DNA of 64,000 bases, taken from the NCBI RefSeq assembly GCF_032854445.1, contig NC_088297.1, forward strand, positions 5,517,991 to 5,581,990, in the 5' to 3' direction. Below are positions 1 to 64,000 of this stretch, piece by piece; positions within the stretch are counted from its first letter, which is position 1, and every line of letters starts with the position of its first letter. The position numbers and the translations under genes were made by a program. This DNA comes from Liolophura sinensis. Lineage: Eukaryota; Mollusca; Polyplacophora; Chitonida; Chitonidae. The notes below the pieces were generated by a model, which saw only the letters and a list, made by a program, of their open reading frames with translations, did not search any database and was not told the DNA's origin.

Positions 1-1055
1 ACTTACCGTATACATAACGCTATTGCCTTTTCCACATGTTCACTAAAACACACTTACCGTATACATAACGCTATTGCCTTTTCCACATGTTCACTAAAAC
101 ACACTTACCGTATACATAACGCTATTGCCTTTTCCACATGTTCACTAAAACACACTTACCGTGTACATAACGCTATTGCCTTTTCCACATGTTCACTAAA
201 ACACACTTACCGTTTACGTAACGCTAGGGCCTTTCCACATGTTCACTAAAACACACTTACCGTATACATAACGCTATTGCCTTTTCGACATGTTCACTAA
301 AACACACTTACCGTATACATAACGCTATTGCCTTATCCACATGTTCACTAAAACACACTTACCGTGTACGTAACGCTAGGGCTTTTCCACATGTTCACTA
401 AAACACACTTACCGTGTACATAACGCTAGGGCCTTTTCCACATGTTCACTAAAACACACTTACCGTGTACGTAACGCTAGGGCCTTTTCCACATGTTCAC
501 TAAAACACACTTACCGTGTACGTAACGCTAGGGGCTTTTCCACATGTTCACTAAAACACACTTACCGTATACATAACGCTATTGCCTTTTCCACATGTTC
601 ACTAAAACACACTTACCGTGTACATAATGCTAGGGCCTTTCCACATGTTCATTAAAACACACTTGCCGTGTACATAACGCTAGGGCCTTTCCACATGTTC
701 ACTAAAACACACTTACCGTGTACATAACGCTAAGGCCTTTTCCACATGTTCACTAAAACACACTTACCGTGTACATAACGCTAGGGCCTTTTCCACATAT
801 TCACTAAAACACACTTACCGTATACATAACGCTATTGCCTTATCCACATGTTCACTAAAACACACTTACCGTGTACGTAACGCTAGGGGCTTTTCCACAT
901 GTTCACTAAAACACACTTACCGTATACATAACACTAAGGCCTTTTCGACATGTTCACTAAAACACACTTACCGTATACATAACGCTATTGCCTTTTCCAC
1001 ATGTTCACTAAAACACACTTACCGTGTACATAACGCTAAGGCCTTTTCCACATGT
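1..1055 (-). repeat. 51-bp minisatellite containing a 5' splice-site motif
   Basis: About 20.7 tandem copies of a 51-bp unit; the window opens inside the array. Units differ by a few substitutions, mainly two variants (GCTATTGCC versus GCTAGGGCC). Read on the minus strand most units contain ACG|GTAAGT, a near-consensus 5' splice site, preceded by about 35 nt that match the right-hand flank of the array. The array therefore looks like an amplified exon-intron boundary of a minus-strand gene (see candidate exon at 1023-1089). Confidence 0.95.
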
Positions 1056-1089
1056 TCGCTTTGACTATAGTCAAACCGAACATTATTTG
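1023..1089 (-). other. Candidate coding exon next to the 51-bp array
   Basis: On the minus strand this stretch is open in the frame that ends CG|GTAAGT and starts after a possible acceptor ending GGTCAG. The translation includes the short peptide SEHVEKALALCTR. The last 35 nt are the same as the exon-like part of each repeat unit at 1-1055. The peptide is not recognised and the acceptor is weak, so this may be ordinary flanking DNA. Confidence 0.25.
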
Positions 1090-1225
1090 CTGACCATAAG
1101 TGTTGCAATTGGGTACAGTAAAAAAATAATGCGTTGATTTTAGCCGAAAGTCTGTCGTGAACGTGAAAGAATCGAAACCTCGCGAATGGATAAACATATG
1201 CATCCTTGTTTTTGGGAGTCTTCTT

Positions 1226-1336
<111 letters not shown>

Positions 1337-3561
1337 TAGATTTGTGGAGCAGTTCGATCAAATCGAACCGAGCAATCGGTCATTCAGTCGATCAGGGAAT
1401 CGATCAGTCAAATAATCATCCTAATTCACTCAATCAGAAAATAAGTCAATCAGTCAGTTAAGAATACAGGTAAAGAATACAGTTATGATCAGGCGTTTCA
1501 TTTACTTTGAGATCAAAGCTATATACAGGCCGCCGCGCCGCATATTGAACCTATTGCATAAATTAGCAGGACTAATGTATCGAATTCTCTGTATTAGACA
1601 CTTGTTACCGCGTGTAACTCGCTCCCCATTCATGTGGCCCGGACGTCGCCCCCACAGGGGTATTGCTCCAGGGTTTACCCTTGTTTTTACTCCAATTCCG
1701 CTACACACTGCCACTGCGCCCTGCGCTCTTGTGGATGCGTAACCATGCGAAATATGCATGCAATCCTGGGCCCACGGGCTAGCTTAAAGCAGAGCTCCCT
1801 GGCTCATGAATAAGGCCTTCTGTGGAGGCTTCGATCGATACCCTCTCCCTCTTCCTCTCACCCCATCTCCGCGACATGCCAGCATCCTCTTAGCCTCTCT
1901 CCGATCGGGAGTTTTCGGGTGACCTTCTATCCTATAGAGGTATGTGGCAAGTCGTCGCTGCTGCTAACCGCCGAGGGTCTCCCGTTGCCGTCATCGAGCG
2001 AGGACTGGTAGCTGTTGGTGGCTGTCTTGGACTACCGACCCTCTCTGTACCGTGGGCTGGCACCAGATTTACCATAATCGAAAGCTCGCCGCCATGCCAC
2101 CGTGGAGTCGTCGCCGTCTAGAACCGCCAAAACCAAGTGAATTCCTCTCCGGAAAATGTAGATCCGTCTTTTTACAGTGATACCAATAGCGACATCGTCA
2201 CAAATGTTTCTCGAAGGTATGTATTGGATGTTATCCCTGAAAATTTTTACCGTTCTTAAACACTCTCATAGCAAATGTAATTGCCTTATACTTCGGCGTC
2301 AGCATGTAATTATCTCTAAGTCAGGTCAGCATTTTGCACTGTCTGCAATGGCCCGGTCAAATCAAGAACAGACCTACCGACTTGCATTGAAACTTTCTGG
2401 AAAGCATTTGTTTGAAATGATTTATGTTTACATGTGAAGAAGAGTAAAGTTTATTTGTATATGTGTATATAAGTGTAAAAGTCTTTCTTCGTTACGGAAT
2501 GGAAGATACTCACAGCGCAACCAACAGACGGTGACATGCAATTATTGTTCAAAGAGCTCACCGAGCATTTGGTGCATTTATGCATTGTCGGCCATAACAC
2601 AGGTTTTTAGTGGTGTGAAGAAGCATGCAGATGAAATGCATATGTACATGCATTTCATTGGTCTGCACGTTCTTTAGCGTAACATTTGTTTGATCTCTTG
2701 AGTTAAAGAGCTTTATATTATCTTTAATTCGAGTGTAGGCAAATCATTCCCCACCCAGCTCTCACCGCTGTGTGTCCCCATGGTCTAGTATCTCTATACC
2801 AGTGCTGTTTTAAAAAGTGAAGATGGAAAAGGAAATTCCAGTGCCTTCGAGCTATGGTTTTTGTCTTTCATTATTGAATGAAAACCGTCTTATAATGACC
2901 TCTCTGGTTGTTATTAGTTATGAATTAAGACAGGTCGCCATTTCTTAACACAAACTTGTTCAATACCCCTCCTTTATGGAAATGTTTAAGAGAGAGTGTT
3001 GCGTAAATTTTGATTGCTGAGGACTGAAACGTTGTAAAAACCCTTCTCGCACCCCCTTTCCCCGCCCTCCCCACATGTTTATAGCTACTGGTTTCTCCCC
3101 GATATACCTCTATAACTTAGGACTTGAACGGTTAAGCTCAACGGTTCGTAACGTTCTCGTTTTGTTGCCAAGAACCGTTTAAGTTTGAAATTTAAGGCTT
3201 TGTGTTACTGAGTGGTTGTTTATACCGTTCGCTGTTCAACATAGGTTTCCATCTTGCTGCCTGCAATTGATTGTGTAACGTGTTAGTGAAGCTGGCTAAC
3301 AACAGTACGTGTGTATTTATTCTTTCATATATATTTGTATATATATTTATATGTTCTTTGTTGCACCATTTTTTGAATTCCATTTATATCTGGCTTCGGC
3401 AGTCGAGATAAAATTACTGCATTTTGACTCTTTGCGCCATAGTCTTTTATATTCATAAAAAACACTCGTTGTCCTCAACCATTGCGCACAGCCGCTGGAT
3501 TATAAGCATAACGTGTCACTCTCGCTGCAGATCAGTTTGGTTGTGGCCTTATTATGTCATG
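1337..3561. other. No supported gene
   Basis: Short reading frames only. The part from about 1540 to 2150 is more GC-rich than its surroundings and could hold a promoter or untranslated exon, but no coding similarity or clear splice-site pair is visible. Confidence 0.5.
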
Positions 3562-3723
3562 TTCTCTTCGGTTGTACGTGGGAAGGTTTGCCAACAACCT
3601 GCGGATGGTCATGGGTTTCACCCGGGCGCTGCCCGGTTTCCTCCCACCACAATGCTGCCGCAGTCGTATAAGTGAAATATTCTTGAGTACGGCGTAAAAC
3701 ACCAATCTAATAAATAAATAAAT
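3562..3723 (+). mobile_element. SINE family A, 5'-truncated
   Basis: Begins in the conserved middle part (CTGCGGATGGTC, then CCGGTTTCCTCCCACCA) and ends with the family tail TTGAGTACGGCGTAAAACAC followed by a short (AAATA)n run. The tRNA-like head is missing. Confidence 0.9.
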
Positions 3724-4076
3724 ATTATGTAATGTCATTATGTATGCCAGGTATCTCCCGGGTTTGATCAGTTTCGCCCACTCATAAGGCTGACCACTGT
3801 ATGTGTATGTGGGAAATGTAAAAGTATAGCGTTAAATCCTAGTTAACCCAGCATCTGATCATATCAACTTTAAATATGGTACTTGTTGATATCTCGCTTG
3901 GCGCTCAGCACTGAGAAGTTAGAGCTGGGAAACAGGACTGGTTGGCCTGATGTCAGTACAGTGTGGCTAGGTGGGGGGTTATGTCTGGTGTCTTCGGCAT
4001 GATGCTTCAGTGACGGCAGCACTTTGACCACCAAAAGTCATATTATAAGCACACATATGTAATGATTACTCGTGGT

Positions 4077-4363
4077 CATGTGACAGAAAGATTGTTAAGT
4101 TCCATGCAAAAACCAAAGTCCCATGAAAAGTCCCATGTAAAAACCAAAGTCCCATGTAAAGTCCCATGTTAAGTCCCATGTAAAAACCAGTCCCATATAA
4201 AATCCCATATTAAGTCCCATGTAAAAACCAAAGTCCCATGTAAAGTCCCATGTAAAGTCCCATGTAAAAACCAAAGTCCCATGTAAAATCCCATGATAAG
4301 TCCCATGTAAAAACCAAAGTCCCATGTAAAGTCCCACGTTAAGTCCTATGCAAAAACCAAATC
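4077..4363. repeat. Imperfect TCCCATGTAAA minisatellite
   Basis: Repeated units built from AAGTCCCATGTAAA and AAAACCAAAGTCCCATG, about 14 to 28 bp per period. The left edge (CATGTGACAGAAAGATTGTTAAGT) resembles the 3' tail of SINE family B, so the array may have grown from a SINE tail. The minus strand is open throughout but encodes only low-complexity peptide. Confidence 0.85.
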
Positions 4364-5739
4364 ATACATACACACATTAAACTCAGTAACTAGATAAATA
4401 AATAAATAGCAGATGACCAAACCATCCCATCAAGTGGTCTTACGCAGATACTAGTACGATTTCAGATTAGCCGCTGTTTTCTCGAATTCTTGAATACCTG
4501 AATACTCCATATCATGTGTTGTTACTTACATCATGTATTGTCACCTTTTCACTTGTAAGCAAGGATTACTTGGCTCTTACAATACAAATGTCTGCAGTTA
4601 CATTCTCCATAACCTGTTATTATACAGAATCCAAGAAACACGTTGTACTTTCTGTTGCAAACTACCAATGCTCTGTCATTATGGAACATGTATCAATGCT
4701 ATGATTAGAGCATCACCTAGCTTCGTTTTAATAACAGTTATTGAATTACTGGATTTTGCCAAATGTTCAACTGTCGTATAGTCAAGAGAACGCTGTATAT
4801 ATTAACACAGCTAAATATAGATTCGTGATTACGCATACATGTTCATTGGCACCGGCCAGTTACTCCTATTTGAATAAAGGGTAAAAATACCCCCATACTA
4901 TGGATTGCATTTTGTTTCTGAGTGAGAGACCTGTCTCACACAGCCGCATTTATGGAACAGATGCGGTTAGGGAGCGTACTGTAATTAAGCTCTGAAATTT
5001 CGCAGACGGTTAATTATCCCATTGTTTTTGTTTATGCATGTTCCATCGATTGTCATTATTTAATGTCGGGATTAACGTGTCCATTTTCCATACATCTCAA
5101 TGTACAGGAAGACAATTTTAAATATGATATTGATTAAATAACGCAAACTGTGTGTAGCCGGATTCCGACTTCACAAATACATGAGACATATACCAATAAA
5201 CAGCGCCATTTTAATCAAAACATGTGACAAAATCAGTTAGCCGGCCAGACTCTGCGCAGGTGTGTTGATAGTGCTGCGTAACTGTATGGATGACATCTGA
5301 TACCAGGCACCGTACTCCAGACACCGCGTGCCACTAGACGTTGGGCCGAGCAGTACTCTGCTTATACAGTTTGGCCTGAACGTCAAGATTGGAAGTGTAC
5401 CAAGATTAACAGTCTTTATAGATTTTGATTATGACTAAGTTCAGGGTCGAACCTGCGTCTTTTAGCATACGATACGGACGCCCTAGCCGGTGTATCATTT
5501 CATAGCGGTCAGATTTAAATAATGATTGCTCTGGGGACTGAATCCTGGAACTAACGCTCATGAGGCAGACGCACTGTTCACTACGCCACCGTAGCCTGTC
5601 AGTTATAGGCTTTGATGACATTGACCGCAGTAATCAGTATACTAGGTGTGTCGCCATGTCTGGTGTGTCAGGCTTTCCACTGATGCAGCATTATGTTGGA
5701 ATTGGGTCCGACCAGCTATAAGAGGACATCGTGTCGATG
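4364..5739. other. No supported gene
   Basis: AT-rich sequence with short frames only; nothing recognisable. Confidence 0.5.
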
Positions 5740-5960
5740 TTGCTGAAGTATAGCATAGAAAGTGAGTCAGAGGAACGATGGCAGAGTGATAGTTGGCAAA
5801 TGGTCATATGTAACCCTTGTCCATTGTCAATATACCTGACTTAGTGTTTTATTCTAACTGTTCATGTAAATTCCTACAGTAGTAAATTACAACCCCACCC
5901 CCCACTCCCAGTACTGTGACGTATGCAGAATTAGGTAAATAAATGCAGTGATATCAATAG
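5740..5960 (+). repeat. Dispersed repeat, family R, copy 1
   Basis: Matches 58010-58230 over segments such as GCAAATGGTCA and TTTTATTCTAACTGTTCATG in the same order and orientation. A shorter match lies at 14305-14375. No coding potential; probably an old non-autonomous element. Edges are approximate. Confidence 0.65.
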
Positions 5961-6059
5961 CAATTCATCAAAGGCCAAAAGTCAAATATATATGCTATTT
6001 AAATTAAGTAGCGGATATTCCTCTGCGAGGTGATATTTCTCGAAAATACAATTGTGTAA

Positions 6060-6236
6060 ATGTGGAGTCCCACGATAATTGTCGAAACAACCCAGTGTCA
6101 CGATAATTGTCGAAAAACCTCAGTGTCACGATAATCGTCGAAACACGCCAGTGTAATGATAATCGTCGAAACACACCAGTGCTATGATAATCGTCGAAAC
6201 ATGCCGTGACATGATAATCGTCGAGACACACAAATA
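6060..6236. repeat. Short tandem array, ~24-29-bp unit
   Basis: Six to seven imperfect copies built round ATGATAATCGTCGAAACA with variable linkers. Confidence 0.9.
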
Positions 6237-7962
6237 ATATGCTGGCGTTTCGCATGACATGTGAATCTGGTTGGTGAGCATTTTGAAATTTGTATTCAAA
6301 CTTATAAATGAGTTTCCATGCATTAGACTGATTAAATCAAGACTAAAACCGCCGTCCGTTTTATTGTTATTGACAGATTGTTTACCTAATTAGAGATATT
6401 AAATATGGATAGCCCTGGCTCATTTATGTGGAATATATCCGTTACTTCAGCAGCATATCAATGCACTTTTGCTGTAATTGTGGTTTACCTCCCATGGTTA
6501 GTAGTATTTGACCCCCATCAGCTAAAGGTCACTTCTCTACGTAGGAGATTCTCAGAACAATGGGTAATGCAATAAGTTTTCAATTTCACCTTGGAGTTAT
6601 AGTCATTTATTTTCGCTAACATGGAATGAAAAGGTTATCGGATTTGTGTCTCTTCCTTCTTAATATGACTCAGTGATCGCTTCCCAGTGCTGTGATCAAA
6701 TTGTCCTCTGCGCTTTTCTGATGTGGGTGATTTACTTATATGACAGTCCATTCGTCAGATCCGTCTGCCGCGGCGCGCTTATAAATGGTTATGGTCATTA
6801 TTGGTATACACAACACTGGGAATACCATAGCTTCCAGAAAAAATTTTGACTTCGAAGATTTATAGATAACATTCGCCAGAAGGTAGAGATGCATGAAGAC
6901 TGAGAATTACATCCCAGCTCAGACACTGTTCCATTTAAATATTAACGTCAAATTCGATGTTTGAAGCGAGAACTTAGACGTATAATCGTTCACATAAAGT
7001 GTATAAGTTTTTTTTTACAAATTAGTTTTCCTTAAAGACTTAAACTAAAGAGGTTCGGGGGCTTTTATGGAATTTTATTAAGAGCCAATTGACCAGAGTC
7101 TTTTGTTCAGGTGATATACGGACACTTCCATAAATGCAAACATTTGTAATTTATTATAAAACATGTCGATTCTTTCCATCAGCATGTTAAAATAGCTAGA
7201 GTTTAACGAGAGACACCAAATAAATAAATAAATTGTTCATCACCTGTGAAAAGAGAATGAATGAGTTGATTTCAGGCCATTTTGAGATCACATGCATGTC
7301 ACCGGATTTTAAACGATATCAAACATGCATATTTAGTCTTGTTTCATATGAATAACTGGCCATGTATTCGTCAGGTAATGTGAAGCATTTATTTAGTGCT
7401 ATCTAATGTCCTCGGATCACGTGACCCATCAAGCCAGTTTGTCTGACAGCAATTCTCAAAGACGGTACACACACAGCTTGTTTGATTTCTCCCGTTTTCC
7501 CGAAATCGACCTTGTTGTCATCCGCCATGTTTGCCGTGTCAACAGCCATGTTGATCTTCGTATCAAATCTGTCGCCATCTTGTTTACTCTCGATTAGGTG
7601 GTATTCACTCAGCAATCAAAACTGGATTGGTTCCTTGCGGCTTCCGATTGAAACAAATTTTTGGCATTTTCCTGGAAAATTTCGGTACAGATCATAAAGG
7701 CATCGGTCAGCTGTCATTTTGTTTCTGGGTTTGCGTGAAGGCAGTTTGAAAATGTTCTATTACAGCAAGCTTATGAACACATCCACGAAACCTGGGCTCA
7801 GTTGTTCACAAGTGTATTAGAAGTTAAAGGCAAAGAAAGCACAAAATAAGGTGTTTTTTCCTGTCCAGAAAAATAGTTTAATTTGTTTTTTTTTAGGATA
7901 TTTTTTTTAAGATTTTAAAATACATTTGAAAAACACAGGACTCTGTGGTGGTCTGTTGAGAC
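6237..7962. other. No supported gene
   Basis: Only short, unrecognised reading frames; no repeat family noted. Confidence 0.5.
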
Positions 7963-8105
7963 CCAGGCAGTTATTACACAGGCAGTTGTCATGCGGACAG
8001 TTATTACACAGGCAGTTGTCATGCTGACAGTTATTACACAGGCAGTTGTCATGCGGTTAGTTATTACACAGGCAGTTGTCATGCGAACAGTTATTATGCA
8101 GACAA
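7963..8105. repeat. 30-bp tandem array
   Basis: About five copies of a 30-bp unit based on CAGTTATTACACAGGCAGTT followed by GTCATGCGGA. Confidence 0.92.
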
Positions 8106-8158
8106 TTGGTGAAGCTCGTAGTCATTTGCGCATGTCAGTCAGTCAATCTATGAATCAG

Positions 8159-8361
8159 TATATTTATTTATTTATTTGATTGTTGTTTTACACCGTACTC
8201 TAGAATATTTCACTTATACATAGGCGGCCAGCATTATGGTGGGAGGAAACCGGGCAGAGTCCGGAGGAAACCCTTGATCATCCGCAGGCCGCTGACAGAT
8301 CTTCCCATGAACGGCCAGAGGGGAAGCCAGCATGAGCTGGACTTGAACCCACAGCTACCAC
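8159..8361 (-). mobile_element. SINE family A, minus strand
   Basis: Starts with the reverse-complement tail (TATTTATTTGATTG) and continues through CACTTATAC, the GGAGGAAACCGGGCAGAG core and the CATGAGCTGGACTTGAACCC part of the head. The distal tRNA-like end is lost. Confidence 0.9.
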
Positions 8362-10144
8362 TTTTGTGAAGAATCCGTATAAAAGTGAACTATACTATTA
8401 TTTAAGCCAGCCTATACCCATAACTTTGCCATCTTGTTTACATTTCTTGTATTTTTATTCAGTGGATATATAAAAAAGGGAATTGTTTCAGAGGAATGTT
8501 AGAAATGATCGTGCAGCATAGTGCGATAAAAAAAAACACAGCTAAAAGCAAAGTTCGTTCTTGGATGTAAGTATTACACTTGATTAAGGGTAAGAAAAAC
8601 AAACACATTCAAATCATATTGGACAATTTTTTTTTTTTTGAATAGCAAACTCTGTATTTTCCTGGTAAAAAGACAGACGGAGAGCGAAAGCAAAAGCTGT
8701 TTCTCGGTAATCTGTGGCTAGACGCGGCGTCTACAGGTTCAGTCGTCTGTTTGCTTGTTCCTTCATTTGTCTGTTTCAAAAATCCACGCTAGATCCCCGC
8801 CTGCAGAAGAGCCATGCCACTCCGGTATTTTGTGAGCGTGTGAGAGTTGGGGGTAGGTCGTTGAGCAAAACCCAAGTTGACCTTGACAAGGTCACGACAG
8901 TCACCTTGAACAATCCAGCATTATCACACCTGCACTCGGTCATTCCCCAAACAAACACCTCAGTCTGCGTGTAATCCGGGCGTGACAGCTCGTTGGAACA
9001 ACATGACGAGAGTCACCGAGTGCGTGGAGACGGACTGCAACAAGCAAACGGTTTTTATTCGAAGAGCGCTGGGGCGTTTTCAGAAAATTAACGTCGTGTG
9101 ACTATACGTTTCTGTGTAATGTCGTTGTGGTTGTAACTCAAATATATGTCGTATGTACTCACAATTTTAGACAAACTTTCCTAAAACGCCATAGGAATAT
9201 GGTTTTGGAATTGCTGTAGGGGATATAGCTGATTCAAATATGTCTTTCATCTGTCAGTGTATTTGCTTGAAAACTGTGTTATGGGGTCATGTGACCCCAA
9301 GATGACGGTAACCCTTGGAAAGTTACTTTCGAATGAAAATTTTACGACAACCGCCATTTTACTGTTGCCCACCGAGACAGATTCGGCTGAGGTTTTCTCG
9401 AATGTTCTATTTATGAAATATACCAGTGGGACTATTTGCCCATCAGCCTAAAAGCATTGTCCTAAGCAGTTAGCAAAAAAGTTCTGCCAAAAAATCGGTA
9501 TATTAAATGGCCGTGTTCTACTGTTTATAAGATTCAGTTAAAAAGTAGACATGTGCCTTCGGTTTTTAGCTGAAACAGGCTGAGAATAATATGATTTTGA
9601 GAGCGATAGAACAATGATACATGTACGCCTAGGCAGTAGATGTTTTTAGTTTTACGAGATTTTAACGTTTTTTGTTAGCTCTTAAGGCATTATCACACAC
9701 ACACACAAAAAAACAGCTAAGATTATGCGAATATGCCAACTAGCCATATTTCACTGGTAAGGTGTGTGATCAGATAACAATTATCACACGACGATGTTTT
9801 CTTTGTATGGATTACTTAGCCTTGCCTTTCATTCTTTGTTTCTTAATTGACAAGGAACAAAACTATAGTTTAGTCTCCCACGAGAAACTTCTTAATTTAT
9901 AAACAAAGACCACCCTAGTTCTATTGAAAGCCTAAGCCTTTTCTTATGCTCTCTGTCTGAAATCCATTTAGTGTGTGAGAGGTACTCATATGTCGATGAA
10001 AAATTAAAAGAAAAATGACGACGATTAGCCAGATGACCTTGGCTACGAGCTAGAGTTCACTTAATTAGGTAGATGTTAGATGAGATGGTTATGTGTATTT
10101 CAGGACCAAACATGTGAACATGTGAGAGGGAAAAAAGTAGCAAA
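8362..10144. other. No supported gene
   Basis: Short frames only; a small CACACACACA run near 9697. Nothing else recognised. Confidence 0.5.
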
Positions 10145-10849
10145 ATGAAGAATAATCATCGATGTGTTGAACTCTGTTCGGGAGTTTTCCCGTTTTTTGT
10201 GTGCTTTCTCTCCAGTCGGACAAAGAGCCTCGTGGAAATGTCATTGAACGTGGAAGTGGCTTGTGTAACTCAACCTGCGATTGACGAGTTAGTCACGAAC
10301 TATGGTTCAACGGACAGAGGGCTTTACGGTGTAATTGGCCGTTCTGATTCAACTCAAATCCATCGTGTCTTCAACAATCAATGCCGACTAGGACTTGATA
10401 TTACCCACCATAAACACAAGCCATTTTTACGCGCCTTATATGGTCTTCGAATGAGCAAAGTCATCAGAGATATTTTTTTTAGCACTGATATTTTCTTCTT
10501 TTCTCCGGGGTTGTGTCGATTAATATTTTTTCGGGTTCCTCAACATGGATTTTGCGACGAAATCATTTGTAGACTTTTTGCTCGACGCGCTGGATTATTT
10601 TCCTCTTCTTTTTATTGCACTATTGGACTCATCGACTGGAGAAATGCTGATGTGTGTGTGTTTTATGAAGATGAATGGCGGCGCACCGTGACCTCAACTC
10701 GGAAACTCGGTCAGAATGTTGAAACAAGGCATGACTCAGCAGGCGCCTCTGTTACATACCAGCAACCGCGTGTAATCGCTACCATGCTTGAGCACGGTCC
10801 GGCAATATCTAACACTTGCACTGATGTACACACTTGTCGAAATAACTGA
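10145..10849 (+). CDS. Unrecognised 234-residue open frame (doubtful gene)
   Basis: An uninterrupted ATG-to-stop frame of 234 residues, longer than most chance frames at this base composition but not decisively so. The translation has no domain I recognise, several Cys residues, aromatic-rich stretches near residues 110-130, and no clear signal peptide or repeat. No flanking splice sites, promoter or poly(A) signal stand out. It could be a lineage-specific gene, part of a noncoding transcript, or chance. Confidence 0.2.
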   Translation: MKNNHRCVELCSGVFPFFVCFLSSRTKSLVEMSLNVEVACVTQPAIDELVTNYGSTDRGLYGVIGRSDSTQIHRVFNNQCRLGLDITHHKHKPFLRALYGLRMSKVIRDIFFSTDIFFFSPGLCRLIFFRVPQHGFCDEIICRLFARRAGLFSSSFYCTIGLIDWRNADVCVFYEDEWRRTVTSTRKLGQNVETRHDSAGASVTYQQPRVIATMLEHGPAISNTCTDVHTCRNN

Positions 10850-13649
10850 AATCAACAAAAGTCATGAATTCAACTTTAATTAGGTTTTAAATTATATAGT
10901 TTATAATAAGTGAAACGGAATAGGATAAATAGGGCGGAAGCGCGTGACGTGGTCTATGACAGCTTACGAAAGTTTTACTCATGTGAATATGTTTAAGATA
11001 AAAACAAAATTCACTGTAGTTGTTGTTAACATTTTATTTCAGTTCAGTTTAATAACTAATTTAAAATGTTATACTGCTTGATGTATTTTTTGTAGATATT
11101 CCCATTATACTTCGAAGGAAAATAAGATTTTTTAAACCATTACTAAAATCGGTAATATATAAATCTGTTATTCTTTCATTTCCCTTTCCTCATTTTTGCT
11201 GAATACTTTCTCGCCCGGAAACCGAATGATTAAATTAGAGCGGCCATATGATGGCCATTTCACTGTCGCAATCCTGACACTGACGTTCCTTTAAGCCGCT
11301 CGATGCTTTGCTGTCACACCGGTTGCTTGAGCATCCCATTCATTCATTAGCTGACTCCCGCCCATGCACAGCCGTAATTGATTGAAGACTTTCGACAGTT
11401 GACATTCGGGGAAATTTCGACATCAGCAAAAAAGGAGATCTTGAATAAAAGAGGAGATTGCGTAACCGCGTTGCAGGGGCACTTTCAACTTCTTTATCTC
11501 TATTAATGTCATCCGTGGATATCTGGGTTTTGCTCTTTTTGATTACTTTTGAAACTTCTAAGAAATTTTTTTTGGGCTGATTATATTGGTTTCATTATTA
11601 TAGTTGTATTGAGCAATTCCTCTGTAGAATTCGAGGTAACACATTGCACATCTAACATCTTATCATTTCAACCTGCCTCAGCTATAGAAACAAGCAGTTT
11701 CTTTAAAAATTAAGTCTTGTGGAACAATGTGACACAGTATTTGAGGTAAAAGGCATTATAGGGCTATATATTTATTTATTTATTTATTTCATTGTTTTTT
11801 AAAGCAATACTACTGAATTTTATTTGCCTTGTCTAATATTAAAATACATGTATACGGGCGTATTTCAAGTTTATACAATGAGATATAATATTGAGGCATG
11901 CGATATTCAAGTATTTTTCCAGTATATGAAATTTGAAATATACAAACTATTTGAGACGTATCGTGTTCAAGACTTCCGATGCTTAAAATCAATACTCTTT
12001 TATAAATGGACACAGTTTTAGACACTCTGGTTGTTTCCATCAGAAAATTAATTGACATTATAAGTGAAAAATATTTGATTTTTTTTAGGCCAAACTGAAG
12101 AATTTTTCTCTTATGCCAAAAAATCCTGAATTTTACGCTAAGTAGTAATCAAAGAAAATGAAATGTAAACCGATGTAATATACAGAGTCTTTCATGTATC
12201 CAGTGGTCTTTTGATACTCCCAAATAAGGTATTACCCACAATCCATCTGCGCCCAGCTAAATCCAGTCAATCACATATTAGGATCCTCCCTCGATTTTTA
12301 GACATCATGAATAACCATGAGACGGCCAGGCATTCATTTCATCCTTTTGTAAACCCTTTAAGCTGTATCATGCTTTCTTCGAAGAGAAATCAGACGACGT
12401 AAGCCTAATTGCTCGGGCTTTTCTTCTCTCCTGTCTTGATTAATAAGACGTTTGTGTCGCCCGAGTTCTCACAAACCAGATCACAACCAGTATCACGTGA
12501 TCAAGTGAGCGGAACCACTCGACTCGAGGGGCGGACGGCCTTTGACCTCAAAAACAAAGATGTCAGCTGAAAGCATGCTTTGATCGACATTATGCCAGCA
12601 CTGGCGTCGATTTGGTATTCATCGATTTCACTCCCCTCAGTGTCTCGTGCAAGGGCTGAGTCAAATCTTTGAAGCACGGAGGGCATCTGTGAATTTCAAT
12701 AAGGCTCTCTTGGAGTCCCACTTCGCTTTATTAACACTTTAATGTTAACTAACTGACGGAAAAGATCAAAGAGTTTTGAAGCTTTGATCTGTAGCACTTT
12801 GGCCGCCTTTCTTAATCCACGACATTCGACGCTGCACAATGGCTAATGCTCTACTACGTTAACAGGAAGTCGATGGAACGGTTCACTTAAAAATGAAAAA
12901 AAAGGCTCTTACACAAATTAAAACAAATGTCTGCAGAGTGAATGATCTTCTGCAAGCTGTTCGACCATTTAAGTATAGTTCTGTCTTCAAACATGCAATT
13001 GTGTCGCTTAAATTTTAGGCACACGAGGTGCGGGCTCACTACCGATCTCGGACAGGGAATTTTGGGATTCTTCTATTCTCATTCTTCGTAAGTGCCTTCC
13101 AGAAAAGAAATAGTGAAAGGCGGTAATTACAAGTCTAAAATAACTTGAAATGTTGTGTTGTTATCACCTTTAACAAGCAATGAAAATCCGTGTACAAAGG
13201 TACCAGCCATTTTAAATCAATCCGTCTTCCTACTAGGTACTAATACAATTCCATGAGAAAATGTGTTTCTCTAATCCCCGTGCCTAGCTTCGTGTCAGAT
13301 CGAGGTATAGACTCGTTCTGGTTTGGTGGCCATCTTTGGTAGTAGGAACTGTCAATCCCTTAAACAAGTACAGGTAGATTTGTTTTGATGTGTATGTCTC
13401 AAATTCTTCGAAACTTTTATGTCGAAAGAAAGAGATCTACGGTGAATATAAAAATATACAGTGTCCATTTCATTGGATAAGCCGTCCGCAACTGTCCAAC
13501 GAAGTACGGGGTCATGCAATTCAAATATCAAATCCTTGGACATATGAGAAGTGATTTTTAACTGGGATTCTTCAGTTATGGGGTGGGGGGGGGGGAAGAT
13601 AGTCATGTGAAATATTAATGAACGTCTTGCTTAAGAATGTTCACTCCTC
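10850..13649. other. No supported gene
   Basis: AT-rich up to 12.2 kb, then more balanced. Short frames only. A G-run (GTGGGGGGGGGG) lies near 13583. Confidence 0.5.
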
Positions 13650-13912
13650 CGCCACCGGATGGTTAGCGTGCTATCTCACTCCAATGGCTCCAAAGCCTCT
13701 CGTCAATGTAGCTGGTGTGAGTACTAGTCCAGCTTATGCTGGCTTCATCTGCGATCGTATGTGGAAGGGTCTGGCAACAGCCTGCGGATGGTCGTGGTTT
13801 TCCCCAGGCTGTGCCCGGATTCCTTCCACCATAATGTTGGCCGCCGTCGTATAAGTGAAATGTTCGTGAGTACGGCGTAGAACACCAATCAAATAAATAA
13901 ACAAATAAATAT
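13650..13912 (+). mobile_element. SINE family A, near full length, diverged
   Basis: Decayed tRNA-like head (GGTTAGCGTGCTA), then AGTCCAGCTTATGCTGGCTT, CCTGCGGATGGTCGTGG, the CCACCATAATG core and a tail ending in AATAAATAAACAAATAAATA. Confidence 0.9.
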
Positions 13913-14304
13913 TTATAAGGCGATATTGCACACGAAGCTATATGTGTTTCTAAGAAGATCAAATTTAAAGCCAGTGTTCGCTTACATCAAAAGAAAGGCA
14001 ACCGTCTGCGTAAGCTACCCAAAACCTTGAATGACATTAATAATTCAAAGTTTTCCCACATTTTGCAGATGATACACTCTCAGGTTGTCTCCCAAATGTT
14101 ACATGATGAAGCTGCTTATTTGGTAAACTATACTCTTAGTCTGTCAACGCCCACTGTCTCGTGCGTGATGTGCCACCCACGTATCATTATGGGACGGCTT
14201 TTAGCCCTGTTTCCTGAAAACACCCCTACAACGGCGTCGATTTAATATACAGATTTATACGTAAAGAAAATCGTGGCGTCTATATAATATAATAAAAGAC
14301 TTCC

Positions 14305-14375
14305 AGCATGGAGAGTAAAACCAGACACGCGACAACAGTGTGACAGATGACAAATGGTCACAGGTATATGTAATT
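14305..14375 (+). repeat. Dispersed repeat, family R, fragment
   Basis: Short match to 58020-58085 (AGCATGGAGAG, then CAGTGTGA and ACAAATGGTCACA in the same order). Confidence 0.5.
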
Positions 14376-14486
14376 GGCCGCACACGTGTAGTCTTAATTT
14401 CTTCTGGCAAAGCTTTTGCTTTCTTAAATTATGTCAAACCCTAAACGGAAGTAAAATTTGAAATAAAAAAGCATGATCTCAAGTAC

Positions 14487-15325
14487 AATACATCTTTTAA
14501 ATATTTACTGAACAGCCCAACACAGACAATAATTTTTACAGTACTTGTATTTGGGAATATGGTTTTTATTTCAAATTTTAATGTGATACATCTTTTAAAT
14601 ATTTACTGAACAGCCCAACGCAGACAATAGTTTTTACAGTACTTGTATTTGGGAATATGGTTTTTATTTCAAATTTTAATGTGATACATCTTTTAAATAT
14701 TTACTGAACTGCCCAACGCAGACAATACTTTTTACAGTACTTGTAATTGGGAATATGGTTTTTATTTCAAATTTTAATGTGATACATCTTTTAAATATTT
14801 ACTGAACTGCCCAACGCAGACAATACTTTTTACAGTACTTGTATTTGGGAATATGGTTTTTATTTCAAATTTTAATGTGATACATCTTTTAAATATTTAC
14901 TGAACTGCCCAACGCAGACAATAGTTTTTACAGTACTTGTATTTGGGAATATGGTTTTTATTTCAAATTTTAATGTGATACATCTTTTAAATATTTACTG
15001 AACTGCCCAACGCAGACAATAATTTTTACAGTACTTGTATTTGGGAATATGGTTTTTATTTCAAATTTTAATGTGATACATCTTTTAAGTATTTACTGAA
15101 CAGCCCAACGCAGACAATAATTTTTACAGTACTTGTATTTGGGAATATGGTTTTTATTTCAAATTTTAATGTGATACATCTTTTAAACATTTACTTAACT
15201 TCCCAACGCAGACAATAATTTTTACAGTACTTGTATTTGGGAATATGGTTTTTATTTCAAATTTTAATGTGATACATCTTTTATATATTTACTTAATACC
15301 CCAGCGCAGATATTAATTTTTACAG
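14487..15325. repeat. 98-bp satellite, ~8.5 copies
   Basis: Period of exactly 98 bp between successive GTGATACATCTTTTAAATAT motifs (14583, 14681, 14779 and on). Copies are over 95% alike except the last, which decays after TTTTTACAG. AT-rich, no coding potential. Confidence 0.97.
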
Positions 15326-15867
15326 ACATTTTTTGTTTGGAAGAGAAGCGAAAAGAGCCCGCATATCATCTAGGTTGGGTTGTAATTTCCGTTTTATTCC
15401 AAACTTTCTTGACACTGTTGCAACATTCTAAAGACAGTTCTTACAGTGTTTCGCTTTCTATACTCAAACCTTTATGGTTGTTTTTTTTAACATTGCCAAG
15501 TTGGCACATCGAAAGGCTTTTGCATGAAACCTGATTATTTCATTATCAGTTTGCGCGACAAGCCATGGTGTGCAAAACAGTTTTTTTATTGAGAAAACAA
15601 ACTTTGGAGATTTTGACATTTTTTATTTTTTGTTTCTGTGTGGCTCGTCTGCAAATAGATCGTCTCATGAGACACATTTTTTCTCCCTGAATTCTTGATA
15701 TCACTACTCATATTTTTCATCTTAATACAAGGCACTGGTTTGCCTTGGACAAGGTCATTACATCTTTATCTCATGAAAATAATAAATGACAGTAAGTTCT
15801 AACTTCTTTCACTGATCATACATATATATATATATATGATAAATAATGATAATCTCACACTCTTATT

Positions 15868-16131
15868 TGGGGGCCTTCGTGGCCGAGGTAGTGTGCAAGC
15901 CAACGCGGCGCAATCACTCTCACATATGCGATCACTGTGATTTCAAGTCCAGCTCATGCGTGCTTCCTCTCCGGCCGTATGTGGGAAGGTCTTCCAGCAA
16001 CCTGCGGATGGTAGTGGATTTTCTCCGGGCTGTGCCCGGTTTCCTCCCATTATAATGGGAGCCGCCGTCGTATAAGTGAAATATCTTTGAGTACGGCGTA
16101 AAACACCAATCAAATAAATAAATAAATAAAT
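15868..16131 (+). mobile_element. SINE family A, full length
   Basis: Begins GGGGGCCTTCGTGGCCGAGG (degenerate A box). It continues through GATTTCAAGTCCAGCTCATG (B-box region) and the CGGGCTGTGCCCGGTTTCCT core, and ends in the family tail with four AAATA units. Confidence 0.93.
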
Positions 16132-18292
16132 ATGTCAACTGGCTGTACTAGTAACAACTACGTTGTTTCCGTTTTCCCATGCCCAGAGCGTGGCGTAAGG
16201 TCACTGAAGAGGTTTTAATGGCGCTAATTTTACCCAATTCGCACTGTATCAAAGATCCGTTCCCAAAATAACTCTACTCAATATAGAGGAATATATTAAT
16301 ACATTTAAATTAACAATTAAGTAATACGGGTGAAGCTGATACATTGTCTCGCTCCCAGCTCTTGTACGGTCTGTAGCACTGAATAATTAGAGCGCCCACA
16401 CGATCTCTCTACAGAGGTATACAGTGGTGTATTTGTCCGCCTTAATTAAATACTGCGTTTTCATTGGTCGAGACTCTTGTACAAAGATCGGGGATGCATA
16501 AAATGTCGTCTGCTTCTCGAGTTAGATGTGAAAGCTTTTTCCTGTCTATCCACTTCTTCCCGTCTGGGAGGATGGAGTCTAGCAATAGAGCCTGCCAAAA
16601 TCCCCACACCGCTTCGATCTCTGGAGCTGGCGGGCGAGGGAGAAGGGCGAGCGGGGTTGGAGGGAGAGAGAAGTTGGGGACGGGGTGGGGGGGGGGAATC
16701 GATTAAACGTCAGTCTGAGATACGTCTGGCCCCACGAGCTCGTGTCCAAATCACAATCAAATATCGCTTTGAGAGGCTGGGAAACTAATCAGAAGCCTTC
16801 ATCGTTCTTGGAACTTCGCTCTAACGTCCTTCAGGCTCACAGATCAGACGATTAGAAATCTCCTCCTTCCAAAAGGAATCCGAAAGATGAACAGAAAACC
16901 ACCTGTTCACCACGCATGCACCAGACGGCCCCTGGATTACATGATGAAGCTTTAGGTCAAAGCACTTTGTTCTGTAACCAGAAATAACAATTTAACTCAG
17001 AGAAACGATTTAAGCCAAACGACAATGATGCCCTTGGAGCTGGCAGGAAACCCCAAACTTAGTCCCTTTCCTCTCCATATGCATTATGCATCAGGAGACT
17101 ACATCACTGTATTGAATACCAAACTGTACACCTAGGTCTTCCTGAAACTTACAAACCAGTACTAATGCGGACTGCTAAATGTATTTATTTGCTCTAAGTA
17201 CATCTAAATAAAGTGTTGAAATCATAATTTTGGGCGTCGACCGGTAATGCGACATCCAAAGTCAAATTCCCAAAGACCAGATTCATTTATAGTTTTAGCA
17301 CCACAAGTGCTTTAAAATAAAGATATAAGCTTGTAAGGACTTAGTGCGATGTATCTACGTTGTACTTCCGTGACATAAACCCTGGAACGGTATACTCTTG
17401 TGATTTTGCCATGTGTTTTGTAAATTTTGGCACCGCAGATTATGCGTGCACAAGGTAACGTGAGTTGGGATATCGTACCTTTAAAAGCCAACATGCTAAC
17501 GAGGGTGGGTGGGTGGGTGGGTGGGGAGAAGGGGTAAAGGTTGTTGCTTGTTCAACATACACATGGACAGTCGGGATAAACCCTGACTGAGGTAAATTGA
17601 CAAGTGGACGTATTTCACCGGTTACGTGTGACCATTTTCCAATTATCACTGTCTTCGCTGTCTTTTTCATATTTTTTAGAATACGTTGGAATGTTTGTAC
17701 CGGAAGGCAGTGACAAGCGAGATAGCAAAGTGGGATAAACAACAGTGCTACCTGGAAGCATTGCCAAGTGTATAATTTGATTTCCTTGAATAATCAGAGA
17801 TATTGTTCTACGACTTAATTAAAATTCTAAAAACTTTCATCGAACGGCTACATTTAGAAAATAAAAAAGAAATCCCATCAGGAAGGGCTGTCAAATGTCA
17901 TCCATCATAGTTACGATTTTCTTTTTACACCACATTCACTAATAACTATGTTTTTATTAACAATTTATAAAAAAAAACATCTCGGCGATCTCATTTTCAG
18001 GCTTAATCTAAAGTTTTTGTCTATTCTATTCTTAAAAATTATCATCTTTCTTGAAAGAAAAATTCGAAAGTTAATCACCACTGATTTTGTTGTGGGAAAA
18101 CGTGCCAATCTGGTTCAGCTGTGCGAAGGACTTTTTATTGTGTATTTGTCACAAATGGTGCATTTTGGGAGTTTTAATGCATCTAATTCCGCAACTTATC
18201 TTTAAGCCGGAAATGACATGTAACAGGTGACTACCGCTTGAAGGTTTTTGTGGAGCGAATAGTCGTTAATAATCACAAATAAGGCAACTCAG
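16132..18292. other. No supported gene
   Basis: Short frames only. G-rich tracts near 16677 and a GGGT repeat near 17504-17525. Nothing recognisable as coding. Confidence 0.5.
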
Positions 18293-18375
18293 CATATCAG
18301 GTATCTCGCGAGTTTACGCAGGTTGAGACGAGACATGGTGGGGGCTCAGGGGAACTAACGCGGCTATAAAAGGCG
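18293..18375 (+). mobile_element. Fragment related to the MITE at 34380
   Basis: GCATATCAGG followed by ATCTCGCGAGTTTACGC and AACTAACGCGG resembles the left end of the inverted-repeat element at 34380-34612. Only one end is present. Confidence 0.5.
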
Positions 18376-18399
18376 CTCGTTGGGTTGTTGCGAGGTTTT

Positions 18400-18515
18400 G
18401 CGTTCCTTCAGGACCACTTATCTTCTACAAGTCTGTACGTCAGCCGAAATCGTATAAATGAAAAATTCTTGAGTGTGGCGTTTCTTTTTGACAACAATCA
18501 GTCAATCTATTATAG
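18400..18515 (+). mobile_element. Degenerate SINE family A remnant
   Basis: TCAGCCGAAATCGTATAAATG then ATTCTTGAGTGTGGCG and AACAATCA match the 3' part of family A with many substitutions. Confidence 0.5.
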
Positions 18516-20212
18516 GCGTTCCCCAAACCTTACTGAAGATACAAGAACGCAGAGTGTCTTTATCATCAAAAGTGAAATTTCCTGTATTGCTATATTTAAT
18601 GTCGTATCAAGAACAATTTCTGGGCTTTGACTGCTAGGAAATGATGTTTAGATAGCAAGAGTGGCCAATCGACATTACCTTTGTTGATTTGAAAGATGAA
18701 CATTGATGCTGGAAACCGATTTGAAAGTTTAAATGTGTTTCTTTTCGACATTAACTGTAAAGGAAAGGCGCAAGTAAATTGGCATTGGATGTAGTATGCC
18801 TTTGATCACCGTGTCCAAAGTGGACATTAGGGTGCTGTCAGTGCGAAATCAACTGTTGCAAAATATTCCGAAAAAAGGGGAAAGAGCAGAGAGAAAAAAG
18901 AAAACAAGCAGAATGCGATGTACTCAGCGTTAAAAGTCTATTTGAATGAAAAGATTACGTTATTTGTGAATTAAAACTGGGTTTTATCCGGAGGATTCGG
19001 TTCGAGGAGATCCTACAGAAAAACATGCATCCATTAGCATTTAAAGTGCAATGTTTTACGCCAGTACTTAGTGGAGAACCGACGAAATCATGATTTTTAT
19101 CGACATTAGTGTGGATCTTTTCGCAAGATTTTTTATTTTCATTTTTGGGTGTTTTGTTATTTATTTATTTTTTTTACTCGAAAGTACCCCTCGTCAAATC
19201 TCTGTCAGTGAAACAAGAGTCTTTATTTGGCTGTTATGCCATACCATTAGAGCGATAATGGGGAGGTTACATGGCGGAGGGGTATTTATCGGAAAGGAGA
19301 GAAAGCCTCGGAAGATTCGCCTGACTTCCTCCTGAGGGACTATTCCCCGGATGAATTCGCGAACACTGATTTGTTTCGAAAACATGGCGCCATTATGATG
19401 ACATCCAATTAACGTGCAGAGGAATCTCACTTTGAATCCCCTTCCCTTCCTCTCATCCCGATCAGTAAAGGTTTTTAACACAGCGCCCACTAGTGGCACT
19501 CTCACTTATTTGCCATTTGGGTATTAGGCGCTAAGATACTATAATAAGATACATCGGAGGCTGCGATAATGGCTTTCACTTCATTATAAAGGAGATTCAA
19601 TACTAATCTCTCCTCTCTCTCTCCGCTTTTTGTCGCGGTGCAGAATTTGTACTAACCCTCGGTGACCCAGAGTTTCACTTCCCGTTTACTGGCCTCGCAT
19701 ATTCTTGTGTGGAAATATGAGAATAATCCATAATTCAACAGATAAGCCTGCGGGGAGATTGATAGCCAAGCATTGGCCTCTGCATCGATCGACTGCCATG
19801 ATGGAGACACTCTCAATTTTATTGCAGCGGTATTGCCGGCAAAACCGTCCTATACTATCTAGCAAAAATTGGCAAAGTTGGCGCTCTCCTTAGCTGCTTG
19901 CATTATCCAGGATATCGGAGTCTATATTATTTAATTTATCATCCATGATACTATTAGGCAAAGCTGTATCCGGGGTGAGAGAGGTAGACGTTCCCCTCTC
20001 GTAGGTGGATTAAAGCTATTATCTTCAGCATACGACCTGCCAGCCAAATTTATGACCCTTTTTTCTCCAGTAGTATTTTTTTAAAATTCATATTCACGTT
20101 TTATTTCAGTATCGTGTAAGGTTTAAGCTTTGATTATTTTTCGTAAAAATATTGAGTTGTGGGTGTTTTCCGTGTGAATCAATCCTGTGTGCTGCTAACC
20201 CATATCGATAAT
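18516..20212. other. No supported gene
   Basis: Short frames only; no repeat family recognised. Confidence 0.5.
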
Positions 20213-20316
20213 CCGTCAGCCCGGTTTCCCCCCACCATAATGCTGGCCGCCGTCGTATGGATGAAATATTCTTGAGTACGGCGTAAAACACCAATCAAAT
20301 AAATAAATAAATAAAT
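20213..20316 (+). mobile_element. SINE family A, 3' part only
   Basis: Starts in CAGCCCGGTTTCCCCCCACC and ends with TTGAGTACGGCGTAAAACAC and AAATA repeats. Confidence 0.92.
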
Positions 20317-21050
20317 CATCCGCCGGAGAAGCTCTTTAAAATCCAAGACTATTGTTATTCATCGGTCAGATGGGAAATCTTGCACGAGATCGAGCTTAGT
20401 CTGCCTATGGCGGAAAATTTGGGGATTCCTTCACAAAGCCACGGCGCTCCACTTGTGTAAAACTTATTCCTTGAGAATAGAACGGTAAAGTTCATAATGA
20501 ATATTCATGAGGTAGTTGGTCTTATCTGATTGGAACATCACAGTAATGCTTGCAGATTTTGTGAATGGCTGAAAACGTATGGAAAATTAACATTTCCCCC
20601 TCAAGACAAATGCCAGTGAAACCCTACCCGTGACAGACAATTTATGGTTAATGCCTACTTTGTTTTCACTGAATACTAATTATACTGATATCCATAATTA
20701 ATAATCGCCTAGGAAGACAACCTATTCCTTTGGACGTCAGTATGGCTTGACAATACATTACCTATACCAGCTGTTCGAAGAAAACTACCGTTACTCATAC
20801 CGTTGCTAAACTTTGCTGAAGTATATAAGATTTACTGAGGGATCGGAAAATAATATGGTTTCAGATTCTATAGACTGCTACGTTTATGTTTATTGAGATG
20901 GTGCATCGCGGGCTGAAGTGAAATCGACTGCGTGTCAGTTAATGTTTGGCAAAACCCAAAGTTGCCAACATAAGCGAAGATATGGTTTGTCATGCAAAGT
21001 TCAAAAGGTTCAAATAACTTATGGTTGTCTCTGTGTTTGCGTTTTTCAGG
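20317..21050. other. No exon recognised; ends in a splice acceptor
   Basis: No coding exon is recognised. The last bases, GTTTGCGTTTTTCAG, form a good 3' splice site directly before the coiled-coil gene's exon, so the end of this stretch is probably intron. Confidence 0.45.
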
Positions 21051-21108
21051 TACCGGTAACAGCTGTGAGCGGGGTGTCGTCAAGTCAGCGAATGGGAACG
21101 GGTTGAAG

Positions 21109-22887
21109 ATGAAACTGCGAGACTTTATGGTAAACTCCCTTCCTCGAGTAAGAAGCAGGAAAAAACAGAAGCAACAGTTGCTTTTACAACAACAACAACA
21201 GCAGCAGCAACAACAACAACAGGCTAACAGAAGCCGCCTCCTCAACAATGGTGACGTGGACGAGAACAGGAACACGTACGCGTCGCCGGAAATAGAATTT
21301 TCGGAAAAAGATGAGTTCTACTATCGGGAGGCATCTCCGTTCAGACACGTTTCTTCAGAGTCCATTCGTTCGGAACTCGAAGAACTGAAAATAGAAAAAT
21401 CACGGTTTGCAGAAAATGTGAACTCTGTGAATTTGAATGTGATCACGAACTCCAGCACGGACAATAAGTGTCTGTGTTTTAAACGTCTCACCAACAGCTA
21501 CGGCCCAAATGACGTCATACTAGGAGTTGGGTTGGGTCACTGTACCGACGAAGACGGACTGTTTACTTTCGATCATCTCAAGCAGACGTACAGTTTTAAC
21601 ACGGTCCCCAAGGCAAGGTCGAAAATTAGAACCAACCCTTGGTGCAACCCCTCGCCGAAATCGACACCAACAGGTTCCCCGACGTCCTCCCCATCTCCCA
21701 ATTCGTCGTCGTCAAACTCGCCGTCGTTGTCCCCCACCGAATCACGGCAACTTAGATCATGTGACAGCCCGGCCGTCTCCGAAATGTCAACGGAGAGCTA
21801 CTCTACCGGAAGTGCAAGCGGAAATGAAAACCTGACCATCAGCGCTTGCGCATTCCAAGTTAAAAACTGCGTCGAGAACGTGAGTTGCGCTGATCCGAAA
21901 AAAGACATTAGCAACGCTGGATTAATCGTTGGTGAAAACGACTTTAACAATACTCAGCTGGACAGACGAGCTCTTCTTACTGACGTCACCAGCTTCAACA
22001 TCAAAAATGCTCAGAAATGTGACGTAGGACATGACGTTGTAAACTCCGACAACAAAGCGCCAGCAGACGACCCGCTCAGTGACTGCGTGAGCTTCCAATA
22101 CGAAGAGGTATTGGAGTCGTTGCTCGAGGACGATAAAGCGAAACACGGATCGTTTGCGTCCATCCAAGATCTCTACGCTGACGAGGAAGAGACTAGAGAC
22201 TATTACTCGGATTGTTCTCTCGGATCGGCGGGCTCTGTGAGCTTAGGACACGATTCCCCGCTGTTCAGCGAAGGCGATTTGGAGAAGAGCGTGACCGAAA
22301 ATTCCATTTTAGGCCGTAGGTCGCCTCTATGTTACAGTCTCAACGCCGACTACTCCGCCATGAATTTCAACGGTCATTCCGAAGACGACGACGACGGCGA
22401 AGATTATTCCTTTTTCCGGACCGGGGACTGTCTCACGGACTCCGCGAGCTCCACTAACGGCGACGCCCTCAGCCTTCAGTCCTGCGGGAGATCGGAGTTG
22501 AGTCCGGAGTCCGGGTTCTGTGTCAGGCGATCGGAAGTCGAAAGTTCCGGCAGGTCCCTGGGCGATGTAAAAGCAAGTTTGGAGGAGAAAGTGATACGCC
22601 TGCGCGAGGAGAAGTTACTCGTGGAAGAGAAGATACGAGAAGCTCAAGAGGAAGACAGAATACGGGTCCGCGAGAAGATACGATTTCAGAAACAACTTAC
22701 CCTGCACCGGAAGCAGATTCTCTTGAAGACGCTACAGGAGCTGAAGAACAAGCTAGAAGAGCAAGGTACGAGACTCCAGGAGAGCTACTCGGCCATACTC
22801 AACGTGCAGAGGCGCTTCTCCCAAAGGAGCTCCGGGCTTCACTTGTTGTCATCGAAGGGCGTCTCCATGGAGACGACGTCAGAATGA
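21109..22887 (+). CDS. Unrecognised poly-Q, Ser-rich, C-terminal coiled-coil protein
   Basis: One long coding exon, 592 residues if translation starts at 21109. I chose this ATG because it has A at -3, lies 58 nt after the acceptor GTTTTTCAG|GTACC at 21050, and opens a basic N-terminus (MKLRDFMVNSLPRVRSRKK). Upstream in-frame codons back to 20992 would be intronic if that acceptor is used. Visible parts are about 12 Gln at residues 27-38, a Ser/Pro-rich linker at roughly 180-215, a long acidic Ser-rich middle including an EDDDDGED patch, and a charged heptad-like coiled coil at about 490-565 beginning SLEEKVIRLREEKLLVEEK. There are no membrane segments or catalytic motifs. It looks like an intracellular scaffold or cytoskeletal adaptor, but I cannot name the family. 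The GC-rich codon use fits a real gene. A possible poly(A) signal, ATTAAA, lies at 22968-22973. Confidence 0.85.
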   Translation: MKLRDFMVNSLPRVRSRKKQKQQLLLQQQQQQQQQQQQANRSRLLNNGDVDENRNTYASPEIEFSEKDEFYYREASPFRHVSSESIRSELEELKIEKSRFAENVNSVNLNVITNSSTDNKCLCFKRLTNSYGPNDVILGVGLGHCTDEDGLFTFDHLKQTYSFNTVPKARSKIRTNPWCNPSPKSTPTGSPTSSPSPNSSSSNSPSLSPTESRQLRSCDSPAVSEMSTESYSTGSASGNENLTISACAFQVKNCVENVSCADPKKDISNAGLIVGENDFNNTQLDRRALLTDVTSFNIKNAQKCDVGHDVVNSDNKAPADDPLSDCVSFQYEEVLESLLEDDKAKHGSFASIQDLYADEEETRDYYSDCSLGSAGSVSLGHDSPLFSEGDLEKSVTENSILGRRSPLCYSLNADYSAMNFNGHSEDDDDGEDYSFFRTGDCLTDSASSTNGDALSLQSCGRSELSPESGFCVRRSEVESSGRSLGDVKASLEEKVIRLREEKLLVEEKIREAQEEDRIRVREKIRFQKQLTLHRKQILLKTLQELKNKLEEQGTRLQESYSAILNVQRRFSQRSSGLHLLSSKGVSMETTSE

Positions 22888-22967
22888 TGTCATAAAAGAG
22901 CGCACTGTCATGCGTCATTTCCACTGATTGTCATATTGGAAGACTAAACAGCAGAATTGCGAAGACA

Positions 22968-22973
22968 ATTAAA
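22968..22973 (+). terminator. Possible poly(A) signal (ATTAAA)
   Basis: A common variant hexamer 81 nt after the stop codon of the coiled-coil gene. The context is plausible but no downstream GU-rich element is obvious. Confidence 0.4.
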
Positions 22974-23785
22974 GATTGGTCAATATGATGTTACCTGATT
23001 GTAGGCCTTCCAAGAGGTAAACATCGGCAGGTTGTCTTCAAAAAACATCAAGTTTCGAGTTCGAAAAGGGTAGCGGATGGGGGACTGGTCAGGTTTTGCA
23101 TACAGCCACATTCAGTGAAAGTAGCGCCTCATCGGTCTGAACTGTTCATGGACTTCCAATATGGTAACCAGTTGAATTATACACACACAAACTTCTTTCA
23201 GCAAGACTGAAAACTGTTTTTGGCTTCTAGGCATCTCCTCTCCTCCCTAGTCGGGTACAAATCCCTTTTGTTCACCACTAGCCTCTTTCTGATACGGTGA
23301 AAGATATACCACGTGTTGGTGTACAGCTCTGAAGTTACCAATCCCGTATACTGTCAAACCATGCAGACAATGGGACTATTATACATGTGTTTACGTGGAC
23401 AATGTTTGACTATGACAGATCGAAATCTTGTTGGCAACATCAAGAGAAAAGGGAGGTAACTCATATGTAACCGTAGTCACCCTCATAAAATATTTGACGG
23501 CTGTAGCTCAGCTGTACTAAAGATTGTGCTAGATAGATTAGAGGGGAAGAGGGGAATGGGAGATAACTCCAGAGCCAAAATATTTTCTGGTCTTATTAAA
23601 AGGCTGTTGATTGGATACAAGGGTAACAAGGTCACATACTTCCTACTTAACAAATAATATTTCTCGGTTAATTTACGTGAATGTGCGAGACTTGCGTCAA
23701 AAGCCCTTCCTAGGGTCTCAGCCCTGTGTGACCTTTACAGGAATTACCATGCAAACGTAACAAGTACAATGCAATGCAAATGACC

Positions 23786-23861
<76 letters not shown>

Positions 23862-26228
23862 TCACAGGTAACAAGTCGCGTATGAATACTTACTGCGTTC
23901 ACAACATACACATTAGGAAATTTACATGCCGATAAACAGAATTATGGCATTGTATTTGCCGGTACAAGCTTTAAAATCGTCATGGAAACCCGACGTGGGT
24001 TATGTGAACATGTTATCAGTTTCCACTGGTGGTTTTGGATATCAGTTTCTGTCTGTAATTCAAAAGTTTTTAAAATTCATGAATTTCTTTTTTCTTGTTG
24101 TGTATGGTGTCATTCCCATGGCTGATCCCCATAATAATCGTGCTCAGTGCTACAAATGTTGACCGGAAGTCTGCTTTTTTTCGTGATGTTTCACCTTATG
24201 GTTATGCAATCGCCATGGATTGCATTTCGATGATGAACATTCTTGAGTAAATTACATCCCGTGATTTGTCAGTATTACTGCAAACGTAGCGTAAAACCAT
24301 TCCTTTGGACATGAAACCCTAGTAATGATGTTGTGGATGAAAAAAAAACAAAAAAAACAAGAAAAAACCAAAAATTGTGTAAGAATTTGAGTGACTGCAT
24401 ATATAAGGTGCTGGTAACATGAGCGGAAAGCTTACTCACTATGACGTGTTAAAGTCTGGTATCGGTAAATCACCGTTATTTAGTGCTGTTATGTAGTTTT
24501 CTATGGTCCATTATGGGTAACTGCGTCGCCTTTAGTGACATATTGGTACTACCGTTTTATACCATGTACTTGGCTGCTAAGGGACGTAACTTGTGTAAAC
24601 CACAGTTGTTATTGTCTACCCTGCTCACACGCTCGAAGTGCCTCGTTCTGAAGCGCCTTGGGCCTTTACTCTAGCTGCGCTAGATGACATCGCACATCTT
24701 TTATACTCGATATTGTTCACTCTTTTTAGAATATTTTGAAAGAAATGGAGACATATGCCTTGCCTGTCTGTTGAGAAAAAAGACGCAGTTAATTTCAGTG
24801 CCTGTTGTTTATCAGTCGACAAACTTTCCCGCATTGAAACATTTCAGCGGTTTGTTTGTGGAGTTAAACTAAAGAGAAAGACAGAAATAGCACATGGATG
24901 AACCCAGGAATCGAATTAGAGTAAGGCCTAAAGGTAAGGATAACAACGCGTTCACGTTGAGCGGCCTTTGAGGTTACTGTCGTCTGCTCAACTTGAGGAA
25001 AAGTGCCTGGCGGGCGAAACCGGATGTGGCTTTATTGTGCAGAAAGTGGTGACATTTTTATGACGTCATTGTTTATTGTGTAGTTGAGTTTCGTGGTACA
25101 GCTGTCACTTATGATTAGAGTGCAGCGCAGTGGTGACGCGTATTGACAACAGATAATGCTTTCGTCATTGTATTCGTGATTGGATATATCTATATACATA
25201 TACTGATTGATATATTAATTACTCAAAACTTCATGACCAATAATAATATTATTTTGGAAAAAAGTTATAAAATAAAGCAAAACGATGTGGGATATTTCGA
25301 CCCAAGAGCCACATTTATCAGTCTCGTGCACTGTATACATGCTATGACACATAACGTCATTGAAGAATCAACACACGACTGGTGTGCGACATCCTTTCTC
25401 ACCAATCAGCAAGGCTCTAGAATTGTTCAACTGAAGTGCCGTTCTCACGACGGGTTTTGTAGTATAGAAACGTAAAGCACGCAGCCACATCGTACGGTGT
25501 CAACCGTCGCATGCGTTCAAGCTGATCCGTGTTTCCGAAACAAAATCCAACACCCACACATTTTAGTTAACCAACATGTTGTCAAACCAGATTTTAACCA
25601 AAAAGAAAAACCTATACCTTTCCAGCTTTTTTCCATTTTCACGTTGTTTACAGTTAAATTAAGATTTTTACGTTGTTAAGCCACCTTGTAGATATTGCAA
25701 TGATATGTTTGTTTCATGCAGTCGAACAAATTTTCCCAAATTTTATTAAATTTTAATTATATTGTTATTGTTTGAGTTGTAGTAATTTCTGGCAGGGTAT
25801 CTGCTGATATCAACTGCTGTGCTCTTTAGAAGAGATTTAAGAACATCTCGTGGTATACATGTGTAAATGACTGTAATTTTTACTCTGCGCAATTCGTTGA
25901 GTTTACATTCGTTTGGGTTTACATTTGATTTCTATGGCTTGTACTTGTTGGAAATAAATAATTATTTATAGACCTAACTTTTGTGATGATGATTTTTTAA
26001 AAATCTTTATTCACAAAAGCATTGATAATAAACAAACATGTCGACTCCACACAGCCACTGATACTTGCCTGTACAGTAGTGCTGCTCTAGCTGGCGTGTT
26101 CAGATTTACCTCTATCATTGACAACGCCTTGATTAAGTAGGCCTGTCGTATGTCATCTAATATGTAACAAAGTTCGATGTTCGGAAATCGTAAATTAAAT
26201 ATACGGCCTACCATTTAAAAGCAGTTGT
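22974..26228. other. No supported gene; includes a TA microsatellite
   Basis: (TA)n of about 70 bp at 23789-23859. The rest has short frames only and no recognised repeat. Confidence 0.55.
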
Positions 26229-26408
26229 GTACAAAACATGCACAAGATGTGTACCACGGGGTACACGTTAAATGGAGTTAAGTGTGTATTTAATTGTATG
26301 TACATCTGTGGCACACATATCTGTGTACACACCAACACGTGTACAAAACAGTACACACTTCCCATTGAGAGTATAGATGTACGGCACGGGTACAGTACGT
26401 TGTACACG
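26229..26408. other. Cluster of GTAC / GTGTAC motifs
   Basis: Eleven GTAC tetramers fall within about 180 bp, several as GTGTACA or GGTACACG in both orientations, where fewer than one would be expected by chance. Partial palindromes such as GTACCACGGGGTAC are present. No function can be assigned. Confidence 0.6.
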
Positions 26409-26563
26409 TATATGTGGAGAGCCATATGGAGGTAAGATGCGTCGTGTGCTGTCATATCATTTAAAAGAAAGAAGAATATGTGTTTATTTATTTATTTATT
26501 TGATTGATGTTTTACGGCGTACTCATGAATATTTCACTTATACGACGGTGGTCAGCATTACGG
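26397..26563. repeat. Segment present again, inverted, at 34804-34970
   Basis: Comprises unique sequence (26397-26479) plus the adjoining tail of the SINE at 26480. The whole 167 bp occurs as the reverse complement at 34804-34970 with almost no differences. Because unique flank and SINE tail travelled together, this is a copied genomic segment rather than two SINE insertions. Confidence 0.88.
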
Positions 26564-26706
26564 TGGGAGGAAACGTGGCAGAGTCCGGTGGAAACCCACG
26601 ACCATCCGCAGGAAGATGCCGGACTTTCTCACAGCGACCGCATTTGTGAAAGGCTCCTGGGTCATTGCACCATGCTGGCACGCTAAACGCCTCGGCCACG
26701 GCGGCC
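26480..26706 (-). mobile_element. SINE family A, minus strand, near full length
   Basis: Tail (TATTTATTTGATTGATG), core GTGGGAGGAAACGTGGCAGA, and a tRNA-like head ending CTCGGCCACGGCGGCC. A short internal deletion lies near the centre. Confidence 0.92.
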
Positions 26707-27048
26707 ATAAGAACATGCACCGTTTCAATGGGATTACATATTAAACGTTAACACAACACAAGATTCGAGAACGGTACTGTAATATTTCAACCTTTTCGCA
26801 TGTTTGCAAGGTGTTTATTCAAGCAGATTCTCAAGGCATTATTCTGTGTAGACTGATAAATTTATAGCAATCCAACCAATGTATTTTTGTCTCCAAAATC
26901 TAATTATAATTGTGCATAAATTGCACTGAAAGCTGCTTTTTCATATGCGAAAAGATAGAGGAATTAGGAAATGTCTTAATTCTAGACCAGGGAGGCCTGA
27001 TAAATTGCAACTAACATCACTGCATTTTCTTTACCCAATTGTACAACC

Positions 27049-27145
27049 GGCCCCCATGGCTCAGTTGGTAGAGCTTCCGCTGCTGTGGCGGTAGATGCAG
27101 GGTCAATCCTGGGTCGGGTCAAAGAGGAAGTTTTAAAGAGACTTG
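27049..27145 (+). mobile_element. SINE family B, 5' fragment
   Basis: tRNA-like head CCGGCCCCCATGGCTCAGTT (A box TGGCTCAGTTGG) and B-box-like GGGTCAATCC, then CAAAGAGGAAG and TTTTAAAG as in the longer copies at 38664 and 49440. The 3' half is absent. Confidence 0.75.
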
Positions 27146-27275
27146 ATTGTTAATGGTGACGACGGATGGCAGAGAGCAAAGCAATCTACTGAAGAAAAAA
27201 AATGGCGGCTTTTGGTAGCAGAGAATATTCGACACTGTGTGCCAACAGAAATCAGCGAGGGGATCGAGAGCGGTC

Positions 27276-27281
27276 TATATA
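27276..27281 (+). promoter_or_regulatory. TATA-like box left of the transposon
   Basis: TCTATATAGG lies 40 bp before the left end of the composite transposon. If the transposon is removed, this box falls about 58 bp upstream of the hydrolase ATG at 33127, a spacing that fits a core promoter with a short 5' UTR. Inference from position only. Confidence 0.35.
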
Positions 27282-27320
27282 GGTCAAGGCAGGTCAGTGT
27301 CACTGTGCAGCTTGACCTGA

Positions 27321-27398
27321 AATTCGCGACTTTCCAGTTCAGCGCCTCCTAGCGGATGGTCGTACACGGACGACTGTCATGGCCGCGTATGGGGTCAT
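27321..27398 (+). repeat. Left terminal inverted repeat
   Basis: Pairs with 33036-33114. Shared blocks include TTTCCAGTTCAGCGCCTCC and ATGGCCGCGTATGGGGTCAT, with a more diverged centre. Weaker similarity (AGTTT, then CTGTT) continues some 25 bp inwards. Confidence 0.93.
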
Positions 27399-27871
27399 CG
27401 GGCCGTCTCTAAGTTTTTTCTGTTATCAGGCGCCAGTTTCATTCCAAAGCCGCAAGAAAATCAAGGTAAAGTGAATTAACAGGACAAACTGTTTATAATG
27501 ATTCACTGAATGGTTGTGAGAAGGGTATAGGACTTAAAATAGTACTGTTTACACAAAATACAACCAGCTAGCTTAGCCTCAACAACAACAACACAATTTA
27601 CAATGTTCTAACCTTCGCAGTACTTTGGCGTTTGTAAGATGGAAAGTCTCTCCCGAGAACTGCTTTGTAGTGTAATACGCCTTACTTTAATCCCGTAGAG
27701 ACTTGTTTATGTATGCACATGTTGTAAGCTTTTAAAACATAATAGGTCTATCAGCTGTAATTTAGTTTATGGATAGGTAGACTTATTCATTTAAATGTGA
27801 ATGAATACATGTATGATTATATTCATTTTTCAATGATGTTCTAATTTTGTTTAAACAGTTCGCCTAGAGCC

Positions 27872-29809
27872 ATGAATTGCAAGAGAAAGAAACAAACTGT
27901 GGCTGAAGATATCAGTGATGCAAAAACCAGAAAGGAGGACACTCGCCTTTATTGTTTATGTAAACAATTAGATGATCCTGATAGAACAATGATCCAGTGT
28001 GATTTTTGTGACGAATGGTTCCATCCTGCCTGTGTTGATCTGGAAGAGGGTGAAGTTAATGATGTTGGAAGATGGTACTGCCCACCATGTACAGATGTTA
28101 TGGCACTAAATCCATCACTGTCGCGTAAAGGTATAGAAAACGGGGTCATTTTACTTCTACTTACTTTTGGGCACATTAATATTATATTGACTGTTTATTG
28201 TAATGACTTAATTGATCTGACAGTGTTAATATGTTAGGCTATTTTCAGTCAGCTGTTACAATCATATTTGTAAAGTAACACGTCAGGACAGAAAAAGTTA
28301 ACCCAGTCATGTGGTAATTTGTCAAAACTGCGTTTCAGGTTTCTTGGGTTTCAAGGGAGAGTAGCACCGAAAGAGGGATGGGGAGAAGAATTTTTGTTGG
28401 AGGACATCGATGAGTCTGTCATTCAAGTAGAAACCAAAAGACATCGTGTTGAAGGCTGGAACCTGTTTCGAGAAGGTCGTGTTACTGGACTGAGCAGCAA
28501 TAAAAACGGAAATTATGTATATTTCCGTAGTCAGTGTCAGGCATCCATGAGACAGCTGTCCTATAATGTGTTTATCTGTTTCAAGGGCAGTCGAAGGCTT
28601 AAGTGGTCAACCTGTTCGTGCCCTGCTGGAATCGATGGCCAGTGTAAGCATCTTGTGGCAACTTTGTATTGTTTGATAGATCTGTACAGACTAGGGATAA
28701 ACAAAATCCCAGATGCTAAGACATGCACACAAAAACTTCAAATGTGGCATGTCCGAAAACCTGTGACAGACGAACCACTGCTTTTTTCTGACATAAACTT
28801 TGTTAAGCATGACCCAGAGAGACCAGCAAAAGGGGACCTTGGTTGTAGTGTGAAGCAACATAATCCTGTACTTGAGTTTGCAAGCACTGTGACACAGGTA
28901 AAAATTCAGAAACTTGTTAACTTATATGATTCCAATTGTATTAAGTTACCAGTCATAGACACCATCAGGACCAATCAATGTATTCCAGTGTTGCCTAAAC
29001 AGCAAATGGATGGAAGCCTTCATTCTGAACTTTTTGAATTAATGAATGGAACAGAATATAACTTTAGTGTGGATGATTACACAACTAAATTGACTGCATC
29101 AGAGAAACAACACTACAGTTCCATTGTGGAAGTAAATATTGAAACATCTAGATGTATTGAAAAGAAAACTCGATTACAGAGTAAGAGTAAGTTTTGGTTT
29201 GACCAGCGCCAACATAGAATAACGGCATCCAACTTTGGGACTTTCTGTAGACTAAAATCATGTACTAATCCAATAACAACTTTCAATAGAAAGCAGAAGT
29301 TTTTCACGTGCAGAAGTGTCCGCCATGGTGTAGATTATGAGTCAGCTGCATTTGCCAAGTATAGTGAAGTCCAACCCTGTGAAAGTTGCTCAGCAGGTTT
29401 AATAATAAATCCCAAAATACCATATTTAGGTGTTAGTCCTGATAAAATTGTGCTTACCAACAGTGAATTGAAACTTGTAAAAGTTAAGTGCCCTTACAGT
29501 GTGTTTCAAAAGAAAGTCAAAATTTGTCAACAAATTAAGGAAAATAATTTCTACTTAAAATATGTTGACGGAGAGGTGAAACTGTCTGAGACTCATGATT
29601 ATTTTTATCAAATTCAAGGTCAGCTTAATATTACTGGTGTAAATATTTGTGATATGGTGGTGTTTGTGCCTCCAGATGATATTGTTATTGTTTCCATTAA
29701 AAAAGACAAACACTTTTTTGAAAACAAAATGCTCCCAAAGCTATCTGATATTTATTTCCATCATTTGTTGGCTAGCTTTGTTGATCGCCTCCAATACACT
29801 CATTTGTAG
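27872..29809 (+). CDS. PHD finger - SWIM - YqaJ nuclease-like protein (transposon-encoded)
   Basis: Two coding exons. Exon 1 starts at ATG 27872 (GAGCCATGA, just after an acceptor ending TTTAAACAG) and encodes a PHD finger at residues ~28-75 with the Cys4-His-Cys3 pattern (YCLC, QCDFC, FHPAC, YCPPC). Exon 2 continues to 29809. The junction is inferred: donor AAAG|GTATAG at 28130 with acceptor TTTCAAG at 28355 keeps phase; the stronger-looking CAG at 28338 does not. The product would be about 570 residues. A SWIM zinc finger (CSCPAGIDGQCKHL) lies near residues 172-190. A YqaJ-type PD-(D/E)XK nuclease fold runs from about 370 to 520 (HRITASNF, GVSPDKIV, KCPY, QIQGQL). The ExK motif reads KVK (codon AAA at 29480-29482), so the catalytic Glu is lost. 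Presumed role: accessory nuclease or DNA-binding partner of the neighbouring transposase. Poly(A) signal AATAAA at 30099. Confidence 0.85.
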
Positions 29810-30098
29810 AAATATTAAGCATTTTCAATTGTCATGTCAGAATTACATATTGTGGAGCAATGTTTTTCAAGAATGTCCAGTCATCATTTACTCTATTTAC
29901 ATGCACATGTGTATGACTGGAGAAATATGCCTACATACCATAGATTCGTTAATCACATTTCCATTTGTTATTTTCCCATGATACTAATAATGAAGCATTT
30001 TCAATCAAATTGTAAGAGAGTTTGAAGGAACTTCATCTATTATATAGAGCAAGTGATGATAATGTATATGTCTCCTTTGAGTATGATGAGTTTCCTTA

Positions 30099-30104
30099 AA
30101 TAAA
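30099..30104 (+). terminator. Poly(A) signal AATAAA
   Basis: Canonical hexamer 290 nt after the stop codon of the PHD-SWIM-YqaJ gene and before the convergent transposase gene. Confidence 0.55.
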
Positions 30105-30488
30105 AGTAAAGCCAAGTGAAACAAAATTTGTTCGCAGTGTCAGATGATATGTAACAATTCCATCCCATGCCAATCCTGAATTGTTGTAATTCACTTCTTG
30201 AAGCCAGCCAATGTATTATGAAATAATTTTTTTTTACTTATTATCAACTTACATTTAGTTGATTGATAATGCTGTACTTAAGAATTTTTTACTCATATGA
30301 GGGCTCGTGAAGTGTATGGTTGAAGAAAACCATAGTTTATTGGAGTAAACCATCGACCTTCGCCAAGTACCTGATAACCTACTGACTCGAAGCTGCAGTT
30401 AAAGCCCTTTGATGTTCGAGCAAACGAGAAGCAATTCTAATCTTTAAAACCAGTTTACTTTAGACAAAGTGCTAACTGATCTAAGTTA

Positions 30489-31995
30489 CTAACTTTTAAA
30501 TAATGTACCTGTAAAGTTTGACAAATGGCCACACACAAGCCAAACTTTCTCTATCATTGGACACAAAGATATAGGAACAATGTTCCGAATGATCTCAAAT
30601 TCCTTAACTTTTCTCACTGCTCGTTCTACATGAACTCGCACAGCTGCAACTCCCCTTGAGAATTTTAACTGTTCATCTGTGAACTGCTGTTGTCCATGCA
30701 GAAATGGTGGAATAATAAGAGAAGCCCCCCTTCTTTCAACATCTTCGCGAATGTCAAATCCCCGATCAACCATGAGGCTATCACCATCTTCCAGTAAGTC
30801 TAGGAGCCCACAGTGACGAATAATCTTTTTGTCAGAACATCTCCCAGCATATAATGGCGAAATAAAAGTAAGTTGACCTACCGGAGAAATTGCAATGAGT
30901 CCCTTCGCAGTGTTGTGGTGTTTGTAAGATGAGAAAGTCTCTCTTTGACAGTCAGATGCAGATGGTTGTTCAATGAATAGTTCTGTACAGTCCACAATAG
31001 CACGTGTTGTTGAATAATGTTCTCTAAAGCATGCCGGCATGGTCTTTCGCACTTGTTCAGCTTTTGGCCAGATTGGTAATGATCGAAATCTATCTGCTAA
31101 AAAAATAATCCATGTGTTGACAATTTTAGATACATGACCCTCAGATATGCTATACAGATCACCAATTAACCTTTCTTGTAGTCCTTTACGAAGACGCACT
31201 AGTGTTATGAAGAGCTCTTCCATTGGTGAGAGTGATCTAGATGGTCCACGTTTCTTTAATAAGTCATACGGTGTACCAGATGATGTGTTCTCTGTGCCCA
31301 CATAATATAAAAAATTACATTCTGGCTGAAGAAACTGAAAAAAACATGATAAAGATATATAAGACTGAAATCCTGTATAGTACTTTATGTCACTGTCAGA
31401 ATTGCAAAATCTGAGCAAAGTAAACTTTTCTTCATAGCGCAGTGTCATCAGATTTAAATTGGTCTGTAAAACAGAGGCTTTATCAGGTGAGACGCTAGGT
31501 TCATAATCTTCTAAACTGTCATCCCCACTACTGCTGCTCTCCAAATATCTTCTCAAAGTTGTAGGATATATAGTATACATAGCCCCATCAGTGTATTGGC
31601 GGGAATAAGAATGCTCCTCCACAGAAAACTGTTGAAGACCTGTAGCTGCTTTGTTCTCCTTGTTCTCGGATGCTACTGAGGAAATCTGTTTCTTAATCTT
31701 TCTCCTAGAATGCTGAGTGGAGGTGCCTTTACACCAATGAAAAACTGTTGGAATGGCATCCTTCACAAGACGTCTTATGCCTTGGTGTTTTGGATAACAA
31801 TCCTCTGTAAAATGTAAAGAGCACACACGAGTGTGTCTGTTTATGGCAAAATCTTTACCAATGTCTCTCCTTATGTTCACAATCCATTTTTTTTACCAAA
31901 TCTTTGTCCGAAGGGAAACTGTGAAATGACAAATGTTTACAGCTCTCAAGTCTAGTGTCACTTGAACACAAAGGCACACGGCAATGATGAGGCAT
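30489..31995 (-). pseudogene. THAP-domain DDE transposase, one-base frameshift in THAP domain
   Basis: Reading leftward from ATG at 31995, the first 35 codons encode the start of a THAP zinc finger (MPHHC, then PLC). The frame then breaks in a run of eight A (plus-strand T8 at 31887-31894). Seven would keep frame into the next part, which carries the conserved Trp, VCSLHF (the C-x2-H half of the C2CH site) and DAIPTVF, the THAP AVPTF-like motif. The remaining ~460 residues are a DDE_Tnp_4-type nuclease. The three acidic residues are visible in IVDCTE, LMVDRGF and HVERAV, with conserved surroundings such as SSYKHHNTAKGL. The C-terminus (HLSNF) is complete. The gene converges on the YqaJ gene within the same transposon. 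The frameshift may be genuine decay or a homopolymer sequencing error. Without it the protein would be about 500 residues and apparently functional. Confidence 0.87.
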
Positions 31996-33035
31996 TTTAG
32001 ATTCTTTCTGGAAGCAAACAGAAGAATAAGTTGTCAGTATAAGTGTAGATCTAGCATCCCTTCGTCTCTTTTATACCATTCTTTATGTACAAGAACATGA
32101 ATAAGGTTTATTAAGTCCAAAATATTTCAAAAACATTGAATACCAATAGTAAACTATACATTTTAACAGGCCTATATTTAGCTGTGAACCTAAATGAACA
32201 CCTAGATTGCACATGCATTCAAAACATGCTAAATGGATATATTTTTCTTAGAGCAATTTATGAACTAGTCAGAAATTACTACCTATGTATTTTATGCACT
32301 ATGCATTACAAAGTAGCCTTAAAATTTAAATTCAAAATTCCCCCACCAAGACTACATTGGTTAATGTAATTCTGAAATCAAGCAACACATTCATGAGATT
32401 TACGGAAGCAAACAGCTCCAGATATGTTGGATTGATCATGAGCGACATGCGCCACAGTTCACGCAGACATTAGAATTGTTGTCAATCCTCTGCCCTCTGT
32501 AAATGCCTATGAGCTAAAGTTTTCACGGCAATCATGTCTGTTCGTGAAATAATCCCATTTTCCTAGTGTATAGGATTTATTACCTTATCAAGATGGTGGT
32601 AGACCCTGAAAGTGTTACTGCCATAGTCCATGTTTGTCAAGGTCAATATAAGATTAAGTTAGATAATGTGTAAGAGCGTGAGGTTCGCCAGGGAAGACGA
32701 AATTACTGTAGACAGCGGTAAAAGTCGCTTACTGACAATCCGACACATTTGGGGATGTACTTTCTGTTAGTTTCACAGCTGTGTTGCTCGATCTCAGAGT
32801 GTTACATTCTGCATCTAAGAAACATTTACTGAACATGAAAGTGTTGTTGTTGTTTCAACGAGTCCGCTGCATCTACGTTGTCGAAGTATTGTATTTTAAC
32901 ACTAAATATGAGTTTCATGCAAAACACACGTGAGTATATAGATACATGGTTATTTCTAATCCCTCACCTCAATCACGCAGATGTCATGAAAAGAAAAAGA
33001 CGACAGCTTTTGTGGAAAACAGGCGAAACTGCTAC

Positions 33036-33114
33036 ATGACCCCATACGCGGCCATGACATTCCTCCGTGTGCGATTCACCCGCTAGGAGGCGCTGAACTG
33101 GAAAGGGGCGAATT
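33036..33114 (-). repeat. Right terminal inverted repeat
   Basis: Reverse complement of 27321-27398 with roughly 80-85% identity. The outer end AATT lies 12 bp before the ATG of the hydrolase gene. Confidence 0.93.
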
Positions 33115-33126
33115 GACTCTCTGGCC

Positions 33127-36100
33127 ATGCTGTTAGCGAGATTTACCGGATGCACGCGGTCACTGCAGTCTGTCCTCCACAATCTACCGGCGATGGCAAG
33201 TTCTGGAGATAGGTAAGCAACATGATATACACAACGATAAAGTGTGAACTGATTGTTGTAACGGAAACTGGGATCCATGTAGCCCAAAGACGTGTAGAAC
33301 GGTGTGCATGCGACATGCAGCTGTCAACAACGTCCGGTCTAGCCGAAACAGTAACACAAAGGGTGCTATCAACCTGCGGATGTTCGTGGGTTTCCCCCGG
33401 CTCTGCCCGGTTTCCTCTCACCATAATGCTGGTTGTATAAGTGAAATATTCTCGAGTACGGCGTAAACACCAATCAAATAAATAAATAAATAAATAAACA
33501 AAGGGTGCTGTCGATATTTCTGGTTGTCAAGGTGTTGTACGTTATAGTACTAGTATATATGACTATCGGCCTGGACTGTATACTGTTGGGAATGCCAACT
33601 AAGGTTAATAGTACAGTATTGTGTCTGGAGGGTCTAGATAGTAGGCCTAGATGTTAGCGAAGGGACCTTGATAACGGGTCGCATTTACTAATGGAGGCTG
33701 AGTGGTTAATCATGCTCATGTGACGCTTATAGACTTAATTTAGTGTGCGTGACAATATTTCCATTCTATAGACCTTTACAACTTGCTGGGATTGGTTGAA
33801 TAGGTCATTTTCACAGGAGATTTCGCCGACTGTTTGACAGCCGGGAGTAAGGGAGATCACTCCTACGGCATGAGCAATGAAGTGAGTGGTTGGAATTTCG
33901 GCATTTGATACTTACAAATAGCCAAGTGCAGTTTGCATGGCTTTGTGTAAGTGTATCAAGCTTTATTAGAAATCTCTTGATAGATAGCTCATGACTTTAA
34001 GTTAAAGTAGTTAAAGATGCTTGTCTTTCAGTTGCTATTGGTCAAGTGAAATGCGGCTTTAAACCAGTCTTGGACAGGTAATTGTTGAATTTCTCAGCTG
34101 TCATTACGTGGAGCATTACTTAAAGAAACTACGGATAAATACTACATTGAGTAATTACAAAAGGTAAACTTAATGAAGGTAAGTCATCCCTAAATCGCCG
34201 CAGATTCCACTTACACCGAATTCTTCAAATATTTACAGCAAACGGTCTGTGGAACAAACAGTATACGGTATTTGATTTAACTAATCATACCGTGCCCTCA
34301 GGAAAAGTATCAACGCAACCGATTTTTTAGAAATTATCATAGTGCAAAGCTCTCATAAATCGAATAGGCATATCAGGAATCTCGCGAGTTCACGCTGGTT
34401 TAGAGTGATAAAAAAAAGTGGAGGCTCTCACAAACTAACGTGGATAAAAGACGTGATTTTACGGTAGCTTCTAACTGCGCCGTTGAGCCGACAGACCCGA
34501 CAAAGCGAGATGTATATTCAGTCAAGCAAATACCGTGAATCCCGCCTTTGAGCTATGTTAGTTTGTGAGAGCTCTCACTTTATCTCGTCTAAACCAACGT
34601 GAACTCGCAATTAGTGAGTAGAAAAAGACCGAATACAAGTGAAGGATTGATTATGGCTTAGCACCACACTGGTAGTGTTACTGGCATATCGTGACGACCA
34701 ATACAAGCGAATAACCCTACCTGTATCTGTTCATTTAAACCCCACCATTCCTGCAGCACGATAAGACCTTTCTTGGACTGAGTTACGTCCCCTTGTAGAA
34801 CACCCGTAATGCTGACCACCGTCGTATAAGTGAAATATTCATGAGTACGCCGTAAAACACCAATCAAATAAATAAATAAATAAACACATATTCTTCTTTC
34901 TTTTAAATGATATGACAGCACACGACGCATCTTACCTCCATATGGCTCTCCACATATACGTGTACAACGTCCGCTGCCATCAAGTAGAATCACGTAGAAC
35001 TTGTAACTTGTAACTTCAAACTTGAATAGGTAAACTGATTCTGATTTGAAGTTTATAACTAAAGGTCTGCAGTATATATTAAGTGAAAACAGTGACGTCA
35101 AACTACAATCAAATAAATAAATAAATGGATTTTAAGTTTGTGTTTTAAACCAACGTCAAGTGGAATAGAGTAGGCCTACCGTTGTCCAATTTGTCACGAT
35201 CAGTTTGTCATCCCTGTCGCCTCTCATTTTGAAAATGAGGCTTAGTGGTTAGCGTGCTTGTGCAGCGCGCGGTTTCCTCTGACCAGAATGCTGGGTGCCG
35301 TCGTATAAGTGAAAGTTTCTTCAGTACTAAGTAAAACGCCGATGGAGTAAAAAATAAAAAATAAATAAATAGTATATAACTTGGTGAAATAATTTATAAT
35401 GGTGGACGTATCTCTACCAGAACCAGACATCGTTTTTCACAAAGTAATGAGTTAATCAAAAATATCAATGTGTCCAGTAATTTAGCAATCAAATTTTAAG
35501 TCAAATGTTATATATTCCTCAGAGGCGTTGCTCATTCTGCTAAAGAGCGCGTCACCTTCCCGTCGGAGAACAAAGCGGGAAATGGCGAAGGTGTTCTACA
35601 AGGGGACGTAACTCAGTCCAAGAAAGGTCTTATCGTGCTGCAGGAATGGTGGGGTTTAAATGAACAGATACAGGTAGGGTTATTCGCTTGTATTGGTCGT
35701 CACGATATGCCAGTAACACTACCAGTGTGGTGCTAAGCCATAATCAATCCTTCACTTGTATTCGGTCTTTTTCTACTCACTAATTGCGAGTTCACGTTGG
35801 TTTAGACGAGATAAAGTGAGAGCTCTCACAAACTAACATAGCTCAAAGGCGGGATTCACGGTATTTGCTTGACTGAATATACATCTCGCTTTGTCGGGTC
35901 TGTCGGCTCAACGGCGCAGTTAGAAGCTACCGTAAAATCACGTCTTTTATCCACGTTAGTTTGTGAGAGCCTCCACTTTTTTTATCACTCTAAACCTGCG
36001 TGAACTCGCGAGATTCCTGATATGCCTATTCGATTTATGAGAGCTTTGCACTATGATAATTTCTAAAAAATCGGTTGCGTTGATACTTTTCCTGAGGGCA

Positions 36101-37390
36101 CGGTATGGTTAGTTAAATCAAATACCGTATACTGTTTGTTCCACAGACCGTTTGCTGTAAATATTTGAAGAATTCGGTGTAAGTGGAATCTGCGGCGATT
36201 TAGGGATGACTTACCTTCATTAAGTTTACCTTTTGTAATTACTCAATGTAGTATTTATCCGTAGTTTCTTTAAGTACCTATAGGCCTCCGTGGCTTTGTC
36301 CGTTAGCGCGCTTGCGCAGCGTAAAGACCCAGGAGTCTCTCACCAATGCGGTGAGTTCAAGTCCAGCTCATGCTGGCTTCCTCTCCGGCCGTAAGTGGGA
36401 AGATATTGCGGCAACCTGCGGATGGTCGTGGGTTTCCCCCGGGCTCTGCCCGGTTTCCACCCACCATAATGCTGACCGCTGTCGTATAAGTGAAATATTC
36501 TTGAGTACGGCGTGAAACACCAATCAAAATAAATAAATAAATTTAAGTACCTGCCAGCATTCCCAGCAACCTGGGCTCTGCTTTCCTCCCACCACAATGC
36601 TGGCTATCGATGCATAAATGAAATATGCTCGAGTACGGCGTAAAACACCAATCAAATAAATAAATAAATAGAATAAAAACCTTTGCAATGGGTCACATGG
36701 TTATTCATGCACCTCTCGATTGGTGTTTTAAACATAGATCATCAAGTTTCAACGTTTGTTGTAAGGGGATTTTTAGGGGACTTGAACAGCCTATGTGGAG
36801 TGAAGTTATCTCTCTGTTCTGTTTTTTTTTTTTTTTTTTTACAGGAAGAAGCTGCGGAGATCGGTAAACTGGGAAACTTCGTGACGCTGGTGCCGGATTT
36901 GTACCGAGGAAAAGTGACAACTGACGCCGAGGAGGCGGGGCATTTTATGGGTAACCTTGATTGGCAGGGAGCCGTTAAGGACATTCAGGGCGCCGCAAAG
37001 TTCTTGCTATCCAGAGGTTGCTTAAAAGTGGGCGTGACCGGATTCTGTATGGGCGGGGCCTTGAGCCTCGCTTCCGCAGCGCTGGTGCCAGAAGTGAGCG
37101 CCGCTGCTCCTTTTTACGGCATCCCCGATCCGAAGCTTGCAGACGTGTCCAAAATAAAGATTCCGATCCAATGTCATTTTGGTGAAAAGGACGACATTGT
37201 TGGCTTCTCGTCTCCGAAGGATTACGAGGCCTTACGGAAAAAGCTGCAGGATGGGAAGGTCGCGTTTGAATTCTATACCTATCCTACCGGTCATGCTTTC
37301 ACCAATCCTACTAACCCGAATTATAAGAAGGACCTTTGCGAAACCGCTTTCAAGCGTGTGGTGGAATTCATGAACAAGAATCTGAACTGA
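33127..37390 (+). CDS. Dienelactone hydrolase family protein (three exons)
   Basis: Exons 33127-33212, 35523-35673 and 36845-37390 join in phase (2+1 nt, then 0) to give 260 residues. Splice sites are AG|GTAAGC, CCTCAG|AGGC, CAG|GTAGGG and a T-rich tract ending ACAG|GAAG. It is an alpha/beta hydrolase of the dienelactone hydrolase type. The nucleophile Cys lies in GFCMGG, the Asp in GEKDDIVG and the His in TGHAF, the family's Cys-Asp-His triad. LIVLQEWWGLNEQI is the conserved N-terminal strand. The closest resemblance I recall is to bacterial-type enzymes rather than to vertebrate CMBL. The first 22 residues (MLLARFTGCTRSLQSVLHNL) are basic and Ser/Leu-rich like a mitochondrial presequence; a second in-frame ATG (MASSGD) could give a cytosolic form. 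Substrate unknown. A transposon abuts the start codon. Introns 1 and 2 contain a large inverted duplication that includes the end of exon 2. A poly(A) signal candidate lies near 38493. Confidence 0.9.
33364..33498 (+). mobile_element. SINE family A, 5'-truncated, in hydrolase intron 1
   Basis: CAACCTGCGGATGTTCGTGG, CCGGTTTCCTCTCACCATAA and the AAACACCAATCAAATAAATA tail. Same strand as the gene. Confidence 0.92.
34380..34612. mobile_element. MITE-like element inside left arm
   Basis: About 230 bp with ~60-bp imperfect terminal inverted repeats. The left end (CGCGAGTTCACGCTGGTTTA, then CTCTCACAAACTAACG) pairs with the right end (GTTAGTTTGTGAGAG, then TAAACCAACGTGAACTCGC). No coding capacity. 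A one-ended relative lies at 18293. Confidence 0.7.
34721..34804 (-). pseudogene. Inverted partial copy of hydrolase exon 2
   Basis: Encodes on the minus strand the last 28 codons of exon 2, from GVLQGD to LNEQIQ, followed by the copied donor GTAGGG. The upstream half of the exon and the other exons are absent, so it cannot be an independent gene. Its 5' edge is the boundary of the inverted duplication. Confidence 0.93.
34804..34970. repeat. 167-bp segment copied (inverted) from 26397-26563
   Basis: Starts exactly where the left arm of the inverted duplication ends (shared CC at the joint) and ends in unique sequence at TGTACAACGT|CCGC. It contains the tail of a SINE family A copy (34804-34886) plus flanking DNA that is single-copy apart from the partner 8 kb away. 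Confidence 0.9.
35235..35369 (+). mobile_element. SINE family A, internally deleted
   Basis: tRNA-like start (GGTTAGCGTGCTTGTGCAGC) joined directly to CGGTTTCCTCTGACCAGAAT and the decayed tail. It lies in intron 1 between the two inverted arms. Confidence 0.8.
35590..36276 (-). repeat. Right arm of the inverted duplication
   Basis: Spans the last 84 nt of hydrolase exon 2, its 5' splice site and about 600 nt of intron 2, and includes the second copy of the MITE (about 35781-36013). The 785-bp spacer between arms holds the first 67 nt of exon 2 and its acceptor. Confidence 0.95.
36281..36542 (+). mobile_element. SINE family A, full length, in hydrolase intron 2
   Basis: Head GGCCTCCGTGGCTTTGTCCG, B-box region AGTTCAAGTCCAGCTCATGC, core CCCGGGCTCTGCCCGG, tail and AAATA run. 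It starts about 5 bp beyond the right arm of the inverted duplication. Confidence 0.95.
36577..36670 (+). mobile_element. SINE family A, 3' part
   Basis: GGGCTCTGCTTTCCTCCCAC to the family tail with AAATA repeats; directly follows the preceding full copy. Confidence 0.9.
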
Positions 37391-37816
37391 ACAAACTTTC
37401 TGCCATTTCTTACAGTAGGTGATAATGTGCGTGGCATTGTATCTTCAACAAACACCTCTACATGTATGATCAGTTTTCCCTTACGATAACCAAGACGTCT
37501 CTCTCCCCAATATATGTTAGCCACGAAACATGTGCGGAAGACTAAATAAGTAACATCGAAATGATCAGTTGAAAAACATTGATGTCCGTAAAAATCAGCG
37601 AATATCTTGCACTTGAATAAGCGTAATTCGTGTGATTTTTGTTTTTTGTTTGTTTTTTTTTTATTTCCTTTTTCTGATGTGTCTTTTCATAAGGCTGGAA
37701 ATAAAGGTCCAACAAGATGTCGGGGATTTAGTGCCTAACGGCGGTCTGTATTTGATTTCTTCAACAAAGGCAACGGTTGTGAAAAGTAGTCGAAAAAATA
37801 TTTGTATCATATTTGG

Positions 37817-38012
37817 AAACATCTGCAGCGTCGCCTGTAAAGGATGCATTTGCAGCATTGCCTGTGAAGGACGCATCTTCGACGTCGCTTGTGAAGACCG
37901 CATCTTTGGCGTCGCGTGTGAGGGACGCATCTCTGGCGTCGCTTGTGAAGGACGCATCCTCGGCATCGCCTGTGAAGGACGCATCTTCGGCTTCGCCTAT
38001 GAAGGAGGCATC
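37817..38012. repeat. 27-bp tandem array after the hydrolase gene
   Basis: About seven copies based on GTGAAGGACGCATCTTCGGC plus GTCGCCT. The 27-bp period (nine codons) leaves several frames open on both strands, giving false protein-like repeats. It probably lies in the 3' UTR or just beyond. Confidence 0.9.
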
Positions 38013-38663
38013 ATCAGTTTCTCGTAGGAGCGAAGCATCTTTCACTAAAGTAACAAACATAAACACTGACTATCTCGATGACAACGTGACATTATATGGA
38101 ATGTTCTTGGTGTAAGTTTAGCAAGGACAGTATCTCAGTGTTTTTGAGACAAATTAACATGGGAGAGATAGGGAAAATAGGAGAAAAATACAAACGAGAC
38201 ACCGTGATGTCAAAGTCTGGCTAAGTTTATGGTACTTTGCGCTTCAGTTTTGATATTTGACCATGTTCTTGGATGATATTTTTCTTTTCACACAATCACG
38301 TTCTGTGGTTTAAGAGAGGGTAAATAGATGCGATTGTAGGTTACGTATACAATAGAAAATTCTTTTCTTTCTTTGTTTCTTTGTTGTTTTTTTTTCTTTT
38401 TTGTCTTTGTTGATTTGTCCTTTTTGATGAGTATTATCCAAGCACTAAAATCTACATGTAAATAAGTTGTGAGCTGTGTGTTTTGTATGATAAATAAAGA
38501 ATTGAGAGGAGCTTATGGGACATATAATTCGAAATTATATACACGAGCGGAGATATGCAAGATTGAAAAAGGCTAGCTTTGGAGCCGTTCATTTCACCAA
38601 TTTATGACTGCTTGCGTTCACGCGTCGATCAGTACATCTAACGTTTAATTCGTATACAGGGAC
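38013..38663. other. Hydrolase downstream region
   Basis: T-rich stretch at 38360-38420 and AATAAA near 38493. No exon recognised. Confidence 0.4.
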
Positions 38664-38986
38664 CGGCCCGGATAGCACAGTTGGTAGAGCGTCCGCTTCG
38701 GGACCGGTAGATCCAGGATCAATCCTTGATCGAGCCACACCTAAGACTTTAAAAGCTTGGCGTTCAGCTTGAAGGGGATAATGTTGACCCGTATTAGTAT
38801 AATGGCCCGTGCGGGGCGACTTACTTGCCTTCGGTAAGTCGTCTCAATGAAGCAGCACTAAATAAAAGAGCGGTGGAAGTCCGTCCTGCAACAAGGAGGC
38901 ACATTACACGTACATGCAACCTCGTCGTCATATGACAGAAAAATTGTTGAGTACGACGTTAAACCCCAAGCACTCACTCACTCGTC
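38664..38986 (+). mobile_element. SINE family B, full length
   Basis: tRNA-like head (CCGGATAGCACAGTTGGTAG, GATCAATCCTTGATCGAGCC), a body containing ACTTGCCTTCGGTAAGTCG and TGCAACAAGGAGGCACATTA, and the tail TTGAGTACGACGTTAAACCC followed by CAAGCACTCACTCACTC. Confidence 0.9.
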
Positions 38987-39233
38987 TACAGGGAAACTTA
39001 CAACTGTCACATCGGAAATTAGTATTCCTCAAACGGTAATGGCCGTTTTGAGTTTACACGGATAAAAAGGTATTACGGATTAGAGATAGGCAAGTCTTCT
39101 TGAAAAGACTTCTTGTAAGACGGCTTGAGCTGCCACAGGACCACTCATCTCCACACAGACTAGAAATGGAAGGATTAGGGCTAATCGATTAATGATTAAT
39201 TGATTGATTGATGTCAATGATCGTGTAAAGATC

Positions 39234-39510
39234 GTGGCAAACTGCAAAATAGCAATAATGTGACATGGTATATATACAGCATGGAAATGACAAAAAACAC
39301 TTTGTACGTAATGACTTATTCACGAGTTTTTTTTGGAAGAGACTTCTCCCATCATCCGGTGTAGTGGCAAACTGCAAAGCAGCAATAATGTCACCTGGTA
39401 AATGTACAGTTTGGAAATGACAAAAAAAAACTTTATACGTAATGACTTATTCACAAGCTTTTTTGGAAGAGACTTCTCCCATCATCCGGTGTAGTGGCAA
39501 ACTGCAAAGT
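39234..39510. repeat. ~130-bp unit repeated about 2.2 times
   Basis: GTGGCAAACTGCAAA...AGCAATAATGT...GGAAATGACAAA...CTCCCATCATCCGGTGTA recurs with few changes; a third, partial copy ends near 39510. Confidence 0.9.
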
Positions 39511-40091
39511 AGCAATAATGTGACGTAGTATATAAACATGATTGCATAGTACAAGAACACATAAAAGTATACAACTGAGCTATAGTCACCAGAGTGAAAC
39601 AATTACAGGGCTTACAATTCAGAGGAAAACAAGGGTATGTACAGCATAAAATTCAAGTTTGGCAGATTTGTGCATAGAACAAAAAATATCAGAAACTTGA
39701 AGCTACAAAGGACGCAGTCAATTTTTTTAAAAGGTTGAATACGAATAATTGTTCTGAGGAGATCATGTTGTTAGGGAAGGCTTCTGTTTGGCTATATTAA
39801 TGGACTTCCGAGCAAATTTGTATTTCGAGCTGTTGACAGCGTTTTGAAGCAGATTTGAACGCGCGATTGGAATGGTCGGAGTGACTTGATAGCTACATCG
39901 AGAGAATACCTTGACTAAGCATGTCGGTTGCATGGCCAAGGTTGGGATTGAACCATCACGTTGTGTGTCCTATAGCGATTGAAAGACACCGAGACACCAT
40001 TATCCTCACACATCGGCTATGGACAGACAAGCTTTCTCTTGTGTGCCTTCAGTTGAGTTAAATCAAGACGTTCACCTTCTAGCAATCCACC
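39511..40091. other. No supported gene
   Basis: Short frames only; no recognised repeat. Confidence 0.5.
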
Positions 40092-40264
40092 ATGGTGGCT
40101 TCCTCTCAGGCCGTACATGGGAAGGTGTGCCAGCGGATGATCGTGGGTTTCCCCCGGACTCTGCCCGGTTTCCACCATAATGCTGGCCACCGCCGTATAA
40201 GTGAAATGTTATTGAGTACGGCGTAAAACACAAATCAAACAAATAAATAAAAAAATAAATAAAT
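40092..40264 (+). mobile_element. SINE family A, 5'-truncated
   Basis: GGCTTCCTCTCAGGCCGTAC to the tail with an A-rich end; core CCCCCGGACTCTGCCCGG. Confidence 0.93.
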
Positions 40265-40794
40265 TATAGCAATCTATTGCCGACATATTTAAAAAGCTAA
40301 CTCAATGCATCGAGATGCAAAAAATTACAGACAACACCACTGTTTAATTGATAGCAGCTGTTTATAAAGTCAAGAATTTTTCCCTTATACGATAGCGTCG
40401 TTGACCTCCCAACAGTTAAGCGACAAGGGCACAGGATCTAGAAGTTGTCTGTCCAATGCCGGATTTGAACCAGCACCTCGTGTGTCCTATTGAAGGAACC
40501 ACGTATACAGTCCGTCTCAAAAGATTCTACTATAATACACATGCGTATGACCGAAATAATGTTGAAAACGATGTTAACATAAAAGCCAAGCATTAGCCTA
40601 AAGTGGCTAAATGTGCTTGCTTTAATATCATAAGACACGTGAGGTACATGCAGTTTTACAGCTTGAGGCATTGACGATAATAAGCCGTCGAAAACGGTCT
40701 AGACCAGGATCACTAAGCTAGCTTATACTGCAGTCAACATTTCAAATCACTTTAAAAGTGTTTCTGTTACGTAACAAGGTCAAAATACTGTTTG
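40265..40794. other. No supported gene
   Basis: Short frames only. Confidence 0.5.
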
Positions 40795-40880
40795 ATTTAT
40801 TTATTTATTTGATTGGTGTTTTACGCCGTACTCAAGAATATTTCACTTATACGACGGCGGCCAGCATTATGGTGGGAGGC
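40795..40880 (-). mobile_element. SINE family A, 3' end only, minus strand
   Basis: Tail TATTTATTTGATTGGTG through CGGCGGCCAGCATTATGGTG, then stops at GGGAGGC. Confidence 0.92.
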
Positions 40881-41368
40881 AAAATACTGTTTGACAACGT
40901 AAATTCTGGGTAAGTTCTTGAGATTAATGACTGAAATTTGATCCGTGATCTCAGGGATTAATTTGCATGAATAAAACCCTACAGAACTCCTGATGTATAC
41001 AAACACAAGTTGTGCACCTTTTTGTCCGTCGTGCTCACACGGGGTATTTTTAACACGACTTAACGTGAATTCTTTACACAGTTCGGCACAGTGTTTTTTT
41101 TGCATTATACCACACTGGTCCCAATCAGTGCTGTGCTCTCATCTTCGCATGGCAGCCGCATAGTTTTCCTCAACGCACGTTTGTATCTATTCGTCGAAAC
41201 AGACATTCGTATACCAGCCGTCCACCAATATGGACGATCCATGCAAATAATCGCAAGGTCAATTCCCAAAAACGTTTGTCGCTCACTATAAACATTTGTG
41301 CCACATCACTGCCGCCTCGCAGCAAGGTTCACATTAGATAACATGTATGACAGTAGTCAGGTTGACTT

Positions 41369-41480
41369 TATTTTTTATTTGATTGGTGTTTTATGCCGAA
41401 TTCAAGAATATTTCACTTATACCACGGCGGCCATCATGGTGGTGGGAGGAAACCTAGCAGAGCCCGGGGGAAACCCATGC
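41369..41480 (-). mobile_element. SINE family A, 3' half, minus strand
   Basis: Reverse-complement tail, GCGGCCATCATGGTGGTGGG and GCAGAGCCCGGGGGAAACCC. Confidence 0.92.
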
Positions 41481-41677
41481 ACGGCGACCAACAGGCTGTC
41501 ATGTTTACGGATATAAGGAATAGTGCCCGGAGCGAACCACTTATCCTCCGGTTGAAGTATACTGGACAAACCTCTTGATTTAAAACAGCTCTCAAAATGA
41601 AAACAAACCACAGAGAGCTGGAATCGAAACGTCAACCTCATTGGTTAGAAGACGATGAACTTTGGCAATATTAAACC

Positions 41678-41815
41678 ATGAAACCATGAATTAACGAAGG
41701 AAATCTTGCAACAGCAATGGAAATACTGAATTAACGACGGAAATCTTGCAAGAGAAAAAGAAATCCTGAATTAACGAAGGCAATCTTGCAAGAGCAAAGG
41801 AAACCATGAATTAAG
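41678..41815. repeat. ~45-bp unit, three copies
   Basis: TGAATTAACGAAGGAAATCT with TGCAAGAGCAA recurs three times with substitutions. Confidence 0.8.
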
Positions 41816-42167
41816 AAAAAAAATCTAAAGACACTTAAATGGTTGTTACAATTTTCTCTTGAATAATACCTGCATAATATAAAAGTAATACAAACAAAAA
41901 TTCAATAATTCTACTGCCAGATTTAAACCCATGACTCCAATGGACAATAAATCTAAGAAAGAAATGAGGATGTAATTATACACGTTTCACCCTGTTGACA
42001 ACGTACCACATATTAAACAATTTGATTTCTTGGACAAAAACAAAAACATACAAATAGCATAGACGATTCCATAACTGTACACATACATGTAAATCTTCTA
42101 TTTATGTCCATGTGAGGACATGGACACAGGGCTCTCTTATAAATCTGTGAGTGACTGACTTCCATAT

Positions 42168-42395
42168 TTATATATTTATTTATTTGATTGGTGTTTTACG
42201 TCGTACTCAAGAATATTTCACTTATACGACGGCGGCCAGCCTTACCATCCGCAGGTTGCGGACAGACCTTCCCACTTACAGCCGGAGAGGAAGCCAGCAT
42301 GAACTGGACTTGAACTCAGAGCGACCGCATTGGTGAGAGGCTCTAGAGTCACTACGCTGCGCTAGCGCGCTAACCACCTGAGCCCTGGAGGCCCG
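42168..42395 (-). mobile_element. SINE family A, minus strand, core deleted
   Basis: Has the tail and a well-preserved tRNA-like head (GCGCTAGCGCGCTAACCACC, GGAGGCCC), but the CCCGGTTTCCTCCCACC core is missing between CCAGCCTTA and CCATCCGCAGG. Confidence 0.93.
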
Positions 42396-43520
42396 TAGTG
42401 TGAATGATCTAATATTTTATCCACAGACAGCATTTTTCGAGGCAAATAAACGCCATAGGATAATCCTTTTGTGCTTATTATGGCAATGCTTTCAAAAATA
42501 AACTGCATTTATAAATTTACTTTTTATAAAGTATTTACATTTATAAACTACTCGTTCTGGAATGCAATCAAATCAAACCACATGTAAAGTACTAAGTAAA
42601 CACCCACATAACACATTAACTATACTCCTGGCATTTCAGAAATCAAACGCGAATTTTGAGTCAAACTGCTTGGTGTTTTAACATCGTCCTCGAACTCTTC
42701 TCATATGTGGTCGGGTATACATCGGTGGTCCCCCTGGAGGAACTGAGAACAACGAAGGTGGTCAGTCTTAGAGGCGGACCAAACTGGCGTGCTTGCAGTA
42801 AACTAAGTCACCGACGAGCCTCCCCATATGACATAAACATGAGATCAGACAGCACAAACGGCTACACAACCACTCCCGACCGTGTGTTGCCATCAATGTC
42901 CCAGTGACAGTTACAGCGGGGTATCTACAAATTCTCTGTCAAAGACCAGGTTTGAACCCGCAGCAGATGTCCATTAGAGGCTGGGATACTTAACTGATGC
43001 CAATAGTTCTGTTGGCCAACAAACTTGACAGTAATGGCTGGACAGCACCAAAATGTAGGCCACAAATACATGGCCTTTAGCACAACCTTTGCCTCAAAAA
43101 GGAAACTATTTTTCCCATCAAAATCAGTTAAAATTTCCTCTCCTAGCCAACCCCCATTAGTAAAACGGTTAGTTTTATGACACTTGGGTGAAACACTATA
43201 AAAATCCTGATTTCCCTTAGAAAATTCTCATCCCCCAAAAGAGTTTCAACCTTAAATCCTAAACACGTCAATGTGAAAGCTTCTCTGATTGGTTGGATAA
43301 TTGACACACGGTGAAAGGCCAATAATGATTGGTTGTACGACAGACCAATGCAACACACTGTTTCATCATAAACAGCTAAACATGAAATCCAAACATGAAT
43401 GATTTTCCATCTAAACAAGGATTTAATATATTTACTTTATATTTTATTGGTAGCTTACACAGAACTCCAAGCATGTTTAAATGTTCTCTTCAATTCACAC
43501 CTTTACGGAAAGTTACAGTT
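42396..43520. other. No supported gene
   Basis: Short frames only; nothing recognised. Confidence 0.5.
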
Positions 43521-44170
43521 TTGCTATGTGATAAATGTGGTGTTTTAGTACAATCAAGAATGCCAAAAAATTCAGATGTGATGAATGTGGTGTTTAGGTA
43601 CAATCAAGAATGCCAAAAAATTCAGATGTGATGAATGTGGTGTTTAGGTACAATCAAGAATGCCAGAAATTCAGATGTGATGAATGTGGCAAGTAAGTAA
43701 AATCAAGCATGCCAAAAAATTCAAACGTGATGAATGTGGTGTTTAGGTACAATCAAGCATGCTAAAAATTCAGATGTGATGAATGTGGCATTTAGGTACA
43801 ACCAAGAAGGCCAAAAAATTCAGATGTGATGAATGTGGTGTTTAGGTACAACCAAGAAGGCCAAAAATTTCAGGTGTGAAGAATGTGGTGTTTAGGTACA
43901 ATCAAGAATGCCAGAAATTCAGATGTGATGAATGTGGCAAGTAAGTAAAATCAAGCATGCCAAAAAATTCAAACGTGATGAATGTGGTGTTTAGGTACAA
44001 TCAAAAATGCCAAAAAATTCAGATGTGATGAATGTGGTGTTTAGGTACAATCCAGCATGCCAAAAAATTCAGATGTGATGAATGAGGCGTTTAGGTACAA
44101 TCAAGCATGCCAAAAAAATCAGATGTGATGAATGAGGCGTTTAGGTACAATCAAGCACGCTAAACAGTAC
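43521..44170 (+). repeat. 51-bp minisatellite with GATGAATGTGG core
   Basis: About 12 copies of a 50-51-bp unit. Two units (near 43690 and 43930) read TGTGGCAA|GTAAGT where others read TGTGGTGTTTAGGTAC. In one frame the unit spells KFRCDECGK, which resembles the start of a C2H2 zinc finger, but no complete finger is present. It lies beyond the 3' end of the AIG1-like gene on the opposite strand. Confidence 0.93.
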
Positions 44171-44571
44171 AGATCAACTGAGATGAAGCACAATATGGTT
44201 GTAATCAATATACATGCATATTCACATTCTTAAAGGATACACGAAAAGGATGTCTAAAACAAACATTAGCAAGGTGGCATGTGCCTAGGCTTTGCATGGC
44301 TTCGTTGGGCCACCTTAAAGCCCCTAATCACCCTGCCCATTCACCACCCCCTTGACCAACCACCACCTTATTCGGTTTGTTGCCCCACAAAGATCAACGT
44401 TGATGTCGCCACTGCAACCTGGGGCTTTAAGAAAACTGAACTGTGAAGCCGTTTTAATCCCTCCCCCCCTCCCCCCACAAAACAAAGGTTGAAATTTTTT
44501 AAACATCTCATTACATGTCCTAAACTGCACATTAGGAAATTAAACTAAAGCACTTTATATATCCTTTCAAC

Positions 44572-44858
44572 AGTACAAAGATTTCCATTGATAAGCTTCG
44601 CTATTAATGTAGTGTACTGTGTCAACAAATGATGCACCTTTATTCAATATTTCAGTTTTACTGAAACCATTTTCAAGAATGGACAATTTATTGAAACTTA
44701 AATTATTAAATTAATTTAAGATTAAGATTTCCATTGATAAACTTCGCTATTAATGTAGAGTACTGTGTCAACAAATGATGCACCCTTATTCAATATTTCA
44801 GTTTTACTGAAACCATTTTCAAGAATGGACAATTTATTGAAACTTAAATTATTAAATT
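44572..44858. repeat. ~150-bp tandem duplication
   Basis: AGATTTCCATTGATAA to AAATTATTAAATTAA occurs twice in direct orientation with a handful of differences. Minus-strand AATAAA hexamers inside it could serve as poly(A) signals for the AIG1-like gene. Confidence 0.92.
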
Positions 44859-45078
44859 AAAACTGAAATATTGAATTACGCATCACCTTAAGTCATTGTT
44901 ATGAGTGCTGGAGTTGCTAAAGTACCCTAAAACAGTACAAAGTCTCTAAATAAATGAAATCTATGTATTATACAATCATGTTCTAAACTCCAAAGTTTCC
45001 ACATAAACATGTTTTACATTCTATATATTATGAGCAAATTCAAATGAAATAATTTTTCTTTTCTATAAATAATTCTTG

Positions 45079-48000
45079 TCAGCGTTTTTTGGATGTTACA
45101 GCTTTTGCCTTCTCGTATCCTGCAAAAGAAAAAAAGGAAAAGTCAGGTAAGTTTCTTTCTCAAAAAAAAAAAACAAGTATTTAAACTACGATCTGTAAAT
45201 ACTGACATCTTCTGTTGTAAAGGCGTGGAACTGTATAAGAATATTTACAGCTCACAACATTTTAAAATGATTATCCGATTTTATCACTAAACCAAAAATT
45301 TCTTTTTAATATTAGTCAGAGATTGGCCACAATGGCTCCACTACCTAATATGAACTGTATTTGTTCAATCTTTTGCAGTTTAATGCCATAATCAAGACTC
45401 TTATCACTTGTAGGATGGCAGCCAGTTTATGACTGGAGGAAACTGTAGTGCCTGGGGAAAACTGTAGTGCCTGGAGGAAACTGTAGTGCATGGAGGAAAC
45501 TGCAGTGCCTGGAAAAAAACTGTAGTGCCTGGAGGAAACTGTAGTGCCTGGGGAAAATTGTAGTGCCTGGAGGAAACTGTAGTGCCTGGGGAAAATTGTA
45601 GCACCTGGAGGAAACTGTAGTGCCTGGAGGAAATTGTAGTGACTGAAAAAAACTGTAGTGCTTGGAGGACATTGTAGTGCCTGGAGGAAACTGTAGGGCT
45701 TGGAGTGCCTGGCCACACAAAAGACATCAACCAGCTAGATGTAATGTCACCGAGGGCCCACTAACACTGAGAGCAGGGGAATCCCCAAATTTCATGTTCA
45801 AAGCCAGGATTGGATCTGCATCTCCGGAGTCCTAGCAAAACTTAAACCCAGTAACCATATGGTACTGCAATGAGATCATATGATGTGAACCATATGACCA
45901 TACACATACGATTTATCACATATCACATACATACAGAAGTCACCCTTGAAGAGAATATGGACATTTTCACTGTGTAGAATGCTAGGAGTATTGACATTTC
46001 CTGTATGGTCAGATTACACTCCATGTCATAAATTATCCGTGAGACAAAATTCTCCTTGTCTTTATGTCCTAGTTAGGCTGAGTATGCTACATGTAGACCT
46101 CAACCACACACAACAACAAGGCCATCTCAAGGTTGCTGGCAGACATTCCCTGGTATGACTGGAGAGGAGGCCAGCATGTGCTGCGAGAGCAGGCTGACCA
46201 CTCGGCACAAAGGTATGGACCACTGCATCATACCACCCCCCACAACAACTCCCGCCATATAAACCTTGTGTTTGTCACACCTGATATAAAGTATTTATTT
46301 ATTTATTTATTTATTTATTTGATTGCTGTTAAACACCATACTCAAGAATATTTCACTTATGCGACGACGGCCAACATTATTATGGTGGGTGGAGGCCGGG
46401 GGAAACCCACTACCATCCGCACAGACCCTGATATAAAGTACTCACTCCACCAGAATCCTGACAGCCCCTCCCCCAGCAGGTAGATGCTAATGAGGAATGC
46501 CCAGAGGGTGAGGAAGAACACACATCGCTGAGCGTTGTTCAGAACTTCCAGGACTGGGTACACCCAGAAATTGGTGTAATAAGCTATCCACAGTATCCTG
46601 GAAAAATAAGACGTGTAACTAGTAGAAATATAGTGTGATAAAGCTATCCACAGTGTCCTGGAAAAATAAAACGTGTAAATTGTAGAAATATAGTGTGATA
46701 AAGCTATCCACAGTATCCTGGAAAAGAACATGTAACTAGTAGAAATATAGTGCGATACAGCTATCCACAGTGTCCTGGAAAAAAAACATGTAACTAGTAG
46801 AAATATAGTGTGATACAGCTCTCCACAGTATCCTGGAAAAATAAGACGTGTAAATTGTAGAAACATAGTGTGATACAGCTCTCCACAGTATGCTGGAAAA
46901 ATAAAACGTGTAAATTGTAGAAATATAGTGTGATAAAGCTATCCACAGTATCCTGGAAAAGAACATGTAACTAGTAGAAATATAGTGTGATAAAGCTCTC
47001 CACAGTGTCCTGGAAAAAATATGTAACTAGTAGAAATATAGTGTGATAAAGCTATCCACAGTATCCTGGGGGAAAAAGTGTTAAGTGTAGAAATATAGTG
47101 TGACAAAGCTATCCACAGTATCCTGGAAACGTAAAACGTGTAAATTGTAGAAATATAGTGTGATAAAGCTATCCACAGTATCCTGGGGGAAAAAAGTGTT
47201 AAGTGTAGAAATATAGTGTGATAAAGCTCTCCACAGTATCCTGGAAAAATACATGTAACTAGTAGAAATATAGTGTGATAAAGCTATCCACAGTGTCCTG
47301 GAAAAATAAGACGTGTAAATTGTAGAAATATAGTGCGATACAGCTATCCACAGTGTCCTGGAAAAATAAAACGTGTAAATTGTAGAAATATAGTGTGATA
47401 AAGCTCTCCACAGTATCCTGGAAACGTAAAACGTGTAAATTGTAGAAATATAGTGTGATAAAGCTATCCACAGTATCCTGGGGGAAAAAAGTGTTAAGTG
47501 TAGAAATATAGTGTGATAAAGCTATCCACAGTATCCTGGAAAAATACATGTAACTAGTAGAAATATAGTGTGATAAAGCTATCCACAGTGTCCTGGAAAA
47601 ATAAGACGTGTAAATTGTAGAAATATAGCGCGATACAGCTATCCACAGTGTCCTGGAAAAATAAAACGTGTAAATTGTAGAAATATAGTGTGATACAGCT
47701 CTCCACAGTATCCTGGAAACGTAAAACGTGTAAATTGTAGAAATATAGTGTGATAAAGCTCTCCACAGTATCCTGGAAAAAAACATGTAACTAGTAGAAA
47801 TATAGTGTGATAAAGCTATCCACAGTATCCTGGAAAAATAAAACCTGTAACTAGTAGAAATATAGTGTGATAAAGCTATCCACAGTATCCTGGAAAAATA
47901 AAACCTGTAACTAGTAGAAATATAGTGTGATAAAGCTATCCACAGTGTCCTGGAAAAAAAACATATAACTAGTAGAAATATAGTGTGATAAAGCTATCCA

Positions 48001-51000
48001 CAGTATCCTGGAAAAAAACATGTAACTAGTAGAAATATAGTGTGATAAAGCTATCCACAGTATCCTGGGGGAAAAAAGTGTTAAGTGTAGAAATATAGTG
48101 TGATAAAGCTATCCACAGTATCCTGGAAAAATACATGTAACTAGTAGAAATATAGTGTGATAAAGCTATCCACAGTGTCCTGGAAAAATAAGACGTGTAA
48201 ATTGTAGAAATATAGCGCGATACAGCTATCCATAGTGTCCTGGAAAAATAAAACGTGTAAATTGTAGAAATATAGTGTGATACAGCTCTCCACAGTATCC
48301 TGGAAACGTAAAACGTGTAAATTGTAGAAATATAGTGTGATAAAGCTCTCCACAGTATCCTGGAAAAAAACATGTAACTAGTAGAAATATAGTGTGATAA
48401 AGCTATCCACAGTATCCTGGAAAAATAAAACCTGTAACTAGTAGAAATATAGTGTGATAAAGCTATCCACAGTGTCCTGGAAAAAAAACATATAACTAGT
48501 AGAAATATAGTGTGATAAAGCTATCCACAGTATCCTGGAAAAAAACATGTAACTAGTAGAAATATAGTGTGATAAAGCTATCCACAGTATCCCGGAAAAA
48601 AACATGTAACTAGTAGAAATATAGTGCCATACAGCTCTCCACAGTATCCTGGAAAAATAAAACGTGTAAATTCTAGAAATATAGTGTGATAAAGCTATCC
48701 ACAGTATCCTGGAAAAATAAAACGTGTAAATTGTAGAAATATAGTGTGATAAAGCTCTCCACAGTATTCTGGAAAAGTAAAACGTGTAAATTGTAGAAAT
48801 ATAGTGTGATAAAGCTGTCCATAATATCTCCGGTTTCTCCCATATAGCATGTTGCATATGAAGTGAAAATATTCTTGAGCGGTGTGTAAAACTCCAATCA
48901 AATAAATAAATAAATAAATAAATAAATGCATGTATCTATATTATCAAGAGAGAAAAGATATATATACAGTATGACAGGAGAGAGAACAAACCTATCACAG
49001 CACTGTCATGTGCTGCCACTTCTTAGCTCTGCTAAATGTACTCACCAATAATTATCATCTATTATTAATGATTTCATAGGTAACCATTGGAATCAGGCGG
49101 TGTATATTTACAGGGAACAAAATCCTTTACACCAAAATCAGGTGAAATTTCTTGCACTGGTTGATGCCTCAAGGCAACCCCCCCTCCCCCAACCCGAAGC
49201 AAAATTTTTTGACATAAGAAACAATAACATGAGTGTGTTTTAAAATCTTGACTTCAAAATCCTGGCAATAGGGATAACTGTGGTGTACTTACCAGGCTTG
49301 GTATACAGATGCAAAGACAATAGTGGTTAACATGGCCTTTCCCCGGGGTGGGTATTCGTGGTACACCATGTACTTGTCCAACAGCAGGAATGGTAAAGGT
49401 ACAGTGTGCTACAAAAGCAACAGCAACAGAATGACTGCTTGACGTTTAACGTCGTTCTTAAACTTTTCAGTCATATGATGATGAAGGAATCCTTACAGTG
49501 CATGTAATGTGCCTCCTTGTTGCAGGACAGATTTCCACAGATCTTTTACCTATTGCTGCTTCACTGAGAACCATTATACTGATACTGGTCAAACAGTCGT
49601 TGCACTATCCCTTTCATGCTGAACACCAAGCCAGGAAGTTACAACTTCCTCTTTTAAAGCCTTAGGTGTGACTAGACCTAGGATTGACCCTGGATCTACC
49701 GCTCCCAAAGCGGACACTCTACCAACTGTGCTATCGGGGCTGGTCAACAACAACAACAGATGATTTACTGCTAATAGCATTGATAAAAAAAGCCACTGAG
49801 TGAGTGCTTCAATACTAATTGATTTATTTATGAGCGTGTTTGGTTCATGTTCACATGTGCTCGAGAACTTTGTACTTCATGTATTATGACTGTAATCAGG
49901 TTTACAGGTGCTTGCTGAACTTATTCATTCATTTGATTTGAGAGGCTTCTGTGTCATTGTGCTGCGCTAGCACGCTAACCACTAGGCCACGGAGGCCCCC
50001 TAAGCCTACCCTAATCTAACTAGAACATATATGTACTTGTATTCTACTGCGTACCATGATGTGGTTGAGCCAGGGTGGGATAATGCCGTCCAGTTTTCTC
50101 GGGAACACCAGCTCTCTGTCTACGTAAAAGATTGCCCAAAATGTTGTCACCACAAACTGAGGAGAGAAAAAAAAATACACAAACTTAGAAAATCTTTTTC
50201 AGGACTAAACACCTTAAAAACAGCAGTCATAAAATACAGCGGTTTAACCAATGACATGCGACTTGCGGTCTCATACATTATCTATTCAAGAGGAGAATAA
50301 AATGAAGAACTGAAGCAGAACCTATTGGCTGTCAAGGATGTCAACTGTCACTTGCCACTAAGGCCATACTTTAATGTTTCCACTGGTCATACTGTTCATG
50401 CTCTCTGTCTCCTGGTTTCTTCTGCAAGAGTTATTATTCATGCTTTGCCATTCAAGGTAAGGGGAGATAATACCGATTCACAGGGATACAGAATTCTTTA
50501 TGATTGGCTGGTGTAAGAGACATGCAAGTCAAGACCAGGCAAGTCCAGGCTAGGCTGAATTTTAGGTATCACGGATGTATTTAAGCCTGACCAAAGTTGC
50601 ACACATTAACCCAGGAAATCTTATCTCCACTGTCAGCCAATTAGCTTCGATTCTGCATCCCTTTAATAACACAAAAGATACCAGAAGACGATTACTGCTC
50701 TGAATTTATCTTTTAAGTCACAAAAACCCATAAGCAGTTTCCAGTTTTGACATATGAAAGAGAAAAACTCAAGTGGTGTAAAAAGTAAATGAAAACTATG
50801 ATTTCTAATATGAGAAGTTGGGGGGATGTATTGCAAAAAGTACACGTATTAAACAGTGACTACTTTGGTGTATTTCACCTAAGCTATTTTCAAGTTATTT
50901 AAGCTATTTTCAAATGAGATACTTGGCTTGATTTTGATCCATTCATCCACACTATAGGGGCACATCAGATTTTCTTACAAAGTTTGACAAATTCTTCATC

Positions 51001-52484
51001 AGAAAAAATTTAGTGCTGAAATTAAAAGCATCACCTTAAGGCCTTTGGGTGCTTCAGAAAGGGCCTGTTTACAGGCCAAACTTCCAGTGTAATACAGAAT
51101 ATTCCTAATAAGGATTTATTTATTTATTTATTTGATTGGTGTTACTCAAGAATATTTCACTTATATAACGGCGGCCAGCATTATGGTGGGAGGAAACCGG
51201 GCAGAGCCCAGGGGAAACCCACGACCATCTGCAGGTTGCTGCCAGACCTTCCCACTTACGACCGGAGAGGAAGCCAGTATGAGCTGGACTTGAACTCACA
51301 GCAACCGCATTGGTGAGAGGCTCCTGGGTCATTACGCTGCGCTAGCGCGCTAACCGACTGAGCCACGGAGGCCCTTCCTAATAAGGAAGTGTCAATTAGG
51401 CTGACTGAGTGTTTAACATGGGGGACTGGGTGGTTTTATTATTACCTAATTAATCTAATTTTGGGGACAGATATTTGTTAGGTTAAAAGCTCAATATTAC
51501 ATCTCTTTTCCAACTTTTTGGAAAAGTAAATATACGAAAATGTTGTCCAGATGATGTAATCGTGTGAGAAACAAGAAACTAAATATTCCTGCTACAGTTA
51601 CATTTATAACGGCTATAAAGAGGAGCTGACCAGATGTCCGAAAAATTAGAATAGGGTAAGATGATGAAATGCAGTGGAAAAGTTGTGAAAGGCAATAATC
51701 TGTGAAATGTGCATGTGAACCAGCACTGTGACTTACAACACCCATGGGGAAGCCTATAGAGGCCAGGAATTTGTCAATGAAGGCTTTCAGACTGGATTTC
51801 TTTCTCTGTGCGGGACCAGGCCCGGGGTTTGTCCCTGTTAAGTCATTGACCACGCATAAGCCAAAATAGAACGTCTGAAGACACTGTACAAAGAGAAAAA
51901 CAACATAGAAACCAAAAAAGTAAAAAAAAAAAAACAACAACTGCATGGTGAATCATAAGAAAGGTTTCATAATTTACTACAAATATGTACACGTAATAAT
52001 ATATACCAGTTAATCTGAACTTTTTATGTAAACTATGTATTTAGGGAATTTTTATGAATTCCCTAAAAAGTCGACAATGAGGCAACTACATTAGCAACAG
52101 TGGTCGTCGTCTGGATCTGAATGATAATCCCACACAAAACATAACCTGTGGATGGTCGGGGGTTTCCCTTGGACTTTGCCTGGCTGCCTCCCACCATAAT
52201 GCTGGCAACTGTCACAATGCATAGGTGAAATATTTTTGAGTATGACATAAAACAGCAATCAAAGAAATAAATACGTCAACACAAGACATTTTAGCATCTG
52301 AATTTTGGGCCATGCCATTACTTACAAAGTTCCAAAATGTGAGGAACTTGAATTTCCCTCCATATCCTCTGTAGGTTAAAGTGTTTCCTCCTTCCTCATT
52401 AACATACAAGATGTTATACAACAAGGAAGCTGCATAAGTCAGTGTGATAGTCACATGGTACAACACAGTTAAAGGATGTTCCAT
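45079..52484 (-). CDS. AIG1: AIG1/ADTRP family FAHFA hydrolase (six exons)
   Basis: Minus-strand exons 52326-52484, 51737-51883, 50055-50156, 49293-49408, 46446-46597 and 45079-45119 join in phase to 238 residues, the length I recall for human AIG1. All introns are GT-AG (GTAAGT, GTAAGT, GTACGC, GTAAGT, GTGAGT donors). The protein is a multi-pass membrane protein with family signatures GYGGKFKFLTFW, FPMGVFVV, PPWLNHIMHT and FWVYPVLE, and YLLGEGL near the C-terminus, ending KAVTSKKR, a possible dilysine-type retrieval signal. AIG1 and ADTRP are threonine hydrolases of fatty-acid esters of hydroxy fatty acids. The catalytic Thr (LTFW, residue 49) and His (first codon of exon 4, residue 137) are both present. 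An alternative first exon lies at 53134-53274. Intron 4 carries a 2.2-kb minisatellite made from its own 3' splice site; intron 5 has a second array. Confidence 0.94.
45427..45712 (-). repeat. ~20-21-bp array in AIG1-like intron 5, acceptor-like
   Basis: About 14 copies. In the gene's sense direction each reads like TTTCCTCCAG|GCACTACAG, a pyrimidine tract followed by CAG. It lies 310 bp upstream of exon 6, whose own acceptor (CTTTTGCAG|GATACG) is different, so it is not an obvious copy of that junction. Confidence 0.93.
46291..46430 (-). mobile_element. SINE family A, partial, in AIG1-like intron 5
   Basis: Long TATTTATTTATTT start, CAAGAATATTTCACTTATGC, and GGAGGCCGGGGGAAACCCAC. The head is absent. 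Confidence 0.88.
46565..48832 (-). repeat. ~60-bp minisatellite made of AIG1-like exon 5 acceptor junctions
   Basis: About 39 tandem units of 57-61 bp fill most of intron 4 (46598-49292) up to exon 5. In sense orientation each unit holds a pyrimidine tract and acceptor TTTTTCCAG|GATACTGTGG followed by about 25 nt resembling exon 5. The exon's AGCTTATTACACCAATTTCT aligns with AGCTTTATCACACTATATTT in the units. The unit next to the exon is the working splice site. Blocks of ten units are themselves duplicated (47534-47830 resembles 48121-48416, offset 587 bp). The far end (48829) is degenerate and lacks the AG. Confidence 0.96.
48857..48928 (+). mobile_element. SINE family A tail remnant
   Basis: AAGTGAAAATATTCTTGAGC then AAAACTCCAATCAAATAAAT and six AAATA units; directly after the far end of the splice-site array. 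Confidence 0.8.
49440..49745 (-). mobile_element. SINE family B, minus strand, in AIG1-like intron 3
   Basis: Reverse complement of the copy at 38664: GTGCCTCCTTGTTGCAGGAC, CCTTAGGTGTGAC, and a tRNA-like head ending CCAACTGTGCTATCGGGGCT. The tail is shortened at GTTTAACGTCGT. Confidence 0.9.
49938..49999 (-). mobile_element. SINE family A, tRNA-like head only
   Basis: GCTGCGCTAGCACGCTAACC and GGCCACGGAGGCCCC; the body is lost. It lies 55 bp downstream, in the transcript's sense, of exon 3. Confidence 0.85.
51116..51374 (-). mobile_element. SINE family A, full length, in AIG1-like intron 2
   Basis: The best-preserved copy here: tail, GTGGGAGGAAACCGGGCAGA core, CATCTGCAGGTTGCTGCCAG, B-box region TGAGCTGGACTTGAACTCAC, and head GCGCTAACCGACTGAGCCAC. 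Confidence 0.97.
52144..52274 (+). mobile_element. SINE family A, 5'-truncated, diverged
   Basis: CTGTGGATGGTCGGGGGTTT, CCTCCCACCATAATGCTGGC, and a decayed tail ending AGAAATAAATA. It lies in intron 1 of the AIG1-like gene, antisense. Confidence 0.88.
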
Positions 52485-53133
52485 ACTGGACGTCTATACA
52501 AAGTCACTGTAAAGGTAAGGGCGGCAGGAGTGGAGATAGAGGGATTTTAGACAAGCAAATGAAAGCTAAGTGGGTCTGCACTGACTCTTGTGAACTCTGT
52601 TCCTGAATCAAATTCCAGCGATTCCTGGGAAGAAATACCTGGCAATATTACATGTACCTCTTATTCATTATCAATACCATACATTTACCCATTCTGTTCG
52701 CTTCAAATGTTCAAATGGCTAGATTACAATTAAAATATGGTTTACCAATGCAGACTTTGACATATCTACATTCGTATGACTTGGGGAATCAGTGTATACC
52801 AAATATACGGACGAGTTCAACTTGTAAAGGTATGTGAAATTTTCCACGTCGAGTCAAATACAACTGGACCAGCCAGCTTGCGCAGCAAATCAGCTATCAC
52901 TCAATATCAGACAGCTTGCAAATGAATTTGCCATTGATTTTCTATGCAAGAAATGTAATGAGCTAACTACAAAGCTACATGAGATTAGGGAGAAAATCAT
53001 TTACGATGGGAATGGACTTAGTGGAGTAGTTCAGATGACACTGCGCGGTTCAAAGTCTGGCTTGTCACGTCACGTGATACATCTAAAACACTGCAACAAC
53101 AACAGCCAATCAAAGCCAATCCTAATACATTAC

Positions 53134-53274
53134 CTGATCCCAAAAAGTCAGGTATTTGAATTTCCCTCCATAACCTTCCCAGCCAATGCTAACGTTGATC
53201 ACGTCCCACGACAAGCCGTAAAATAAAACCGCAAAGGCCGGTAAATGTAGAGCGAGACTTTTCATGTTTGCCAT
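53134..53274 (-). CDS. AIG1: Alternative first coding exon of the AIG1-like gene
   Basis: Minus-strand ATG at 53274 begins a 47-codon exon ending TTTTGGGATCAG|GTAATG, in phase 0 and so compatible with exon 2 at 51883. It encodes a different N-terminal membrane segment (MANMKSLALHLPAF...) followed by EGYGGKFKYLTFWDQ, parallel to GYGGKFKFLTFWNF of the exon at 52326-52484. The catalytic Thr falls at residue 43, the number it has in human AIG1 as I recall the sequence. With this exon the protein would be 232 residues. It could be an alternative promoter of the same gene or the first exon of a partial tandem duplicate whose other exons are lost. Confidence 0.82.
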
Positions 53275-54161
53275 TTTCGATTTTAGGACATGAAATCAAC
53301 CTCCCTCATTGAAAACCTATTTTTTGACTGTACTAAGGGAGATAACTAGCTGTACAAAGTCCAGCTGATATTGTTTCGTAATTTATTCTATTTTAAGTCA
53401 AGCCACGGGGGCTGTTTGTTTAAGTTATGTACACTAAGCAAAATTATAATGGTCCTACCGATATAAAGGTACATTTTACCTATAAATGAGATCCGGTAGC
53501 TCGGTGTCAAAACGTTAGGCGTGTGCTAATTCAGTCACGCACTGGTAAGGTCTAAGTCAGCCATCACCCAGAGCGGCTGGATAAAAACATCCTCACCTTA
53601 ACACTGAACGACAAGAAGGCAAGAAATTAACCAAACAATAACTTTGATAAGAAGTCTCCTAGCTGTCTGTTTCGTCAACCACATACACAACCTCGAGACT
53701 TTGGTGCCAGACAGGGAAATTGCCAAAGAAACTGTCAATTTGACACAAAGGTAAAATATGAAGGTTTTCCACCATGTTCGGTACCCCAATGAAAGAAAGT
53801 CCATGGCTGCTTATTACGATTTATGAGAGCCTTGTTTAGGAGAGCTTTATCTACGCTGAAACATGATTAATGATTTTGTTTTTTAAAGTGCATATATTTC
53901 ATTGGGAGATGTATTCTGGGTGGGGGGGGGGGGGCGTCTTAGTCGTGCAGTGGATTTTCGAGATTCTTTTGTTCTCGGGATTTTGGCAGAGATAATTAAG
54001 CTGTCGACTGTTCTCGTTGGGTCCGTTTTCGTAGTCTGATACAGGAAGTTATTATAATTATGACCTCCCACCCCCACCCCCCACCCCGCTCACTTTTCAA
54101 CCCAACCATATAAAAAAAAACACAAACAAACAAAAAAAACAAACAAGAAACATAGGCTTAC
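53275..54161. other. Upstream region of the AIG1-like gene
   Basis: Expected to hold the promoter for the outer first exon. No TATA box is obvious next to 53274. A G-run of 12 lies near 53922 and C-runs near 54069. Confidence 0.4.
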
Positions 54162-54362
54162 ATTGCACAAAAAATCTTCAATACTTGTCCACTCTTTTGG
54201 ATGTTGTGGCAATCCTATCGTTAGGTTTTGTTGTAATTTGGTAGTGAAAATTTTGTAATCGTCAATATCGTCCGTTGTAACCCAGCATTCAATTGCATAT
54301 CTATACCTCAAGGTAATAAATTTACCTGAATTTATCCTCTTTCGGTAAGGCGATTTAACCAC
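54162..54362 (-). other. Unassigned open stretch ending in a splice-donor-like site
   Basis: The minus strand is open for 67 codons from ATG 54362 to TTGTGCAAT|GTAAGC at 54162, with a mixed, protein-like composition (HPKEWTSIEDFLCN at the end). No family recognised; it could be a first exon or chance. Confidence 0.2.
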
Positions 54363-54540
54363 TAAACAACTGTTCTATGGAGCCATACCTGCACGTGTTC
54401 TAGCACAAAAAGTGGTGCAATATCGTGTTTACCTTCACTCAATAATTTTAACAGAAAGTCTGTTGTCTGAGTGATGCTAGGATGTAATCTGTTCTCATAA
54501 CATAATACTGTGTTATATTCAAAAGAATATTCCTTTTGCC

Positions 54541-54605
54541 TAATAAAACCTTTATTAATTTATTTAATTATTTGGTTGGTATTTTACACCGTACTCAAGA
54601 ATATA
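54541..54605 (-). mobile_element. SINE family A tail fragment
   Basis: TTATTTGGTTGGTATTTTAC and ACCGTACTCAAGAATAT, then divergence. Confidence 0.75.
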
Positions 54606-56507
54606 ACAGAATCTTTATGTTGAATAAAAAGAACGCGTGTGTTTTATTTAACAGAATTATCTGCTGCAATAGCAGAATGCATTCTAGCATCCCTCAGACA
54701 ACAGATCTTGCGTTAAATTTAACAGATTATATGTGTGAGAGTCAGTTGTGTCAGAAAGCTGGACAAGGATTTCCTTGTGGCCTTTTATGGGTTGTAGCAG
54801 GTATTTTTTGGAATTTTTTTCTTTCAGGAGAAAAGTGTATTTGAAAATATTTTGCATTGTGTGTATTTGGAAGCACCTCTTCCATGGTAAATATCGTTTT
54901 AGCATTATAATGTTTTAATTAAAGATTTTGAATGTAAATCTGTTGTTTATATGCAAACACATGGATTTTATCTGAATTATAATATTTATAAATATGCTTA
55001 AAACATAAATATGATCAAAATACAGGCAGAACACATTTGTTAGCTGAACAGACAAAATTCTAGTGCAAATATATTTATTAAACATGTGTTACAACCTTAT
55101 TTATAACAATATTACGTAAATAGGATATATACTTAGGGGTGGTCCTAAATATCCAACATACAAAACTTATTTTCTAGTGTCTTTTTCTCTTTAAAGAAAA
55201 ATCGAATTGAAGACCACATTTACAACTAACTTTTCGCACTCTTCAATCTGTTCTTGGTGTAATTTTTATGTTGTCTTCGCCTTTAACCGGATGTGCTGCT
55301 CGAGTCAAGACTTTACAATACACTCAGTCAACACCAGGACTTTGCTTCGTCAAATGCGTCATGTACATGGGTACAGAGACAATGCATCAAACGCATAACA
55401 AAGACGGGATAGAGGAAAGCGATGCATCGAGCCGAAAGTTCCACTGACGCGGCACAAACCAGCCCATACATATTTACTACTCGATTCCGACTGGCTACCT
55501 GAAACTGAAAAAAATGTCATTGGGATTCACCAAAACAGCACAAGCCTCCAAATGAACCCAAACTATAGGCTTTGGTCAAAAATGCCAGAACAAGCGAGAA
55601 CAAATTTTCAGAGCTATAAGGATAGTAGATGATGAAGAGTTCGAATCCGGTCTGGCGACGATTTCCGCGTGATTTCATTCATTTGCAAGTCAGATATATA
55701 CGGGTTCTGACACAACTGCCGTTTTACCCCTGTAAATATTTGAAGATTGATTTGAGACAACGTGGCAGAAAAGATATATATATTTTCTAGTTATTCATTT
55801 ACGAACAAAACACTTGTCATGCAATCTATGGATGTAGAGATTTTATAATTTCACCCAGAACTTCCATAAAAGCAGGCAAATGTGTAAAGTCATAACCAAA
55901 CACTGCAGCTTGATGGAAAGGTGCATTTCCTACTACAACGTCCACTGAAAATCAATTCTCGAAATGTAGGTTTAAGTATAATTCCAAGGAAGGATTACAA
56001 CATTTGCATACCACTGGTCAACCAAAAAATGACATCCCTAAGCCTTAATCGACAAACAATATCTTATATACCTAACCAAAGAATAAAACCACTTCTTATA
56101 CATAAAGACAATGTTTCAGTGATCTTGAGGAGTCGATTTTCCAGGAGAAACCTCCCAAGGCATAATACATTTTCATCCCATTTAAGATACCTGGCATACG
56201 TTAACCTGCATGTGCGCACTTAGACATAAGTGTAAGACACTTTAAGATCTGTAAGTTCTTTATTACAAGAGAGCAAGTCATTTTGAGGCCCTAGAATGGT
56301 TAAATGTTAAGTCAGATGGACATGTATGCAGAATCTAAGTTACATGAAAGGTACCTAGTACGTCGCGATTTCTTGAGATGTAATGTCTTGAACTTCGACA
56401 AATCTTTTGTCCACAGCAAGTCTAATCTATAAGCAATCATAGAAAATCAAGCCACGTGTTGAATCTAGAATATGATTGTCTTCTAATACGAGACTTTCTT
56501 CAGATTT
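54606..56507. other. No supported gene; receptor 3' flank
   Basis: AT-rich, with short frames only. The 3' UTR of the minus-strand receptor presumably occupies the right part. Confidence 0.45.
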
Positions 56508-59500
56508 TCATAGCTTCGTGTCGCTAGAAAATTCGTTAAGATTTGCTTTATTGTCAGTAAGGTCTATATCTGTCTCTATGGTCGTCCGCGGCTCGCTGTA
56601 GTCTGACCGGCTGCTCCTTTCAGAGAGGTCCGAGAAGCGACGGCTGTCCATTTGTGACTCGGTCGAGGAGGCCTGGCGTTTGGCTTTGCCGTGTTTTCGA
56701 GTATGAATCATCACGGTCCCGCTATCGGTGGACCCCGCAGTGTTGCTGCGACGCCGAAGTTGCGCAGATTGAGAGCCGCTGTTGGCGATTGACACGCTTG
56801 ACGTGCGACGCACCGCTTTGGTGAGGATGTGGTTGGTGGTCTGCGACCTCACTACATCGGCTCGGTTTTTCTCCGGGTAGAAAAGAATGATGCGAACCTT
56901 GGGTACGATGAGGAAGAGGAGCTTCGGCAGCGCGGCGAAGGTTGCCGAAAAGCAGAACCACGCCGTTCGGGCTTTTCCGTGAGAGCCAAGATAAGCCGGA
57001 ATGGAGCCGATCCAAACCAGAATCATGACGAACATGGTGAAGCTGATGGAGCGAGCCTCATTGAACGCTTCCGGTAGTTTCCGAGCCTTGAACGCCAGGA
57101 AGGTGCAGATGATGGCGATGAGACAGGTGTAGGACATGGCGATGAGGTGGATGGTGAGCCATGGCGTCCCGCAGTCGACAATGACGCGACGCGGTTTGCT
57201 GTAATCGTAGGTCTCCTCAGGAGACATCAGGTAGGTGGACATGCCCACGATGCTACCTTCCACCAGCGTCATCGTGATTAAGAGGAGAACTTGCTTCTGT
57301 TCGGAGCGTCGTCGGTCGGAGTGGATCGCCGAGAGGCTGGACATCTTTGCCGTGAATACCATCAAGATCCGCCTGGTTTTCGCGAACATGACAGAGATGC
57401 AGACGGTGTAGACGAATCCGAAGATGTTCGGTTGGATTTTGCAGAGGACGTCGTTTGGTCTTCCGATGTAGAGGAATGGATTCAGGAAGCAGAACCCCAG
57501 AAAAACTAACAACAGGAAGGTCAGTTCTCTGTTCGACCCCTTCACGACCGGAGTCTCACGATATCGGATGAAGACCCCAAGACAGAAGACATCGGCGCCG
57601 AAGAGCAGAAGAGATATGACAGAGGCGGCGATGGCGAGGGTGTCCTCCCAGGTGAGGTACTCCAGGGGTAGTTCAACGCACGATGTATTGTTGGTGTTGT
57701 TCGTCCATCCCTTTCCAAATACGTCTTTACAACTCGAACAAACCTCTTGATTTGTGGAATTCGTAAAGGTGTCTGAAAAAATGAAAATATAACGAAATGT
57801 ATACAACGAAAAATGAATCTGCAATCCGAAAAATCCTGCATATTACATTGTCAAGTCTATCAAAATACTTAACGGAAAAGAAACTTCTTAAGATCTGATT
57901 ATTGCTTATTATAGGATACAAAAAAGGAATTGCAAAACTGAGATAATAGTTTTAAGGGAAACCGGAAACATTATGCCAAAAAACACGAGAAAGATACTTT
58001 TCGTTGTTAATATGACTAAGATGTACAGCATAGAGAGAAAAACCAGAGCAGCGACGACAGTGTGATAGCGAGCAAATGGTCACACGTAGCCGGTGAAATA
58101 CGGCCTCTTGTCAGTTTACCTGAATTAGGGTTTTATTCTAACTGTTCATGAAAATACTAGCACATTACACGCCCCCCTAGCACCATGGCTTCAGCAGAAT
58201 CATGTACAAAAATGCAGTGATGTTATACGTAATTTATTAGACGTCACTGGTCTAGAATTACTCAAAGTGCTGTGTTTTATCACATTTAACATACAATCAC
58301 ATTAAAACAAGACATATTTTATATATTTTGATAAGCATTCTATTTTATGCATATTTTCCGTCAACAGACATAAAGTTTAGGACATGACGTCAAGGGTGAA
58401 TTTACTGGAAACGCGGCACCAGCTTAAAGCCCCTCCCCCTCCCCCCCTCCCATTTCTGACACCCTCATAACTAGCATCGTTGAAAGCAACTTAATTTCCG
58501 AACTGACTCCTGGGTTTATGAAAACTGTAGTTTAAAGCCATTCTACGCCCCAAGAAGAAAACGGGGAAGCTTTTTTGTACTTCCCTGTGTCAGGACATCT
58601 GTATATTAGACGACGAAAAACCCAAGGTTTCATACATCCTTAGTTTAGTATCCTTAAGTCAGTGGTTTCTTGTTATCACTTAAATATATATGATTTGAAA
58701 ATTCTGTTCTTGAAACAATCGCACCCAATAGACAGGGTTATATGTAGATTAATATGGTACAATTGATATCACTGAGTTTAATCATATCGTTCTTGTGTTG
58801 AATCTTGAACACCATAGTTGGGGGCCTCCGTGGCTCAGTCGGTTAGCGCGCTAGCGCAGCGTAATGATCCAGGAGCGTCTCACCAATGCGGTCGTTGTGA
58901 GTTCAAGTCCAGCTCATGCTGGCTTCCTCTTCGGCCGTGCGTGGGAAGGTTTGCCAGCAACCTGCGGATGGTCGTGGGTTTTAACGGAGCTATGCCACCA
59001 TAATGCTGGTTACCGTCGTATAAGTGAAGTATTCCTGAGTACGGCGTAAAACTCTAATCATATAAATAAATTTCTGTTTCCTGTTTCTGTTTCTTTGTTT
59101 TGTGTACATGAATTTTAGGTACAAGCGTGTGTGTGTGTGGGTAAAGCTGTGTTCTGCATACCGCGTTGCAAATATAACGACACAGCGAATCACAGTGACG
59201 ATGAAGAAAAAAGACTGTTTAACAAACAGAATCTCTGGTCACACCCAGAAGGCGTAATATTTAAAAACGTTGCGATGCTGGCATCCAGGAAGAGAGCATA
59301 CCTTCATCGCAGAGGACACAGGCCCAGCAGCATTTAGAGGAACTGTAGAGAATGCGGTATCCTGGGGTACAGTCCTCACTACAGGCCGAGACGGGAGCTG
59401 ACCCATAGCCGTTATTCCACTCTTCAAAAGTAAGAGTCGTTTACTTAGTTCTTTGGTAAGATTTAGATAACGCCATGACTAAAATATTTATTAAATCGAT

Positions 59501-62500
59501 TTTTGCTTAACGCAGTACTCGAGAATTTGGCACTTACACAATGACAGGCAGTTTTAAGGTTGGAGGAAACCGGAATTCCCGGGGTAAACCACCCACCTTT
59601 GACACGTTAATGACTAACTTTTCCACGTATGGAATTTCCAGACATTGTGAGTTTTAGTTTTACATGTTGTCGATACAGTATTTGAATTATGGAGATCGAA
59701 TATTTTGAATATATCTCACCAATTTTGTGATCTGCGACAGTCAAAGTTCCGTTCCAGCTACCAACGTCAACGTACTTTAAACCATTCCCAGCCTTCTGGA
59801 CGTTGGTTATGACGTATTTGGCTGCAGAGACATCCCCGTTATGGTCAAATGAAACTGTTCCCTGGCAGCCTTGAAAACTCACATTGTGCAAGGACTGGGA
59901 GAGATCCCCGTGCACAATGTGTCTTTTCTCGCAGGAACCGGAATCGCAGAGCAGACTGTGAAGAGCATGCGCAATGGCGTACACCGCGTCGACGACGTTC
60001 GACACCTTCCCGTTCGTGAACAAGGTGTTGTTTATTACCGAAGATCTGTTCTCGAGCAATTCCCAACAGTCCAGTTGTCTGGCCTTGGCCTCGAAATGAC
60101 AGTGCAACTTTTCTTCCAGGTATGTCTTTAACCACGGATTGTTTCTTAAAAGATTCTCGCCTGAAATGTCTCTCAGATAATCAGAGTATCCCGGCACTGT
60201 TCCCCTGCTGGATATAATACCCAGCATTCCCTGCACAACTTCCGGTGGCTGTTCTAGAGTGGAAGCCGTGTCGGCCCAACTCTCGGAAGCTATAAAAGTT
60301 TTCCCCTTGAGTTTATATCGACTGATTTCCTGCAAGCAGAGAAATTGGAGAAATGTCTGCTTAAAACAGCTTTAAATACCTGCAGATGTGTTCCACTCAG
60401 TTAAAGAGCTGTAACTGAGCAGTTCTACAAGTCAGCTGTCGGTTAATCGGTTAAGTTTTTAACACCCTGTGATTTGATTTGGGCTCCCTAGCATCTTTTA
60501 ACATGAGCCATTGACTTAACGAAGGACCAGATTACAAAAGGACACGAAACCTTTCGCGGAATATCGTTGCAATGGGGCATTTGCGCTGGTTTTTATTTGA
60601 GAGAGCAATAAAACAAGGAATCACGGCAGAAAAGTTTGAAAAGTTGTGAATTCCTATAATTTTGGCCGGTTCCTTTTAACGGTGACCTGTGTACCAGAAA
60701 AATCGACCTCAACAATCGAGGCCTCGTATTCATCAAGTAACTTTAGTCATAAATTGCAGTGCTTAAAAATGTACACTCAAAAGAGTACTCGGTTAGTACA
60801 TTGCTTTGCAGTAAAGAATCAGTGTACAAATTTTAACCTTCCTAAAGCAAGCATTTCAATTTTTGCTGTGTTTGAATATTTGACTTAATGCATAAGCTGA
60901 TTGATAAATTCAGATCCAGATCAGAATGTGATAGATAAAATACATGTGATCCGACGTACAAACAGACAGACGGACAAAGACGGAGGTAGGCCAATAAAGC
61001 GGTGCGTTTCCTGACTCACCCCCAACAACGACGAGGCTTCGTGTTCTGGTAGGAACGCAAGCACCACTGAGGATTTTCTGCCTTCCTCCGATCGCTGGAG
61101 GCGGTCTACAAACCTCTTCAGGGCGCCTCTACTTCCGCCAGAAGGAAGAACATGGCGGACGGCTAGGCAGATTTTCTGCTGTTTGATTTCTTCCTGGAAC
61201 TCTTCGACACCTGCAGAGACGCGGAGCCAGGAAGACGCAAGAGTGAGGAATTAGGATTTGACACCACATTAGAAGTATTGTCGTGACGAGAAGCAAGAAA
61301 GGTTAGCATAACCAGTTAGTTTCAAGTTAATCGTGAAAGTTCTTCGTTAGAACCAGACTCATCGAGGCTAGAATAAATGGCATTTACTTTGCAACTCCAG
61401 CTTCCTACAAACACTACATATTACCCCTATGAAATTTACATGACGACGTGCTTATATAGATTTATTGAATGTATACTCAAAATACCGTCTAACAAAACTC
61501 ACCAGCGTCTCTATGAACTCCCTTAGCCCCCGTCCCTTCACCATACAAACACAAGCTTTCCCCATACATGTACCCACCATGCAATCACCCAACTCATTAT
61601 ACACTCACCAACTTCCCATACACTCACCCAACTCATCATACACTCACCCAACTCGCCCAACTCTCACCCAACTCACCATGCACTCACCCACTGCCCAATA
61701 CACTCATCCAACTCACCATGCACTCACCCAACTCCCCAAGCACTCACCCAACTCCCCCAAACACTCACCCAACTCCTCAAACACTCACACAACTCCCCAA
61801 ACACTCAAAAAACTTCCCAAACACCCACGCAACTCCCCAAACACTCACCTAACTCACCAAACACTCACCAACTCACCATGCACTCACCCAACTCCCCATA
61901 CACTCACCCAACTCCCCATACACTCAACCAACTCGCCAAACACTCTTCCAACTCACCATGCACTCACCCAACTTCCCAAACACACATCCAACTCACCATG
62001 CACTAACCCAACTCCCCAAACACTCACCAAACTCCCCAAACACTCAAACAACTTCCCAAACACTCACCCAATCCCCATACATTCACCAAACCCTCATACA
62101 CTCAACCAACTCACCTAACTCAATATGCACTCACCCCACGCCCCAAACACTCACCCAACTCGCACCCAACTCACCATACACTCACCAAACTCCCCAAACA
62201 CACACCCAACTCCCCAAACACTCACCCAACTCCCAAAACACTCACCCAATCCCCATACATTCACCAAACCCTCATACACTCAACCAACTCACCGAACTCA
62301 TCATATACTCACCAACTTCCCCATACACTCACCCAACTCCCCAAACACTCACCGAACCCCAGAAAACTCACCAAATTCGCACCACACTCACTACATACTA
62401 ACCCAACTCCCCGCTTACCCAACTCACTATGCACTCACCCAACTCACGTAATCCCCATATATTCACCCAATCCTCATACACGCACCAAACTCACCCTACT

Positions 62501-63400
62501 TATCCAACTCACCATATACACACCCATCTCCCAACTCACCATGCACCCACCCAACTCACCATTTACTTACCCAACTCACAATACACTCACCCAACTCACT
62601 ATATACTCATCCAACTCACCATGCACTCACCCAACTCACCATACACTCACCTAATCCCCATATATTCACCCAACTCATCATACACTCACCCCACTCATCA
62701 TGCACTCACCCAACTCACCATACACTCACCCAATTCACCATGCGCTCACCCATCTCACCATACACTCACCCAACTCCCCAAACACTCACACAACTCCCCC
62801 AAACACTCACCCAACTCATCATGCACTTACCCAATTCACCAAACACTCACCCAACTCCCCAAACACTTACCCAACTCCCCAAACACTTACCCAACTGACC
62901 ATACACTCACACAACTCCCCAAACACTCACAAAACTTCCCAAACAATCATCCAACTAACCATGCACTCACCCAACTCACCATACACTCACCAACTCCCCA
63001 AACACTCAACCAACTCCCCAAACACTTACCCAACTGACCATACACTCACACAACTCCCCAAACACTCAGACAACTTTCCAAACAATCATCCAACTAATCA
63101 TGCACTCACCCAACTCACCATACACTCACACAACTCACCATGCACTTACCCCAACTCACCAAACACCCACCCAACTCCCCAAACACTCACCCAACTCCTC
63201 AAACACTCACCCAACTCATCATACACTCACCAACTCCCCCATACACTCACCCAACTCAACAAACATTCACCAACTCCACCATACACTCACCCAACTCCCC
63301 ATACACGCTATCAGTTGCCAACGTTGACAAATATGTCCAGTTGAAATGGTGTACCAAATCCACAATGACCTTGACTTGAAGGTCATCCGAAGGTATAGTC
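56508..63400 (-). CDS. Metabotropic-glutamate-type class C GPCR, 5' end missing
   Basis: Five minus-strand exons join in phase: 63291-63400, 61020-61210, 59720-60329, 59302-59421 and 56508-57772, giving 764 residues of a receptor whose N-terminus lies beyond the window. The first three encode the Venus-flytrap ligand-binding domain (TIPSDDLQ, FNWTYLSTLAT, YGELGVEEF, SESWADT, NNPWLKTYL). The fourth is the cysteine-rich domain (CSEDCTPGY, KCCWACVLC). The last has seven membrane segments, PVVKGSNREL after TM1, FNEARSISFTMF before TM6, VPKVRIILFYPEKN after TM7, and a ~110-residue Ser/Arg-rich cytoplasmic tail. The flytrap resembles mGluRs; the TM6 region (IPAYLGSHGK) is closer to CaSR-like receptors. 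The pocket Asp of mGluRs (SDGWAD) is Glu here (SESWAD). Expected at the plasma membrane; ligand not certain. The intron after the first exon is filled by copies of its own 5' splice site. Confidence 0.93.
58010..58640 (+). repeat. Dispersed repeat, family R, copy 2 (in receptor intron)
   Basis: The left 220 bp match 5740-5960. The right part (AAAACTGTAGTTTAAAGCCA, CCCAAGAAGA, then TTTCATACATCCTTA) matches 63590-63880. These may be two halves of one ~600-bp element, or two elements side by side. Confidence 0.65.
58822..59069 (+). mobile_element. SINE family A, near full length, in receptor intron
   Basis: Head GGGGGCCTCCGTGGCTCAGT (clear A box) and TCGTTGTGAGTTCAAGTCCA; the core is shortened (GGGTTTTAACGGAGCTATGC) and the tail ends in a short AAATA run. 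Confidence 0.95.
59484..59595 (-). mobile_element. SINE family A, diverged 3' half
   Basis: CGCAGTACTCGAGAATTTGG, CACTTACACAATGAC and GGAGGAAACCGG with many changes. Confidence 0.7.
61560..63290 (-). repeat. ~20-bp minisatellite made of a receptor 5' splice site
   Basis: About 1.73 kb of a 20-21-bp unit, roughly 80 or more copies, filling most of the 2.08-kb intron between exons 63291-63400 and 61020-61210. In the receptor's sense direction a unit reads TATGGGGAGTTGG|GTGAGT or variants. The receptor exon itself ends TATGGGGAGTTGG|GTGAGT, so the unit is a copy of the exon's last bases plus the donor. Most units keep GGTGAGT. The plus strand is C-rich, giving long Thr-His-Pro reading frames that are artefacts. 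Confidence 0.96.
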
Positions 63401-63589
63401 CTGTGGTACACAAATAAATTCGTGATACAGACTATTCAACCACCCGGTAATAATTTTACTTCTGTTCATGGAGTATGATGGTTTAAAAGATGCATGGAAG
63501 GGTACAGCAAAACAAAGAGTATGCTTTTAAAGAAAATGATATGCTCTAAAAATTAGAAACAGAAATTCATGTTTGAGGCATATTTTATA
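63401..63589. other. Receptor intron, upstream part
   Basis: Contains the acceptor TGTACCACAG for the exon at 63291-63400. No further exon recognised before the window ends. Confidence 0.5.
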
Positions 63590-63880
63590 TTTCTGTTTTA
63601 TGCAGATTATCCTTCAATGCCAGGAAATATTCGGGTATGACGTCATCGATTAACATGCACGCTAAACCAGCTTAGCGCCAAGAATATCGGCTTTTTCCGG
63701 TTGTCGACAGCTTTCACTACTGACAGCAAGCTGCTGAAGTTCTGGACTGAGGCCTTTGAAAAACTCTAGTTTAGAGCCATTTTTACTCCCCAAGAAGACA
63801 GCTTTGAATCTTTCTTGTACTGTTATATCTTAGGCCACATCCTGTACTCCTATATTTAAGAAGTTTCATGCATCTTTAAT
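63590..63880 (+). repeat. Dispersed repeat, family R, copy 3
   Basis: Diverged match to 58330-58630: TATGACGTCATCG versus CATGACGTCAAGG, AAAACTCTAGTTTAGAGCCA, CCCCAAGAAGA, and TTTCATGCATC. Same orientation. Confidence 0.6.
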
Positions 63881-64000
63881 GTCTTTTTTTCAAGATGGTA
63901 TTAGTATACAAGCACCGCGGAGGTACGTGTTAGAGCTACATTTGAAGAAAGCCAAAATGACTCATACTCGTGTTTAATTTTTATTTTTCATTTTTTTTAA

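Follow-up and report, generated by a model that had tools for sequence, protein, structure and literature searches.

Background

Tandem duplications of exon-intron boundaries, called mirages, have been described in amphioxus, where they occur in Adh3 (with units of 10–72 bp), in globin genes and in other genes (PMC3087553, PMC3902484); the genes named in these reports are Adh3, the globins BflGb6 and BflGb9, troponin C and PGBD5. The Adh3 data and RT-PCR of the globins are said there to suggest that splicing proceeds normally, and these repeats are also reported to be unstable in length. A related human case is that of ABCA7, whose intron 18 contains a 25-bp VNTR that starts at the exon 18 donor and is reported in about 12 to 427 copies (PMC5954066). 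According to that report, the retention of one unit leads to a frameshift and a premature stop independently of VNTR length, longer arrays raise the skipping of exon 19, and the alternative transcripts together exceed the canonical one in 90% of the BA10 brain cases, so such arrays are not necessarily innocuous.

Strong decoy donors are reported to be rare in the vicinity of true donors in human genes, and intronic decoys that overlap G-triplets seem to be masked (PMC8964760). Intron gain by tandem genomic duplication has also been reported, for example in potato RdRp (PMC4974935). An intronic minisatellite of C. elegans with splicing-regulatory motifs (PMC4039745) was considered as a further parallel and set aside, since no splice-junction origin is seen in the available text of that report. 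Among the literature matches listed, which lie outside most subscription journals, none reports such arrays in a mollusc, and the terms minisatellite and tandem repeat are absent from one chiton genome paper.

Here we describe junction-spanning arrays in a stretch of 64,000 nucleotides (the window, whose own positions are used below) of the genome of the chiton Liolophura sinensis; the assembly was first published under the name Liolophura japonica (PMC11068029), which was later corrected to L. sinensis (PMC12441733).

The receptor gene

The gene that carries the main array is on the minus strand of the window, and its relevant features are the following:

63291 to 63400, minus strand: receptor exon A, 110 nt, ligand-binding domain (TIPSDDLQ...DSVYGELG; Pfam ANF_receptor, E 1.3e-6, and alignment with PDB mGluR2)
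63285 to 63290, minus strand: 5' splice site GTGAGT, taken as authentic by homology
61211 to 63290, minus strand: intron between exons A and B, 2,080 nt, of which the array makes up 82%
61577 to 63306, minus strand: 20-bp minisatellite (TRF: period 20, 85.4 copies, 75% matches, score 1437)
63256 to 63258, minus strand: in-frame TGA that splicing to any later donor would meet, 33–35 nt past the true donor
61028 to 61210, minus strand: receptor exon B (GVEEFQEE...; alignment with PDB mGluR2), 3' end uncertain by 2 nt
59607 to 60371, minus strand: open frame with a further receptor ligand-binding exon (Pfam ANF_receptor, E 3.2e-18)
56508 to 57842, minus strand: open frame with a receptor seven-transmembrane exon (Pfam 7tm_3, E 1.3e-61)

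Exon A follows an acceptor (...GTACCACAG/GACTATACC, where the slash marks the splice position) and ends in TATGGGGAGTTGG/GTGAGT (TTGG/GTGAGT), position 63290 being the first base of the intron; exon B begins with base 61210, after ...CTCTGCAG. The initial annotation of the window had placed an exon with this same 3' end at 63291–63400, and our analysis reproduces both the exon and its donor on the minus strand. It had also read the joined peptide YGELGVEEF as one that fits mGluR-like receptors, in agreement with the gap-free alignment, across the splice, of the joined exons with YGETGIEAF of mGluR2 in the PDB (VYGELGVEEF against DYGETGIEAF, E 6.1e-12). Joined roughly with an upstream frame, exons A and B form a 202-aa peptide that gives an E value of 8.7e-32. 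Although mGluR2 is the best PDB match of the joined A and B peptide, other mGluRs, CaSR and taste receptor type 1 member 3 match it too. The class C layout is present, with an ANF_receptor region and then 7tm_3 in order on one strand (Pfam), and by these similarities we classify the product as a class C GPCR that is mGluR-like, while withholding the label "mGluR" itself. Exons A and B each occur once in the assembly.

The 20-bp array

The array, whose unit on the gene strand is GTGAGTGTATGGGGAGTTGG, covers the final 16 nt of exon A, crosses the donor and stops 366 nt short of exon B. By its 16-nt overlap with exon A it spans the exon-intron boundary; it had been annotated as beginning at the donor, but the start found by TRF is at 63306, inside the exon. 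The end of exon A agrees with the array unit at 24 of 24 positions (16 exon and 8 intron nt), and the agreement drops to 28 of 33 when 25 exon nt are included and to 33 of 48 when 40 are. A match that fades inside exon A is as expected for an amplified segment that straddled the junction, and the earlier view of the array as junction-derived is upheld by these comparisons. Exon A is likely to be the source of the repeat, since the alignment of exons A and B with mGluR2 runs through the splice free of gaps, and from the fit of exon A to the mGluR family we infer that copying ran from the exon to the array.

The array had further been described as one string repeated some 80 times. The number is about right (approximately 85 copies by TRF), but the units are not the same string: the exact 19-mer TATGGGGAGTTGGGTGAGT occurs only three times, at the same three places that a genome search reports (such a search can skip simple repeats), and the other units have diverged, with a mean identity of 84% to a 20-mer and with the most divergence in the middle third of the array. 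On the gene strand the unit is rich in G runs and G makes up 47% of it. Six non-overlapping G-quadruplex motifs are seen if loops of up to 12 are allowed; with loops of up to 7 none was found.

Additional donor sites and an in-frame stop

The repeat units carry the splice signal, and the array contains 81 GTRAG besides the true donor, in keeping with the dozens of U1-like sites that had been noted beside the real one. The longer GTRAGT is present 78 times, the true donor included, whereas 300 first-order Markov shuffles contain it 10.7 times on average and 20 times at most. The initial annotation had proposed that the sites be scored for U1 pairing; a simple fixed-register pairing energy with the U1 5' end predicts pairing at least equal to that of the true donor for 22 of the 330 GTs in the array. 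The in-frame TGA, previously put at about 35 nt past the donor, is located 33–35 nt past it (63258–63256) and precedes the next GTRAG. All 81 extra GTRAG lie beyond this TGA, so the use of any of them would truncate the receptor; the same consequence had been foreseen for a later donor, and the TGA would be included in all 81 cases.

A 3' junction array and other repeats of the window

Two features of a second gene in the window form a counterpart at a 3' splice junction:

46566 to 48828, minus strand: array of some 38 units of 60 bp, derived from a 3' splice junction (TTTATTTTTCCAG/GATACTGTGG; TRF and unit parsing)
46446 to 46597, minus strand: AIG1-like exon, starting at the last array copy (46597), with a putative 3' end at 46446 before GTGAGT

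Pfam recognizes the AIG1-like exon as Far-17a_AIG1 (E 1.1e-9), in an alignment that begins with the first of the 51 residues submitted, and the start of this exon agrees with the array unit at 29 of 30 positions over 12 intron and 18 exon nt. Should the splicing of this gene follow the pattern indicated by homology, the acceptor in use would be the final one of about 30 like acceptors. The receptor array had been called the "second" junction-derived minisatellite, which fits the presence of this 3' junction array in the same window. Both 5'- and 3'-junction arrays are present in one 64-kb window.

Another array, at positions 1–1057, carries tandem GGTAAGT; no exon was shown there, and Pfam returned no family for the 22 aa submitted. 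The window is rich in minisatellites, and 13% of it is taken up by 13 longer arrays, a set chosen and merged manually from the TRF output that leaves out some short arrays; some junction-spanning arrays are therefore expected by chance alone.

Donor arrays elsewhere in the genome

We inspected 14 other tandem GGTRAGT arrays, a non-random sample that falls within the initial 3.2 Mb of contig C1. Of their 9 open frames of at least 25 aa, 8 were submitted to Pfam, and these cover 6 of the 14 arrays. Three of the 14 begin in Pfam-supported exons whose ends match the array. These are an ankyrin-repeat exon (Ank_2, E 2.8e-11), which matches at 27 of 28 positions (20 exon and 8 intron nt), a DUF4457 exon (E 1.8e-15; 28 of 28) and a Core-2/I-branching exon (E 1.4e-6; 45 of 48, over 40 exon and 8 intron nt). 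Between the end of the Pfam match and the donor there are 2, 1 and 13 residues, respectively, and in the Core-2/I-branching case the regular array found by TRF starts 46 nt past the donor, though the exon end matches the units. The array at C1:3114290 adjoins a chitinase-like exon at E 0.22 only. The one at C1:1119495 starts at a donor-like GTGAGT and has an open frame with a weak PDB match (E 0.059), with no exon similarity found and no Pfam family for that frame. No exon was shown for the remaining 9 of the 14, among them the array at C1:535292, which reaches the boundary of its locus. The same anatomy recurs in several chiton genes.

Counts of junction words across the genome are rough, since they count overlapping units, are dominated by a few big arrays and are lower bounds where repeats are concerned, and with this qualification three tandem CAGGTGAGT with gaps of 8–38 nt are found 551 times against 10 for the reversed word, single CAGGTGAGT sites 10,097 times against 2,731, CAGGTAAGT 237 times against 93, and acceptor-like triplets 285 times against 53. 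Among the 100 CAGGTGAGT matches listed there are at least 17 distinct arrays, all on C1; the single-site listing of this word misses some places of triplets, such as C1:4536027. In the first 5.27 Mb of C1, where 100 of the 100 donor sites listed and 41 of the 100 reversed sites listed fall, clusters of at least three of the 9-mer occur at 8 of 59 donor loci and at 1 of 34 reversed loci, which are small numbers. Seven-base donor words show no consistent genome-wide excess: GGTGAGT triplets number 2,660 against 1,724 reversed, and GGTAAGT triplets 1,429 against 2,030. Among the matches listed, distinct arrays of GGTGAGT number at least 14 against at least 4 for the reversed word (first 5.2 Mb of C1, one array being shared), and those of GGTAAGT at least 13 against at least 13 (first 8.81 Mb of C1).

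We are doubtful that chiton splice junctions are favoured birthplaces of minisatellites, with many genes carrying length-variable splice-site arrays of which some tune the splicing of their hosts. The CAGGTGAGT, CAGGTAAGT and acceptor-like counts can be taken as hints in favour of such birthplaces, and the seven-base words count against them.

Origin and effect of the receptor array

The receptor array is, in our judgement, quite probably a molluscan mirage: a 20-bp segment straddling the junction, amplified into the intron, neutral in effect, with the exon-proximal donor in use. A segment of this length over the exon-intron boundary of the mGluR-like gene would have been amplified in tandem into the intron, presumably by slippage or unequal exchange. 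Choice of the exon-proximal donor would keep exon A intact and would leave about 80 downstream donor copies as decoys, unused or weakly used; where a decoy was used, the TGA would be included and the mRNA would be sent to decay. The expansion is thus most likely neutral, and tolerated through use of the exon-proximal donor. The masking of decoys that overlap G-triplets, as seen in human genes, may by analogy apply to the G-rich receptor unit. Two observations speak against this reading: the 22 GTs of the array whose predicted U1 pairing is no weaker than that of the true donor, and the predominance of alternative ABCA7 transcripts in most of the brain cases (PMC5954066).

Conservation among the units was compared in several arrays. 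In the receptor array only one of the 20 windows is better conserved than the donor hexamer (0.90, with 0.82 in the remainder), a possible sign of constraint that we have counted against the neutral reading. Elsewhere the donor hexamer ranks 18th of 31 (ankyrin), 27th of 41 (DUF4457), 42nd of 46 (Core-2/I-branching) and 8th of 51 (the array at 1–1057); in the AIG1 array the acceptor stretch comes 39th of 59. Because the donor hexamer is not consistently better kept across arrays, these values favour neutrality as the rule, with a small opening for the receptor.

That opening concerns a functional splicing device, in which the array would be a length-variable U1 platform that sets the productive share of the mRNA, or that blocks premature polyadenylation in the long intron. 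The second-ranking hexamer and the 78 GTRAGT kept in the array speak for such a device, as does the report that a longer human ABCA7 VNTR leads to more skipping of the next exon (PMC5954066). Nevertheless, the three Pfam-supported sister arrays have no such donor conservation, amphioxus mirages reportedly leave splicing undisturbed (PMC3087553) and use of the second ABCA7 donor is described as independent of VNTR length (PMC5954066), and we regard a functional device as unlikely.

The intron might instead have been born with the array, through a tandem duplication in the receptor coding sequence that created an additional intron, along the lines of a model put forward for amphioxus globins (PMC3087553). 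A protein search of the genome gave seven matches, two of them the receptor gene itself and five paralogous, and all five paralogous matches cross the splice position in an open frame without an intron; the intron has therefore been either gained in the receptor or lost in the paralogues. Such an intron birth is quite unlikely in our estimation, as intron loss in the paralogues would give the same picture, the unit carries the end of exon A only, and 366 nt of non-repeat intron lie ahead of exon B.

Given the number of minisatellites in the window, an unrelated intronic one could abut the exon by chance, or gene conversion could have copied array sequence into the exon end, but the 24 of 24 match through the junction and the fit of the exon A end to the mGluR family make either course highly improbable. 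Assemblies can mis-size tandem arrays, but the chance that this array is an artefact is almost negligible in a PacBio HiFi assembly with a reported mean read of 8,347 bp and 14X coverage, in which a 1.7-kb array can be spanned (PMC11068029).

Comparison with known systems

Such arrays are natural experiments in splice-site choice, since about 80 near-copies lie just downstream of the real donor. They recur in one compact genome, for which both RNA-seq (five tissues, among them digestive gland, SAMN35319765, and foot, SAMN35319766) and HiFi reads (SRX20411988) are public, and they would thereby make the advantage of an exon-proximal donor measurable; also measurable would be whether 5' and 3' junction arrays are equally tolerated, and how junctions compare with other DNA as seeds of minisatellites. 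They also supply animal counterparts to the type of donor VNTR that is reported to be linked to Alzheimer's risk in ABCA7 (PMC5954066).

The initial annotation implied that the receptor array was unique, and in this it cannot be followed, since amphioxus mirages and the human ABCA7 VNTR are of the same kind. Like the mirages as described, the receptor array is minisatellite-like, spans an exon-intron boundary, and has many repeats that carry splice signals, with unit sizes that overlap. Mirages are reported at both 5' and 3' boundaries, and the chiton window likewise has both types. The two differ in scale, as BflGb6 is reported with 6 or 3 units of 150–160 bp whereas the receptor array has about 85 of 20 bp, and in host (a cephalochordate, the group for which the term mirage was coined, and a chiton), although the mechanism does not depend on the taxon. 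For mirages, undisturbed splicing and instability of length are reported. In ABCA7 the VNTR is described as opening with the two bases of the canonical donor GT, whereas the receptor array also includes 16 exon bases; polymorphism, a splicing effect and a disease link are known for ABCA7 only. Gain of the potato RdRp type shares with the receptor array a tandem duplication around splice signals, but a new intron is reported there, while the copies in the receptor gene lie within an intron, whatever its age. The kind of array is thus already known, and what the chiton adds is a molluscan taxon, the size of the array, its recurrence, and the presence of both junction types in one 64-kb window.

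Junction-like arrays in and around the window

The AIG1-like gene, whose exon begins at 46597 on the minus strand, has a tandem array at one 3' splice junction, and a shorter array with an acceptor-like unit is present on the same strand:

46566-48828, minus: 60-bp array, about 38 copies, that arose from a 3' splice junction in the AIG1-like gene
45433-45705, minus: 19-bp array, about 14 copies, with the acceptor-like unit TTTCCTCCAG

The string TTTCCAGGA occurs 31 times in the 60-bp array, and the reading frame of the AIG1-like exon stays open through parts of it.

Donor-like sites are carried by two other arrays, one of which runs across the start of the window into the neighboring locus L081 and the other of which lies in L082, upstream of the class C receptor gene:

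1-1057, continued at L081 2732-3991, minus: 51-bp array, about 45 copies in total
L082 2963-3213: 47-bp array; sites resembling ACAG|GTAAGT lie on the strand that encodes the receptor

Most copies of the 51-bp array contain a GGTAAGT donor-like site; a family search with the short open frame that precedes the array at 1-1057 gave no match. The 47-bp array may be a further tandem-donor array, at the 5' end of the receptor gene.

Mitochondrial contigs

In the genome assembly (G000), contig C99 (108,685 bp) carries seven copies of COX1 spaced about 15.5 kb apart and appears to be a mitochondrial-genome concatemer; contig C632 (15,209 bp) is one mitochondrial unit.

Transposon-like open frames

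Domain searches found the following in the window:

30489-31892, minus: open frame with THAP, HTH_Tnp_4 and DDE_Tnp_4 domains
27845-29809, plus: adjacent open frames encoding a PHD finger and a YqaJ-like recombinase domain

The former is a Harbinger-like transposase, and the latter are of a type found in some animal transposons.
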